From contig VLTN01000007.1 in assembly GCA_008330645.1 (NCBI GenBank), forward strand, positions 558,001 through 622,000: 64,000 nucleotides of DNA, written 5' to 3'. The DNA is from Cafeteria roenbergensis (Eukaryota > Sar > Bigyra > Bicosoecida > Cafeteriaceae). This document shows positions 1 through 64,000 of this stretch, one piece after another. The translations under genes and the position numbers were made by a program. The notes below the pieces were generated by a model that worked only from the letters and a program-made list of their open reading frames with translations, was not told the origin of the DNA and did not search any database. The number at the start of each line of letters is the position of its first letter. Within the stretch, counting starts at the first letter, position 1.

Positions 1-3000
1 GCCGCTCGCTGGATGCGCAGCAGGGCCGCATGACGCGCCAGGATTGACCGCCTGACCAGGAAGCCCCGGGCCAGAAGCTGCACCTGGACGGCCGTGGCCT
101 GCAGCCGGGCATATCGGCACACCTGCCGGAAGCGCCGCCATTCGGACTGGATGGTGATTGCTGACTGCCGCATCTTCAAGAACCGCCAGCGCAGCATGAC
201 GCTGCGCACGAACAAGGCAATGACCGTCCCGTGGTGGCGAAAGTACAAGAATGCCTCCCGCTCCCTCCACATGCGGTATGCGGCCTGGAGCGCCACGGCT
301 GCCTCCCATCGCTCGCGAACCCTGCCTCTCACCAGGTACCCCCTGGCAACCTTCTGGATTCGTGTGGCAGCCGCGTCCATTCCAGACACGACGGCATACC
401 GCGCCTCCTCCAGCAGTGCCAGCGCGCGACCAGTCAGGAACACGCGCGTCTTGCCGACCTGCACGCAGTCCCCCACCTCGGGCAAGTGCTTGGCAAGACT
501 CGGGAGCGACTTCCAGAGCGTGGTGGCGAGCATCTCGCACATGGCTCGCTGCACCAGACGGGCCCGCTTCGCCGCGTCGGACGATGCTCCTGGGTCGATG
601 GGCTGGAGCGTCGGCCCAAACCTGGCCAGCATCTTCGCATCCGCGACGACGTATCGCTCGTAGAACGCAGAACAGGGGGAGCGAAAGGGGAATCCATGCG
701 CGCGCATGGCAACTGCAGGCGCGATGGCTGTCCACTCGAGGTCGGCGAGCATTGCTGTGGGCTGGACAAGTGGGGCGGAGCGGCGAGCGAACGGGTCCCC
801 CGCGCTGGCAGCCTCGCTGCCTGGCCTCGCTTCTGCCTTGCTTGCAAGCTCGCCGGAGCCTGTGCCTAGGCAGCGGATGATGTGGGGCTCGGAAGCATGA
901 AGGATTGCCTCGTCAGCAGCCAACCAGTCCAGCTCGGCAGCAATGACGGGGGACGCGTCGTCGCCGGAACGCGAGACCTTGTCGTCCCGGATGCTCATGG
1001 ACTTGGCAAGCTGTGCAATGAACGGATCCGCTGACTCCGCAAGCATCGTCGCGACTCCTGTCCCGGCCATAGTGCGAGCCCCGCGGAGCCAGTCTTGCAC
1101 GGAGTACGCCACGTCTGCGTGCGAGTGGCGCACACCGAAGAGCGGCTCGGAATCGCCCATCGTGCCCGCTTGCCCGAGCGTATCGCCGACCGCGCTTCCA
1201 CGACGCGATGGGCCCGCGATGCGGAGGACCTTTTCGCTCCTGTGAAGCATTGCGAGGCGGGCCTCAATGCCGGGCGATTTCGAACCAGAACGGACGGCGG
1301 GACCTGGCGCGAGGGGTGCTGGGGGCGCCTTGGGCCAAACTTGGCCTCTCTGGCTCGCTGCAGTCGGCGTCAAGCTGCTGCGAGCAGCGCTCGAGGTCGA
1401 GTACTTGGCCTCTTCCTCAATCACGTGAAAGACGCCAGACGGGGCGGCCCGGTCTTCGAACAGGCGCAGCACCGCCTCGTTGCTCTCAGGAATCGCGTCG
1501 CGGGGAATGCCCACGTCAACTCCCTCCGCGTCGTAGACCCCCATGTCGAGCTCCAAGGTCATGTCGCGAACTTTGGCTTCCACTCGTTCCGCTGCGTAGT
1601 TTGACAGCAGTGTGCCGAACGTGGCGACGCCGTCTGTGCCTTCAGCAGACGCCCCGGGCGGTCGCGGAGCGAACCAGGGCGGGTTCTGAACGAGTCCTGC
1701 AAGCGACAGCCCTGGGCTGTCAAAGAACACCACGGCTGGCCCTTCCGGCGCTGGTGGCCCCGAGTCTTGGGCTGGCGCGATTGCTGCCCCCCGAAGGTCC
1801 GCAGCCGATGAGTCGCTTCCGTCACTGCTGACGTCGTCGGCATCCAGCGGGGTGCTGGCTCTCTCGGGGTGTGCCCCGCATCCAAGCTCATCCAAGAAGC
1901 CGTTGATGTGATCAACCACACTCTGAACAGCCTCCTTGAACAGCTCGCGCGCCAGAATGACCGCCTCGTCCTGGAGGTCCGCGGGCAGTGCCTGAGCCGA
2001 CCTTGCGGGTCCAGCTCGCCGGCTGCTGGGGCCCGTGGGCCCGCAGTTCCGCGACGCAGCGGCACTGGAAAGCAGAGTCATGAGCGAGGCCGTGCCTTCC
2101 AGCCCGAGGAGACGGGACGCCAGGAGCGCGGTGGCGGGGTTCAAAAAGCTCCAGCCGCTGGCCAAGCCGGTGGCGGCAGCAGGCTGACTTGCTGGGCTCT
2201 CCAGGGACTCGTCGGCAGGACCAGCCGCCGCCTCTGCGTTGCGCTCGATGCGCAGCTGTCCAAGCAGGAGAACAGCTGTGAGCGTCTGCCACAGCGCAGA
2301 CCGCGCAGGCGCCGAGAAGCCACACAGCTGGAGGGAATGCAGCGTTTCCTGGAAGTCATTGGCGTCCTTCATCATAGCGGCCGTGTCGTAGCCCTCGCAG
2401 TCCAGGAAGACCAGCTCTGACACGCTGCTGAGGCCCAAGCGTTGCTTTTCGGCCGCGTCGAGACCCGACACCATCTGGTACAGGATCGCAAATGACCGGG
2501 ACCCGTACCCCAGAGAAGTGCCGCGGGCAAGTCGCTCTGCATCGACAATGTGGGCCTCGACTCGGGCTCGAGCCAGGACTCCGGCCTCGGACAGGCTTGC
2601 CGTGAGCCGCACGTGAGCTGTGGACCCGCTCGGGCTGCTGGGCGCGGCCGCCGAAGTCATCGCGTAGACGACGTGCATGCCTGCAGTGAGCACATGCTCG
2701 ATGCTCGGTGCGTCGTCGCCAGCCGCGCAGGACAGGTCCTCCGCTGCTCGCTCGATGGCAGAGGCAGCGGCATCGGGAGACGCGGCCTCGAGCCGCCGCG
2801 CGACACTGGCGACGGCAAGGTACCGGACCCCGTGGCGAAGGACCTCGCTTTTGCCGCTGCCCGACGTGCCGGCGACGAGAACTGCCTGGGGGGCGCTGGA
2901 GAGGACCGCCTCCCGCATGGCCTCGTCCACCACGGAGAACACGTGAGGCAGCGCCGCCATGCTCCGGCTGAGCCCGGCAGCCTGCGCAATGCGCTCCCCA

Positions 3001-3899
3001 GTCGCCCGAGCCGAAGCTGGCGCAAGCCCCGGGGCAAAGTCGTGCCGGAGCTTTGCTCTGGCCTCGACACCGAGCTGGAAGGCCTCTCGCATCATCCGAA
3101 CCCCGTGCACGGGCACCCACGGCGCCGGTCCCGCGGCACCACTTGCGGTCCCAGGCGCCAGCTTGTCGCCCGGAGACTGATGCTCCAGGTTCGGCAGCTC
3201 GCACAGCAGCTCAGTCCGCGGGTTGGCATACAGCAGCATCACGCCACTGCCGGCGTACGGCTTCCCCTGGCGCAGCCGGGAAACCAGAGCGTTGCAAATC
3301 GCGGCGTCGTTGATGCACCCCAGCTGGGACATGGTCGACGTCGAGTCCTCGTCGCCGTTCCTTGGCAGCACGTCTTGGGACGAAACAACGAGCTCGAGAG
3401 CGGAGGACTCCATGGACACGATGACCGCGTCAGGGGGCAGTGGCTCAGACCCGGAGTCGACAAGTCGCCCCTTCCTCCACGGACAAGCCTTGACGAAAAG
3501 CTGTGGGCCGTGTGCGTCGCAGCTTGCCCCGGGCTCATGCTGTCCGTGCGGCAGCAGCTCGTCGCGGCTGGCTGGTGGCAGCGCGTCGTGGTCCACGAGC
3601 ACCCACACAAGCTTGCCCGGCTGCTCCGCAGAGCTGGCTCCTCCCTCGGACTCGGGTGCTTTGTGCTCCTCCGGGAGAGCTGGTGCGGTCAGTGATGAAG
3701 CGCTGATTGCTCTTCCAGATTCTTTGTAGCCTTGGCTCGGCCCAGCCTCGTCCTGCCTGAGAGAGCTGGTGGCCCATGGGTCGGCATCCGAGACTTGAGC
3801 ATGCTGGGAAGGCTGTTCGACGCATCTGGAGTCGGAGCTGCCGCTTGCAATGGCCCGTTGCTGTTGCGCGACACCCGCAGCGCCGTCGACCCCAGCCAT
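1..3899 (-). CDS. Divergent myosin heavy chain, C-terminus beyond left edge
   Basis: One open frame reads leftward from the ATG at 3899 and is still open at base 1, giving at least 1,299 residues without an intron. It is a myosin: an N-terminal segment resembling the motor entry (GSGVMLLYANPRTEL), then PHVFSVVDEAMRE before a P-loop GTSGSGKSE at about residues 344-352, a relay-like FAILYQMVSG, an EPHIIRCL stretch matching the family's PHFIRC, AMRAHGFPFRSP matching the converter entry, and GKTRVFLTGRAL at about residue 1149. Several IQ motifs follow (TRIQKVARGYLVRGR, AITIQSEWRR, LLARGFLVRR), so light chains or calmodulin should bind the neck. The motor is about 1,150 residues against a usual 780 because of Ala/Ser/Pro-rich insertions. 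Switch I (NSSRFGK) and switch II (DIxGFE) are not recognisable; DSPGL stands where switch II should be. The class is not assignable. Whether it hydrolyses ATP is doubtful. Confidence 0.85.
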   Translation of the reverse strand, partial: MAGVDGAAGVAQQQRAIASGSSDSRCVEQPSQHAQVSDADPWATSSLRQDEAGPSQGYKESGRAISASSLTAPALPEEHKAPESEGGASSAEQPGKLVWVLVDHDALPPASRDELLPHGQHEPGASCDAHGPQLFVKACPWRKGRLVDSGSEPLPPDAVIVSMESSALELVVSSQDVLPRNGDEDSTSTMSQLGCINDAAICNALVSRLRQGKPYAGSGVMLLYANPRTELLCELPNLEHQSPGDKLAPGTASGAAGPAPWVPVHGVRMMREAFQLGVEARAKLRHDFAPGLAPASARATGERIAQAAGLSRSMAALPHVFSVVDEAMREAVLSSAPQAVLVAGTSGSGKSEVLRHGVRYLAVASVARRLEAASPDAAASAIERAAEDLSCAAGDDAPSIEHVLTAGMHVVYAMTSAAAPSSPSGSTAHVRLTASLSEAGVLARARVEAHIVDAERLARGTSLGYGSRSFAILYQMVSGLDAAEKQRLGLSSVSELVFLDCEGYDTAAMMKDANDFQETLHSLQLCGFSAPARSALWQTLTAVLLLGQLRIERNAEAAAGPADESLESPASQPAAATGLASGWSFLNPATALLASRLLGLEGTASLMTLLSSAAASRNCGPTGPSSRRAGPARSAQALPADLQDEAVILARELFKEAVQSVVDHINGFLDELGCGAHPERASTPLDADDVSSDGSDSSAADLRGAAIAPAQDSGPPAPEGPAVVFFDSPGLSLAGLVQNPPWFAPRPPGASAEGTDGVATFGTLLSNYAAERVEAKVRDMTLELDMGVYDAEGVDVGIPRDAIPESNEAVLRLFEDRAAPSGVFHVIEEEAKYSTSSAARSSLTPTAASQRGQVWPKAPPAPLAPGPAVRSGSKSPGIEARLAMLHRSEKVLRIAGPSRRGSAVGDTLGQAGTMGDSEPLFGVRHSHADVAYSVQDWLRGARTMAGTGVATMLAESADPFIAQLAKSMSIRDDKVSRSGDDASPVIAAELDWLAADEAILHASEPHIIRCLGTGSGELASKAEARPGSEAASAGDPFARRSAPLVQPTAMLADLEWTAIAPAVAMRAHGFPFRSPCSAFYERYVVADAKMLARFGPTLQPIDPGASSDAAKRARLVQRAMCEMLATTLWKSLPSLAKHLPEVGDCVQVGKTRVFLTGRALALLEEARYAVVSGMDAAATRIQKVARGYLVRGRVRERWEAAVALQAAYRMWREREAFLYFRHHGTVIALFVRSVMLRWRFLKMRQSAITIQSEWRRFRQVCRYARLQATAVQVQLLARGFLVRRSILARHAALLRIQRA

Positions 3900-5774
3900 G
3901 AGCGGATGTTTGGACTGGAGAGCTCGTTGCCAGGACCAAGAGGCGCGCAGCGCGGGCCGGAAAGATCTGGCGGGTGACGGAACCCGCGACGAGGCAACCA
4001 AGGGCCCAGTCAACTGCGCGCAAGAGCAAGCGACAAGACGGAGGATTCGCACGCCTCGTTTTGCAGCGGGCGCGGCACGCAACGCTGCAGGCCCACGGGG
4101 AGGCGGTGAGAAAGGGCTCGTGCGAGCGCGTCGAGACTGCAAAGTCCCTCGGTGCGGGAATCCGATGCCGCTGGCGGGCACCGGGGCGGACAGGGCGCAT
4201 TTGGAGTCAGGGACCGCGGGCTCTCTTGCCATGCGACGCCGGACTGCACGGCAAGTCCTGCGTCGGAACGCGGGCTGGCGCACGCGCGCCGAGGGCACCC
4301 CGGGCAGCATGTCGGCCCGAACGGCAGAAGGTCGGGGGCGGGCAGGCCTCTATGCCCGCGCCCCCGGGAGCATGCGGTTTCGGTGGCGCTCGCCCGGCTG
4401 CAGTGCGCCACCTCGCCGGCCAGTTGCGCGGACATTGAGCTTGGCCGCGGCAGAATGCCGATAGGGGGGACGCCCTGGCGTCGAGGCGGAAGAGGAGCCG
4501 AGCGGTCCTGGCCGCGGGCCTGGTCGTGTGCGCGCCCGCCAATCGCGCTGCAGCGCGCCGGCGCGCGAGATCGGCGTTGGCCCAGCCGGCTTGCAACGCC
4601 GGCAGGGCCAGAAATCCGCGGGCAGAGCCGCCCTCAGTGGCAGCGCCGCCGCAAAGCAGGCCGGCCGGGAGCCGCCCGCACGCACGGACTGAGCGGCCAG
4701 GGGTCCCTTCTCACGGGCCAGACCTGCAATGAGCGGCCATCCCCAGCAGTGAGCCCGCCGTGCCGTGCGTGCCCGCAGTGGCGCAGCCGCCCGCCGCAGG
4801 AAAGGCCACAGTGTGCTGATGCTTGAACCCCGCTGACCGGGGCTGCGCCGCTGCCCCCACGAACCGCTGCTCGCGCCGCTTGGCCGCCGCCACCGCGGCC
4901 CAGGCGGCGCGAGCCGCGTTCCGGCGCGGGCTCCCGTGCTTCGCTGCTCCGTGATGCCCCGAACCGGGGGCCACGTGCCGGCTCGTATTGCGAGTTTGGC
5001 CCTGCGGCTTTTCGGGCAAGCCGCGCCCGCTCGTCTTGCCTGCGGGCCGCCGCCCCAAACTTCTGTGCCCAGCCGACCCGGGGCACCGTTGGGCGCACGC
5101 GTGCGTTGGGCCGCGCGGGTGGCGTGGTTGCGGGTCGCGGTCGAAGCGACAAATTTGCTGGCGCCCCCTTCCTGGCCGATCGATCCGTCGTCAGGCTGTC
5201 GCCGGCGCGGGCCTCCAGCTGCTGCCTGCGGCCCGGTGGCCGCGTCGCGTTGTGCGGAGCGTTTCAGGGGCCACGCGCACCCCGCCTTGCCTGTGGTCCG
5301 GCTGGCTCCAGGCCTGCGGGCGCGGGGCGCAGCCCCGCGCGCGTTGAGCTGAGCATCCTGGCGAAGGCCTGGCTTGGCGAGGCAGATCTGCCAACCCAGC
5401 CTGTCGCGCCCAGCCTCCTCGCGCCAGCCACGACCGGCCCCGATGCCTGCGGCTGCTGGGGCGGCGTGGGACGAGGGTTGGCCCTGCACCCCAGTGCCCC
5501 GCACCTTGCCCTGCCGCACCCTGCCCCAGCCGCCGGGCGCCTCGACGCCCTGAGCGCTGCTGGCCTTTCGCCGCCGCGGGGAGCAGCGGTCCGCTTGCTC
5601 CTCGACCCCGCTACCCCCCCTTTCCGGCCCGGGCCGCCAGCGGGGGGCTTGCGAGCGTGCTCCCTGTCGCTCTGGCCGGGCCACCGCGGGCTGGTGGCGA
5701 GCGAGCCTCGCTGCGGCCCTGCCGACGCGACAGTCTTTTCTCGCTTGCCCCCCTCCCCCCCCCGTCCCCACGTG
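3900..5774. other. Divergent intergenic region, no gene recognised
   Basis: Extremely GC-rich stretch between two genes that point away from each other. Open frames on both strands here have only Arg/Pro/Ala-rich translations and look like compositional noise. It probably holds both promoters and one or more 5' exons of the plus-strand gene that follows. One weak candidate start is the ATG at 4729 followed by a GTGAGC donor at 4749. Confidence 0.4.
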
Positions 5775-8570
5775 CTCCGCAGCTCCGCAGACGGCGCGTC
5801 CTCCGGCGGCCGCCGCCGTCGCCGCAAGCCCCGCAGCAAGAAGGGTGCAGTCTCTGGCTCGGGACCTGTGTCGGGGGAGACCACGTTTGATGCCAAGCTC
5901 GAGGAAGAGGTCATGCGCCTTGCCGTGTTCAAGAAGCTCACGACCACTCGCGCGGAGATCGTGACTGTGCTTAACGAGATGTTCAACCGCGGCGACGATT
6001 ACTACTCCGTTGAGAACGTGGTCAAGGCGATCCGCGAGAAGCACGAGGCGCCCGCAATTGAGGAGGAGGCCGGCAGTGGCGTCGCCGAGCCCGCGGCCCC
6101 GGCTCCCGCTGCAGCACTGCCACCCCCCGTGCCCAAGGCGCCCCCCGCGTCCGCTGCCCCGGCAGCCGCCCCGGCAGCTGCTGCAGCCTCGGCTGAGCCT
6201 GACGCCGCCGCTGCAGCCGCCGAAGCGGACGCCGTTGCGTCCCGTCTCGTGGCGGCAGCCTCCCTGCCCGACCTCGCGCAAGTCATCAAGGCGCTTGTGA
6301 CCTGGCGCCGGCAGGCGAGCCCTGAGCAGGAGGGTGCGCTTGCCGCAAGCAACGCGGTCGGCGTCGTGATTCGCCGCGTCGTGGAGGAGCGCGTCCCCGC
6401 CGCCTTCGACCCAGCCCTGGCCGCCCTGCTTGCCGGGGCCATGACCACCGGCCCTGTCCGCCCCGACGGCAGCTCCACCGACACTGCCGCGACCGCCCGT
6501 CTCGGATCCGCCGCCCCTACGGTGGTGGCCGCCACGCTGGTGCAGCACGCACGCGACACCGTCACTGCGCTCAACGCCCTCGACGCTGCCGTTGAGGCCG
6601 ACGTCAAGGTAGGGGAGGCCGACACCGGCCTCAGCGCGGACAGCCTTGCTGCCCTCGCCACTGCCACCTGCGACGCCGTGGCGGACACCGTCCGCGCCCA
6701 CCGCGCCCGCACCACGGGCCTCGGCAACATGGAGGCCGATGTGGAGGCCCTGAGCGCTTCTGCGGAGCGCCTCGAGGCTGGGGCCCCCGCCGTGCCAGCC
6801 TCCGCCACCGACGTGCGCGGTCTCTTCATGCGGTTCATCGCCGTGCAGGAGGCCACCAACGTGCGCTTGCAGGCGGCGGCACTGGCGTCCGCAGTCAAGG
6901 GCGGCCCCGCGGGCCCTGCCAGCGCCCCCGCCGCCGCAACCCCGGCCCAGCTGCAGGCCACCGTCGACGCCCTGACGCCCTCCGCCGGAGCGGCCGGGCC
7001 CGAGGCCGAGGCTGCCGTCCGCAGCGAGATGGAGTCCGCCATGGCCGACCTCAAGCGCGCGCTGGCCCCGGCCGAGGCCTCCCTCAAGTCCGCCACCGAA
7101 GAGCTCACCGCCGCCCGTGAGCGCCGCGCCCGCCTCATGGCAGAGCTCGCGGAGATTGAGGAGGTCATCAAGCGCGCATCGGCCAAGCGCGACGCCGCCC
7201 AGGCGAAGAAGGACTCCGTGGGAGAGGCCTTCCGGGGCCGCGCGGACGAACTCAGCCGCCGTCAGCGCGGCGTGATGGCGCGCGTGCGCAGGGCAGAGCT
7301 CGCCACCGCGGCCAAGGCCCTCCTCATCGAGGGCCCTGCGGCCGCCGCCGCCGCTGCCGCCGCCGCTGCCCGCGCAGGCAACTCCGGCCTTGAGCAGGCT
7401 GGCGCCGCCGCCGTTGCCGCGTCCGCGGCGGCCCTCGCCAACTTCCTCGGCGTCCTCGTTCCCCTTGTGGCCGCCCTGTGGGCCCGCATCGAAGCCGACG
7501 AGGCTGCCGTGAGCGTGCAGGAGGCAGAGCTCGCCTCCTTCAGGTCTCTGGGGTCCCGCATGGCCGTCCTCATCAGCTCCACGGAGCAGCGCGTCGCTGA
7601 CCTCCGGGCAAACGCCAAGCAGGACCGCGCCACCATCGCCGACCTGCGCGTCGCTGCCGCCCAGGCGCTCGCCTCAGCCGCGCCCGTGCTCGCCGCGTCG
7701 GCGCCCCTCTCCGCTGCGGCAATGGCGGGCGTGCGCTCCGCCGCCATCGCCGCCACGGCCTTGCACGTGGACGCTGCGTCCGTGGCCCCCGTGCTCGCCG
7801 TCAGCGGCCTCTCTGCGGCCGCGCTTGCGGCTCCCGGGGCCAAGCTTTGGGAGGCCGCCTTGGCTGCCGCCAAGGCCGGCTCCGGCGCGGCGCCTGCCGT
7901 TCTCTCGACCCAGCTGCCAGCTGCGGCCGCGCCCAAGGCAGGAGCCGTCCCCCCCTCCGCCTCTGCGCCGGCCCCCGCCGCTGCACCTGTCGCCGCGCAG
8001 CGCCAGGCCAAGCCGGCAGCTGCTCCCGCCGCCCCTGCGCCGCGCAGCTGGGCGCCTCGCACCACCGGGTCGTCCTGGGGCGCCGGCGGGGCAGCTTCTG
8101 CCGCGCCTGCCTCTGGCGTGTCGCTCGCCGACGTGATGAAGAACACGGCGTCCAAGCGCTCGCCGCAGCGCGCTCCCCGCGCGGGACAGCGCACTGCGCA
8201 GGCCTCTGGCACTGCCGCCGCCGAACCTGTCGCTGCGTCGTCCGCCAAGCCGTCGGCGGCGATCAGTGCCATCCTCGGCGCTGCCCCTGGAGCGGAGCTC
8301 AGCAATGGAACTGCCGCTGGGAAGCCCAAGGAGGAGGAGGAGGAGACTGCCGCTGCGCCGGCGGGGGTCGTCGAGGAGGACGCCGCTGTGGACGGCGGTG
8401 ACGACGGAGAGGAAGAAGCGGGTGGCGAGGAGGATGAAGCCGCTGTTGAGGAGGCTGTGGAGGAGGAGGAAGAAGAAGTGGACGTTGACGTGGAGGCGGA
8501 CGGACTTTTGGCCATGACCTTGGCTGACGACGAGGACGACGAGGACGCTGCCTCGACTGGCAGCGAGTGA
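5775..8570 (+). CDS. Ala-rich coiled-coil protein with acidic tail, unknown function
   Basis: A long frame ends at TGA 8568-8570. Its start is not resolved: the first in-frame ATG is at 5913, but convincing coding sequence (basic RRRRRKPRSKKG, then GETTFDAKLEEEV) lies upstream, just after acceptor-like CCGCAG sites near 5777-5785, so a short upstream exon is likely. The segment around 5890-6050 (LTTTRAEIVTVLNEMFNRG, DDYYSVENVVKAIREKH) looks like a compact helical domain and is the only part with a globular pattern. After a Pro/Ala linker there are helical Ala-rich segments, and a coiled coil at about 7030-7300 (ELTAARERRARLMAELAEIE). The C-terminus from about 8325 is strongly acidic (runs of Glu and Asp). 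No family is recognised; a scaffold or cytoskeletal role is only a guess from composition. Confidence 0.75.
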   Translation, partial: LRSSADGASSGGRRRRRKPRSKKGAVSGSGPVSGETTFDAKLEEEVMRLAVFKKLTTTRAEIVTVLNEMFNRGDDYYSVENVVKAIREKHEAPAIEEEAGSGVAEPAAPAPAAALPPPVPKAPPASAAPAAAPAAAAASAEPDAAAAAAEADAVASRLVAAASLPDLAQVIKALVTWRRQASPEQEGALAASNAVGVVIRRVVEERVPAAFDPALAALLAGAMTTGPVRPDGSSTDTAATARLGSAAPTVVAATLVQHARDTVTALNALDAAVEADVKVGEADTGLSADSLAALATATCDAVADTVRAHRARTTGLGNMEADVEALSASAERLEAGAPAVPASATDVRGLFMRFIAVQEATNVRLQAAALASAVKGGPAGPASAPAAATPAQLQATVDALTPSAGAAGPEAEAAVRSEMESAMADLKRALAPAEASLKSATEELTAARERRARLMAELAEIEEVIKRASAKRDAAQAKKDSVGEAFRGRADELSRRQRGVMARVRRAELATAAKALLIEGPAAAAAAAAAAARAGNSGLEQAGAAAVAASAAALANFLGVLVPLVAALWARIEADEAAVSVQEAELASFRSLGSRMAVLISSTEQRVADLRANAKQDRATIADLRVAAAQALASAAPVLAASAPLSAAAMAGVRSAAIAATALHVDAASVAPVLAVSGLSAAALAAPGAKLWEAALAAAKAGSGAAPAVLSTQLPAAAAPKAGAVPPSASAPAPAAAPVAAQRQAKPAAAPAAPAPRSWAPRTTGSSWGAGGAASAAPASGVSLADVMKNTASKRSPQRAPRAGQRTAQASGTAAAEPVAASSAKPSAAISAILGAAPGAELSNGTAAGKPKEEEEETAAAPAGVVEEDAAVDGGDDGEEEAGGEEDEAAVEEAVEEEEEEVDVDVEADGLLAMTLADDEDDEDAASTGSE

Positions 8571-8941
8571 AGAGGCCGAGCCTGCGTGTTCGAGGCGCCG
8601 TCTGCGTGGGCAAGTTGCCCGTTCAGTGTGCCCTCGATGCCCGTGCCTTCCCCGCCCGTCGCACCGTGCCGCCCAGACTCTTCTGCTTCCCCTACCATGG
8701 CGTCGAGCCGCCCCCTTCTGTCTGTGCTGGATGCGGTGTCTTCCGGGCGGGGGCTGCGCTTCCAAGGCGGTTTTGCCAGTGCGCGCAAGCCAACAAGGTC
8801 AGCGCGCCCCGTGCCCTGCCAGCCACCCAACCCACTCACACACGCACACGCACACAATCCCACGCACACAATCCCGCGCACACAGGCGCATTCATAGGCT
8901 GCGGCAGCCGATGGGCCGAGCGGGAGGGCACGGCCGGCCGC
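8571..8941. other. Convergent intergenic region
   Basis: Lies between the tail-to-tail ends of the coiled-coil gene and the BART gene. It contains a CA-rich microsatellite and no credible open frame. Both 3' untranslated regions and poly(A) sites are expected here. Confidence 0.6.
8832..8885. repeat. CA-type microsatellite
   Basis: Imperfect tandem ACAC/CGCACA repeats, interrupted by two copies of CACAATCCC. Confidence 0.8.
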
Positions 8942-9667
8942 TCAGGCTGATGGCGAGGCGCCTGCGGGCGCGGCGGCGGCGGCGGCAGTGCCCGGAGCGC
9001 TCACGGCAGCCTCCGCCACAGCTGCTCCCGTCCCCGCCGAATCGGAAGCTTCGTCCCCTCGAGGCGCGGCGCCGGCAGCGGCCGGCGCTTCCGCTGCTGG
9101 CGGACCGCCCGCTCCGGCGAGCCCCGGCGAATCGGCCGGCGCGCGAGACACAACAGGGGCGAGGCCAAGAGCTGCAGTGGCGGCCAGCGGGCCCACTCCC
9201 GGCGCATCCCCCGCCGCTGCAGCCGCAACGGCGTCCTGCTCCTGCTTGTGGCAGCGCATGAGGCTGACAAAATCCTCAAAATCGCCCAGGCTCAAGAGCA
9301 GGTCAAACACCTCGCCATCGATCGCCCCCGAGTCCCCGCGAGACTCGAGCTCGCCCATGAACCACTCCATGTCGAAGTCGGGCACCGCCGCAACGAGGGC
9401 CGCCTCAATGTGGGACTCAACGATGGCCGTATACTGGTGGAACAAGTCTGTCCACTCAAGCTTGTAGCCCTCTCCTGCGTCACCCTCTGGCGCGCCAAAG
9501 CTGCCGCAATTATCCTTGCAAAAGGCGTCCACTCGCTCTCTGAATTCCGGGACCATGATGGCGTCCTCCAAGGCGCCAACGGTGATGTCAAAGCGTGCGT
9601 CCGAGGTCAGCGGGCTTTCGCCGGCAGGCGCTCCGTGGTCGGAGCTGGCGGCGGCAGCAGCAGCCAT
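8942..9667 (-). CDS. ARL2-binding (BART-domain) protein
   Basis: A single exon of 241 residues from the ATG at 9667; the frame is open further upstream, but that part looks like 5' UTR. Residues 20-140 match the BART domain seen in ARL2BP and CFAP36: ALEDAIMVPEFRERVDAF, a Cys/Asp loop, then LEWTDLFHQYTAIVESHIE and VPDFDMEWFMGELE, ending in EVFDLLLSLGDFEDFVSLM. This domain binds GTP-loaded ARL2 or ARL3, small GTPases of ciliary cargo traffic and tubulin folding. The last 80 residues are low-complexity Ala/Pro and carry no motif. ARL2BP itself is about 160 residues, so the tail is extra. The gene is convergent with the coiled-coil gene and in tandem with the next minus-strand gene. The domain call is firm; which BART subfamily is not. 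Confidence 0.85.
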   Translation of the reverse strand: MAAAAAASSDHGAPAGESPLTSDARFDITVGALEDAIMVPEFRERVDAFCKDNCGSFGAPEGDAGEGYKLEWTDLFHQYTAIVESHIEAALVAAVPDFDMEWFMGELESRGDSGAIDGEVFDLLLSLGDFEDFVSLMRCHKQEQDAVAAAAAGDAPGVGPLAATAALGLAPVVSRAPADSPGLAGAGGPPAAEAPAAAGAAPRGDEASDSAGTGAAVAEAAVSAPGTAAAAAAPAGASPSA

Positions 9668-9984
9668 CCTTGTCGTTGCGGGCGCTCGCTCGCGGGTGGA
9701 CAGGCGCCGTGGGCGGCTTGGAAAAGTGGAGCCGGGGACGCGGGCGGGGAGATTCCGCCACTGCCGGCTGATTTTGCCATTTTGCTTGCTCTGCCGCGTT
9801 TCCCGCGTCGGCATTGTGTGGGGTGCGCGTGGCGGAACAGCGGCACAGCAAGCGGGCCTGCAATACGAGGCAACGCATAGCTGGGGGTGGCGGGTTGATG
9901 GAGGGGGATCATGCTGCCTCGGAGCACGTGCAGCTGGGTCTGGCGGCCTCAATCATTGGTGGCCATGCAGGAAACACGCACTGG
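9668..9984. other. Intergenic region upstream of the BART gene
   Basis: Contains the presumed promoter of the BART gene and the 3' UTR of the next minus-strand gene. No other feature is seen. Confidence 0.5.
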
Positions 9985-12110
9985 CTAGCGCAAATTGGAA
10001 GTTCTGAGGGCAACAGTTTGGGTGAGCTTCGAGCCCCGAGGGCCAGTCGGCCGGAAAGGCGGCGGTCCGCCTTCGCGGTGGCCGGCCGGCCTCGCGGAGG
10101 CAGGCCTCCTGAGTCGGTCGCCGGGACTGCCCTCAGGCATGTGCTCAAACTCCACCGCCGCGGCGCCCCTCGCAGGCGCCACGCGGGTGGAAAAGGGTGG
10201 GCGGTCCGCAGACTTGTTGTCCCCTGGTCGCGCCGCCGCCGCCTTGCCCCTCGGCCTCAACGGCGCGCTGAGCGGCCTGCGACCCGCCCCTTGGAACTTG
10301 AAGGCGCGCAGCCGCGCCTCGGTCTGCTCTGGCAGAGGAATGAGCCCTCTGTGGCGCTCCCCGTCAAGCGGGGACGTCCCTATGGGCGCCTTGAACGCAG
10401 GCCGCTCGTCCCTCACGCGAGCGAGCGCCTCCCTCCGAGCGCGCCCCTCTTCAGCCCGGTCGACGGCGGCGGACGCGCGCGCGTACTCCTCGTCGGTGAG
10501 CGTCAGGCCCCAGTGCTTCTGCCGCGCCAGCGGCCCCAGGGAGGACGCAGCGGCGCTGCTGAAAGCTGGGCGCTCTCGCTCGGGGTCAGCGGCTCTGCGT
10601 CGGCGCGGCCGGGCGGCCTCCTGGCGCCTCTCCCGCGCCAGCTCGAACAGGCCCTTGCCAACCGTTCCCGGCGGGACGCTGCTGAGGGTTGGCGCCCCGA
10701 ACAGCGCCGACGCTCCGGGGTCCTTCGAGGCCGGGGAGAAGGCAGGCCTGTCGCCCACCCCGTTGGCCTTGGCCTTGGCGAGGCGCTCGCGACGCAGACG
10801 CCGGGACAGCTCAGCCCTGTCCTCAAAGGGGCTGCTCATGTACGTGTCGCGGGTGTCCGTGGCGCCTTGAGGCGCATCGCCGCGGAACGCCGACGGGGCG
10901 CCCCCCTGCAGCTGGCGGCCCCGCTGGCGCGACGTGGACGCGGAGAGCAAGGCGGACCGGTCGAGGTACGGGTCCCCCACTGCGAGGGACGGGGCTCCGT
11001 CTCCCAGCGCGTCAAAACCCGCCCCCGTCCTGGAGAGCGCAGTGCGAATCGACTCGCCAAGCACTGCTTCCCGCTCTGCCTCCGCCTTCTCGCGGCTCTT
11101 GGGGGCGACCAGGCGTTCAAACACGTCCCTATTGCTTGCCGCCCCCCGTGTGCTCAGCTTGGAGCCGGGCTTGCGCGGGCCGCCGGCTCGTCTGCCCTCC
11201 CAAGTCCCGCTGCCGCCGCCTCGCGACGTGTACCGGCACTCCCAGCTGTCCCCGTCGTCCGCAAGCGACATGGTAAACGTGTTTCCCCGAGGGTCCAAGT
11301 TTGAGGGCGGGTTGGACCAAGTGCCCTGCGAGCCGCGCGCAAGTGCGAGCCGAACCACCCATTCGCGCAAGAGCCGGCCAACGATGTGAGAATGGCAGGA
11401 TCCCAGCCGCAACAGCGCCCCTCAGACGGCAAGTGGCCTCCCTGGTGGCCAGTGCACGAAGCGGCGGGGGCGGGGCGGGGGCAGCCGGGGGCTGCCCGGG
11501 CAGGCAGGCTTGGCGCTGGCATGCAACCATGACGTGGCCAGTGCCGGCAGTGACCGCGACGCACCGCGCACCGGAGAGGCAGTTGCGACTCTGATTCGAG
11601 TGCCCACCGCGGTCCGCTCGCATCGGGCCCCGGTCCACAGGCGGTGCCGAGCTCGAGCGAGAGGGGGTCGCGAAGCCAGCCGCCACGGCGCCCCGCCGAG
11701 CGCGCCTGCCAACGGACGCTCAGCTCCGCGCCCACTGCTCGGCTTGCAACCCTCCCTCCAGCGGGCCGCGCCCGGCCTGCTGGGCGCACACTGACCCAAC
11801 GGCCCGGATGAGATCGGGGGGACTGATTGCCCGGGCGCGCGCGTGTGTCGGGAGACTTGGCCTGGCCCGCGGCAGCTGGCGGGAGAGGTCTTCTCCGCGA
11901 CACCCGGCTGGCACATGGAGCCCTCACCGCGAACTTGGTCCCTCCGTCCGTCAGCTTGCCTGTCATGAAGCCCCGGTCGTGGGAGTCGGGGACAGCCCAC
12001 GACCCGACGCAAGTCCCGTCTGGCTTGACCTCGATGCGGACCAGGTTGTTGTTCGGGCCTCCCCGCCATGCACCGATCAGCGACTTGGCGCGCATGGCGC
12101 CACTGGCCAT
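9985..12110 (-). CDS. Two-exon protein with GxW strands and repeated RPAF motifs
   Basis: Exon 1 runs 12110-11928 and exon 2 11325-9985, joined by a GTGAGG donor and a CTCGCAG acceptor in matching phase, giving 507 residues; the intron is about 600 bp. The N-terminal ~110 residues hold four evenly placed aromatic strands (GAWRGG, GSWAVPD, GTWSNP, GTWEGRR), suggesting a small beta-rich fold built across the intron. The rest is disordered and charged, with motifs of the type ERPAF or DRPPF followed by a short Ser/Pro/Leu segment recurring about five times (ERPAFKAPIGTSP, ERPAFSSAAASS, DRPAFSPAS). Such short repeated motifs resemble those of axonemal microtubule-associated proteins, but this is only an analogy. 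No family is recognised. It is head-to-head with the prenyltransferase gene over 341 bp. Confidence 0.7.
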
Positions 12111-12451
12111 GGCTGCCGCCCACTAAGCCAAGAGCCGGGGCCTCGCACGTCGCTACGCCAAGTGGCAAGAGACAGGACCCGCGGCGCAGCAGCTGTCCTC
12201 CGCGGGCGTGGCTCCGGCACTTGGGGTGCTCGCCAGCGGACTCACCAAGGCCAGCGACTCGCCGGCTCTGCCAGCTGGGCCTGCAGGGTTGCGCGCTGCG
12301 CTCCGGATGGGGCCACGGCACCGGGCACGCTCCGCGTGGGCCCTTGTTGGGAGCCTTGCGCGTGCCAGCTTGGCGCCCCGGTTCGCGAGTGCCTTGTGTC
12401 GCCCTTGGGGGGCTCTCCTCGGCCAGTCGCGAGCGCGCTGCCATTGTGACC
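12111..12451. other. Bidirectional promoter region
   Basis: Separates two divergently transcribed start codons. No open frame or RNA gene is recognised; it presumably serves both genes. Confidence 0.5.
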
Positions 12452-14116
12452 ATGGCAGCCCCGGAGCAAACCCTTCACCGGAGGCTCCACGAGGGAGTGA
12501 TGGCTTACCCGCTCCGCGCGGGCCTGTCGCTTCCGGACGCAGCCATCGTGTTCGACTCGTCGCGGCCTGCAATGGTGAGGCTGCATTTGCACGGCCTGTA
12601 TGTGGTCGTCGTCTGCTTGCCTCGACGGCCGGCGCCTCTCTCCTGGCCCCGCGTTGCGGCGCTTGGCCACCCAGCCGGCACAGCGTGATGAAGCCACGCA
12701 CCGGGGCTCTCGTGTGCGTTTGGTGTGTTGCAGATGTACTGGTCGCTGATCGGGCTGCACTGCTTGGGACGAGCTGGCGCTGCGCCTGCCGATGCCGCGA
12801 GAGGATGGCTTCGTTGCTGCTTCGCAGCCGTCCCTGCCAGCGAGGCGCACCCAGAGCCAGCCGGCGGGTTCTGCGAGTGCGGCCCAGTTGCTGGGTCGAG
12901 CGGGGAGGGCTCGTGGCGGCAACCGCAGCTGGCCCTGACCTACGCTGCTCTGGCCTCCCTCCTCATTCTGGGTGACACGCTCGAATGGCTGGACGCCGAC
13001 TCCGTGCGGCGGTTCCTCGCGCGGGCCCAGCTGTCCGACGGCTCCATGGCCTCTGGCCTCGACGCTGCGCAGGAGGCGGAGCCTGCCGAGGCCGGGGCAA
13101 GGTCAACGGCGGAGGCGGCTCCAGCGGCGGCAGTTGCAGCGGCAGCGGTAGCAGAAACAACGGACAGGAGAGGCGACCTTCGCTTCGTGTTCTCGGCGCT
13201 GGCCACGGAGGAGATGCTCTGGGGAATCGAGCGAAGGCGCAGCGCCTCGCTGGCGACGGCGGCTCCAGGCGCCAGCGAGGCGGCCGCAAGTTCTGGTGGT
13301 GCAGCGGGTTCGGACAGCCTCAGCGGCGAAAGCAGCGGCGAAAGCAGCGGCGAAAGCAGCGGCCCGGACAGGAAAAGCGACTGCTCCCGAGCGCAGAGCA
13401 GCGAAGCGGGGTTCTGCGCGGCGACGGTGGGGACGGGTCCCGTTGGCGGGTGCGGTGTGGACCGAAGCGCCGCCGTGCGCTACGTGCTGGCTTGCCAGTC
13501 GCACGACGGCGCTTTCGGCCTGCAGCCAGGCCAGGAGGGCCACGGCGGCGCAACCTACTGCGCTGTGGCGGCGCTCGCGCTTGCTGGGGCGCTGCCTGGG
13601 CCCCGTCGCGACGCGCTGCTTCGCTGCGGGGCGGCGCCGCCACCCCTTCGGGGCCTTGCGCTGCGGCGCCTGGTTTCCTGGCTCTCGAGGCGCCACACGG
13701 ACGAGGGCGGCTTCGAAGGCCGGCCTGCACGTGGGGCCGACGTCTGCTACAGCTGGTGGCTTGGCGCCTCCCTGCAAATGGTGCTGGGAGGCGACGTGGA
13801 CGACCTGGCCGGCAGTGCTGCAGCCGGCGGGCAACTGCCCATCTTGCCATCGCACTCTCTGGAGAACTTTACGCTCCTCGCGCAGGACCTTGCCCGCGGT
13901 GGCTTTGGCAAGAACCCCGAATCCGGCGCCGACCCGCTGCACTCTGCGTACGCGCTGGCGGGGCTGGCGCTTTGCAAGAGGGCGCGCAAGGCGCTCGGGC
14001 TGGAACGAGTGTCTGCCAGCACTGGCCTGCCGGCAAGCGTGGCGATGAGCGCCGGAATTCCGGAAGCGCACGTGTGCGCGGCTGGCGTTCGGCGTGAGAT
14101 GTTCGCGTCGCTGTGA
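12452..14116 (+). CDS. PGGT1B: Protein geranylgeranyltransferase type I beta subunit
   Basis: Exon 1 is 12452-12574 and exon 2 12734-14116 (phase 0, GTGAGG...TTGCAG), giving 501 residues. The beta subunit carries the active site that attaches geranylgeranyl to C-terminal CaaX cysteines. Zinc ligands are visible as Asp377 and Cys379 in GADVCYSWW and His444 in DPLHSAYALAGLALC. Other landmarks are GDLRFVFSALAT, the Gly-rich lipid-binding GGATYCAVAALALAGAL and EGGFEGRP. The spacing and the GGFGKNPES block fit GGTase-I better than farnesyltransferase beta. The usual length is about 375; the excess is mainly a low-complexity insertion of about 90 residues between the two halves, including SGESSGESSGESS encoded by a 12-bp tandem repeat. 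The alpha subunit is not in the window. Confidence 0.9.
13321..13365 (+). repeat. In-frame 12-bp minisatellite inside the prenyltransferase gene
   Basis: About three and a half copies of a 12-bp unit (AGCGGCGAAAGC) encode repeated SGES within the insertion of the beta subunit. Confidence 0.8.
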
Positions 14117-14266
14117 CGGGCGAGAGAGGCAGCGCGCGCCGCGAGCAAGCTGCAGAGGCGGCGGCGGCAGAGCGCCGGAACTCGCCGAACAGCCGCCACG
14201 CATGCGCACTCGTGCGACTCCTCTCGAGGCGCGGCAGACATCTTACCGAGAAGGCTCTTTAGCGCT

Positions 14267-15707
14267 ATGGCCGCCGCAGCAGTTGCGACCACCGTGTCAG
14301 GGGAGGCCGCCGCGGCCGCAGGCGTGGCCCGCGCAGTGAAGCGCGTGGCCGAGGCGCCAAAGCAGGTGAGAGCGCGCGTGCGTCCGGACGCAGCGCTCGG
14401 AAGCCCTGTTCACTCCCCCGGCCCCGGGGCGCCTGGCGCAGCCTCGGCCCCCCCTTGCCGATCATCACTGCGCCAATGGCCCCATGAGCCTGGCGTCTGC
14501 GCCGACGGCGTGCAGCGTGTGCGGGGCGCGGGAGTTGCACCGCCGCGTCCAGACGCGCGTCGAGATGACCCGCTCGCCCGCGAAGGCTCCCCTTGCTGCC
14601 CGGCCACCCCCGCGCCGCCACCCTGGCAACGCATTTCGCTTGCTCGCGGTGCTCCTTCGGCCCTTGCCTCGCAGCGCGAAGGTGCTGGCTTCGTGGTGCG
14701 CCGCCCGATCGGGGGCGCGCTCCCTCAGATTGATGTAAGTCTGTGTGACGGGGGCCGCGGCGCTGCTGGCCACGACGGGACGCCCTCCCCGGCCCCACGA
14801 CCCGAGCCGCCCGCGCCCTGCCCTTGCCCCCCTTGTTCCGCAGCCCATTCTCATGCTGGACCACTTTGGCCCCGTCGTCTACGGTCCAGGCGAGGCTGTC
14901 GGCGCCCCCGACCACCCCCACCGCGGCTTCGAGACGGTCACCTACATGCTGCAGGGCACTTTCCAGCATCTGGACTCGTGGGGCGGCGCCGGCCGCATCG
15001 AGCCCGGGGACGTGCAGTGGATGACGGCCGGCTCCGGGCTGGTCCACAGCGAGATGCCTAGCGACGAGATCATCGAAAAGGGGGGCACCGTCGAGGGCTT
15101 CCAGCTGTGGGTGAACCTCCCCCGGGCGAAGAAGATGGTCAAGCCCGCGTGGCAGGACCGCAAGGCGTCGGAGATGCCCCTGGTGGCCATCCCGGGCGCC
15201 AGCGAGGGGTCCACCGTTCGCGTCATCGCCGGCAGCTCGTGCGGCAAGGAGGCCGTCATCGAAACGCACACGCCCTTCTTCTACATTGACGTCACGCTCG
15301 CCAGCGCCGGCGACCGCCTGGTGCAGCCCGTCCCCGGCCACTTTTCCACCTTCGTGTACGTGTTCCGCGAAAGCGCGCTGCTGGGATCCACCAAGCGCCT
15401 GGTCAAGCTCGGTCACGTGGCCGAGTTCGAGGCAGCCGGCGACGAGGTCGTCGTCGAGGCGCCCGAGGGCATCAAGGGGCCCGTGCGCGCCCTCATCGTG
15501 GGCGGCGCCCCCATCAAGGAGCCGGTGGTCCAGTACGGGCCGTTCGTGATGAACACGCGCGAGGAGATCATGGACGCGATGCGGGACTTCCAGAGCGGTA
15601 AGATGGGCGACATCGACGGCGCGAGGGAGCGCGCGGCGGCCACCGACGCTGCCCGCACCACCCAGCGCCGCTCGGGTCGCTGGGCCAAGGACTCCGAGGA
15701 GCTCTGA
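14267..15707 (+). CDS. PIR: Pirin family protein
   Basis: Three exons: 14267-14365, 14675-14734 and 14844-15707, all with GT-AG borders and matching phase, giving 340 residues. The bicupin core is complete. The Fe ligands of human pirin (His56, His58, His101, Glu103) correspond to His77, His79 (DHPHRGFETVTYML), His121 and Glu123 (GLVHSEMPS). The C-terminal cupin ends with GPFVMNTREEIMDAM, also typical. Pirins are iron proteins acting as transcription cofactors or, in bacteria and plants, as quercetin 2,3-dioxygenases; which role applies here cannot be told. The first 33 residues are Ala-rich and could be a weak organelle-targeting peptide. It sits 150 bp after the prenyltransferase gene on the same strand. 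The second exon is only 60 bp, but it carries the conserved start of the core. Confidence 0.93.
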
Positions 15708-15981
15708 TGACCGCGTCGCTTGTGAGGTCGCGCCCCGTGAGCGTGTGTGTGATTGTTGGCCAATTGCCGCGGGCTGCTGCCCCGGTACCCTCCCAGCCCC
15801 TTCTCCCATCAGGGACAAGCCACTTGGTCGAGCTGCAGCCACACACCGTGCCTCGCGACGCGCCGAAGAGACGCAGTTTGCAACAGAGCCAGCAGCAGAA
15901 TGGGCGCGCCCAGCTTCAACTCCCGAAATTCTTGCGCCTGCGATGCGCACCCGGGCGCTTCTCCGGCGCTTCGAAGCGAAG

Positions 15982-17976
15982 ATGCGGAGCATTGCGGGTG
16001 CTTTGCTCATCGGGGCCGTCTTGGCGGCGCCCAGCGTGGCCCTGAGCCGCTCGGCGAGCGCTGGGGCGCTGGCCCGGTTCGTTGCGTTGACCTCGTCGAC
16101 TGCCCCCGGGCTCGGCAACGAGACCATGACGTGCGAGGAGTGCGAGGCGGTCATCGCGGAAGTCGCCAACGCCATTCAAAGCAAGGATGCGTACGACGTG
16201 GTCCAGGCCGTGGCTGAGCTCGTTTGCATCGAAGGCAAGGGCGGCTTTGGCTACAGTTGCGGCAACCCGTGGGCGTGCAACGACCTGTGCCGGGGCATCA
16301 CGTCCCTGTTCACCCCCGAGATCCTGTTCATCGCGGCTCATGCCGCCCTGGACCCGGAGCGCGACTGCACCGCCCTGGGGCTTTGCAACGCCTCGACCCT
16401 CGCGGAGGCTCCAATCCTGCGCGCCGCGCCCTCCTTCCCGTCCGCGCCGCGCGAGGCCGGCACCACCATCAAGGTGATGCAGATCACGGACCTTCACTGG
16501 GACCCCAACTACACCATGGGAGCGCGCACGGACTGCGGCGAGCCGGACTGCTGCCGCGGCGTGCAGGGCATGGCCACGGGCTCCGAGACGGCCTGCGGCT
16601 ACTGGGGCGACCACGCCGGCGACACCCCCACGGTCATGGTGGACTCCATGCTTGCCTTCGCCAGCGGCCTCAACCCCGACTTCGTCATGCTCACAGGCGG
16701 TGAGGCGGTGCTGGCAACCGCGGCAAGCGCCGGCCGCTCGCTGCGCCGCCGGCCGCTCGCTGCCCCGCCGGCCGCTCGCTGCCCCGCCGGCCGCTTGCTG
16801 CGCCTCCCCCGCTTTGCATCTCCCGTTCGGCCCCCTCCCCTGGCGCTCCGCCTTCCACCCCAGCTGCCTCGCTTCCCCCGCTTTGCATCTCCCGCAGACT
16901 ACCCCCCGCACATGGTGTGGAACGTGACGGCCGAGGCGGTGGTGGACGTCTCCCTGGCCTTCTCCGCCAAGGTCAAGGCCGCCTTCGGGGGAACGCCGGT
17001 GTTCGGCATCGCTGGCAACCACGAGGGCGCCCCCATCAACCAGTTCCGGCTGGAGCTCGACGGGGAGGGGTCCAAGCGCCTCTTCGCCCCGCTGGCGGAC
17101 CAGTGGGGCGGTTTCGGCTGGCTCGACGCGTCGGCCCAGTCGCAGCTGGCTCGAGGCGGGTACTATACCACGCTGGTGCCTGGCGTCAAGACGACGGACG
17201 GCCGCCCCCTGCGGCTGGTCGCTCTGCACCCTGCCTACCACATGAAGAGCAACTTTTACACTCTGCTCGACCAATCCCTCGACGTCGCCAACGAGACGTC
17301 GTGGATGCAGGCGACGATCGAGCAGGCGGCGGCAGACGGCGAGGTGGTGTGGATCATGACGCACCACCCCACCAACGACGGTGACTACTCGGACGAGTTC
17401 ATGGAGGGGTTCTTCGCCCCGCTGGTGGCGAAGTACCGCAGCACGGTGCGCCACGTGTTCTCCGGCCACACCCACAAGAGCATGACGCAGCTGCTGTGGG
17501 CCAACGCCACCAACTCCTCCGTCTTGGAGCCCGCTGTGATCAACTACATCGCGGCCGCGCCGACTCCCTACGGCGGCGTGAACCCCACCTTCCGCATGTA
17601 CGAGGTGGAGCTGGACACGATGGAGGTCGTGGACTATGTCGACTACACCGTCGACCTGCGCGCCCAGGGCCTGCTTCAGCAGATGACCGAGCAGCCCGCC
17701 GCAGAGTGGCGCGCGAGCAAGCCCGCCCGCCAGGCGTTCAACATGACGGCGCTGCAGCCCCGGGACTGGCACGTCATGGCCGAGCGCATGCGCCACGACG
17801 ACGCCCTCTTCCGCACCTGGGAGGTGAGCTACCACACCAACAACACGGAGGCGTCCAACTTTTCGCCAAAGGAGCGCCTGGTGCGCGTCTGCGACATCAT
17901 CGGCGGCACCAAGCGCCTCAACAAGGCCTGCATGGAGGGCCGCTTCAACACGTCGCTCCCGGCCGGCTCGGCATGA
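15982..17976 (+). CDS. Acid sphingomyelinase-like phosphodiesterase
   Basis: Two exons, 15982-16699 and 16898-17976, code for 598 residues (human SMPD1 has about 630). The chosen ATG gives a clean signal peptide (MRSIAGALLIGAVLAAPSVA); an in-frame ATG at 15943 would add 13 residues. A saposin B domain with its Cys pairs follows (MTCEECEAV, FGYSCGNPWACNDLC). The calcineurin-like metal sites are present: DLHWDPNY, LTGDYPP formed exactly across the intron, GNHEGAP, MTHHPTND and SGHTHKS. The predicted reaction is hydrolysis of sphingomyelin to ceramide in lysosome or exterior. The intron is 198 bp, a multiple of three with no stop, so an unspliced transcript would read through with 66 extra Gly/Pro/Arg-rich residues; it interrupts the GD metal-ligand motif, so splicing is clearly the functional state. 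N-glycosylation sites such as NYT and NET are present. Confidence 0.92.
   Translation: MRSIAGALLIGAVLAAPSVALSRSASAGALARFVALTSSTAPGLGNETMTCEECEAVIAEVANAIQSKDAYDVVQAVAELVCIEGKGGFGYSCGNPWACNDLCRGITSLFTPEILFIAAHAALDPERDCTALGLCNASTLAEAPILRAAPSFPSAPREAGTTIKVMQITDLHWDPNYTMGARTDCGEPDCCRGVQGMATGSETACGYWGDHAGDTPTVMVDSMLAFASGLNPDFVMLTGGEAVLATAASAGRSLRRRPLAAPPAARCPAGRLLRLPRFASPVRPPPLALRLPPQLPRFPRFASPADYPPHMVWNVTAEAVVDVSLAFSAKVKAAFGGTPVFGIAGNHEGAPINQFRLELDGEGSKRLFAPLADQWGGFGWLDASAQSQLARGGYYTTLVPGVKTTDGRPLRLVALHPAYHMKSNFYTLLDQSLDVANETSWMQATIEQAAADGEVVWIMTHHPTNDGDYSDEFMEGFFAPLVAKYRSTVRHVFSGHTHKSMTQLLWANATNSSVLEPAVINYIAAAPTPYGGVNPTFRMYEVELDTMEVVDYVDYTVDLRAQGLLQQMTEQPAAEWRASKPARQAFNMTALQPRDWHVMAERMRHDDALFRTWEVSYHTNNTEASNFSPKERLVRVCDIIGGTKRLNKACMEGRFNTSLPAGSA
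16700..16897 (+). other. In-frame repetitive intron in the sphingomyelinase gene
   Basis: GT-AG intron of 198 bp built of short repeats: several copies of GCCGGCCGCTCGCTG near 16731-16800 and two copies of GCTTTGCATCTCCCG. It contains no stop in the reading frame of the flanking exons. Confidence 0.75.
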
Positions 17977-18169
17977 GCGCCTCGCGCCGCGCTCGGTGCT
18001 CGAGAACGCGCCCCTTGGCTTCGCTCGCTGGCGCGCGCTGTGTGTTCCGGCCGGGCGCAGTTGCGCTGCAGAGCAAGCGCAGCGCATCAGTGGAGCCGGC
18101 GGCCCTGCGCCCTGTGTCCCCTGCACGCCTCACACGAAAGCCGCACCCAGCCCGCGACGCCCCAGCGAA

Positions 18170-19879
18170 ATGGCTGCCCCTCGAGCAAGGATTGTGCTGG
18201 GCTCCCGCAAGTCGGAGCTCGCCATGGTCCAGACAATGCACGTCAAGGCCCTGCTTGAGGTGCGCTTGCGCCCGGCAAGTCCGCTGCCATGCGGCTGCCT
18301 GCCCCAGCCCGTGGAGGACAAGCATCAAGCGCAAGCGCGGCTTTTGTTTTTTCAAGTGTGGTGCATCCGCCGCGTCGACAGCAACCCCTCTCTGTGCTCC
18401 TCGCTCGCTGCGCGCGTCGCAGAAGCGATTCCCAGGCATCGAAATCGACATCCGCACCAGCGCGACCGAAGGCGACCTGAAGCTCGACAAGCCGCTGGCC
18501 GAGCTCGCGGCTGCGTCCCCGGGGCTGTTTACCAAGGAGCTGGAGACGTGGCTGCTGTGCGGGGCCTGCGACGTGGCCGTGCACTCCCTCAAGGACGTGC
18601 CGACGCAGCTGCCCCCGGGTCTGGCCATTGCCGCCATCAGCGCCGTGAGCCACCCCCCCCCCACTCCCGTCGCGCTCGCTCGCGAGTGGCTCTTCCCCTT
18701 GGTGCCGCGCGTGCCTGTGCAGGTGCCGCCCGCGACGCTGTCCGCGCATCTGCGGCAGTTGCCCGGGCTCGCCGCGCGCGCTCCCTGACCTCCCCCCGCC
18801 GCGTCCCGGTCCCGGTCCCTTGCTGCTTTGCCCCGCCCCGCGCGCAGCGCGAGGACCCTCGCGACGTTGTAGTCTTCTCCAAGAAGCACATCGCTGCGGG
18901 CGTTTCGTCCCTGTCAGACCTTCCCGCCGGGTCGCTGGTTGGCACCTCGTCGCTCCGGCGCCAGGCGTTCATCCGTCGGGGCTGGCCAGAGCTCCGCTGC
19001 GACACGGTGCGCGGCAACCTGCAGACGCGCATGCGGAAGCTGGACGAGCCCGAGGCGTTCGACGGCGCGGAGGGCGAGGCTCCGCGCTTCGACGCCATCG
19101 TGCTGGCCGCGGCCGGAGTCCACCGCCTGGGGTGGTCCGCGAGGGTCGGGCAGCTGCTGGGCCCGGACCTGGCGCACCCCGCCACCATGGCGCCCTCCAG
19201 CGGGCCGGGGTCCTTCGCCTGGGGCGTGGGCCAGGGCGCCCTGGCCGTGGAGGCGCGGGCGGCTGATGCCGACGTGATGGCCATGATCCGGGCCGCCGTC
19301 GAGGACCCGAGCACCGCCGCCGTGTGCGTCGCAGAGCGGGCCATGCTGCGCGGCCTGCTCGGCGGCTGCCAGGTCCCCATCGCAGTCTGCTCGTCCTTCG
19401 GCAAGGCGGACACCGAGGAGGCGGGCGGCGCTGACGCAGCGGCAGCAGCGGGGGCAGGCGAGGCGGCGGCGCCGGCTCGGTCGTCCGCCCCCCGCAGGCT
19501 CGAGATCCGCGGAATCGTAGCGTCGCTTGACGGCAAGCAGGTGGTGGAGCGCAGCGTGGTGCTGGACCTGCCGGCGGCCGACCTGGCGGCCGTCCAGACT
19601 GCTGGAGACGAGGCGTTCGCGGCTCGGTCGGCCGCCGCCTCGGACACTGACCCCGCTTCGGGCGACGCAGCCAGCGCCGAGGCCGTCATGGCAGCGGCTG
19701 CCAAGCAGCCAGCGCTGTTCGTGGCCTCGGGCTGTCACGCGTTTGCTGCGAGCGACGTTGCCCTCCGCGCCGCGACCGAGGCTGGGCAGCGCCTGGCAGA
19801 CAATCTCGTCGGCGCGGGCGCTGCCGCCCTGCTCGGCGACAGGACGGCCCCGCGGCCCATTACGTACGGGAGCGCGTGA
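18170..19879 (+). CDS. HMBS: Porphobilinogen deaminase (hydroxymethylbilane synthase)
   Basis: Exons 18170-18259, 18423-18644 and 18848-19879 join in phase 0 to give 447 residues. The enzyme polymerises four porphobilinogens into hydroxymethylbilane in haem synthesis. Visible landmarks are VLGSRKSELAM, IRTSATEGD, HSLKDVP with the catalytic Asp88, REDPRDVVVF, GTSSLRRQA, RGNLQTRMRKLDE, and GGCQVPIAV whose Cys278 carries the dipyrromethane cofactor. The C-terminal domain is enlarged by two Ala-rich insertions. The chosen start gives no transit peptide, as in cytosolic enzymes of heterotrophs. The same frame is open back to an ATG-equivalent at 17996, only 20 bp after the preceding stop; a longer N-terminus with targeting function cannot be excluded. 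It follows the sphingomyelinase gene by less than 200 bp on the same strand. Confidence 0.93.
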   Translation: MAAPRARIVLGSRKSELAMVQTMHVKALLEVRLRPASPLPCGCLPQPVEDKHQAQARLLFFQVWCIRRVDSNPSLCSSLAARVAEAIPRHRNRHPHQRDRRRPEARQAAGRARGCVPGAVYQGAGDVAAVRGLRRGRALPQGRADAAAPGSGHCRHQRREPPPPHSRRARSRVALPLGAARACAGAARDAVRASAAVARARRARSLTSPRRVPVPVPCCFAPPRAQREDPRDVVVFSKKHIAAGVSSLSDLPAGSLVGTSSLRRQAFIRRGWPELRCDTVRGNLQTRMRKLDEPEAFDGAEGEAPRFDAIVLAAAGVHRLGWSARVGQLLGPDLAHPATMAPSSGPGSFAWGVGQGALAVEARAADADVMAMIRAAVEDPSTAAVCVAERAMLRGLLGGCQVPIAVCSSFGKADTEEAGGADAAAAAGAGEAAAPARSSAPRRLEIRGIVASLDGKQVVERSVVLDLPAADLAAVQTAGDEAFAARSAAASDTDPASGDAASAEAVMAAAAKQPALFVASGCHAFAASDVALRAATEAGQRLADNLVGAGAAALLGDRTAPRPITYGSA

Positions 19880-20448
19880 TTGCGGCGCTGCCGTGTGCTC
19901 CTGTGTGACCGGCGCCCGCGCGCGGACGTGCTGCGCGCAGTCGCATCAAAGTTGTTTGGGCTGACTGCGCGTCGCCTGGCCTGCCGCGCGCTCGCAACCT
20001 GTGCCCGCGCGCGCGCCCACCGGGCCGCGGCAAACCGGGCCGCGGCGGGCCCACGGCAGCCGTCGCGTTCGCGGGCAGGGCATGCGCGCGCTCCGCACTT
20101 CGAGCACACGTCAGCGACCGCGTAGTCCGTCGACGTTCGCGCTCGTTGCGACCGGGCAGGGCAGGGCTGTTTTTGTCACTCTGCTCGAGGCGCCCGCCCG
20201 CCTTGCGCAGCCTCCCTCCTCGGGGGCCGCACTTGGCTGTGGGCCCGCGCACGCCAGAGCACGCTAGGCTGTTGGCTTCGCTGCTGGCGCCACCCATCCC
20301 TTGCTTCCAGCGCCCAGAGCGCGCGCTCTGAGGGGATCCAGAGTGTGGCCAGGCTTCCACCCCTGCCCGCACTCGCGCAGCCAGCGCCCGGGCTCCCGAG
20401 CCGGGGTCGACAAGCCCCGTGCTGGCGTGTGCGCGCGACGATCGAGCC
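19880..20448. other. Intergenic region, nothing recognised
   Basis: GC-rich spacer between two plus-strand genes. No RNA gene, repeat or conserved frame is seen. Confidence 0.5.
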
Positions 20449-22080
20449 ATGCGCGTTGTCGGCATCGGCGCGCTCGGCCTGGTTGCGCTGGCTGTCGCCG
20501 CGTTGGCAGTGCCTCTTCCTGACCAGCAGCCCGGTGCTGAATCAAACGCCGCCCCGCCCCCCCGCGCCCTGGACGCGGCAGGCGCCCGCCGCGGCCTCCT
20601 TTCAGGAGCCGTGACTGTTTCTGTCTTGTCGGCAAGTGACGATGGCGCCCCACCCTCCGAGCTGGAGCTCCGGGTGGCCGACGGGGTCGAGGCTGCGGCC
20701 GCAGCCCGCGAATTTTGCGAGGAGCACGGCCTGACCAGCTCGGACAACTACGACTCGGTTCTCCGACGGCTCGTTCTCGCCATCGACAAGGAGCGGGCCT
20801 CGCTGCTCGGCCCAGAGGCGCTCGCCACTGTGCTGGCGGTGAACGTCAGGACGGACCTGCAGCCCGACGCTGACGCCAGGGCTCCCCTCGCCGTGGCGAG
20901 CATGCGCGTCGACTCTGCTGGCTCCCGCTCGGTCACTGTGGAGCTCATGGAGGGCGAGACGCCGGCAGCCGCGGCTGCCGCTTTCGCGCGCCGCCACGGC
21001 CTTCCGCCCGCTGACACTGCAACGCTGGCGGACGCCCTCGCTCGCCAGCTGGCCGTGGCCGGGCCCTACTCGCTGGGCACTGCCAGGCTGACTGTGGGAG
21101 GCTGCCCTGTCCCGGATGGGGCGGAGGGCCTCTCGGAAGCTGAGGCCGCTTCGCTGCCTGAGGTGCGCGACTGCGCGGCCGCCGCCGAAGCGGGCTCCGC
21201 CTCAGCCCCTGCCTTTGCCGAGGTGGCTGTGAGGCTGTGGTCGCACGTCCCTGCCGGAGTCGCGGCGAGGCGCGCCTTTGCTAGCCTTGGGCTGGTGCCG
21301 CTGGTCCGGTCGCCAGATGCGTCCGGCAAGGCCGCCGCGGAGGGAGCCGCTGCGCTGCCCAGTGACGCGCTCTGGACTGTGGAGAGCGTGGCAGCGACCA
21401 TCACGCGCCTCGCCGAGGAGGCCGAGGCGGCCTTCGCCGACGACGAGCGCACCAGGTCGGAGGGCGCACGAGCGGCAGCGGCTGAGGTGGCCAGTGCAGC
21501 TGCCATCGCAGACGCCGTGGCCGCGGGCTCGCCTCCTCAGGCCGGGGAGGCAGTGGCAGGCAGCGATGCGTCAGCTGTGGCTGAGGGCGCTGCGGGCCAT
21601 GCGGGCATGCGCCGTCGCTCTGCCGCGGACGTGCTCGCCGCCGTTGACGCCCAGTCTGATGATGCAGCGGCAGCGGCGGGGCGACGGAAGCACCAGCTGT
21701 CCCTGGCCGAGGGAGGGGAGGCGGATGGCGCGGCGGAGCTCGCGGCCCGGCTTGCCAGGCGGGGCTCGGACCCGACAGGAGCTAGCCAGGCCGAGGCAGC
21801 GGCGGCTGCGGTCGCGGATTCCGGCGGCTTGGCTGGGAGTGGGCAGTGGGTGAGCGTGTCGGTGGTTGTGGCGGGGCAGGCGTTCGACCTCGAGTACTGG
21901 CTGGGCAGCGACGGGTCCACCCCTGACCTGGTCGCCCTGGGGGCTGGCTTCTGCAAGCAGGAGTGGGAGCTGCTCGGCCCGCTCCTTGACTCGCCAACCG
22001 GGCTCGAGCAGTGTGCGGACACGGTTGGGTCGCTCCTCAGCTCCCGCGCAGAGAGCCTCATGGCCGGGGTTCCCATGTGA
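20449..22080 (+). CDS. Secreted or luminal protein with repeated ~110-residue units, unknown
   Basis: A single exon of 543 residues from the ATG at 20449. The N-terminus MRVVGIGALGLVALAVAAL is a good signal peptide. After it come related units, each with a beta-rich opening and a helix containing AAAAREFCEEHGL (residues near 80), AAAAFARRHGLPPAD (near 185) or AARRAFASLGL (near 275); a last unit has SVSVVVAGQAFDLEYWLG. Each unit ends with an aliphatic helix (LRRLVLAI, ADALARQLA). The pattern of strand pairs followed by a xxAxxFCxxHGL helix suggests a duplicated small domain. Between units 3 and 4 there is a long Ala/Glu-rich stretch. There are few cysteines and no transmembrane segment after the signal. 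I recognise no family; location outside the cytosol is inferred from the signal only. Confidence 0.75.
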   Translation: MRVVGIGALGLVALAVAALAVPLPDQQPGAESNAAPPPRALDAAGARRGLLSGAVTVSVLSASDDGAPPSELELRVADGVEAAAAAREFCEEHGLTSSDNYDSVLRRLVLAIDKERASLLGPEALATVLAVNVRTDLQPDADARAPLAVASMRVDSAGSRSVTVELMEGETPAAAAAAFARRHGLPPADTATLADALARQLAVAGPYSLGTARLTVGGCPVPDGAEGLSEAEAASLPEVRDCAAAAEAGSASAPAFAEVAVRLWSHVPAGVAARRAFASLGLVPLVRSPDASGKAAAEGAAALPSDALWTVESVAATITRLAEEAEAAFADDERTRSEGARAAAAEVASAAAIADAVAAGSPPQAGEAVAGSDASAVAEGAAGHAGMRRRSAADVLAAVDAQSDDAAAAAGRRKHQLSLAEGGEADGAAELAARLARRGSDPTGASQAEAAAAAVADSGGLAGSGQWVSVSVVVAGQAFDLEYWLGSDGSTPDLVALGAGFCKQEWELLGPLLDSPTGLEQCADTVGSLLSSRAESLMAGVPM

Positions 22081-22421
22081 CCCGCCTCGACCTCGCGCGG
22101 GCCAAGGCTGCTGCCCGTGCGTTGCGCCGTGTGTGACTTCCTTTTGCGAGCGCCGCCCAGCCAATGCCGCGCAGGCGCAATCTTGGTGGCGATGGTCGAA
22201 GCAGCCCCGTTTGCGCCAGGTGCTTCGCAGGCAGCTTCTTCCCCCCTCGCGCACTGGCAGCCGACACAAGCCACTGCCCAGCAGCGGGTTCTCGTCCAGA
22301 GCGATATCACACGCCGGATCGAGCACAAACTTGGCGTCGGTCGAAGCGGCTTTGCCTCTGGCAGAGGCGGGCGAGCGCCCAGACCCGCGTGCAAGCAAAC
22401 ACCTTCGCCCGGCCGCCGGAC
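22081..22421. other. Intergenic region, nothing recognised
   Basis: Spacer between two plus-strand genes; presumed 3' UTR and promoter only. Confidence 0.45.
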
Positions 22422-23423
22422 ATGGCGGCAGAGGCGCCGCAGCGGGGCCCGATGCTGGGCGGTGTTGAGCTCCTCGTCGAGTTTGCTGAGGTGGCGGAGG
22501 CGTGCGGTCGGCACGCTGACATGCTTGAAGCCGCGATTGCAGCAGCGATGCTGTCCTGTGGCGCGCCCATCCCCGAATCTTGCGGGAAGCACGCCTGGGA
22601 GCGCTTCGCCGGCAGCGGCGCTGTGCTGAGCCCGCTGTCAGAGGGGAGCGTCCCTTCTTCGCGGTGCCTTGCCGTCCTTGCTCGGGGCACCAAGTTTGCG
22701 GTGTCGGAAACTCGCGCCCCCCTCCGCATGCTGGACGTGCTGGACGAGCACGAGCCCCGCGCCGACCTCAAACCCATCGCAGCGGAGTACAGGGCCACGC
22801 TTGCAACGCAGGCTGCGTCTGCGCGCAAGGCAGTGCACGACTGCCTTGCGCGCACGGTGCTGCCGGCTCTCGAGGCCGCGGCGGACCGAGCGGCTGCCGA
22901 CGCCCAGGACGGCGCTGCCCCCGCGGGCAGGGGCCCGGATCCTGCTGCTGGGGCATCTGGCGCCGCTGGTGGCCCTGCTGTGGGGGATCTGACTCGCGGC
23001 ATTGTACTCGTTTGTCGGCTGCTGGGCGACCTGGAGAGGTATGCGGCCGAGGCAGAGGGGGGCACGGGCCAGCGCGGGCCCGCGGCGGCCCGCGCGTCGG
23101 CTGCCAGCGCTGCTGCGCTCTCGCGGTACTCCAAGTCGATGCAGGTGGGGGCGTCGGCTCTGCCGGCGTGGTCCCCTGTGCGGCTTGCGACGGCGCTGAA
23201 CCTGAGCGTGTTCCTGTTCGAGCGACACGGGGACGAGGCGGAGGCGGCGCGAGTGGCGCGGGAGGCCGCGGAGGCGGCAGAGGACAGCGCCCCGACTGCC
23301 GCCGAGATCGAGGCCGAGGGCGGGGAGGAGGCGCGCGCAGAGGGGGCGCGACTGCTTCGGCTCCTGCAGGAGAACCTGGCAGCGTGGCGGCGCGTGCTGC
23401 GCGTGGAGCGGCTCATGGTGTGA
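22422..23423 (+). CDS. Divergent 14-3-3-like protein
   Basis: A single exon of 333 residues from the ATG at 22422. The C-terminal half follows the 14-3-3 helices: LVCRLLGDLERYAAEAE matches the family's KMKGDYYRYLAE and keeps the Arg-Tyr pair that holds the phosphate; SPVRLATALNLSVFLFE matches HPIRLGLALNFSVFYYE; LLQENLAAWRRVL matches LLRDNLTLWT at the end. In the N-terminal half, SETRAPLRMLDVLDEHE aligns with the region containing the other phosphate-binding Arg, but the first two helices (dimer interface) are poorly conserved. The length is about 85 residues above the usual 245, owing to Ala/Gly-rich loops. It may bind phosphoproteins as a monomer or have lost binding; this is inference. No conventional 14-3-3 is in the window. 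Confidence 0.8.
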   Translation: MAAEAPQRGPMLGGVELLVEFAEVAEACGRHADMLEAAIAAAMLSCGAPIPESCGKHAWERFAGSGAVLSPLSEGSVPSSRCLAVLARGTKFAVSETRAPLRMLDVLDEHEPRADLKPIAAEYRATLATQAASARKAVHDCLARTVLPALEAAADRAAADAQDGAAPAGRGPDPAAGASGAAGGPAVGDLTRGIVLVCRLLGDLERYAAEAEGGTGQRGPAAARASAASAAALSRYSKSMQVGASALPAWSPVRLATALNLSVFLFERHGDEAEAARVAREAAEAAEDSAPTAAEIEAEGGEEARAEGARLLRLLQENLAAWRRVLRVERLMV

Positions 23424-23716
23424 CCCGTGGCCGGCAGGGCCGAGCGGCGAGTGGCGACAGACGCAGCGCGATGCTTCGGCTCGGGCCTGCGTCCTGGCGC
23501 CGGCCGGAAGCGGGACGCAACCGCGGTGGTATCTCGCGCTTGTTTCGGGCCGCGCGCTCAAACACAATGCGCACAACTCTGTCATGCAGCAGCACAAGCA
23601 CGGGGGGGGACGCTACGGTGCGGCGCGTTGGTGGGGGGGGGGCGAGGGGAGGTAAGGGGGACGCGGCGCCTCGGCCAAGGCCTCGCTCGGCCCGACCGCA
23701 GCCCGGTCCGGGCAAC

Positions 23717-24703
23717 TCACGCAGTCCGGGGCTTGACCCAGCGCGTCTCGCGAGTGGCCGTGTGCCAGTAGTAGCGCCTGCCCTGCCCGTCGACAGCCTC
23801 CTCCCAGGATCCGCTGGCGCGCAGCTCTGCCATGCGCTGGTCTTCCTCCTCCTCCGCCATCTGGCTGGCCGCCTGCTCCGCGACCTCCTGCTCGGTGAGC
23901 CCAGCGTCGCCGCGCAGGAGCATCTCGAACACCTCCGGGTGGGGGAGCTTGGCGGAGCGAGCCATCACGAGGTAGGGGCCGCTGTCGCCCTTGAGGTGAA
24001 GGAGCCGGACGCGGCTGCGCAGCCCGGCCTCCGAGGCGCCCTCGGGGACGAACTCCTCCACGGCAGAGGCTGGGTACCGCACCAGCGGGCCCGTGCCCCA
24101 GAACCAGTGGCTGAAGGTCTGAACACGGATGTCCCGGCCTCCGTTTGTGAGCCAGATCTTGTGGGCGGTCAGCTCAGAGGCCGACCGGCTGCGCCACCGC
24201 GCCACCGCGCCGGCCGCCGCAAGCACGCCGGACAGGAGCCACGGCGCGGAGTCCAAGGGCATGCCGCCGTTGATCTTGGCGTACACGCAGTAGGCGGCGG
24301 CAGCGAAGGGCACAGTGAACGACAGCGACCCGATGATGGGGCGGATGCGGTTGTTGCTTTCGTACAGCAGCAGCCCCTCCTCGACCTCGGAAGCGGCCAG
24401 CATCTGCTCGTTGCGGTGCTTCTTGACCTGCGTGAAGTACTGCTCCACGGCGCTCTGGCTGCGCTCCACACCGCCCCAGTCGCGGCTGTCCTGCGGCACG
24501 CGGAAGGTCGCGCCCTTGCGCGCCGGCGACTTGTGAGCGTCGCCGTTCAAAGAAAGCTCTGGGGCGGCGCTGCCCTTCTTCTCGGCGGTGCCCGGCGCTG
24601 TGCTCAAGAGCGCGCGCACGGCTGACGTCCGGCTGACGCTGGCGTGCTGCGCAGCGCTCGCCGCTGCGACGCCTGCCCGGCGCATGACCTGCCTCGCAAG
24701 CAT
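23717..24703 (-). CDS. Probable mitochondrial membrane protein with C-terminal WW domain
   Basis: 328 residues from the ATG at 24703, chosen because it starts a basic, Ser/Ala-rich presequence (MLARQVMRRAGVAAAS) with no acidic residues. Residues ~130-190 hold two hydrophobic segments separated by a short loop (GSLSFTVPFAAAAYCVYAKI and PWLLSGVLAAAGAVARW), a hairpin reminiscent of the TMEM70/TMEM186/TMEM223 group of mitochondrial assembly factors. It then has KIWLTNGGRDIRVQTF and a charged helix. The last 30 residues form a WW domain: SWEEAVDGQGRRYYWHTATR followed by ETRWVKP, with both tryptophans and the Tyr pair. A WW domain on a mitochondrial inner-membrane-type protein is unusual. The start is 285 bp from the divergent next gene. 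The family assignment to TMEM proteins is tentative. Confidence 0.75.
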   Translation of the reverse strand: MLARQVMRRAGVAAASAAQHASVSRTSAVRALLSTAPGTAEKKGSAAPELSLNGDAHKSPARKGATFRVPQDSRDWGGVERSQSAVEQYFTQVKKHRNEQMLAASEVEEGLLLYESNNRIRPIIGSLSFTVPFAAAAYCVYAKINGGMPLDSAPWLLSGVLAAAGAVARWRSRSASELTAHKIWLTNGGRDIRVQTFSHWFWGTGPLVRYPASAVEEFVPEGASEAGLRSRVRLLHLKGDSGPYLVMARSAKLPHPEVFEMLLRGDAGLTEQEVAEQAASQMAEEEEDQRMAELRASGSWEEAVDGQGRRYYWHTATRETRWVKPRTA

Positions 24704-24988
24704 TCTATGCGGCTGCTCCCTCTGACGCGGCGCGAGGAGTGCGCGGCACTCGCGCGGTCGATCGCCGACCTTTTGGCCAGCAGCTGCGCAGTCGTCGGAC
24801 AGCCCGCGCGGCTCTGCCCGCCGAATTTCACAGCGCGGCGGCCGCCCGGCGGGCCGCGCGGCCGCGCACCCCGACGCCCCGCAGGAGGGGCGCGCGCTCG
24901 CGCTGCGGCTGCTCCTCTGCGGCTCTCGAGGCTCCGGCTGTTTGGCATTCCTGGCCCGCCGCGCACCAAGGAAGCTCGTCGTCGCGCA

Positions 24989-25687
24989 ATGTCCTCGCGC
25001 GACTGGGCGTGGCTGGCAGCCGCTGGGACAGGCGCGGCTGCCCTCGTTGCCGCTGCGGTGTACCGCTCGGAGCTTGCGGGTCTGGCCAGAAGCGCGGCGG
25101 GGGCCGAGCACGCGCCCGAGGGAGAGAGTCGGTCGGCGCTGCGGCGCCTCGCGGTCGCGGAACTGAATGCCCAAGCCGTTGTGGGGGAGATTGCGGCCCT
25201 CGGTCTTGCCGCAGCTCGCATCGGCAGCGCGGATGCCGCCTCCAGCCTTCTGGTGGCGTGCGGCTCCGCCCGCGAGCGGTGCCACGTGGTGCTCGGGCAG
25301 CTGTCCACCGTCGCGGGTCCGGCAGTGCTCCCTGGTGTGCGAGCGCGGCGCAAGGCGGCAGTGCGCGCCATCCTGGGGTCCTTGGGGGACAGCGACGACG
25401 GGGGCAGCGTGGACGGGCCCGGGGCGTTCAGCGAGAGGCCGACGATTGCTGGCTGGAGCGGGGCACTGCTGGCCGCGGCCCGGCTGCTGGACGCCGGACA
25501 AGGCGAGGTGGGGCCCGCCCCGGCGCTGGCGGCAGCGAGGCCGCCGCTCGACGCTGTGGAGGCGCAGGCTCGGGCGGCCGCGGCGGCGGCCCCAGGGGAA
25601 GCGAGGCCAGGAGGAGTCTCTGGGGAGAGTGCCGACGATGCCTCCGCAACGGAGGAGACGGCAGCAGCGGAAGGCGCGTCCGCTTGA
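24989..25687 (+). CDS. Small N-terminally anchored protein, unknown
   Basis: 232 residues from the ATG at 24989, single exon. Residues 5-25 (RDWAWLAAAGTGAAALVAA) form one membrane anchor without a clear cleavage site. The middle is helical (LRRLAVAELNAQAVVGEIAA; ARERCHVVLGQLSTVAG) and the last 60 residues are low-complexity Ala/Glu. No family is recognised. It is transcribed away from the WW/TM gene across a short shared promoter region. Confidence 0.65.
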   Translation: MSSRDWAWLAAAGTGAAALVAAAVYRSELAGLARSAAGAEHAPEGESRSALRRLAVAELNAQAVVGEIAALGLAAARIGSADAASSLLVACGSARERCHVVLGQLSTVAGPAVLPGVRARRKAAVRAILGSLGDSDDGGSVDGPGAFSERPTIAGWSGALLAAARLLDAGQGEVGPAPALAAARPPLDAVEAQARAAAAAAPGEARPGGVSGESADDASATEETAAAEGASA

Positions 25688-26045
25688 CGGGTCCGAGCGA
25701 GGGGCGCCTCTTGCGAGTCAGGGCCCGCGGCGGCGCTATGTGTGGTGATGGCCCCGCGGCTGAACCGCCCGCAGCGTATCCGACCGGCCAGGTGGCCTCG
25801 GCCGACAGACTGACAGACTGACAGACTGACTGACTGACTGACTGACTGACTGGCTGACTGGCTGACACACGCACCTTTGCACAAGCAGAATTCGCACACA
25901 CGCACACACACGGCAAGGCAGCGCACGCCAGCCCTGAGCCGGCAGGCGGCGAGGGCCCGCCTCGCCCGCCCGCCGCCTGAGACAGCCTTGTCTCCCTCGC
26001 TCAGCCGGGGGGCGGGCGCGCGCCCGAGCCCCCGCCCCGCTCTCC
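25688..26045. other. Convergent intergenic region
   Basis: Lies between tail-to-tail genes and contains a GACT microsatellite followed by a CA-rich stretch; no gene seen. Confidence 0.6.
25804..25866. repeat. GACT/GACA tetranucleotide microsatellite
   Basis: Tandem GACA then GACT units over about 63 bp, with two GGCT variants at the right end. Confidence 0.9.
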
Positions 26046-26763
26046 TCAGGGCTTGAGCCTCGGGATGGCGTCCGCTTTGACCGCCTCCCAGTCCATCGCG
26101 GCGTCGGCGTCGGCGTTGAGCTCGCACACAGCCGCGACGCTGTCGCCCCGCAGCATGCTGAGGCCGCCTGACGGAACCAGCTCCATGCCCTTGTCGGAGG
26201 ACCACACGCGCTCCACAGAGTCGCGCAGAATCAGGTTGATGCTCTGGTCCAGCCCGGCCAGGTCGCCCTGCGGGTGTAAGGGCTCGGAGGCACGGGCAGC
26301 GAGGAGCGCGCAATGGGGTTGCCAAGGCGATGGCGGCAACAGGGCGAGGCGCACGGGCCACCACCACGCAGACCAATGCGCGCACCACGATGGTCCTTCC
26401 CTCGTTCGTCAAGACCATAACCCTGTCTGCGCGGTGCACCACGGCGGGGGGAAGGAGGCGGGGGGGAGGGGGGCAGAGCGCGGTTCGCAGCGACTGCAGC
26501 CGTCGACTTGGCCCCCTCCCGGGCAGCCACCCGGCGCCGCCGGAACCACGCCCCGTGGAACGACGGAACCCTGCCGCAGAAAGACGACGCACGCGTCCAC
26601 GCCCAGCTCTGCGGCCGCTGCGCCGCCGCGCTCGACCCGCGCCACAACGGCGGCCATGCGCGCGCCTGGACGCCTCTCCCAACCAACACCCCGCCCCGCG
26701 GCACCCCGTCCTGCGTGTGGATTGCACCTCACGGTCGATGAGCTTGCCGAGCTCCGCCGCCAT
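26046..26763 (-). CDS. LSM8: U6 snRNA-associated Sm-like protein LSm8
   Basis: Three exons reconstructed on the minus strand: 26763-26733, 26426-26386 and 26267-26046; phases fit exactly and give 97 residues (human LSM8 has 96). The N-terminal helix MAAELGKLID is on exon 1; exon 2 is only 41 bp and gives RVMVLTNEGRTIV (Sm1 motif); exon 3 gives GDLAGLDQSINLIL and the Sm2-type MLRGDSVAAVCEL. The sequence GFDQTINLIL with ERVFSS downstream distinguishes LSm8 from LSm1; here it reads AGLDQSINLILRDSVERVWS. The protein forms the LSm2-8 ring that binds the 3' end of U6 snRNA in the nucleus. It is head-to-head with the MA3 gene, start codons 225 bp apart. Confidence 0.92.
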
Positions 26764-26987
26764 GGTCTGAGTCGGCTGTGGGGCGGGGGCGGAGGAGTCC
26801 GTGGCCGCGGGCTCTGCAGGCCGCTTGCATGCTTGCCAGGAGGGAACATTTGAACCCGGCCGAGGCAACCCTTCCGCCGATCCGACGGCCCCTGTCGGGC
26901 TGGCACTCCCCCCAAGTGCGCCGCTCGAAGCCGAGCCCGCACTTCTCCTGACCGTTGTCTGCTCCCCGAATCGAGGAGCCAGGACTC

Positions 26988-29258
26988 ATGGCCGCCACGG
27001 CACGCCCTCGCGTCCCGGCGGGACTGGCGCGCATGCTCGCGCGCCCTCAGGAGAGGAAGGTCGTCACCTTGGCCGACCTTTACGCACCGTGAGACCGCCC
27101 TGGAAGCCCCTGGCGCCGCCCACGCGCGCCCAGCCCGACGGGCGCGGACTTTGCGCTTGTCTGGGCCGACCGCCGCGGCGGCAGGCCGGCTGCTGCGGGC
27201 CGCAAGGAAGGCGCGCGCGCGGCTGCCTCTGCCGGCGAAGGGTGCCGGAATCGCCAGTTTCCCTGACGCTGCTCGCATGCCCCCGCGAGGCCGTCGGCCC
27301 CGCGAACGCCCGGTCGGAATCCCCTCGGTTCTATGTTGCGTGCAAGCTGTGACTGCTATGGTCTCCCGCCCCACCCCACCCCATGCCTCTGTTGCGCGCA
27401 GGACGGCCTCGGGAGCCGGCGAGGCAACGGCGTCCTCTCGTCCGGAGATCTCGTCCGCGCCCCTGGTCGCGGAGCAGCGCACGGCGCCCGAGGTTGCCGC
27501 CCGTGTGGGCGTGCTCACTCGTCAAGTCGCTGCCGAGGCCTCCATCATCGAGAAGCAGGAGCGCGAGTCTTCGCGCAAGGCCCTCGCCGAGGCCCGTCGC
27601 CGCGGGGCCGCATCCCAAATTGCGGCCGCGCAGGGCCCGACTCTCCCTGCCGGCCCGGCGCGCGCTCGCATGGTGTGGCAGCCGTCGCGCGTCGCGCAGC
27701 GGGAGCCTGCCAAGATCGTGTCTCTCAGCGAGGCCGTCGGCGGCGGACCCGCCAAGCCCCGGCCTCGCGCAACCGCGACAGGAGCTTGGGGCCAGCCTGC
27801 CCTCGCCCCTGTTGAGGCTGCCCCTGAGGTTGTCCAGCCGGGCCTTGGCGAAGGCATGCCTCCGGTGGCAGTCAACTCGGAGCTGTGCTTCGGACCGGAG
27901 CTCAGCGACGAGGAGCTCAACGATGCCATCGCCAAGGTTGTCGACGTGAGCCAAGTTTCGGATTCGCGCCTGCGCGTTCCTCTCTCACCTGCGCTGTTTT
28001 TCGGTTCACGGGGCGGGCGGTCCTTGCGGCCGTTCCCACTTTTCCCCTCGGAAGGACCTTCATGCCAGCGCTATAGTAACCTCGCCGCATTATTAGCGCT
28101 CTTCGGCTCGTGGCTCCGCCGCGACGGTCGCCGGTTCCCGCCTCGTCGGGGCACTTCCTGGGCTTCGGCCTGCGGGCGGGCGGTTTTCTCTCGCCCGGCT
28201 CGCCGCTTCGGCGGCGGGTGGAAGCGCCCCATTGTGGGTCGGCGACCGCATCCCAGCTAGAGAGCGTCAGTCTGCGTGCAAACATTCCGTTCTCACTCGC
28301 CTTGACGTGTAGTCCTCGCTCTGCATGCCACTGACTTCCCCCTCCCCCCTGCTTCGTTGCCCTGGCCATGCCTCGTCTGTGTTTGCAGGAGCTGCGTGAC
28401 GACATGCACCCGGAGACTCGCGCCGCCGAGGTGGTGCACATGCCGCCTGCCGCTGGCCCGGAGGCGCGTGTGCGCGCTGCGTGCCGGGCTTTGACCGAGT
28501 GCGGAGAGTGGGACGCCCGCCCCGCCAGCGCAGTTGGCCCCTTCATCGTGTCGCTCCTTGAGCAGCGCGCCTTTTCGGCCGGGGCTCTGCGTACTGCCCT
28601 CAAGGAGGACGTGTACCCGCTCCTGCACGACTTGGCCCTGGATGCCCCGAACCTGTGGAAGGTCGTGGGCGCCGCCCTGACCCCGCTCGTTGAGCGCCGC
28701 GCCCTCCGTTGCGCCGACCTGACCAGCCCTGACATCGAGGCCATGCCGCCCAGGTTGCGGAAGGCGATGGGCCTGGACCCGGAGACCATGATGGCAAAGG
28801 AGGCGGAGGCAAAGGCCGCCCGCCAGGCCGCGGAGGCAAAGGCCGAGCAGGCCCGCAAGGAGGCTGCGGCCGCCGCTGCCGCTGCTTCCAAGGGCCCCGA
28901 GGAGGACGACGACGATGACACACCCGCTGCGGGACCCACGCCTTCGGGCGCGCCGGCTGCACGCGCTCCGGTGGCTGCGGCTCCGGCACGCTATGCCGCC
29001 CCCAGCGGGAGCGGGTACATCCCGCCGCACTTGCGCCACGCCGGCTTGGAAATGGGCGGCATGTCGAGGCCGTCTGTGTCCGACGCCGATGTGGCAAGCT
29101 TGCTCTCCTCTTCGAGCCGGAAGTCCAAGTCGAAGAAGGCCGAGGCAGCTCCGGCTGTGGCCAGCACCTCGGACGAGGCTGTCGCGGCCCTGCTCGCTTC
29201 AGACGGCAAGAAGAAAAAGAAGAAGGCCAAGAAGGCGAAGAAGGACGGCGAAGCCTGA
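26988..29258 (+). CDS. MA3-domain protein, eIF4G-like C-terminal region
   Basis: Exons 26988-27088, 27402-27945 and 28389-29258 join with matching phases (GTGAGA...GCGCAG; GTGAGC...TTGCAG) to give 504 residues. Exon 1 ends in KVVTLADLYAP. Exon 2 is disordered and basic with ARARMVWQPSRV. Exon 3 begins an MA3-type helical domain: AVGPFIVSLLEQRAFSAGAL, then KEDVYPLLHDLALDAPNLWK and VVGAALTPLVERRAL, matching the HEAT-like helices of eIF4G MA3 (DIPHVWLYLAELVTPIL). MA3 domains bind eIF4A or related helicases. After it come a charged helix (MMAKEAEAKAARQAAEAKAE), a GSGYIPPHLRHAG motif and a terminal run KKKKKKAKKAKK. No MIF4G domain is visible, so it is not a complete eIF4G; a helicase-binding translation or RNA factor is the likeliest role. 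Confidence 0.8.
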
Positions 29259-29457
29259 GCGACGTTGCTCCATGCTGTGATGTCACCGCTTCGGCCTCGA
29301 ATTTTTTGCGCTCGAGCCGTCTGCTTGCGCTTGTGCAGCCCAGACAAAGACCACACGCTTGATTGCGGTCGACGCAGTGGTCGGATTCGTCAAGCGCAAA
29401 CCAACTCATCTGGTGTCTTTTCTGCGAGTCTGCAAAATAAGGCAGAGCCTTTACCTT

Positions 29458-29539
29458 GGTACTGTAGCAAAGTGGTTAATGCGATCGGCTGCTAACCGGT
29501 TGGTCTTAGACCGCGCAGGTTCGAATCCTGTCAGTGCCG
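29458..29539 (+). tRNA. tRNA-Ser (anticodon GCT), copy 1
   Basis: 82-nt cloverleaf without intron or encoded CCA. The acceptor GGTACTG pairs with CAGTGCC; the anticodon loop is CTGCTAA with GCT at positions 34-36; a long variable arm GGTC-TTA-GACC identifies a class II tRNA. Internal promoters are perfect: A box TAGCAAAGTGG and B box GGTTCGAATCC. A T-run terminator lies at 29545-29551. Confidence 0.97.
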
Positions 29540-29782
29540 AAGAATCTTTTTTTGTTGCTTGGGACACGCACTTTGCTTCCACAGCGATGGCCAGTCGTTT
29601 CGGCGGCAGCGCCAGGGCTTCCGAATCTCACGACAACTATTGCTCAGGCCCGCCTCGGCCTCGCGTCTGGCCCGAAGGCCCTGTCCAAAGATTCGAGCAA
29701 CGAGTGGCGCCCGAGGGCGAGCTGAGGCTATGTCAAATTTTCAGTTAGTCACATGTACTAGCGACGGCAGAGCTGTCATCTT

Positions 29783-29864
29783 GGTACTGTAGCAAAGTGG
29801 TTAATGCGATCGGCTGCTAACCGGTTGGTCTTAGACCGCGCAGGTTCGAATCCTGTCAGTGCCG
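29783..29864 (+). tRNA. tRNA-Ser (anticodon GCT), copy 2
   Basis: Identical to copy 1 over all 82 nt. The 3' flank AAGAACC followed by five T residues is shared with copies 3 and 4. Confidence 0.97.
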
Positions 29865-30268
29865 AAGAACCTTTTTGGCGCCCGACTTGCCTGCTTCCGC
29901 CTAGCTCAGCGTCCTTGTGAAAGGCGACTGCCGGCAAGCACTTGAAACCTTTTGTCGATGCCCGGGCCACGCCAGCACAGTCAGCTGCACGTCCCCTGCC
30001 ACCCTCGACACACTTGGGCCCAGGCCCGCCCGGACCCGTGCACTTGCTTGGACCAGCGATGCCAAGCGAGAAAAAAGATTGTGGCTTCCACCGGTCCACT
30101 CATCACAACGTTGCCAGCACTGCAACTCGCTATGCGCAGTGGCCACGTGGATGCAGGCTTCGTACTTGCGCCTGGGCAATCCGCATAGGCATGCGCAATC
30201 GCGACAAGCAGTGCGCGCTCACATTTTGCTTGTAGAGCAAAATCAAGAGCAAAATCAAAAAGGTTCTT
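29865..30268. other. Spacer between convergent tRNA genes
   Basis: AT-richer than its surroundings; no further RNA gene or credible open frame recognised. Confidence 0.5.
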
Positions 30269-30350
30269 CGGCACTGACAGGATTCGAACCTGCGCGGTCT
30301 AAGACCAACCGGTTAGCAGCCGATCGCATTAACCACTTTGCTACAGTACC
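30269..30350 (-). tRNA. tRNA-Ser (anticodon GCT), copy 3, inverted
   Basis: Same 82-nt sequence on the opposite strand, with the same 3' flank (CGAAGAACC then five T, reading leftward), so the flank was copied with the gene. Confidence 0.97.
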
Positions 30351-31126
30351 AAGTTGAACCTTGGCACAACTTTTGGTTATGAGAACGTGGTAGTTTAAGT
30401 TTTCTGCCTGGGTTGGGCTGCCGTTGTCCCGCTGTGCCCTTGGTCCCGTTGTGCACTGGGCAGGCAATTTCGTGAACGTTGCTAGGCTGCTTGTGCCAAG
30501 AGTATCACTTACTTGTATCTGTTTTTAAACCGCCAACCCCAGAACTCGATAATTGCCCAAGCATTTGCGGGGCGCTTCGCTCCTCCCAAGGGCGGCAGCA
30601 GCGCAAGCGCCGAGGCAGTAGGACGGGTGGAGCGTGCGCGCAACAGGAACGCCACTCCTGGCCGCTGCTGGCGCATGCGACGCGGCCGAGGCACCGCTCG
30701 TTTTCGCCCGTCTGGTCCACGCGGCAGCCTGGAATGCTTCGTTGCGGGGAGATGCTGAGCCGCGAGGAGCTTGTGTGCTGGCGCGGGGCAGCGTGACGCC
30801 GTGAGTGCAAGGCTGGCGGTGCGGCTCGGCTCCGCAGTCGCTGCAGCGGCCAGTCGTGTCGCCGGACCGCGTTCGGTGTGACCGTGGGAGGGTTGACCGG
30901 GCCTTGCCGCCGTGAGTGGGCGGAGCTGGGCTGGGCAGTGTGGCGGCGACAGGCAGACACCACACGCGACGCGGCTCAGCACGGACTGTTGCTGCCCCGC
31001 CGCCGGGTTGGGCGCTGGAGTACGGGCGAGCTTGACGTCGCGGCGCAGTGGGAACCTGATCAGCCACGCGCACGTGCACACAGACACGTGATTCGCACGG
31101 CACGTGGCGGCCATGCTGTGGGACGG
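30351..31126. other. AT-richer spacer and 3' flank of the ankyrin gene
   Basis: Contains a 22-bp sequence at 30503-30524 (TATCACTTACTTGTATCTG then TTT) that recurs with one change at 34127-34148 on the far side of the ankyrin gene. No gene is recognised. Confidence 0.5.
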
Positions 31127-33613
31127 TCAGAGCAGCTGGGCCAGGTCCTCGAGCTGCTTCACGCGGTGTTCGAGCGCTGCCATGGCGGCCACTGCTGCGG
31201 CGCGGGACGCTTGCGCGGCGTCGGCTTGAGCGTCCATCTCGGCCTGCTTGGCGGCCAGCGCCTCGGCACAGCGAGCCTGCGCCTCCTCCAGCTCGGCCTG
31301 CTTGGCGGCCAGCGCCTCCTCCAGCTCGGCCTGCTTGGCGGCCAGCGCCTCGGCACAGCGAGCCCGTTCACGCTCTCGAGCGCGCCTCGTGTTCTCTAGG
31401 ATCTGCGGCACCAGCGCCTTCAAGTGCTCAGCCTTCACCCAGTCCATTGCCGCTTTGCCTGCCTGCGACCAGCAGAGGCCAAGGTCACGATCGCTGGATT
31501 GCAACCTGGAACGGTCTGACAACGAAGGCGAACGCCATTGCTCGATGGCCACAGCACTGGCCCTCACACTGTTCTTGGCCTCCAGGTCGGCGCCGCGGTC
31601 CAGCACCAGCGCCATGGCCTCCACCTTGCCGTTCCGGGCAGCACACAGGAGTGCTGTGTACCCACCCTGCAGCGTCCAGCACGCATGCCAGCCACGACAG
31701 CACACCACAACGTCGACCACGGCATCACAATCAGCCGAAGCCCTCTCACGCCCCACACCCGCCCCCGACACGCCGCTCCCCGGTGCGCGCTCCCGGCCCC
31801 ACCGCCCGAGCAGCGGGCCGGCCACGCCCGGCACTGCAGCTCCCCGCATCGCGACCTCGGACGACGCCAGCGGGGCCACATGCCGGTGGCGCGGCCGATG
31901 GGCTGACCTTGTTCTTGGCCTCCAGGTCGGCGCCGCGGTCCAGTACCAGCGCCATGGCCTCCACCTTGCCGTTCCAAGCAGCCAAGAGGAGGGCTGTGTC
32001 GCCACCCTGCAGCGTCCAGCACGCATGCCAGCCACGACAGCACACCACAACGTCGACCACGGCATCACAATCAGCCGAAACCCTCCCACGCCCCACACCC
32101 GCCCCCGACACGCCGCTCCCCGGTGCGCGCTCCCGGCCCCGCCGCCCGAGCAGCGGGCCGGCCACGCCCGGCACTGCAGCTCCCCGCATCGCGACCTCGG
32201 ACGACGCCAGCGGGGCGACATGCCGGTGGCGCGGCCGATGGGCTGACCTTGTTCTTGGCCTCCAGGTCGGCGCCGCGGTCCAGCAGCAGCGCCATGGCCT
32301 CCACCTTGCCGTTCCGGGCAGCCAAGAGGAGGGCTGTGTCGCCATCCTGCAGCGTCCAGCACGCATGCCAGCCACGACAGCACACCACAACGTCGACCAC
32401 GGCATCACAATCAGCCGAAACCCTCCCCCGCCCCACACCCGCCCCCGACACGCCGCTCCCCGGTGCGCACTCCCGGCCCCACCGCCCGAGCAGCGGGCCG
32501 GCCACGCCCGGCACTGCAGCTCCCCGCATCGCGACCTCGGACGACGCCAGCGGGGCGACATGCCGGTGGCGCGGCCGATGGGCTGACCTTGTTCTTGGCC
32601 TCCAGGTCGGCGCCGCGGTCCAGTACCAGCGCCATGGCCTCCACCTTGCCACGGAAGGCAGCCAAGAGGAGGGCTGTGTTGCCATCCTGCAGCGTCCAAC
32701 ACGCATGCCAGCCACGACAGCACACCACAACGTCGACCACGGCATCACAATCAGCCGAAACCCTCCCCCGCCCCACACCCGCCCCCGACACGCCGCTCCC
32801 CGGTGCGCACTCCCGGCCCCACCGCCCGAGCAGCGGGCCGGCCACGCCCGGCACTGCAGCTCCCCGCATCGCGACCTCGGACGACGCCAGCGGGGCGACA
32901 TGCCGGTGGCGCGGCCGATGGGCTGACCTTGTTCTTGGCCTCCAGGTCGGCGCCGCGGTCCAGTACCAGCGCCATGGCCTCCACCTTGCCACGGAAGGCA
33001 GCCAAGAGGAGGGCTGTGTTGCCATCCTGCAGCGTCCAACACGCATGCCAGCCACGACAGCACACCACAACGTCGACCACGGCATCACAATCAGCCGAAG
33101 CCCTCCCCTGCCCCACACCCGCCCCCGACACGCCGCTCCCCGGTGCGCGCTCCCGGCCCCGCCGCCCGAGCAGCGGGCCGGCCACGCCCGGCACTGCAGC
33201 TCCCCGCATCGCGACCTCGGACGACGCCAGCGGGGCGACATGCCGGTGGCGCGGCCGATGGGCTGACGTCGTCCTTGGCCTCCAGGTCGGCGCCGCGGTC
33301 CAGAAGCACTCGCATCGACCTAACGTGCCCTTCTTCGGATGCCCTCATCAGCGGCGTTTGCCCAGACTGCGCGGTCGTACCACACAGCGACCGAGAGAGA
33401 CTTCAATCAGCCGTCCCTAAGCTCCTCGTCCGGCCTTCCAAGACCCCCTTCGACCCCAGCTCCAGCCCCGCAAACGCCCGTGCTCACCCAATTTGCCCAG
33501 TTCACCGGCGCGCCCGCCTCCAGCAGCCTCGCCACCTCGCCCGTGTTCCCGGCCTCCGCGGCATCCCGCAGCGCCTTCCCCATGTCGTCATCGTTCATCG
33601 CGGCGGCGGCCAT
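31127..33613 (-). CDS. Ankyrin-repeat protein with coiled-coil tail, one exon per repeat
   Basis: Seven exons on the minus strand: 33613-33488, 33366-33268, 33026-32928, 32686-32588, 32346-32248, 32006-31908 and 31666-31127, all phase 0, giving 386 residues. Exon 1 carries a capping segment (DMGKALRDAAEAGNTGEVAR). Exons 2-6 are each 99 bp and encode exactly one 33-residue ankyrin repeat of the pattern NTALLLAAxxGKVEAMALVL plus DRGADLEAKNK; exons 3 and 4 are identical. Exon 7 holds a last repeat and then a helical tail with repeated AEALAAKQAELEEA heptads ending at TGA 31129-31127. The five introns after exon 2 are each 241 bp and nearly identical. Ankyrin arrays bind other proteins; the partner here is unknown. 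Repeats differ only at a few positions (N/D/Y in the turn, F/R/W on the inner helix), which are the usual contact positions. Confidence 0.85.
31568..33267 (-). repeat. Five tandem 340-bp exon-plus-intron units
   Basis: The period is exactly 340 bp: a 99-bp ankyrin exon plus a 241-bp intron (introns 31667-31907, 32007-32247, 32347-32587, 32687-32927, 33027-33267). Intron copies differ at only a handful of bases each, for example CACGCC versus CCCGCC near the donor-distal third. All introns start GTCAGCCC and end GCTGCAG. Confidence 0.95.
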
Positions 33614-34603
33614 GGCCCCGACTGCGCAGGCTGTCGGGAGTGCGCCGCCGCGGGAGCGCCGAGCATCTGAGCAAGCCCTAGGCTCTGCCGCCGCGCAAGA
33701 TCGCAGAGTGATGCTCTTTCTGGCGGAAAGCACGCCTGTGTGCCCCACCCGGGGCACTTCCGCTGGGCCATGCAGCACACATCCATGCTGCAGTCGGAAT
33801 TCGCGGGCGAGCGGGCGGGGAGCCGTCCGCGGCTGCCGGCAGCAGTGCTGCTTGCGGAGCGTTTGCGGCCGTTTGCGCCCGCCTCGCTCCGACCGCACTC
33901 GCCCCACCACCCTCCACGCCATCCAAGCATGGCCCCTCAAAGTATCCAGTGGCGCCCAGTCTGGTCTGGGCGCGGGCACAGCAGCCGGGCAGCATCCCTG
34001 CACCCATTCGAGTGGCCGAGGCGACCATCAACGCACCTGACCGCCCGATACCACCCAGCACCAATCGCAGCGGTACTGTGCGAGAGACACCCCCAGAGAA
34101 GCATGTGGCGCGATGGGGCGCGGGAATATCACTCACTTGTATCTGTTTAAAAGCCGTCAAGTTTGTCGGCAGTAGCAAGATGCGTGCGGAATGGGGTTTT
34201 CCTTTACTCGCCTTAAAAGCGCCACCACTGATTGGCCACACTCGCAAGTAGCATCAGACTGCGCAGCCACGTGTTTTCCGTAAGCGGCTCAACAACCCCG
34301 CACCATCCATGTCAAACTGAGCACAGCCTGTCAGTGGATGCCTGTGTGCATCGCAGAGACTTTGCGGCACCTGCTCAGCATCTCCATCTGCTCAGCTATT
34401 CTCACTTGCAGGCGATGATTCGACTAAAAGGCGGCATGATCCTTCTTGTGGTACTGTGCGAACAGCCAGGCCATTGCGCTACATCGCGTTAAAGGATGGG
34501 CTCCTCCATCACGAGAAAAAAAACGAGTGCCACCTTTCCCATTGCCACGCTTCCACGCAATTGTAAGTATAGTATGACACACACTTCCTGACCTCGGTAT
34601 CTT
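33614..34603. other. Upstream region of the ankyrin gene, partly AT-rich
   Basis: Holds the presumed ankyrin promoter and, from about 34080, an AT-richer island. It contains the second copy of the 22-bp repeat (34127-34148) and two short GGTACTGTGCGA sequences (34072, 34450) that resemble the 5' end of the tRNA-Ser. No complete gene is seen. Confidence 0.45.
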
Positions 34604-34685
34604 GGTACTGTAGCAAAGTGGTTAATGCGATCGGCTGCTAACCGGTTGGTCTTAGACCGCGCAGGTTCGAATCCTGTCAGTGCCG
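34604..34685 (+). tRNA. tRNA-Ser (anticodon GCT), copy 4
   Basis: Identical to the other three copies, followed by the same AAGAACC and five-T terminator. It lies on the opposite side of the ankyrin gene from copies 1-3. Confidence 0.97.
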
Positions 34686-34940
34686 AAGAACCTTTTTGAT
34701 TCGTTTCCGTCGGGAGAAAAGCGGTTGCATTGGTCTCTCGTGGTCGAGGTGTCGTTCGTCCTTCACATGGAGTGCCTCGCCGACACCGAGACACGGATCG
34801 AGCTTAGCGACGCCTCGAATGCCAAACGCTCCCGACGGCGGGGGCGTGGTCGCAGTCCTGCCCCCAGCCTCGGCCACGCGTGGCAAGGAATCGCGCATTC
34901 AGCGGGGTACGCAGAGAAGCACACGCAAAGCAAACACACC

Positions 34941-36491
34941 CTAGGAAATGGAAGCACCGGCCGAGCCACGGTGGCGTGCCGTGTCCATGGCACCAGCGCT
35001 GTCGTGGAACTGGCGCTCGCGCAGCTGCGCCGCCAACAGCGCCTCTTCGTCGGCACGGAGCTCCGCAGGGGACCGCTTCCGCTCGGCGGACATGTTGATG
35101 AAGAACGACCAAAAGCCGATGACGAGCCCAAGGCTGCCACCGACGGAGAGGGTGAGCTGCAGGTCTTCGGCGATTCGGCTCGCGGTAGACTTGGATCCGC
35201 TGTCGGGTGCTACAACCGCGAAGACAGCGCCAAAGTAGATCCCCGCGACTAGGAAGAGGCCCAGGGCTGCCCACATAACGGGCACGGGCACGGCAAAGAA
35301 GGCCCGGAAGCGGAGAGGGCTGACTGAGCGAGGCGCGCGGCTCTTTCCAGCCGCGGCAGCAGCACGACCGGGTACCGAGGGGACGGAGGACGGGGGCGTC
35401 TCGCTCACAGCCCCAGTCGGGCGGACGACCTCGGTCACGTCGAGAGTGGGCGGGCGCTCGGCGGCCGCTTCCGCTGCCAGGTCCGCGTCAGTGGGGGCCA
35501 GGAGGCGATAGAGCCACTGCCCTGTCGCGTTGATAACGTGAACAGACACAATGACAAGGCTCGTGGTCACCCCGGCCGAGATGCTGACGTATCTGCAAGA
35601 GGAGACAAGGGCAGCGGGGAGGGGTGGGGCGCGGGGCCGGGAGGCCCAGCCAAGCGAGAGCTTTCGGGGCTCGAGAGTCGGGGCTCGAGAGTCGGGGCTC
35701 GAGAGTCGGGGCTTGAGAGTCGGGACGCGAGCGCGAGCACGACGAGGAGGCAGGCCGCCCTGCACCCCCCTCCCGCCCCCGAGAGACGCACAGTCGCCCG
35801 CGACAAGGCACAGAGGGATAGGGAGGGGGGGTTTGGGACGGCAAAGGCTTCGGGCCTCGGCGCGGTGGCTCACGAGAAGATCCGGAGGCCAAGCACCTCC
35901 CTGGCCATGCCCGACCCTGGCATGGAGGCGGAAGCCATCACGGCAGCAGAGAAGAGAAACACAACAACGACCGCGACGGGGACGGAGCCCCAGAGGGTGG
36001 GAGCTGGCCGATGTGACTCCACTCCAGGAGCCGGGCGACGGGGAGCGTCGAGGTGTCGGACAATCTCCACGATTGCGAGGCCGAGGGCGAGCACGACGAG
36101 GCAGCTCGCGACCACGCTGGCGACTGCAGTGCTCTTGCCGATGTCAATCAGGAGCCAGGCAATGCTGACTGCAATGCTGCACCCGAGGGAAGCGCCAACA
36201 ACCTGCGCGGGGGCGGAGGGACACGAGCGGGCCGCCAACCATCGGCGATAACGGTCCCCACACCGGCCCGGCAAATGGCACGACCGCGCACACGACACAG
36301 CGGGCAGCGGCCGCTGCGCGGGGCTCTGGCCCGCGGCAGCTGGAAGGCGGGACGCGGCGCCTCGCGGAAGAAGCGCAAGGCCGCGCAAGCAGGCGGGGCC
36401 AGCCAAGCGCTGGCACGCAGCACGAGCTCACGAGTGCCACAAAGGCCCAAACAACTGCCTCCCCGCACCGGGATCGCTTTGGCGCGGCCAT
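34941..36491 (-). CDS. Six-transmembrane protein, unknown
   Basis: Exons 36491-36432, 36202-35874 and 35592-34941 join in matching phase (GTGAGC donors; GCGCAG and TTGCAG acceptors) to give 346 residues. Hydrophobic segments in order: WAFVALVVGASLGCSIAVSI across the first junction, SVVASCLVVLALGLAIVEIV, VPVAVVVVFLFSAAVMASAS, TTSLVIVSVHVINATG, VMWAALGLFLVAGIYFGAVF and LTLSVGGSLGLVIGFWSFFI. A Ser/Pro/Ala-rich hydrophilic loop of about 75 residues separates the fourth and fifth. The C-terminus is charged and cytosolic-looking. No transporter or channel signature is recognised. The second intron (35593-35873) contains a 14-bp minisatellite. The first exon is short but the membrane segment continues smoothly across the junction, which supports it. 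Confidence 0.7.
35666..35722. repeat. 14-bp minisatellite in an intron
   Basis: Four tandem copies of GGGGCTCGAGAGTC (last copy with one change) within the second intron of the six-TM gene. Confidence 0.85.
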
Positions 36492-37077
36492 GGCGCCAAG
36501 CACGAGTGGGTGCGGCCGGCTGCGAGCCCGGCCACTGGCTCTGCCGATCGGGGCCGCGACCAAGACTCCATCGGAACGGCAGGCCGGCACGGGAACGGCA
36601 CACAGGAGACGGCACACAAGCACACAGCTCGCCAAGGGGCACCAGGAAGACAGTTCCAGCTACAGCGGATGATCGATGCCAGCCCGCCGAGAGGAAGCAA
36701 GCTTGGCCCGCTTGGGACCGAGCGGCCCGAGCAAACCGATGCCAGGGCGACCGTGGGCGACGCACGCTGCAAGCGCATGTGCAGCGAGGCGAACGCCCCG
36801 AACAGAGCCCATCGAGAACCCGTTTGCACATCGAGGGGTCTGGCCCTCGCACACGGTTGCCTTGCGCGCGAAATGGGTTCCACGTCCAGCTTCTAGCGAG
36901 ATTCGATGGGCGCACACGAGCCACATTGAGCATCTACAAAGGCGCGGCTCCACCCCCCCGAGCAGCGGACAGGGACCCTAAACAAAGCGTCAACACCCGG
37001 CAATGCCAGCCTTGCGGCGACAGGAAGGAGCCTTCACACAAACACAAACAGCCTGCCTCGCTCCCGCCGTCGGACGT
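36492..37077. other. Intergenic region between tandem minus-strand genes
   Basis: Promoter side of the six-TM gene and 3' side of the next gene. Only low-quality open frames; nothing recognised. Confidence 0.45.
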
Positions 37078-38832
37078 TCACGGGCCGACGTCGTCTCCAA
37101 CGATGTGACCGTTGGTATTCGACGGAGCCCCGCCCGACCCAGCGTCCTCAGCACTGCAGATGCCGCCCAAGTCAGCTCCGGCCGCGTGGGTTGCAAACTC
37201 GCCGTTGCCGTCTCCTGGACGACTGGGACCGCCAGTCGCAACATCGAACTCGCCATAGTCCTCGCGGGTTGCGCTGGTCGTGGCGCTGCCGATGCAAGCT
37301 GCCAGGCCTCGGGCCCCTGGGGCGGCCGCGCCACCACCAAACTCGCCGTAGTCGCCGGCCGGGCGACCGGGCGAGTCCGTGCAACCACCAAACTCGCCGT
37401 AGTCGCCGTCCGGGCGACCGGGCGAGTCCGTGCAACCACCAAACTCGCCGTAGCCGCCGGCCGGGCGACCGGGCGAGTCCGTGCAACCACCAAACTCGCC
37501 GTAGCCGCCGGCCGGGCGACCGGGCGAGTCCGTGCAACCACCAAACTCGCCGTAATTCCCGGGGCTCGGATCGGCATCGTCGTGGCCGAGCTCCCCATAG
37601 TGGCCACGGTCCGCCGAGCCGGCCGTCTCGCGAGTCCCAGCGGCAGCACCGGTGCCTCGCCCGGAGTCACACGGGGAGCACACACCATGGCCACGAGAGA
37701 CTGACGCTGCGGCCGCGTCTCCAGGGAGCACAAACCCAGCGGGCTCGTCGGCATGCGGGTCAGCCCGGGGATCGGAGCCGTGTCGGCCGAGGGAGGCAGA
37801 GTCATCTTGAGGGTCGGAGCTGCCCTGGTCGGCGAGGGACGGGCCGTAGGCACGCGACGGCTCTGCAACCGAGGCATGGCAGGGGTCTTCGGAGGAGGCG
37901 TGCGCCAAGGTGCCCGTTGCCGCCGCAGCGGGCTCGCTGTCGCGCCCGACTCGGGGCCCCGGCGGCAGAGGCGTCTCTCGCAGGTGCCCCGAGTTTCGCA
38001 GCCATCGCCGCTGAGACTCAAGCTGGCAACGCTGGAGCGCTTCTTCCACCTCTGCGGACCGACGGCCTGTGTGTGCCCCTGACACAGCTGCCACAGGGTC
38101 GGGCCCCGCCAAGACGCCGCCCGGGATGGGGTTGCACGTGCTGCCCACAAGAAGGCCCAGCTCGTCGATGCACCGCACGTGGTTCATGACCCGGCCGGAA
38201 CTGGTCTCCTGCAGCACCCCGAAGCGGCAGAAGCCGGTTCTCGGCGACCGGGAAATCCGCAGGAGCAGGTGCTTCGGACCACCGGCTTGGGCGACTGTAA
38301 GCGCCGTGTCCCCAGGGCAGCTTGACGATAGCCTCACTGCGTAGTACTGACCCGCGCCGTTGCAAGGGATCTTGCTGCACACAGTTCCTCTGTCAGACAT
38401 CCCGTGCCAGGGGGCGCGCGCAGCCGTGCATGTGGCGTTCATCACGCTGCGCAAGCATGCCGCCAGCAGCGACGGGATGTCGCCACCAGCCAGCGCCAGA
38501 CACGCGCACTGGAACGCAGCTCGGTCCACGGAGCGCCCGTCCCTTGAGAGCATCACTCTCGCTATGTCCCTTGCGAGATGGAGTGGCGGTGCCGCTGCCC
38601 CAGAAAACGAAACCAGCGTGTCGACAAACCCATCGAGTGGGGTGGATGTGCTGGAGGCGCCAAAGTTTCGATTCCTGCGGCCGGGGTCGCGGGGCGACTC
38701 GCATGCGCAGTGACGGCTCGTTCGAGGAAAAGGTCCGGGGCTCAGAGCCGCCCCAGCCGCACTCGCCCCCGGCGAACTCCCACACCCATACGAGCGCCAG
38801 ACGGAGGGAACGCCACAATGCGATGCGCCCAT
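37078..38832 (-). CDS. Protein with Cys-containing N-domain and 17-residue YGEFGG repeats
   Basis: A single frame of 584 residues from the ATG at 38832. Residues ~70-260 look globular: SVDRAAFQCACLALAGGD, GTVCSKIPCNGAGQYYAVRL, LLLRISRSPRTGFCRFGVLQ and SGRVMNHVRCIDELGLLVG, with about ten scattered cysteines and a strand-rich pattern. A disordered Asp/Ser/Pro-rich stretch follows. Near residues 425-500 a unit YGEFGGCTDSPGRPAGG is repeated four times, preceded and followed by degenerate YGEF or YGEL motifs. The Cys in each unit and the aromatic pair suggest a binding or cross-linking segment. No signal peptide and no known family. Another start further downstream is possible. Confidence 0.65.
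   Translation of the reverse strand: MGASHCGVPSVWRSYGCGSSPGASAAGAALSPGPFPRTSRHCACESPRDPGRRNRNFGASSTSTPLDGFVDTLVSFSGAAAPPLHLARDIARVMLSRDGRSVDRAAFQCACLALAGGDIPSLLAACLRSVMNATCTAARAPWHGMSDRGTVCSKIPCNGAGQYYAVRLSSSCPGDTALTVAQAGGPKHLLLRISRSPRTGFCRFGVLQETSSGRVMNHVRCIDELGLLVGSTCNPIPGGVLAGPDPVAAVSGAHTGRRSAEVEEALQRCQLESQRRWLRNSGHLRETPLPPGPRVGRDSEPAAAATGTLAHASSEDPCHASVAEPSRAYGPSLADQGSSDPQDDSASLGRHGSDPRADPHADEPAGFVLPGDAAAASVSRGHGVCSPCDSGRGTGAAAGTRETAGSADRGHYGELGHDDADPSPGNYGEFGGCTDSPGRPAGGYGEFGGCTDSPGRPAGGYGEFGGCTDSPGRPDGDYGEFGGCTDSPGRPAGDYGEFGGGAAAPGARGLAACIGSATTSATREDYGEFDVATGGPSRPGDGNGEFATHAAGADLGGICSAEDAGSGGAPSNTNGHIVGDDVGP
37339..37555 (-). repeat. 51-bp coding minisatellite (17-residue repeats)
   Basis: Four full copies plus a partial fifth; AAACTCGCCGTA recurs at 37339, 37390, 37441, 37492 and 37543, exactly 51 bp apart, in frame with the surrounding gene. 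Confidence 0.95.
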
Positions 38833-39718
38833 CGCCGACGCCGCCCTCAGCCGCGCTCGGGCCCAAGCCGCGGCTCAAACTCGCATGCCGGGCGCCGCGC
38901 ACTCCGCAGGGACACACCAGCGTTCTGGGCGCGCTGAGGCCCACGCTCTAGGTGGCCAGGCCAGCCGACAAGGCAAGGGGAGGGCGAAACGGCAGCGTGG
39001 CGGCGAGCCTCACCACCACTCGGCCACGGCGGCTCGGTCCATTGGCAGGCAGGCCTGTCCGGGGTGCTTGGCGCTCGGAGCGTGCTCTGCAGCCCGTCGA
39101 TCGCCGAGCGGCAGAGCCGTGCCCGCGTGACGGCTGCCTTCTGCTGAACTGGCACAACTCAAGCCTCCCGAGCGGAGCACGGCGAGCCATGGCTGTCGCC
39201 GACTAGTGTGTGAGCCGCCTCCCTGCGCGCCAAGATGGTCTGGCAGAGGAGGGGTTCGGCCCCTTTCCACGGGTCCTGCTGAGCGCGTGGGAGCAAATCG
39301 AGCGCCCGAGCCGCCGATTTGCCCCCTCGCCGAGGCGCTTCCTCCTGCCCACCGCCGAGGCGATGACGAATGCTTTCGCTTCACGACGGTCAACTGAATA
39401 ACCGTGATCGAGCACCGCGGGCTCCCTTTCACAGGGACTTGTCGCGAGCCTTGCTGCGAACCCCGCGCTGCTGCCGGGGTTTGGCTGCTTTTGGGTTCCT
39501 TGTTGGCAGGACTCGCGCCCGCGCACCCCTCCACTTCGCCCGCCCCCCTCCCGCTGCCCGCTCGCGCTCCGCAGCTTGAAGCACAGTCACATCGACTCGT
39601 ACACAACAAGCCCATGGATTTGGGTGGGCTACTCCTGGGGGTACATTGCGTCGGAAGCGGGCGCTCGAGCGTCCAAACACACTGTGAGTCTTCCCACCCA
39701 AAGCCCGACGCCTCCACC
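38833..39718. other. Intergenic region, nothing firm
   Basis: GC-rich up to about 39590, then AT-richer. A weak C/D-box-like arrangement lies at 39360-39405 (CGATGA, an AATGCTTTCGC stretch antisense to a conserved 18S segment, then AACTGA), listed only as a candidate. Confidence 0.4.
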
Positions 39719-39802
39719 TCCGCAATGAAGAAAGATTACACCTTCCTTGGATGTCTGACATTACACCGTGATGTTGATTTGTTTCAGCCTTGTCCTAGCG
39801 GA
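39719..39802 (+). ncRNA. Box C/D snoRNA with the U14 methylation guide
   Basis: A 5-bp terminal stem TCCGC/GCGGA encloses box C ATGAAGA (39725), box D' CTGA (39755), box C' GTGATGT (39768) and a degenerate D box CCTA (39794). The sequence just before D', CCTTCCTTGGATGT, is complementary over 14 nt to the universal 18S segment ACATCCAAGGAAGG, and the fifth base before D' pairs with the C that U14 methylates (C414 in yeast). A second guide GTTTCAGCCTTG before box D is complementary to 18S CAAGGCTGAAAC. The U14 domain A needed for 18S processing is not seen, so this is a U14-site guide rather than a full U14. Confidence 0.75.
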
Positions 39803-40163
39803 ATCGTCGTGACCCGCAACCTTGTGGTCCGGTCCGACCGAAAGCACGCGCCGTCGGAGCTCTGGTTGTTCGCCCGGCCACCCCCGCTTCCCTCCGCTCG
39901 AACTGTGCGCACCCCCTGCCGCAGTCCCTCGCTTCCCGGCAGGAGAACCGTGCGATGGGAAAATCGGCCTCGCCCTTTGTGCAATGTGAGGCTTCCCTCC
40001 AGCAACCCGCGCGCGCGGACTTCCCTATGATGTCAACCATAGGTTATTTGTACATCTGAGAGCAGCAGGGTTCGCCCGTGCAGCTCGCTGAAGTATGTAA
40101 CCCCAACGCTAGATAGTATCGGAGGGACTTGAAATGCTTCAAGCGCGCCTCGCGCCTCTCGCT
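39803..40163. other. Spacer in the snoRNA island
   Basis: AT-richer DNA with no open frame. ATGATGT at 40027 and CTGA at 40067 could mark a further C/D snoRNA, but I find no rRNA match between them. Confidence 0.4.
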
Positions 40164-40220
40164 TGGAAATGATGATAATTTGGTCCGTGTTATTGACACC
40201 GCTAGCGGTGGCTGAAGATA
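40164..40220 (+). ncRNA. Box C/D snoRNA, U18 family
   Basis: Box C ATGATGA at 40169-40175 and box D CTGA at 40212-40215. Between them TTGGTCCGTGTT lies just before a D'-like TTGA (40193); this is the antisense element of U18, complementary to the conserved large-subunit segment AACACGGACCAA. The fifth base before D' pairs with the same A that U18 methylates. A short palindrome CCGCTAGCGG precedes box D. No strong terminal stem is visible, so ends are approximate. Confidence 0.78.
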
Positions 40221-40539
40221 CTCAACCTTGTCTGATCCTCCAGCTGCGGTCTGCCGTGTCTGATTGCCGCCCGCGTGCAGCTACCGCAATGTTCCCCCAA
40301 TTTTGTTTGTCTGGTTTCTCGCAGTTGGTGACGGGCTTTGACGGTGGTCAAGAGAAAGTGCCCAGGCTCGACGACGACAAAGGCCCACCACCTCGACCAG
40401 CGTGAGTTTGAACTCCGTCGCCTTAGTTCCAGGGCCATGACGATACAACTTTACGACTGAAGACCATTTGTGATGTTCTTTTTCCACAACCTCTAGGAAG
40501 TTCGTAGCCCTGTCGTGTCAATCCCACCCCTCGAGAGAG
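40221..40539. other. Spacer in the snoRNA island
   Basis: No credible open frame. Includes a possible further C/D pair (ATGACGA at 40438, CTGA near 40460, GTGATGT near 40473) without a recognised target, and an intron-like CTCGCAG near 40320. Confidence 0.35.
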
Positions 40540-40619
40540 GTCGATGAGGAAAACTTTTATCACCATCTTTCGCCTGACGAATCCTGATGACAAACGCTTC
40601 ATGCATCACCATCCGAGAC
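40540..40619 (+). ncRNA. Box C/D snoRNA, U32/U51 (yeast snR39) family
   Basis: Terminal stem GTC/GAC, box C TCGATGA (40541), D' CTGA, C' TGATGA (near 40585) and D-like CCGA (40613). The guide CACCATCTTTCG (40561-40572) is complementary to the universal large-subunit segment CGAAAGATGGTG and is the known U32/U51 element; the fifth base before D' again selects the expected A. The second guide CATGCATCACC pairs with 18S GGTGGTGCATG with one G-U pair, as in U32, which also has a second 18S guide at this place. Box spacing and the stem mirror mammalian U32. Confidence 0.85.
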
Positions 40620-41071
40620 TTTGTCTCTCTTGGGGGGCTTTGTCCTGCTTCGTCTGCATCGTTCCAGCCCTGCTTGCCTCCACCTTGTCTCCAGGCCTTG
40701 TTGCTTCCCACTGCCCATGGCCCGCAGGATCGGCATCAGTCACAATCGGGAGCCCTGACATCATGTGTCTGTGCGTGCATTAGCATGGCTCGTGCGCAAA
40801 TCAACCCGATGAACTCGTGCCCTTTCCGCTCGTTCACCCGCCAACACTAGACGCCACTCAAGAATGCCCACCCAGTCTTGCTTTTGCCATGCGGCCCCGT
40901 AGCTTCGGGTTCGAGGGCTGCTTTCATGTGGCCCTGGAGCGCAAGAGATGGAGGCACTGCAAAACCGCAGAGCTGCGACGCGTTGCCAGTGGGTTCCGCC
41001 ATCCTGCTGATCACTGAGGGCACGGCCACGGAGCGTGTGGCAGGGCGGCGTGGCCCTCAGCCGTGCATCGC
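40620..41071. other. Region between the snoRNA island and the channel gene
   Basis: AT content falls back to the local norm. No open frame or RNA gene is recognised; the channel promoter should lie here. Confidence 0.4.
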
Positions 41072-44000
41072 ATGGCCATCGAGCTCGGCATCGCGCCCGG
41101 GGGCTTGGAGCCGGGCGAAGTCGAGGTCAAGCCGTCCGGCTGGCACATTTTGCCCAGCCGCTGCAGGCGCAAGGCCAAGCCATGGACGCAAGCGGACCTG
41201 AGCGACATGCACCGCGCGCTTGCGATGCTCATGAGGCTCCCAACTGCTGCTGAAAAGGCGGCGTTCGCAGCGGCGTATCGCAAGCAACAGGTGAGGCGGT
41301 TCGCTCGCGCCTGCTCGCCCGTTGCATTGTGCGCGCGCAAAGAGGTTGCACGCCCTAAGCTCGGGGCCCGAGCGACAGGCCGCCCATGGGAGGCGCGCTT
41401 GGTCCGTGGCAGCTGCGCGGTGGGCAGAACAGCGCAGCTTTGGGCCGTGCCGAGCCAGCCGGCGAGGGGCTGGGCAGGGGGAGGGGGGTTTCCCCGGCCG
41501 CTGACTGCGCCGCGCGTCGAGCTCGGTTGCGACGACCTCGCTTCCGGCGCCTGAACTTGCGCCGCGCCGGGAGACGGCACCGAGCCGTTGGCGAGCCGAC
41601 TCGCGTGGGGCCGGCCGCACTGTGGCTGACATGGCGTCGGTTGGCGAGGGTTGGGGCGGGAGAGGGGGTGTTGTTCCACTGCTGCGCCAGCAGGCAGTCA
41701 GGCCAGCAGCGGGCGAAGGTGGGCGCGGGGAGGGGCGCGCCTTGCCGATGCCCCGGCCTCGGCGGGGCGCGCTGCACCGCCTGCCCACTGCGGCAAGGCA
41801 CGGTGTCTGGCCTTCGCGCGCTGTTGAGCAGTCCTGAGCCGGGGCCGGATGTCCGAGGAGCGGGGGCGCACACTCTGCTGGCAAGCTCGTTCTTTGTTCC
41901 AACTCCTGTGCTCGCCCACCGTGTCTTTCGCGTCGGTGCGCTCCCCGCAGGCTCAAACGGAGCTGCAACCCGTCGCATTGTGCTGCTTGACGAGGTCGAA
42001 CCCGCTTCGCGTCCTTTGCGAGCACATGATGCGGTCATGGTGGTTTGACCAACTGGTCGTCGTCGCCATCCTGGTCAACTGCGTCGTGCTGGCCTTGTTC
42101 GACCCGTTAGACACAAGGGACGAGACTTGGCAGAACCAAATCGGGAACATCTTGGAGTGGCCCTTCACGGTCATTTTCACGCTCGAGCTTGTCATCAAGA
42201 TTGTCGCAATGGGGCTGCTTGGAAAGCGGTCGTACCTGGCGGACGGGTGGAACTGGATCGACGGGTCGGTGGTGGTGGTCGGGTGAGATGATTCAGGCCT
42301 CGCACTGCCACGCGTGGGCCGAGGGGAGCCGGTGCGCCCAACGCTGTTTCGCCATGCTCGCGCGGGGATGGTGCGTGCCTCGCAGGTACTTTGGGCTCTT
42401 CCCCGGCGTCGGGAACGTGTCCGCGCTCAGAACGTTCCGAGTGCTGCGACCGCTGCGCACGCTTACCAGGTTTGAGGGGATGCGCGTCATCGTGCAAGCC
42501 ATGCTGTCCAGCGTTCCGGCGCTCTTCAACGTCGCCCTGCTCTGCGCCTTCATCTTCTTGGTGTTTGGCATCATCGGAGTGCAACTCTGGGCTGGAGTTC
42601 TCCATGGCCGGTGCATGTACGAGACGCCCTCGGGGGAGTTGCTGGAGCACCCGGACTCGCTCTTTTGTGCGCTTTCCTGCGAGCAATTCCCAACGACGTG
42701 CACCTTCACTTTTGGGCAGGGCTGTCCTGCCTACGAGGCGCTCGTGGCGAACACCACCACCGGCCTGTTGGAGCGCGAAGTGATGCCTGGGTCCTGCCAC
42801 AGCATAGGCAACCCAGGGTTTGGTGGCGTCGGATTCGACAACATCGGGCTCGCGTGCCTCACCATCTTCACGGCCATCACTCTCGAAGGCTGGGTTGACG
42901 TCATGTATGCCCTAACGAGAGCGTGGGGGATCGAGCCTGTCGTGACCTTGTACTTCATTCTTGTCATCATGTTCGGCGCATTCTTCCTGCTCAACTTGGC
43001 CCTCGCCGTGGTTTGGGACGAGTACGAGACAGCCGCATCCGAGCGCATCGAGTCACAGCGCGCTCTGATCCGCCATCTCACGCTTGAGCTCCAGGCCGCG
43101 CTGCCTGGTGCCGCCGACGAAGCAGCAGTCGGCGGCTCGCCCGACTGCCAGAGCAAGTCCGCGCAACCCGGAGCGACGACCTCCCTCCCCGACATGAGCA
43201 ACCTGCGGGCAGACGGCAGCACGTCAGACGACTGCGCTCCCGAAGCAGCAGGTGCCGGACCCTGCACACCGGATGCGCCGCACGCCAGCCCTCCTGCCGA
43301 AGCACGCGCTTCGCAGCCTGGCAGCGTGGCCTCGTCTGCGCCGCTCGAAGTAGCCGGCCCCGCCTCCGAAGCAGCGAGTCCGGCCGCTCCTGCTGGTGGC
43401 ACGCCACAGGGGCTACAGGACGGGTCTGCAGTCGGCAAGCCGTCCACAGCCTCGTCAGAGGCAGCCGGTGGCCTGCAGCTGCTGGGCGGGCCTCACACAT
43501 CTCTGGGAGGAGAGAGCGGGATGGCGTCGCCGACCGCCGCGATACAGGTTGCCTCTGGAGGGCAGCCCAAAGCAGCCGCTGCCTTGAAGCGGGCAAAGCC
43601 TGCTGGTAGGCGCACCAGCTCCCGGGTCACGTTCGTGACGGACAAGCCAGACGGCATTGCCGGCGGGAACCCGTCCCCGCGCCAGGACACTGACACGTCC
43701 ATTCGCATGGACTCCTCCACGACGGACGGAAGTATATCCACCATGGGGTCGGGGACGTCGACAGCGAGCAGCATTCGCAGACTGCCCACCGCATGGCAGT
43801 TCACAGAATCCGACCGGGCCAAAATGGGGTGCTGCCAGTACGTAGCGACCAGCAGGGCCCTCGAGCTCACCATTTCCTTCCTGATCGGTCTGAACACCAT
43901 TGCACTCGCCATTGAGCACCATGGGATGTCATCGACGCTGAGCAACGTGCTAGAGATCTTGAACTACTGCTTCACGGCCATCTTCGCCGCTGAGATGCTC

Positions 44001-47000
44001 ATCAAGCTGGCGGGCCTCGGCTTGCCGATGTACTGCCGCTCCGCCTTCAACGTGTTCGACGCGGTGGTCGTCTGCGTGTCCGTGGTTGAGATCATCCTGT
44101 CCCTCACTTCTGCAGAGCTGGCCTCGGGGCTGTCGGCTCTGCGGACTTTCCGTTTGATGCGCGTGTTCAAGCTCGCCAAGACTTGGAAGGACCTGCAGCG
44201 GCTTCTGGTGACCATCATGCGGAGCGTTCTAGACGTGGCCAGCGCGTCGGTTGTGCTGCTCATCATCATGTTCATCTTCGTTCTGCTCGGCATGCAGCTG
44301 TTCGGGGGCCGCTTTGGGGCGTCGACGTTCGGCGAAGACCAGCCGCGAGCTCACTTTGACAACTTCGGGTGGGCCTTCGTCACCGTCTTCCAGGTGCTAA
44401 CTGGCGAAAACTGGAACGAGGTGCTGTTTGCGTCAAAGCACGCAGTCGGGGACATTGCCGTCGCGTACTTCGTTGCGCTGACCATCGTCGGAAACTACTT
44501 GATGCTCAACCTGTTCCTGGCCATCTTGCTAGGCAACTTTGAAAAGGCTGCCGTAGATGACGCCAAAGCCGCTGCGAAGAAGCGTCGGCGTGCGCTGCGC
44601 AAAGCCCAAAGAGGGGAGAGCGAAGGCCAGGCCGACGGCGCGTCCCCGCGCCAGCTTGAGAGCGCTGGGGTCGAAGACGATTCCTTTATCCAGGCCTCGC
44701 TCTCCCAGGACGCCCTCGAGGGGGGCGCTCAGCCCACAGAGTCCCCAAGGTCTGCGACTCGCGGCGTGGGCGAGTCCCCGGGCGCCAGCTGCGCAGAGCC
44801 CGCCCAGAAAGAAGCGCCAGCGGCCCCAGCCGCCGGCAGCCAGGAGAAGCAGCACCAGGTGTCGCTCGCAGAGGGGGCGTCCCTGGCGACGCGGTCCAAG
44901 GGACGAGGCCCCGAGAGGCATTCCGGAGGGAGTCCGGCGCAGCTGCCGCCAGTGCGGCACACCAGAAATAGTTTCGCAACGCGACTCAGTCCCCGGCACG
45001 CCGTCGGAGAAGGCGCGTTTCTGGACGACTCGAGCGCGAACGCAGGGCCTACTTCTCCAGCCCGCCCTGCCTCGCGTGAAGCTTCGGGTCTGCCCGAGCT
45101 ACCCGGGTCGGCGTCTGGCGAAGATACAGACCGGCTGAAGGAGCCGCCAAGGTCGGAGCAAAGCAGCAGGGAGGTGCTCGACCCCCCAAGTGCTTGCACC
45201 GCGCAGCCGAGCGGCAGTCCGGTGGCATTCTTGCACCCGGCCAGCTCGGCGCCCGCACGCGGGATGAAAGAGCGAGCCGATGCAGACAGCAAGTCAGCTG
45301 CCGCGCAGCACCTGCCTCACGACCCAGGGAAGAGGCCCACGGCGGGGCTCCCCGAGCAAGAGCTGGCCAAAGCCAAGTCGGCTGTTGCTGCGACGTCTCG
45401 CCCCGCACGGGTGGCCCCGAGCGACCAGTCGAAGCGAGCGGCAAGCGACCTGCCTCGACACGGTGGCCGCGGTGCTCCGCATGAAGCGGGCCACCGCCGA
45501 AGCGATACGGCACCAAAGTCCAGACACTCCCAGGTCTTGGACGTGAAGATGATGTACCGAGGGCGCATGGCAGGCACGTCGCGGATGACGACGACCATAA
45601 CGGACGAGACGGGACGACGACTGGCAGTGAAAATCACAAAGTCCGGGGACGTAAGCGTCAAGGACGGGGGCGCAATGAGCATGAGCAGCGAATCTGGGGA
45701 AATTCCAGACGAGCAACGCGTGCAGCTCGCGAAGAGCCCAGAGGCGGACATGCCGCTGCAATGGCCACAGCACTACACGCTGGGACTGTTCTCGCCAAGC
45801 AGTCCGATCCGGCGGTTCAGCGACATGGTTGTGACTAACCCGTGGTTTGGCCGCATTGTGTTGGTCCTCATCGCGCTGTCGTCGGTTCTGCTCGCCGTGG
45901 ACGAGCCGGCAGTGGCCAAGTGCCAGCGCATCCCCAGCGGCAGCCCGGGCAGTTGTGAGACGTTGGGGACGATACTGTATGTCGCCGACGTGTGCTTGAC
46001 AGCGCTCTTCAGCTTTGAGTTGGTGGTGAAGCTTGTCTCGATGGGCGGGCTGGGAAGTCCGCACGCATACTTCTCGTCCGGCTGGAACATCCTGGACTGT
46101 GCCATTGTCGGTGTCTCCATCGCGTCGCTGGCTCTCGGAGAGGCATCGTCCCTCAAGGCTCTGCGTTCCTTGAGAGCTCTGCGCGCCCTCCGTCCCCTTC
46201 GCGTCGTCTCGAGGTATCCAAGTTTGAAGCTCGTGGTAAACTCGATTTTTGGGGCACTTCCAAAGGTCACCAACGTGGCACTGGTCAACTTTCTCTTCTT
46301 TTTCATCTTCGCCATTGTTGGAGTGCAAAACTTCACCGGCGCGCTGAGCCAGTGCAACGACCCAGACACTGAGAGCCTTGAGGCATGCGTCGGGATGTTC
46401 AACGTGACCGGCTCTCTCTGCGTCATGCTCCCCGACACGGAACAGGCGGAAGCGTGCCGGCTCGATCCTGCAGGCGCGCCCTTTCCTCGGCTCTGGGAGC
46501 CACCTCCGTACCACTTCGACAACGTCCTGAACGGCCTGCTAACCGTGTTCGAGGTTGCGACCGGGGAGATGTGGCCGGACATCATGTACGTGTGCGTGGA
46601 CTCCGTGGGGCCCGGCCAGCCGCGGAAAAAGGACACTCAGCCCGCTGCGGCCATCTTCTTTGTCATGATCCAGGTGCTCTGCGCGTTTTTCATGCTGGAG
46701 GTGTTCACGGGTGTGATCATCGACAACTTCAACAAGCTCAAAGCCGAGTCCAAGGGGTCCGGTTTGCTCACGCCAGAGCAGCAGCGACTCATCGAGTCCC
46801 TAAAGATGTTGCTCTCCGTGCGCCCCAGGAGGGTGATGCGCCCTCCCAGGGCGAGCAACTGGCTGCAGCCTGTCCGAATGGCGGCGTTTCGCGTTGCCGA
46901 GAGCTACGCGCTCGAGATCTTTATCATGTCCGTCATCGTTGTGAACAGCATCTTCCTTGCTGCGCGCTTCTATGGCCAGCCGCCCGAATGGGAGACAATT

Positions 47001-48233
47001 CTGGAGACGACCAGCACGGTGTTCACGGTGGTCTTTACAACAGAGGCATGCGTCAAGCTCCTTGGCCTCGGGCTGTCGCAGTACTTTGTTGTGACCTGGA
47101 ACAAGTTCGACTTTGTTCTAGTCATCGCTGGCTGGGTCGGCATCCTCTTCGATGTCGGGCCTTTGGCGACGCTGCTGCGGGTCTTTCGCGTGGCCCGCAT
47201 CTTCCGCTTGGTCCGGACGTCTCGAGGGCTCATGCAGTTGCTGAGGACGCTGATCGTGTCCATCCCGTCGCTCCTCAACGTCGGCGCCCTGCTGCTCTTA
47301 CTGTTCTTCATCTTCGCGTGCGTGGGCATGAACCTCTTCAGCGACATCAAGCACGGCGAGTTCTTGAACGACGAGGCAAACTTTGAATCCTTCGGCACCG
47401 CGATGGTGACGCTGTTCCGAGTGTCTACTGGCGAGTCGTACAATGGCATCATGCACGACGCCATGGTTCAGCCTCCGTACTGCGACCCGGACACGAACTG
47501 CGGCGACTTGGTCCTGGCCCCCATCTTCTTCGTGGTGTTCTTCATCATCTCGTCATTCGTGCTTCTCAACTTGCTGGTTGCAATCATTCTGGACAACTTT
47601 GAGGACACCAAGAGCGCAGAAAGCACAAAGCTCGGATTCAGGCTCACCGAAGACTTTTCGCGGCACTACCAGGACATGTGGTCCAAATTTGACCCCCTAG
47701 CCACCGGCGTGGTGTCGTTCGAGGACTTGGTGCAGCTCGTCTGCTCGTTGAAGTTCCCGCTGGGCCTCAGGGACCACCCTGGAGTGCACCACGGACCCGA
47801 CCTCGGCCGAATCGCGGAAAAGGTGCTTGAGCAGCTCAACATTCAGTCGGTGGAGAATGAAATGTTCGAGTTCCAAATTGTTCTGCAGGCGCTGGTTAAC
47901 AACGCCAGCGGCAAGGACTGGGAACAGGCGCGCATCACGGCGGCGCCAAAGCTGCAAATCCAGGGGGACCTGAAGATCATGGGCGGGCTCAGGCAAGCGC
48001 TGGCAGTGCGGAAAATCCAAGCGCTGGTGCGCAGCCGCAACGAGTTCAAGCGGCGGCTTGTGGTCATGGAGGAGGAACTGGGGAGGCCGGCCACAGAAGA
48101 GGAGCGTTCGAAGCTGCGGACGCAGACCATGAAGACGGACCGAAGAACCGCTGCCATGATGTTCGCAATGGGAACCGCGGATGCCGCACATCGTCCTCAG
48201 AGCCCCGAAAGCGCGGGCGCGGGAATTTCGTAG
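41072..48233 (+). CDS. Four-repeat voltage-gated calcium channel alpha-1 subunit
   Basis: Exons 41951-42282 and 42386-48233 are firm; a first exon 41072-41290, phase-compatible across a 660-bp intron, is tentative. The total would be 2,132 residues. Each of four repeats has S1-S6: S4 helices carry regular Arg (LRTFRVLRPLRTL, LRTFRLMRVFKLAK, LRSLRALRALRPLRVV, LLRVFRVARIFRLVR). Pore loops read TLEGW, TGENW, TGEMW and TGESY, i.e. a Glu in all four repeats, the signature of Ca2+ selectivity; the fourth has Tyr in place of the common Trp. The segment before IS1 (ALCCLTRSNPLRVLCEH) matches CaV channels. After IVS6 there is the EF-hand-like region (WSKFDPLATGVVSFEDL) and an IQ motif (KIQALVRSRNEFKRR) for calmodulin. 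The I-II and II-III linkers are long, Ser/Ala-rich and presumably regulatory. It lies in the plasma or flagellar membrane by analogy. Confidence 0.92.
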
Positions 48234-48644
48234 GCCCTGAATTGGCAGCTCTCGGGTGTCCAGGCAGGCACGGAACCTGCTCTGCGGCAACGGACCGACT
48301 TTATGTGCATACGTTGGGATTGGGCATCGACATGAACCTTTGCAAAGTTGCATTTTAGGCATTCCACGAGAGACTGCCCGCGTCACACACTCAGGAGATA
48401 AGAGCAAAGGTCACACACACGCACACGAATGGAATGCATTGGGTTGAACATGCGCGCACCCACGAAGTGCCAACACGAACGGAAAGCGACGCATATCGGG
48501 TACGTTCAATTGAGACTGCCTGCCGCCAGACGCCAAACTGGCCTGAGCACCGAACCGTAGCCCCCCGCGCAGAATCAGTCTGGCGGGCCTGCGCAGGCGA
48601 GTCCTCGCGAGCGCTCAGAGCCTGATTGCTTCATCCGCTGCCCT
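48234..48644. other. Convergent intergenic region
   Basis: Between the tail-to-tail channel and Myb genes; includes short CACACACG runs and is moderately AT-rich. No gene seen. Confidence 0.5.
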
Positions 48645-51600
48645 TCACGAAAGGGCCGTTGTTTCAAGCTGGACGGCCGCCGCCGACGAGCTGGCCTCTT
48701 CTGCTGGAGGCTCCAGAGACTCTCCGGGAATTCCCGCCGCGGCCCGCGAGCCAATCAAGTCGCGCAGGTTGTCAGGGAGGCGCCTCCTTCCGGGCAGAGA
48801 GCCAGCATCGCCGTGGCTGGCTGCCGCGGCGCGAGCGTCGGCATCGACTGCACCGTCGTCCGGACCAGCCATGGGACTCTGCTGGTCGCCGTGGTCTGTT
48901 GCCATAGCCACGCCGGTCACCGCGTCGTCCGTCATGTCGGCCATGAAGCTCACCGTCATTCCCGCAATGCCTGCCCCCAGGCCCGACGTCCGGCAAGCGT
49001 GACGCTGGCCACCGAACGCGGACCGGCCTGCCGGCGTGCGCGTGACCGAGTCGAGTGTGGCCGAGTGTCGCGCAGCCACAAGCTGGCTCTCGATCGCCCT
49101 CTGCCGCTGTGCAGCCGCGTAGGCGTCCATGTGTCCGAGACGGCTCACCGGGCGGCGAACCGGTCCCACCAACTCTCTGCTCTGCGGCGAGCAGGGCAGC
49201 GCCATCACCCCCGTCGGGGTGAGTCCCGGCTCGCCCGGAAGATGCTGGCGCGATCCGGGGCGGCCGCGGTTGCGAGAGAGTCGCTCACGGGCGCTGCCCC
49301 TGGCGCCCCTCGCGAGTTCCCCCTCGTCAGCTGTCACCGCCGCCAGGGCCCCGGTGGTCAGCCGCCGGCCAGGAGACGCTTCCGAGCGCAAGGAATCCAG
49401 GCCCTCTAGCGCGCTGCGCTCGCTGGCGCCGAGGAAGGCCCTGGCCGGGCTGCCTCCCAGCTGCGGCAGGGTGGAATCGCGGCCGGCCCGCGGCGGGGTG
49501 GTGCGCCCCGAGGGCTGGAAGAGGGGCTCGAGGGGTGCCCCGCCGGCGGGGAGCGGGAGGGCGGGGTGCCGAGAGAGCGGCGAGCTGCCGTCGCGTAGCG
49601 AGGCGCCTGGGAGGTGGTCCGCCGCGGTCCGCGGCCCAGGCGGGCACGCGAAGGACGGGCGCCTCAGGGGGGAGGATGCCGCAGACCCGTCACCGAGCAT
49701 GGGGTGGAGGCGGACGGGCGACGAGGCTGCGGAGGGGAGCGGCGAGCCCGAGTCACTGGCCGGTCCGGCAGACGAAGGAGCGGCATCCGCAGCCGGAGCT
49801 CCGGCCGTTGGACCGGCTCGGTGCGATGCCTCCGCGTCCGCGGAGGCGAGGGGTGGATGTTCCGCTGAGGCGTGCGCGCGCTCCTGGGGCCCTGGCAAGG
49901 AGGGGGCAGTGACGGCGCGAGGGCGCTTGCTGGAGCGCTGAGCGCCGGCAGAGCCCGCTGCGGCCGCTGCTGCTGCGGCGGAGAGCAGACGCTTGGAACA
50001 GCGACGGGGGGGCGAGGCGGAGGCCGCGGCGACCACAGCGGCGGCGGCTGCCTGGGCCGCCTTGCGCAGAGGGTTGGCCGGAGAGGAGGGGTCGTCGCGG
50101 AGGGCTTGCGACGTGGTCCAGCGGTGTGGGGATCCGGGGGGTGCGTCCTGGCCATGGGGCGGCCAGGCAAGGTGGGCGCTCCCGCCCTCCTGTGGGGCTG
50201 GCGCTCGCGCAGAGCAGGGGGCGCGGTGGTTGAGACGCTGGGACGCTGGGGCTGATGCTGCTGCTGCTGCTGCGGCTCTGCTTGCCGCGTTGACAGCGGG
50301 GCCGAACTGAGCGGATGCTGATACCGCCGCCGCCGCCGCCGCCGCCGACGAAGATGACGACGAGGCTGGTGGCGCCGTCGACGAGGCACTAGTGACGGCA
50401 TCGCACAGGGGATGCGCATGGGCCAGGGGAAGGGCGAAACGCACGGCATGCGGCGAGGACTGCCGATCGATGTCAGCGTCTGCGTCAGCCGAGAGCGCCG
50501 CGGAGGAGGACGGGTCAGGGCTGTGACGGGCCATGCCGCTGAGGCGGCCAGAGGCGGGCTTGCGAGGGGCCAGGGGGGCTTGCGCCCCGGCACGGGCTGC
50601 CCTGGCCGAGGTGCCGGTTGCAAGCTTTCGCTTGGCCGAGGCGCCGCCGCCAGCAGTCGGGAACGGCTGGGCAGAGCGCGCCCCGCCCCTGCCGGGGGAA
50701 GCGGCCGACGTGGACACGGCGGCCAGGGCTGCTGCAGTGGCGGCCGGCGCTGAAGGGGCCGGCGAGGGCGCCGAGGGCGAGGCTGAAAGCGGCCTGCCCG
50801 ACGGCCCGGGCGCCCCGGCCGGCGGGGGCACGGGCGAGGCCCAGACGGCCATGGGGAAGGGCGGAATGGCCGAGGGGATGCCGACGCCCGGAGGCAGCTG
50901 GGGGGGCGACTGGCCGAGGCTGAGGGGGGCGGCGCGGGCAGGGGTGTCGAGGGGCCGCGGAGGGAATTCAAGCCGGGGAGAGGCGGTGGCATGGGCGCCG
51001 GTGGTGAGCGGGGTGTCGAATATCACAGCCGATGGCGGCGAGAGAAGCCCAGTCGCGAGGAGGACGCCGCTCCGGCCGGTGGGGGGGCTGCTGCGGATAT
51101 CGCCGGCGCGGCGCCGGCCGTTCCCAGTTTCAGCAGCGCCACCGCTGCCGGCACCGCTGCCGCCCCGCTGCTGGTGGTGGCGCCTAAGACCACTGGCAGC
51201 TGCGTCGACGTCGTCGTCGCTGTCGCTCTCCACATCGGCGTGACCGCTGCCCCACTGCGCGCCGGATAGCGTGAGCGGCAGCTGCAGGACGGAGTCATCA
51301 GCGGCGGCGGCGCCCGCCCGGGACCTACGGAAGCCGCTGAAGGGGCTGGCGTGGGCGTCACGGCCACGGCCGCGGCCGCCAGCGCGGTCGTCGGGCGTGG
51401 ATGTCAGCTCCAACCGGCTGGGCAGCAGCAGCTCGAGCGGGTCGTTGGCTGCCAACTGCCGCCGGGAGATGTGCCGTGCTCCCGGGAGACCGCCGCCGCT
51501 GCCTCCGCCTCGACGGCCGGAGCCCATGCGGCTGGCAGAGCCGGCATGAAGCGTGGCCGGGGTGCCCTCGGCCCCCTGTCCTGCCATGCCCGGTGTTGCC

Positions 51601-53684
51601 CCGAACGAGAGACGCCTGCTGACGTGGCGCTGCTCTGGCGAGCCGGTGACTGTGTGCATTCCCAGGGCGTGCACCGCCAGCCCTGCGCTGTCCGCGAGCG
51701 GTCCGCGCGCGTCGAACACGCTCTCCTCGTGAGCAGGGCTCGATGACGTCATCCGGCGGTGCAGCGCAGAGCCGCGCCGGCCGGCGCCAGAACCGCTGCC
51801 TCCGTCGCGGTCGAGCGACGAGGCGTCGCCCTGCTCGAGCGTGACGTCGCCGTCGTAGGGGTCCTCGTCATCGGCAGAGCTGTGTCCCCTGGGCAGGACC
51901 GACGCCCGGGACGCGTGGGATAGGCGCGAGGACGCGCGGCGGCCAGCGGGGGCGGGGGCCGAGCGGGAGGTGGCGAGGAGCGGACGAGGATCAGCGGCAA
52001 GCGCGGGCTGGAGGTGGCGCGCGCTGGGGGCGATGGGGCGGCCGGCCCGCGAGGCTGCGGCGGCCGCCGCGGTGGTGATGATGGCGCGGTGATTGGAGTG
52101 CTGGTCCCTTGCAGAGGAGAAGGGAGAGTCGTCCGTGGCGGCCGTGGCAGAGGAGGCGGAGGAGCCGGGCATGCGCTCCGCGGTGGAGGAGCGGGCGGCG
52201 GCGGCCAGGCCCGCCCTGGCCGCTGAGGCCGACGGAGTGCGCTGATGGGCGGACTGCGTGCCAGCGCCAGCGCCAGCGCCAGCGGCGGAGGCGGAGGCGG
52301 AGGCGGAGCGGACCACTCCGCCCCCCCCAGTGCCAGATGTGGCGATGGTGGAGGGTGTGCCGACCACCACGCCCTCGGGCGGGATGTCCTTGCCGAAGAG
52401 GCCGGCCTGGGCGCGAGCAGATTCCAGCGTGCCGGCGGCCGCGGCCACCCTGGCCTCGGCGACGACCCGCTCGGCCTCGGAGAGCGCTGGGGGGGCGTCG
52501 TCCTCCGCCGCGAACCCGGAGGGGTCCCGCTGGTAGAGGAGCACTGTGCTCTGCGCCTCTGCGGAGGAGAAGGCGAGGGGCCCAGCCGGGGACTCGGCCT
52601 TCTTCTTCATGGAGGAGTTCCAGTGGTTCTTGATGGCGTTGTCCGTGCTGCGGCGGGGGCGCCGTTGGGCGGGATGCGGGGCGAGCGGGGAGGCGGGTGG
52701 GAGCGGGGACCGGGGGCAGGCAGCGGCGGCGGCGGCGGCTGGCAGCGGGCGGCCTGCGGCCGGCGAGGCGGCAAAGTGCGCAACGAGGTGCCAAGCAGGA
52801 CACCGACAGGGGCGGGGCCCGGAGCGCTTCAGCGATCCCGCACGGCGTGGCGCCGGTGGCTGGCGGCTTGCGGCGCCGAGGTGCACTCACCGACCCGGCA
52901 GCAGCCTTGCAATCTCAGCCCACTTGTTCCCTAGCGCACGGTGCGCCTCGAAGATGAGCGAATCCTCCTCGCGTGCCCACGGCGCCTTTGAGATGCGGGG
53001 GTTGAGGTGGTTGTGCCAGCGCTCGCGGCACTGCTTGCCGATTCGGCCGGGCAAGTGCTCAGCCACGGCAGTCCAGTTGCGCGGGCCATGCAGTTCGACC
53101 AGGGCGCGAACGAGCTCGTCCTCCTGCGTGGCACACTCAGGGCCGCAGGGGTGGGCGGGGCAGGAGTGAAGAAAGGGCCTCGAGGGCTTGCGGCACGCAG
53201 GCGCCACGCCCAGCGCGCGACCACGCCCAGGAACTGCCTCCCACTCAATGCCGAGCTTGCATACAGCACGAAAGAGCGCATGCCAGACGCGCGAGAGCCC
53301 AAATGCTCGCGGCAGATCCGGCGAGCGGGCTGGTCGAGCAGATCATGAGGACGCGCCCCGAGCGAGGTTGCCCCTGCCTCCACCCCCTGCACCCGGGCGG
53401 CGTTCCGGCACCGCTCGGCGGAGCGCCAGGCGACCCGAGAGGACCAGCCGCGTGCTCCTGCCTCAACACGCGGGCGCCTTGAGCGGCGTGTCCGACGAAA
53501 CGCATCGCCTCGCTGCCTGGCCAACACACTGGGCGACCGAGGCCAGGGCGCGACACCCTTGCCATGCGGCCCCTCGGGATCCCCGACCCACGGCACTCAC
53601 CTCTGCACACCAAGGGCCCTTGTAAGCCGCCGTTACGCTGGACTTGCCCTTCCGCCGGCGGCCCTCTCCGTGCTTGGTCGGCAT
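48645..53684 (-). CDS. R2R3-Myb transcription factor with a ~1,320-residue tail
   Basis: Exons 53684-53601, 53123-52891 and 52647-48645 join in phase to give 1,439 residues. The Myb domain is assembled over all three: KGPWCAE from exon 1 meets EDELVRALVELHGPRNWTAV of exon 2, then HLPGRIGKQCRERWHNHLNP closes R2; R3 reads KAPWAREEDSLIFEAHRALG, KWAEIARLLPGR and, after the last junction, TDNAIKNHWNSSMKKK. These match the animal/plant c-Myb-type R2R3 repeats, including the recognition-helix residues, so binding to AACNG-type sites in the nucleus is expected. An R1 repeat is not found upstream. The remaining tail is Ala/Ser/Pro/Gly-rich, without recognised domains, with short Arg/Ser clusters. The start ATG at 53684 leaves only 20 basic residues before R2. 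The nearest opposite gene is 917 bp away. Confidence 0.88.
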
Positions 53685-54601
53685 TTGCAGCGCTGGGTGG
53701 CTCCTGCGCGCGGCCAAAGGAAACGCTACCACGCGCGCGCGCCTGGAGGTCACACGGCCCGTGCAGTCCACGGCAACCCCGACAACCTCCGACGAGCCAA
53801 CGCCTGGGGCGCGGATACGAGGAGGGCGACGCCTCTGTCGCGCGGGAACGAGCGGCGACCCAGCGAAATGGTTCGCAGTCGTCGCAAGGCCAGTGCGGTG
53901 TCTCACCCGCGCTGCTCGAGCTGAGGCCCCCGGAAAAGAGCCCCTTGGCAAACCCAAGGCCGGACCAGGCGTGCTGCAGGCCGGGGGCAGCCCGATTCGT
54001 CCGGGGCCTGTGCGCACAGAGGCCTGCAGGCGGCCGGCAACCAGCGCCTCTGCCAAGCCAGGCCGAAATTTGAAGCGCGAGACGTCGCCGTTGGTGGGGC
54101 GAATTCGAATTTGCACTGTCGCAGCTCGACTGCTCGGCCGATTGTTGTGGCCGGCCGCGCGGCCCAGGCCTCCTTTCCGCGCATGTCCCGCGCTCCTGGC
54201 CCAGGCGCGCACAAGATGCACCGAGTGGGCACCGCCTAGTGCGCGCCCAGCCACCACGTGGTGGCGCAATTCGGCGGGTGAGGCCACATAGTTGACGGGT
54301 GCTGCCGCGCCATAACAGCGCCAAGGATGGCCCAGCTCCACCCCATCGATGCGGCACACGAGCTTTTCGGAAGCTGTCGGACCAAAACCGGCGGCTCGGT
54401 TCGTTCACCGGCCAGAACGGGCATTTTGCGCCGCGGCTTCCATCGCCCAAAGCAGAGCCCTTGGTCGATCGATGTCTGCCACGGCTCCAGAACTGCAATT
54501 GCCCCCACCTGTGGATGCGGGCGGCTCGCCGGCTCGTACGCATCGCCGCTTCGACAGCCAGCAGCGCTCTTCAGCCCCTGCACGCGAAGCGCCTGTCGAC
54601 C
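53685..54601. other. Divergent intergenic region
   Basis: Between the Myb and Nit2 start codons. Open frames here lack any recognisable sequence and look compositional. Promoters of both genes are expected. Confidence 0.45.
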
Positions 54602-56037
54602 ATGGCGGCTGCCAGCGACTCAAGCTGCAAGGTGGCGCTGTGCCAGATGACTGTGGTTGAGGTGAGCGCACACGGGCACGTGGCCACGCGGACGGGGGGC
54701 AGCAGCCCAGACGGCTGGGGTGCCAGCGATGCCGCTCGTCAAGTTTCTGGTTCTGCGTTGGAGTCCCTGCTCCAGCGTCCTGCTGTGCCCTCGCGCCCGG
54801 CGTCCCGATCTCGCAGGACAAGGCGACGAACATTGCCCACGCCCGGGAAATGGTGAAGCGCGCTGTCGACAGCGGGGCCGCCCTCGTGGTCCTGCCTGAG
54901 GTCTTCAACGGGTGAGGGCGCGCCCTGGCCGCGCCCCGCCGCCGGCGCTGGGGCAGTCGGCCGCTCGGCAGCTTGCCCTCGGCAATCCGCGCGGCTCGGC
55001 GTCATGGCCTTGCGACTCTGCAGTAGCTCCCCCCCCCCCCCCGGCCCTCAACGCAGCCCGTACGACACCACCAAGTTCGCCAGCTTCGCCGAGCCCGTGC
55101 CCGAGGTCGGCGGCGCCGTGGACGAGGCCGCCAGCCCCACGCTGGCCATGCTCGCCGCCACAGCCAAGGAGCACGGAGTGTTTCTCGTGGGGGGTGAGTG
55201 TCCCGGCTGCAGCGAGAGAGCGACCAGGGAGCGGCACGGTGCGCGCTGTGGGGAGGGCGCTGTGGGGAGGGCGCTGTGGGGAGGGCTGCCCCCCCCCGCC
55301 GCTCCGCGCCGAGCGCTGACGGCTGGCCACTGCAGGCTGGCGCTAGGATTTTGGCCGCTGTTTCCCCCGCGAGAGCACCAGCCTCTGCCGCCGCTGCTGC
55401 GAGCGCTGCCGCCGCAGGGTCTGTGGCGGAGCTGGGGCAGCCTGCCAGCGAGGGCGCTGCCCCGGCCGTGTTCAACACGTGCACCGTGTGGTCTCCCGCC
55501 GGGGAGCTCATCGCCAAGCACCGCAAGATGCACCTCTTCGACATCGACGTGCCCGGAAGGATCACCTTCAAGGAGAGCGACTCCCTGACCGCCGGGTCTG
55601 GGCTCGCCGCGTTTGACACGCCCTTTGGCCGGGTCGGCGTGGGCATCTGCTACGACCTGCGGTTCCCCCAGCTGTCCGCCCTCCTGCGGCACAAGGAGGA
55701 CTGCAGCGTGCTCGTGTTCCCGGGCGCCTTCAACACAACAACGGGCCCCGCGCACTGGGAGCTGCTGCTGCGCGCGCGCGCCCTCGACAACCAGGTGTTC
55801 GTCTGCGCATGCTCCCCCGCCCGCAACCCCGACGCGGGGTACCAGGCCTACGGGCACTCCATGGTGGTGGACCCCTGGGGCGCTGTTGTCGCCACCACGG
55901 AGCACGACGAGGCAATTGTGCTTGCCGACATGAACGTGCCCCGCGCCGCCGAGGTGCGCACCAACATTCCCATCTCCAAGCAGGTTCGCACAGACCTCTA
56001 CACGGACGTCGAGTGGAAGGGGCCCGGGCGTGCCTGA
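54602..56037 (+). CDS. NIT2: Omega-amidase, nitrilase superfamily (Nit2)
   Basis: Four exons: 54602-54661, 54817-54911, 55057-55193 and 55418-56037, with consistent phases, giving 303 residues (human NIT2 has 276). The catalytic triad is Glu48 in VVLPEVFNG, Lys134 in KHRKMHLFDIDVPG and Cys175 in GVGICYDLRFPQ. NTCTVW, PGAFNTTTGPAHWELLLRAR and RTDLYTDVEW follow the Nit2 branch closely, where the enzyme hydrolyses alpha-ketoglutaramate and alpha-ketosuccinamate. No targeting peptide is evident, so it is probably cytosolic. The third intron contains a short G-rich tandem repeat (TGTGGGGAGGGCGC). Confidence 0.93.
55236..55285. repeat. Short G-rich tandem repeat in a Nit2 intron
   Basis: About three copies of TGTGGGGAGGGCGC in the third intron, next to a run of C residues. 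Confidence 0.75.
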
Positions 56038-56420
56038 GCGACTGGTGCTGGACTGCAGGCGGGTTGCACGTGCGCAGCGATGAGTGAGCCTCGGCCGCCA
56101 GCAGGGATGCAACAGAGTCGGCGAGCGCAGCGAACGATTGCCCCGTGCAGCCGCCACGTTGTGCCTGGCCCATGCCGTACAAGCAAACTGCCGCGAGCTT
56201 GGCAAGGGCTTGGTCGAAAGCAGCCGCACAGCCCAGCACCGACTTGCTCTGTCGGAAACTGGCCGAAGCTGCACAGCAGCGCGCGCACTCAGCAACCAGC
56301 CGGCTCCGCGCCCCCGAAACGCGCCAAACGCTTGCCCGGCAGCCCCGGTCCGGGCGTTGTGCGAGGGCGCTCGGCCTGTGGTGACAGGCGCGGCCATCCC
56401 ACTAGCGTTCCGTTGCCGCG
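56038..56420. other. Intergenic region, nothing recognised
   Basis: Spacer between two plus-strand genes; no RNA gene or credible frame. Confidence 0.45.
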
Positions 56421-58275
56421 ATGGCCGGAGCAGAGGCTGCCGCGCAGGAGGCCGCGCTGCTCGTGACGGCAGAGGGCGCTCGCTTCCTCGACGAAATTCG
56501 TGACGCGCTGGCGGACCTGCAGCTGCGCGTGGTCTCCGAGGAGCGAGTGCCGTTGCGCCGGCCGGAGGCGGCGGCAGCGTTGCAAGTGCTCCAGAGCGAG
56601 GCTGCCGCGCCCGCTGCAGCCGATGCGGCTGCGGCCGCAGACGGGAAAGGCAAGGCCGCAAAGCCCAAGAAGGGCGGCAAGGCTGCAGCGGCGGCTCCTG
56701 AGCCGGAAGCCAAGTCTGCCAGCCCGCGCGACATTGACCGATCCGACCTCGACGCGCTGACCGCCGGGGAGGCGCTCGTGGTGACAGTGGGGCCTGCTCT
56801 GCCCCTGGACGGTGAAGACGGCGGCCCATCCGCGGCGCCTGAGGGGCGGGAGGTCTGGTCAGAGGTGCACCAGCTGTCTGGCAGAGCTGCGGGCGGGCTC
56901 GGGCACGTCGTCGCGGAAGCCATCGTCGCGGCGGCCGAGGCGGACGCGGCGGAGCTCCCCAGCGTGGGAGCGGCCGACGCTGCCATGGCCGCCGCGCGGT
57001 CCGCCGCGGCCATGCGCCACGTCTTTGCAGCCGCTACCGCTGAGGGCGCTGTCGGCTTCGCGGCGGCACTGCGGCGCGCTGCTGTGCGCGCCCGCAGCGA
57101 CCGCGATCTAGCCCTCGCTCGCCAGCGCAGGCAGGAGCGCGCGCGCGACGACTGGGTCGACCCGCGCGCGGTGCTTGCGTTCGCGCTGCCGGCGGATCAG
57201 CAGCACCCTCGCTCCACAGGCAGACTCGTCGCGTTCGGCCTCTACGGCCCGCTCGACGCCGATGGCAGGCTGCGCGGCGGCGCGCGCAGGTCGCGGCCGC
57301 TGTCGAACCACGAGCTGTCCGTCCTGATTGCGGAGATCGAGGCGGAGGATATTTTGGCCGTGTACGTGAAGGGAAGCGGGGCGGTTTCGGACGAGCAGCG
57401 CAGAGCCGTCATCGCTGAAGTGGCTGACGCAAGCAAGGCTCTGCCCAACGTGTCGGCCGAACAGGCCAGGGCTCTGCTGCTGGCTGGCGCGGAGCGGGAC
57501 GCGTCGGGACGGGTGCGGTTTCGCCACATGCAGGAGGCGATCACGGCTGCGCGGGCAGAGCGACGGGCTGCCATGCGGGACGCCTTCGCCACGGCAGCGG
57601 CGGCAGCCGAGGCCGGGCGCCAGCAGGATGGGGGGTCCAAGGCGGGGTCCAAGGCGGGGTCCAAGGCGGGCTCGAAGCGAGGCGCGCTGGTGCCGCCGCC
57701 ACCTCGGTTTGGACGTTCAACGCTCCGGGCAGAGCCGTCCAGGGCATCGAGGAGGGGCGAGGTGGTGCAGCCGGATGCGGAGCTGCTAGCCACCAGCCTG
57801 CCATTCGCTGCGACGGCGCTCGCGTCAGGCGCTGGCGCAGGGGGAGGGGGCGGCACGGCGGCGGTGCCTGGCGTGGGGGGCGAGCCCTCCTTGGACTCGA
57901 TCCGGGAGTCAGGCGCCCCGGGGGGGGGTGCGGCTTCGGGTCACCTGGGGGCGACGCGCACGCTACAGGCGACGCAGCGGGTGCGGCGGGGGGCGAGCCG
58001 GACCGGCAGGGCCGCTGTTTCGTCGGACGCGGCAGAGCTGGTTGCGGCGGCGGGGGCGCAGGCGGCGTTGGGAGGGACGAGGCTGCCGCTGCGGCGAGCG
58101 GCAGCGGCTTCGCTGGGGGGCGGGTTGAGGGGATCGGCGGCGGACTGGATGCGGGGGGCGGCGGAGGCAGGCGCCGCTCGGGCCGCGGCGGCAGGGGCGG
58201 CGGAGGCGGAGGCCGCCCTGGAGCGCAAGCATGGCGGCGGCGGCGGTCGCGGCGGCGGCGGCAGCAAGAGTGGTC

Positions 58276-58307
<32 letters not shown>

Positions 58308-58790
58308 AGCGGTCGCGGCGGCGATGGCGAGTTGGAAGACGACGCGCTGGGCGCGTTCCTTACGGCGCTGGACAGCGGAACGCGCGCCTCGGGAGGCGGA
58401 CCAACGGGGCCGAGGCGGCTGCGAGCGGAGCGCGCGCGAACGGTGTTCGGGGCGGCAATGGCACGACACGGGCCATCCGGGCGCGACATCGGGCCGAAGC
58501 CTGACCGGATTCCCGAGCAAGCCGGCGCCCCGCGCCGCACTGCCGCCTTGGACGTGTCTCACAAGCGAGGCGCAGGGGCGCTGCGTCGGACTAAGGAGCT
58601 GCTGCAAGCAAAAAACACCCACCAGGTCGCGACGCTGGGCGTGACAGCCAGCCACAGGGGAATGTCAACAAACGTTTTGCTGCTTCGCGAGGAGCCTGCC
58701 AACGACGACGCGCGCTGGGACGCGACGGCAGCCTTCAGCAAGCCAAGGGGCGCTCTCAGCCGCCGCCGAATCTACCCGGGAACCGACTGA
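56421..58790 (+). CDS. Possible NDK-like/EF-hand-like protein with Gly-rich middle, unknown
   Basis: A single exon of 789 residues from the ATG at 56421. The first ~200 residues have a nucleoside-diphosphate-kinase-like rhythm: ARFLDEIRDALADLQLRVVS, then LTAGEALVVTVGPA (compare the NDK 'MTSGPVVAMVL' strand) and EVWSEVHQLSG, but no catalytic His motif is seen. Residues ~290-390 are helical and resemble a pair of EF-hands without calcium ligands (LSNHELSVLIAEIEAEDILA; VSAEQARALLLAGAERDASG). Then come KAGSKAGSKAGSK, Ala/Gly-rich sequence and a polyglycine region. The last ~80 residues look conserved again: TKELLQAKNTHQVATLG, SHRGMSTNVLLLREEP and DDARWDATAAF. NDK-plus-EF architectures occur in axonemal proteins, so a flagellar role is possible, but the assignment is weak. 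Confidence 0.65.
58225..58330 (+). repeat. GGC-rich polyglycine-coding repeat
   Basis: Long runs of GGC with AGCAAGAGTGGTCGC interruptions encode near-continuous Gly in the preceding gene. Confidence 0.85.
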
Positions 58791-59160
58791 CGTCAGCGCA
58801 AGGTCACGGAGCCGCCACCGTGCGACGGGCAGAGCGCCAGCGCGCGTGTGCGTGTGTGTGTGGGGGGGGAAGGGTGCGTGGGTGCGGTCGGGAGGGGGCC
58901 ACCCGGCGCAGCTCACGAATGGCGGTGTCCTTGGAGAGTGTTTGCTGCGCCCAAATATGCTGTCCACTCGCTGGTGCAACTCTTGCTGCTGACTGCCTGC
59001 CCACTGCGCCCAGCACACGTGCATCGCTGGCCTTGGAGGCGCGTAGCCTCAGAGAGCGTCGTTGTTTGTGGGCGACGCGACGCAAGGCGCGAGCCTCACG
59101 AAGCGACAGGCAGCCAGCGGACAAGGCCGCGGCGGTTTTGAATTTGCCGACCGCTCATCC
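58791..59160. other. Intergenic region with GT/G-run
   Basis: Contains a short GTGTGT run followed by G residues near 58850-58868; otherwise nothing recognised. Confidence 0.5.
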
Positions 59161-60888
59161 ATGCGCGCGACTGGGCAAGCGTCGCCCTGGGACTGGTCGG
59201 AGGAAAGCTTGCGCGCGGAGCGTCGATCGCCGTCTGCCGATGCAGCCAGTGTCGTCTTGGGACGCGCGGCAGCCGTTGAGGCCGCCGGCGCCGCTGGGGA
59301 CAGCCACTTGCTGGCCCTGGCACTCCGGCGTCTGGACGCCAGCGTCCGCAACATAACGGAGTCCCCGTGGTGCATCGAGGGTATGGGCCTGGATCTGTGC
59401 CTTGACCAGGCGGCCGCAGAGGCGCGCTACGCGAGGCGGCTCGAGCTAGTGAAAGATGGCGCCGGCCTCGCCAACTGGCACCTCCTCGTCGGGCCTCTCA
59501 GCGCCGAGCCCGTTCCAGCGCAGGGGCTGCCGGCTCGGCCCCGTTGCGAGCTGGCTACCGCGCTCCTGTCAGCCTTGCGCTTGGCCAAAACCTGGGGCGA
59601 AACCGCCGGAGACGAGGCGGGCTCTGCCGGGCGCATCGCTGCTGCCGGGTGCGCCGATGGCCTTCTCGCGGTCCTGACCGCAGCGCTCGAGCAGGTCTGC
59701 GCAGCCGCGGCGGCGGCGCACCCGGCGCTGCGCTGGGCAGTCGGCAGCGCCGCAGCCCGTGTCCGCGGGAGCGCCTCTCCGCCGCGCCTTCGCTGCTCCT
59801 CGCCGGCTCTGCCGGAGACATCCCCGCCGGAGGGCATGGGGCCGTTGCCGTGGCTCCGGGTGTGCCAACGCGTCGCGGCGGACGCGGCGGAGTCGGCTGG
59901 TTCGGGCGTCTCAGCGCTGCGCGGGCCAGTGGGAGACGGGGCGTGGGGACGATCGGTAGCGGCGGGGCTGCTAGGATCGGCGGCGGCTGCTGTGGCGGGT
60001 GTCGTCGGGGCTCTCGGCGTCGGAGGCAGCGGGGGAGGCGGCACCAGCGGCCTCGGGACTGCGCAGGCTGAGCCCAGCGGCAAGTCCGCTGCCGCTGCTT
60101 CCGCAGCTGCCTCCGCGGCTGCTGTCTCCGCAAGCGATGAGACAGGTCAGGGCCGCAAGGGGGCTGGGGCCGCGCCGTTCGCTGACCAGGTGTGCGGGCC
60201 TTTGCTCTCAGCCGGCCTGCAGCTGGCCAACGCCTACTCTTCCACGTTCCCTGGCAAGCCGGCAGAGCTACGAGCTGGAAGGATCGCCGTGGCAGCATCG
60301 CTGACGCGCCTGCTTCAAGCGTGGGCTCCAACGCGCCCCGCCAGGCCAGGTCACAGTCGCATGAGCGCAGCGGCAGCGGGCACCGCCGAGCAGGCGGACC
60401 TCCCGAGCGCCCAGGAGCTGCGCGACGCGGCAGCGGCGGCATCGGCGCTCGGGTGGGGCGAGGCCGGGGAGGAGGGGGCGCGCTCGTGGCTCCGGGGCGC
60501 GTTCCCTCGGCGCGCGGCGGCTCTGGACGCGGCCTCAAGCGGGCAGGCGCTGCTTGCAGCTGTGCGGGCCGGTGGCGCGCCAGCAGCGTCGGCCCGGCAG
60601 CTGCTGGAGGCCGCGCAGGGGCTTGACGGGCCGGGCGCGGGGGGAGCGGAGTTTGATCCTGACGGGGCGGAGATGCTCGGTGATGCGGTGGTGATGGCAC
60701 TTCGGGACGAGGCAGGGGCAGGGGCGGAGGCGCCCCACACCACAGCGGCAGAGCTCGCTCTCGCAGTCGCGGCAGGACGCACGGAAGGCGCGTGGGGCGC
60801 AGGGGCGGTGGCCGCCAGCGGAGGGCGCGGCTGGGTGACGGCGGTCCGGCGAAGGGTCGCGGGAGCGCTGGCAGACGAGCTCTCGACT

Positions 60889-60925
<37 letters not shown>

Positions 60926-63900
60926 TAGGGGCGGCTGTCTTGTCGGTGGTATCCCAATCGCAGAGCACGTGGCGGCTCCTCGCTGCCGCTGCCGCCGGCG
61001 AGGCGCGGCTTCGCGCGGCTTCCGGCAGGCACGCAGATCACATCAGGCTGGCAGAGCTGGCAGAGGCAGTGGCAAGCGCTGCCGCCCGGGATGCAAGGGT
61101 GTGGCAGAGCCTGGCAGAGCGAAGCGACTGCCTCGTCCTGGACCGGCTCTCGGCTCTGCAAGGCAGAGCTGAGAGCCCCACCCACATCCAGCGGCTCTCG
61201 GCAGCTGCTTGCGAAGCGGCCATCTCAGGGTCGGCGGTGACTGGCTCCGAGCTGGCATGGGGGGCCGCCGTGCTGGCAGCGCTCGCCTCCCCGGCAGGAG
61301 GGGACGACGCGGCCAGGCGCGCCCTCCGGCTGGCGCTGGAGGCGGAGGGCGACGAGTCCGACCCGGACGGAGGCTCGGCTCTGCTCTTGGTCGATCGTCT
61401 GTCGGCTGCGGCTGCGATGGGCGGGCTGGCAGTTGCAGCATGCGACACCGATGCTGCAAGCTGGTGCGAGCGCTTCGGCGCTGCGTCGGGAGCGGAGAAT
61501 CGTTCCGCCGACGGGGGCATGGCGCTGGGGGCGTGGGAATTGCGAGTGCGCCGTCTGGCGGCGCTGGCGAGCCGTTCAGCGGTTTCGTCTCTCGCTGGCG
61601 CTTGTCACGCCCGGGGCGCTGTTGGTACTGGTCGCGGAGGCGGAGGCGGTAGCGCCAGGGCAGAGGGGGCCCTTCCCGCGGCAAGGGTGCTTGCGCTGCT
61701 CGCCGAAGCCGTTGGGGGCGCCCCTTGTGCGCGCGCAGGTGACTCGCTGCTGGTTGGGGCGTCAGGCGACGCATGCAGCGCCGCAGTGTCGGTTGTGTCG
61801 GCGGCCTGTGAGGAGGTTGCCGGCCGAGGGGGCGACTGGTCGGTGACCGCCCGGTCAGCTGATCTCCAGTGCCTCGCCGCCATTGACGCGGCGATGAAGG
61901 TGCTGGCGGCGGCTCTACCGGTGTGCGCAGAGCCGGCCCGGGAAGCAGCCCGAGCGCCGCTCAATACGGGTCTGTGGGGTGATGGACGGCTGACATGTTG
62001 GAGACTTGGACTGATGCTGGTTGCTTCGGCGCCGGGCGCCGGTGGGGCGGTGTCGCTCTGCCGCGCGCTTGTTTCCGCAGGCACAGCGGAAGGTGGCGGT
62101 TTCGCGCCCGGCAGAGCGAAGGCCGACCCGCCGCCCGGGACCGGGCGCAGGGGGAGCGATAGCCCCGCCGGTCGTGGCGAGGAGGAGCGGCCGGGCGCCG
62201 CCTCTGGGCCCCTCGGCGCGGAGAGCGGGCCTTTGCCTGCCTGGCTGTATCAGCGCGCCCCTTCGGCTCAACGTTCCGCCGAGGCAGGGGCGGCCCTGCT
62301 CGCCCCGTTGCGGTCAGCTGCGTCGGCGGCGAATTGGAGCGCTGAGGCGGGGGCTCTGCAAGCGTTGCTCCGGGGTACAGCGGCGGCGGCTTCGGCCTAC
62401 GACGAGCCGCACTCGCGGGGCTGCTTGGCCGGCCACGGGGGCGGGGAGTCGCGCCTGACGCCGGAGGCTTCCGCCCGCAGCGGCAGCGGTGGCAAAACTT
62501 GTGATCGACCGTCGTGGGGCTCTGCCGGCCGAAGCTGCGTGTCGGGGGCGTTCGCGGCCATGCTGGAGGAGGAGGGGGGCGGAGTGACGCTGATCCGCGT
62601 GCTGCGGCTGGCGCCGGCGACGGCGAGTGATGCGGTAGTGATGGGCGTGGCAGCTGACGCTGCTGCGACGATTGCATCGGCGGCTGGTTTGCGCTCTGCT
62701 TGGGAGGGACCGGGCTGCGGACACGACATCGGGGGGTCGCGAGGGGGAGCTCGGCGCGCAAGCCGTGGCCGCGGCGCCGGTGCCGCGCTCAGGCTGCCGG
62801 CCTGGGAGCTGCTGTGTCGCGCGGAGGCGCTGCAAGCGGAGCTGATCCGCTGCGCGGTGGCGGTTTCGTCGGGTCGCACGGGGACAGCGAGCGTGTTGCT
62901 GCCGCCTGCGTTTCCTGGCGGCGTGCCGGCCGGTGTCCGCGACGCGCACTGGGGGGGGCGCGGGATATCCGTCGTCGCTCAGGCTGACGCGGACGCGACG
63001 CTGGGTGAGTGCCCGGTGATGGGGCCGGCTCCGCCCGACGTCGACCTGCCGCTGGCAGATCTGCTGGCCCCGGCCTCTTCGAAGCCCCTGCCGGCAGCAG
63101 GGCCGGGCGCTGGCTCTGGGGGCGCGCAGCGCGGGTGGGCGGACCTGAGCGATGCGGCTGTGGCGGTTGGCGGCCACCCGGCCCTGGGCAAGCTGGCCAT
63201 GCGAGGAGATGGGGGCGGCGGCGTGGCCGTTGTGACCCGCCCCGCCCTGCCCGTGGCGGGGGGCTGGCGGCCAGCCCACCTCGCCACGTCATTGGGCCAC
63301 TCAGCCGTGGTGGCGGGCGCGGCTGCCGTGGTGGAGGCGGCCGCGGCGGAGCTGGCCGTCGCTGCCACGATTGCAGCCTCGTCACTGCCGGTCGTCGCGG
63401 CAGGAGCGGCGGCGCCGGCAGAGCCCGACCGCGTGGGCGGCTTGCTTGCGTGGGCGAGTGCGCTGGTCGGAGCAGCTGTGACGCCGGTGTGCGCAGCAGG
63501 AGCTCGCAGACGTGCTGTGAGGGCCACGCGGGCCGCACTGGGAGCATGCGCGGGGGTTGGCGGCCTGGAACGTTGGCTGCGGTCGGAGGCGGCGGGCGGC
63601 TCAGTGGCGGACGGGTTTGGCGGCCAGGCGCGACCAAACCGCGAGGCTGTGTCTCCTGGGGCCGGCGTTTCAGCCGGGGCAGCTGTGACCGCGCTCGCCG
63701 GTCGCATCGTGGGGCCCCTCGTCGCCCTTGCGGGGCGCTATAGGGGGCCCGGGGAGGCCGCGGCGGACGCTGAGCTCGCGGACTGCGTGGAGGCGGTGGC
63801 GACGATGGCGGGGGCGGTCGCGGAGGCGATGCGGGCGGTGGGCGCGGAGGAGAGCGGTCTCGACGCCTGCCTATACTGCCAGGGCCCTGCGCGATTGGCG

Positions 63901-64000
63901 GCGGCTGGCTCTGCCGGGCGCGGACCGACGTCGCTTGGCCCGTCGTGGTTGCTCCGTGCCTCGGCGGCAGGGGCCGCATTCCCCGACGGACAGTCGCAAC
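59161..64000 (+). CDS. Very large Ala-rich protein, 3' part beyond right edge, unknown
   Basis: From the ATG at 59161 one frame stays open to the end of the window (1,613 codons), without intron. The translation is Ala/Gly-rich but patterned as amphipathic helices (LLALALRRLDASVRNI, LLSAGLQLANAYSSTF, LRLAELAEAVASAAARDA), with tryptophans and cysteines at helix positions, reminiscent of helical-repeat (HEAT-like) proteins; this is a pattern judgement only. The N-terminus WDWSEESLRAERRSP is charged and there is no signal peptide. A poly-Ser run sits near residue 580. The longest disordered stretch is around 62090-62230. No family is recognised. Confidence 0.65.
60889..60924 (+). repeat. AGC trinucleotide repeat (poly-Ser)
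   Basis: Twelve consecutive AGC units, in frame, encode serine. Confidence 0.95.

Follow-up and report, generated by a model that had tools for sequence, protein, structure and literature searches.

The locus raises the question of whether a short, AT-richer island in the 64-kb window (the whole stretch of DNA that was analyzed) encodes a cluster of box C/D snoRNAs, how many RNAs the cluster comprises, and from what kind of transcript they would be released. The island (39719–40622, plus strand, ~0.9 kb) has a GC content of 0.549 versus 0.695 for the window, which bears out its description as AT-richer in the earlier note; the GC content of some other 1-kb bins is almost equally low (0.566 at 34001–35000). 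Re-reading of the sequence and Rfam covariance models located all three snoRNAs reported in that note at the places where it had put them, on the plus strand: CCTTCCTTGGATGT occupies 39741–39754 (+) in RNA1, TTGGTCCGTGTT lies in a SNORD18-like RNA (RNA2; 40164–40239, +), and CACCATCTTTCG in RNA3 (40537–40622, +). The count of three, however, was too low, because five box C/D snoRNAs are predicted in the island. Very probably, the island consists of five tandem genes of box C/D guide snoRNAs on the plus strand, whose products would be excised from a precursor and direct the 2′-O-methylation of rRNA.

Predicted RNAs of the island

RNA1 (39719–39802, +) is a predicted dual guide with a terminal stem formed by TCCGC (39719–39723) and GCGGA (39798–39802); its boxes are C ATGAAGA (39725–39731), D′ CTGA (39755–39758), C′ TGATGT (39769–39774), and D CCTA (39794–39797). 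RNA5 (40022–40127, +), a weaker candidate absent from the earlier note, was detected only with the looser of two search grammars and by a duplex with LSU rRNA. It has a stem of TCCC (40022–40025) and GGGA (40124–40127) and the boxes C ATGATGT (40027–40033), D′ CTGA (40056), C′ TGAAGT (40089), and D CGGA (40120–40123); its support consists of one LSU guide and the 4-bp stem, and it had no snoRNA match in a 1.3-kb Rfam search without thresholds. RNA2, identified by Rfam and the grammar, has the boxes C ATGATGA (40169–40175), D′ TTGA (40193–40196), C′ TGAAGA (40213), and D CTGA (40232–40235), a hairpin of 6 bp (CACCGCTAGCGGTG) between D′ and C′, and a terminal stem of only 3 bp. RNA4 (40430–40512, +), a snoU61-like RNA likewise new relative to the earlier note, is indicated by Rfam, the grammar, and an SSU guide; its stem (CAGGGC, 40430–40435; GCCCTG, 40507–40512) encloses the boxes C ATGACGA (40437–40443), D′ CTGA (40457), C′ TGATGT (40471), and D CGTA (40503–40506). 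RNA3, a SNORD32/33-like dual guide indicated by Rfam, the grammar, and its guides, has the boxes C ATGAGGA (40544–40550), D′ CTGA (40574–40577), C′ TGATGA (40585), and D CCGA (40613–40616). In the order RNA1, 5, 2, 4, and 3, the terminal stems comprise 5, 4, 3, 6, and 6 pairs, with GU pairs in RNA3, and the stem geometry leaves one unpaired nucleotide 5′ of box C. A perfect hairpin (CTTGAA-ATGC-TTCAAG, 40128–40143, +), possibly a processing signal, is located directly between RNA5 and RNA2.

At gathering thresholds, an Rfam search of the 64-kb window returned four tRNAs and no snoRNA. The window contains four tRNA-Ser(GCU) genes (29457–29540, +; 29782–29865, +; 30268–30351, −; 34603–34686, +), all with the identical 82-nt sequence; both strands are represented, and the surrounding 1-kb bins have a lower GC content (0.57–0.61). 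Without thresholds, four distinct C/D families were found in tandem on one strand: SNORD14 (RF00016; 39691–39758, +; partial, model positions 37–107; 24.5 bits versus a gathering score of 64; E = 0.03 in 1.3 kb and 1.5 in 64 kb), SNORD18 (RF00093; 40164–40239, +; full model; 32.4 versus 41; E = 0.00081 and 0.04), snoU61 (RF01170; 40432–40510, +; full model; 28.8 versus 55; E = 0.00062 and 0.031), and SNORD33/32 (RF00133; 40537–40622, +; full model; 32.6 versus 44; E = 0.0014 and 0.067). The covariance-model check proposed in the earlier note thus recovers SNORD14, SNORD18, and SNORD33/32, and adds snoU61 as a fourth family not mentioned there, but all scores remain below gathering, so that Rfam by itself is no proof of snoRNAs. 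Across the 64 kb, six C/D rows were obtained at E ≤ 10, a count that leaves out five lower-scoring overlapping rows of the same clan: the four island families, an sn1502 row overlapping a C/D match of the island (E = 0.88), and the archaeal family sR52 on the minus strand at 46268 (E = 2.9).

Independent of any rRNA sequence, a target-blind grammar (C RTGANGA; D CN[GT]A; internal YTGA and TGANGW; a stem that adjoins the 3′ end of D and is set off by one nucleotide from the 5′ end of C) gave four matches when both window strands were scanned, each of them inside the island (C/D pairs 39725/39794, 40169/40232, 40437/40503, and 40544/40613), and none in 1000 shuffled islands (0/1000), although these counts are not fully independent because the grammar was written after reading the island RNAs and tuned on them. 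A looser grammar (no internal boxes, stem score 9) gave 20 matches (11 on the plus and 9 on the minus strand), four of them in the island; it adds RNA5 (40027/40120) and drops RNA2 because of the short stem of the latter. When a slightly wider grammar was applied to 50 loci of the genome (150.9 kb; 30 preselected by box pattern, three of them copies of the island), it flagged L149, L154, and L159 in addition to the island RNAs and is therefore not perfectly specific. L149 (6-bp stem, D box CGTA) was set aside by eye, since its opposite strand seems to be coding, and is possibly a spurious match.

A genome-wide search for the C-D′-C′ pattern yielded 46 matches, whereas the reversed control gave 5. 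The 46 include three RNAs of the island and 19 rows that repeat a single coding-like sequence; by eye, many of the others resemble low-complexity acidic coding sequence. The grammar was run on the 30 matches that had loci and not on the other 16. Near-identical copies of the coding-like sequence are found on contigs C4 (953500), C94 (62373), C114 (15956), C115 (1), C130 (16341), and C140 (10633) of assembly G000, and a shorter part of it on the minus strand of C8 (164119); with one copy at a contig start, the repeat is possibly a mobile or subtelomeric family.

The candidate at L154 (C47:142906–142955, minus strand; about 4955–4880 of L165, G000:C47:138001–148000) has the boxes C ATGACGA and D CTGA and a 3-bp stem, and appears to lie in an intron; the end of the gene concerned resembles that of a W2-domain (eIF4G/eIF5-type) protein. 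The candidate overlaps only partly with a weak match to SNORD49 (15.1 bits, E = 1.8), and it has no good guide to the yeast SSU (best score 7.8). Searches for other snoRNAs gave no match to the U3 model at E ≤ 10 (48 of 123 candidates scored). The guides of U24, snR73, and U27, written as 11-nt patterns, had 25, 0, and 3 matches in the genome, and none was in a C/D setting among the 20 U24 matches with loci read by eye and the U27 matches inspected by eye and with the grammar.

Guides and predicted rRNA targets

The targets were tested on foreign rRNA, i.e., the yeast SSU and two LSU-like fragments (L002 and L111); a search of the organism's own assembly with a single SSU pattern and a single LSU pattern (≤2 mismatches) found no rRNA. 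The yeast SSU stems from a contaminating rDNA contig (L109), recognized by its sequence and by a numbering that fits known sites, and L002 is an LSU fragment recognized by Rfam. L111, the source of the LSU word for RNA3, is not recognized as LSU by Rfam; we take the CGAAAGAUGGUGA word in it to be LSU. Duplexes were scored as pairs minus GU, with the D or D′ box fixed. A score of 11 with the SSU was reached in four of ten guide slots (RNA1 D′, RNA1 D, RNA4 D, and RNA3 D); among 150 shuffled SSUs, 142 had no slot with this score and eight had one.

The D′ guide of RNA1 forms 14 bp without GU and places SSU C414, the site of U14 domain B, at position 5 (all predicted targets are in yeast numbering), and its D guide forms 13 bp with SSU G1126, including one GU. 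The D guide of RNA4 (12 bp, one GU) is predicted to target SSU U1378, which we equate with human U1442 based on the human sequence, and that of RNA3 (14 bp, three GU) would target SSU U1269. The D′ guide of RNA3 forms 13 bp with CGAAAGAUGGUGA, the LSU-like word of L111; judging from its 25S context, we assume that the target is LSU A817 and that the guide is like that of U32. The assignment of the third RNA to the U32/U51 type therefore captures its U32-like LSU guide but misses that this guide is joined to a U33-like SSU guide. For RNA5, the D guide forms 12 bp with LSU UACUAUCUAGCG of L002, with U as the fifth base, presumably LSU U2347 by its 25S context. The D′ guide of RNA2, TTGGTCCGTGTT, has the same register as in the SNORD18 family of Rfam (U18 site, predicted target LSU A649), and its target word was not found in the LSU fragments searched. 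The slots RNA5 D′, RNA2 D, and RNA4 D′ had no target in the yeast SSU; an RNA4 D′ guide to SSU A619 was dropped because the position did not fit.

The earlier view that the fifth-base rule leads to known methylation sites is directly supported for C414 (U14), whereas the U18 site follows from the Rfam register and LSU A817 from the presumed 25S context. Two compilations list Cm414/U14, Gm1126/snR41, Um1269/snR55, Am649/U18, and Am817/snR60 as yeast sites (PMC5199042), Um1269/Um1326 for snR55/U33, and human Um1442/U61 without a yeast counterpart (PMC8817022). Three of the SSU targets (C414, G1126, and U1269) are thus yeast methylation sites, and U1378 is not listed as one. The guide CCUCUAxGAAGUU and its register are common to snoU61 and RNA4, which differs by its D box CGUA (not CUGA) and C box AUGACGA. 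RNA3 shares with SNORD32/SNORD33 the guide CAUGCA..ACCAU to yeast U1269/human U1326 and departs from them in combining a CCGA D box with an AUGAGGA C box. RNA2 has the guide and register of SNORD18/U18 and differs by its UUGA D′ box and the 6-bp hairpin between D′ and C′.

Could the antisense words have arisen by chance in a less GC-rich island? The stretches of 12–14 nt on which the earlier note had relied are present, but their length by itself is weak evidence: the plus strand of the window has five exact 12-nt antisense matches to the yeast SSU versus two to the reversed and five to the complemented SSU, and antisense words of 10–12 nt alone are near control level, so that an argument from length is insufficient. 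The joint tests of grammar and register and the tandem arrangement of four Rfam families, however, make chance an exceedingly improbable explanation. Another alternative, decayed snoRNA pseudogenes, would account for the off-consensus boxes (four D boxes and as many C boxes among the five RNAs) and for the fact that every Rfam score is below gathering. Yet the long duplexes with universal targets are kept in exact fifth-base register, the terminal stems are intact, and there is no second SNORD14 match at E ≤ 10 in the 36.3-Mb assembly, all of which renders pseudogenes very unlikely.

Putative host transcript

Given these boxes, stems, complementarities, and SSU positions of the guides, we infer that the island RNAs are transcribed, processed, bound by proteins, and active in methylation. 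Each RNA would be cut out of a longer precursor, either a UHG-like host with several introns or a polycistron. The terminal stem and the C/D boxes would form a kink-turn bound by Snu13/15.5K, followed by assembly of the snoRNP with Nop56, Nop58, and fibrillarin. The guide would then pair with rRNA, and 2′-O-methylation would occur at the rRNA nucleotide facing the fifth guide base upstream of the D or D′ box, with the variant D boxes CCUA, CGGA, CGUA, and CCGA still setting the guide in register.

The absence of an open frame, on which the proposal of a noncoding host was based, is only partly correct, because a stop-to-stop frame of 210 aa (39398–40030, +), without Pfam match at E 0.01, covers RNA1. 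Downstream of the island, a single open frame of 2040 codons (42111–48233, +), not interrupted by an intron, carries a GPHH motif as well as four ion-transport domains (Pfam Ion_trans, E = 1.6e-210); it probably encodes a calcium-channel-like, four-domain voltage-gated cation channel. For the noncoding polycistron of the earlier note, an unspliced precursor is only one option, because splice-like sites suit a spliced host about equally well.

There is about an even chance that the host is a spliced, UHG-like transcript of poor coding capacity with the snoRNAs in three of its introns, from which they are freed after debranching. Splice-like signals delimit a candidate host at 39684–40694 (+), with donor-like GTGAG at 39684, 39986, and 40402 (+) and acceptor-like sites ending at 39942 (or 39924), 40324, and 40694 (+); the putative introns would hold RNA1, RNA5 and RNA2, and RNA4 and RNA3, respectively. 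Three plus-strand GTGAG within 39684–40406 compare with 0.77 per kb in the window, the donors lie 28–36 nt upstream of a snoRNA stem, and a pyrimidine-rich acceptor follows 72–140 nt past the last snoRNA of each putative intron. The C47 candidate, whose apparent intron has the donor GTGAGCC and the acceptor CCGCAG, points in the same direction, and the genome may nest C/D RNAs in introns also there. Such signals are cheap, however, since there are 17 acceptor-like YAGs in 1.4 kb and the acceptors were chosen to fit. In the joined exons, two of the three frames are broken; the third stays open for 95–101 codons across the junctions, with its only ATG near the end, and no convincing coding frame of a host results. 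An unspliced polycistron transcribed from its own promoter and then processed into individual snoRNAs, the mode known from plants and Ostreococcus, has a probability slightly short of even; it would suit the close packing of five RNAs in 0.9 kb, with a gap of only 24 nt between RNA4 and RNA3, but not the regular placement of donors and acceptors. There is precedent for both arrangements: Neurospora has clusters with UHG-like hosts (PMC2780460), and Ostreococcus, in which independent clusters are frequent (12 clusters with 49 snoRNAs, 10 of the clusters intergenic), employs introns alongside clusters (PMC7671301).

A U14-type guide and variant terminal boxes

The cluster is mostly ordinary, with two notable features: a U14-type guide without domain A, and variant D boxes in four of the five RNAs. 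The earlier label of RNA1 as U14 holds for the domain B guide, but domain A (SSU near 81–96) was not found and a second guide (G1126) is present; the longest complements to SSU 75–112 in the island are two 8-nt stretches outside RNA1. As in U14 (SNORD14), which methylates SSU C414 in yeast, the guide CCUUCCUUGGAUGU is followed by CUGA; in RNA1, by contrast, this CUGA acts as D′ box, and the RNA continues via C′ to the G1126 guide and a CCUA D box. A second guide to SSU G1126 is shared with yeast snR41, which pairs it with an A541 guide, whereas RNA1 pairs it with the C414 guide. With 98 of 116 candidates scored, the single match of the SNORD14 model to the 36.3-Mb assembly at E ≤ 10 was the RNA1 locus (E = 0.196), but the same search gave matches also in 9 of 14 prokaryotic control genomes, so that the genome match by itself proves little. 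The two domains of U14 are reported to function independently of each other, and domain B to be absent from the fly RNA (PMC6315972); RNA1 would represent the reverse split, with no domain A found.

An exact D box (CUGA) occurs in only one of the five RNAs (RNA2), and the others have CCUA (RNA1), CGGA (RNA5), CGUA (RNA4), and CCGA (RNA3). These variant D boxes are deduced from their place, which is fixed by the stem and the fifth-base register. The C box matches RUGAUGA exactly also in one of five cases (RNA2); RNA1, RNA4, and RNA3 deviate at position 5 and RNA5 at position 7. The D′ box of RNA2 is UUGA and that of the other four RNAs CUGA, a regularity that is partly selected, as the grammar required YTGA inside and left D free only within CN[GT]A. 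In Neurospora, the terminal boxes C and D are for the most part strongly conserved (86%), so that published sets, too, include departures from the exact consensus, and degeneracy affects C′/D′ (PMC2780460). In the island, it is the terminal D boxes that vary, whereas the internal ones read CUGA or UUGA. CCGA occurs as a D′ box in Plasmodium (PMC2656528).

In the kink-turn, the C5:D2 (3b:3n) pairs of RNA1, 5, 2, 4, and 3 are A:C, U:G, U:U, C:G, and G:C, respectively; all five RNAs retain the G.A pair and the 4b:4n G-C pair, and three retain the A.G pair. Kink-turn studies describe a 3b:3n U:U as strongly conserved in human box C/D RNAs (PMC5689011), a Watson-Crick pair at 3b:3n as blocking folding by ions alone (PMC4382518), and U at 2n as the commonest state in Kt-23 (PMC3985660). 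RNA1 and RNA4, with their CNUA D boxes, share 2n = U with Kt-23, which, unlike the snoRNA boxes of the island, are ribosomal k-turns. The non-U:U pairs are partly compensatory: three of four are Watson-Crick or GU, against a random expectation of 6/16. By itself, this covariation is not significant, and since five RNAs are too few, we make no claim of covariation. If the L154 candidate is real, its CUGA box would mean that D-box drift is not general, and its C:U at 3b:3n would speak against covariation.

It is conceivable, though rather doubtful, that this lineage loosened the terminal C/D kink-turn and kept the internal one, and that domain A of U14 was lost or moved while domain B ended up in a double guide. 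Neither a lineage with drifting terminal D boxes nor a domain-A-less U14 double guide was reported in the titles and abstract openings of the top matches of larger sets, subscription journals excluded. If true, this scenario would imply an altered specificity of Snu13/Nop58 or an assembly that starts at C′/D′. Both snoRNA finders and kink-turn theory treat box D (CUGA) as a fixed point, and variant D boxes would help to explain the sub-threshold scores of standard models. A U14 guide with domain B only supports the separability of the methylation and processing parts of U14, and RNAs whose D boxes are forced by stem and register (CCGA, CGUA) would show what the assembly machinery reads.
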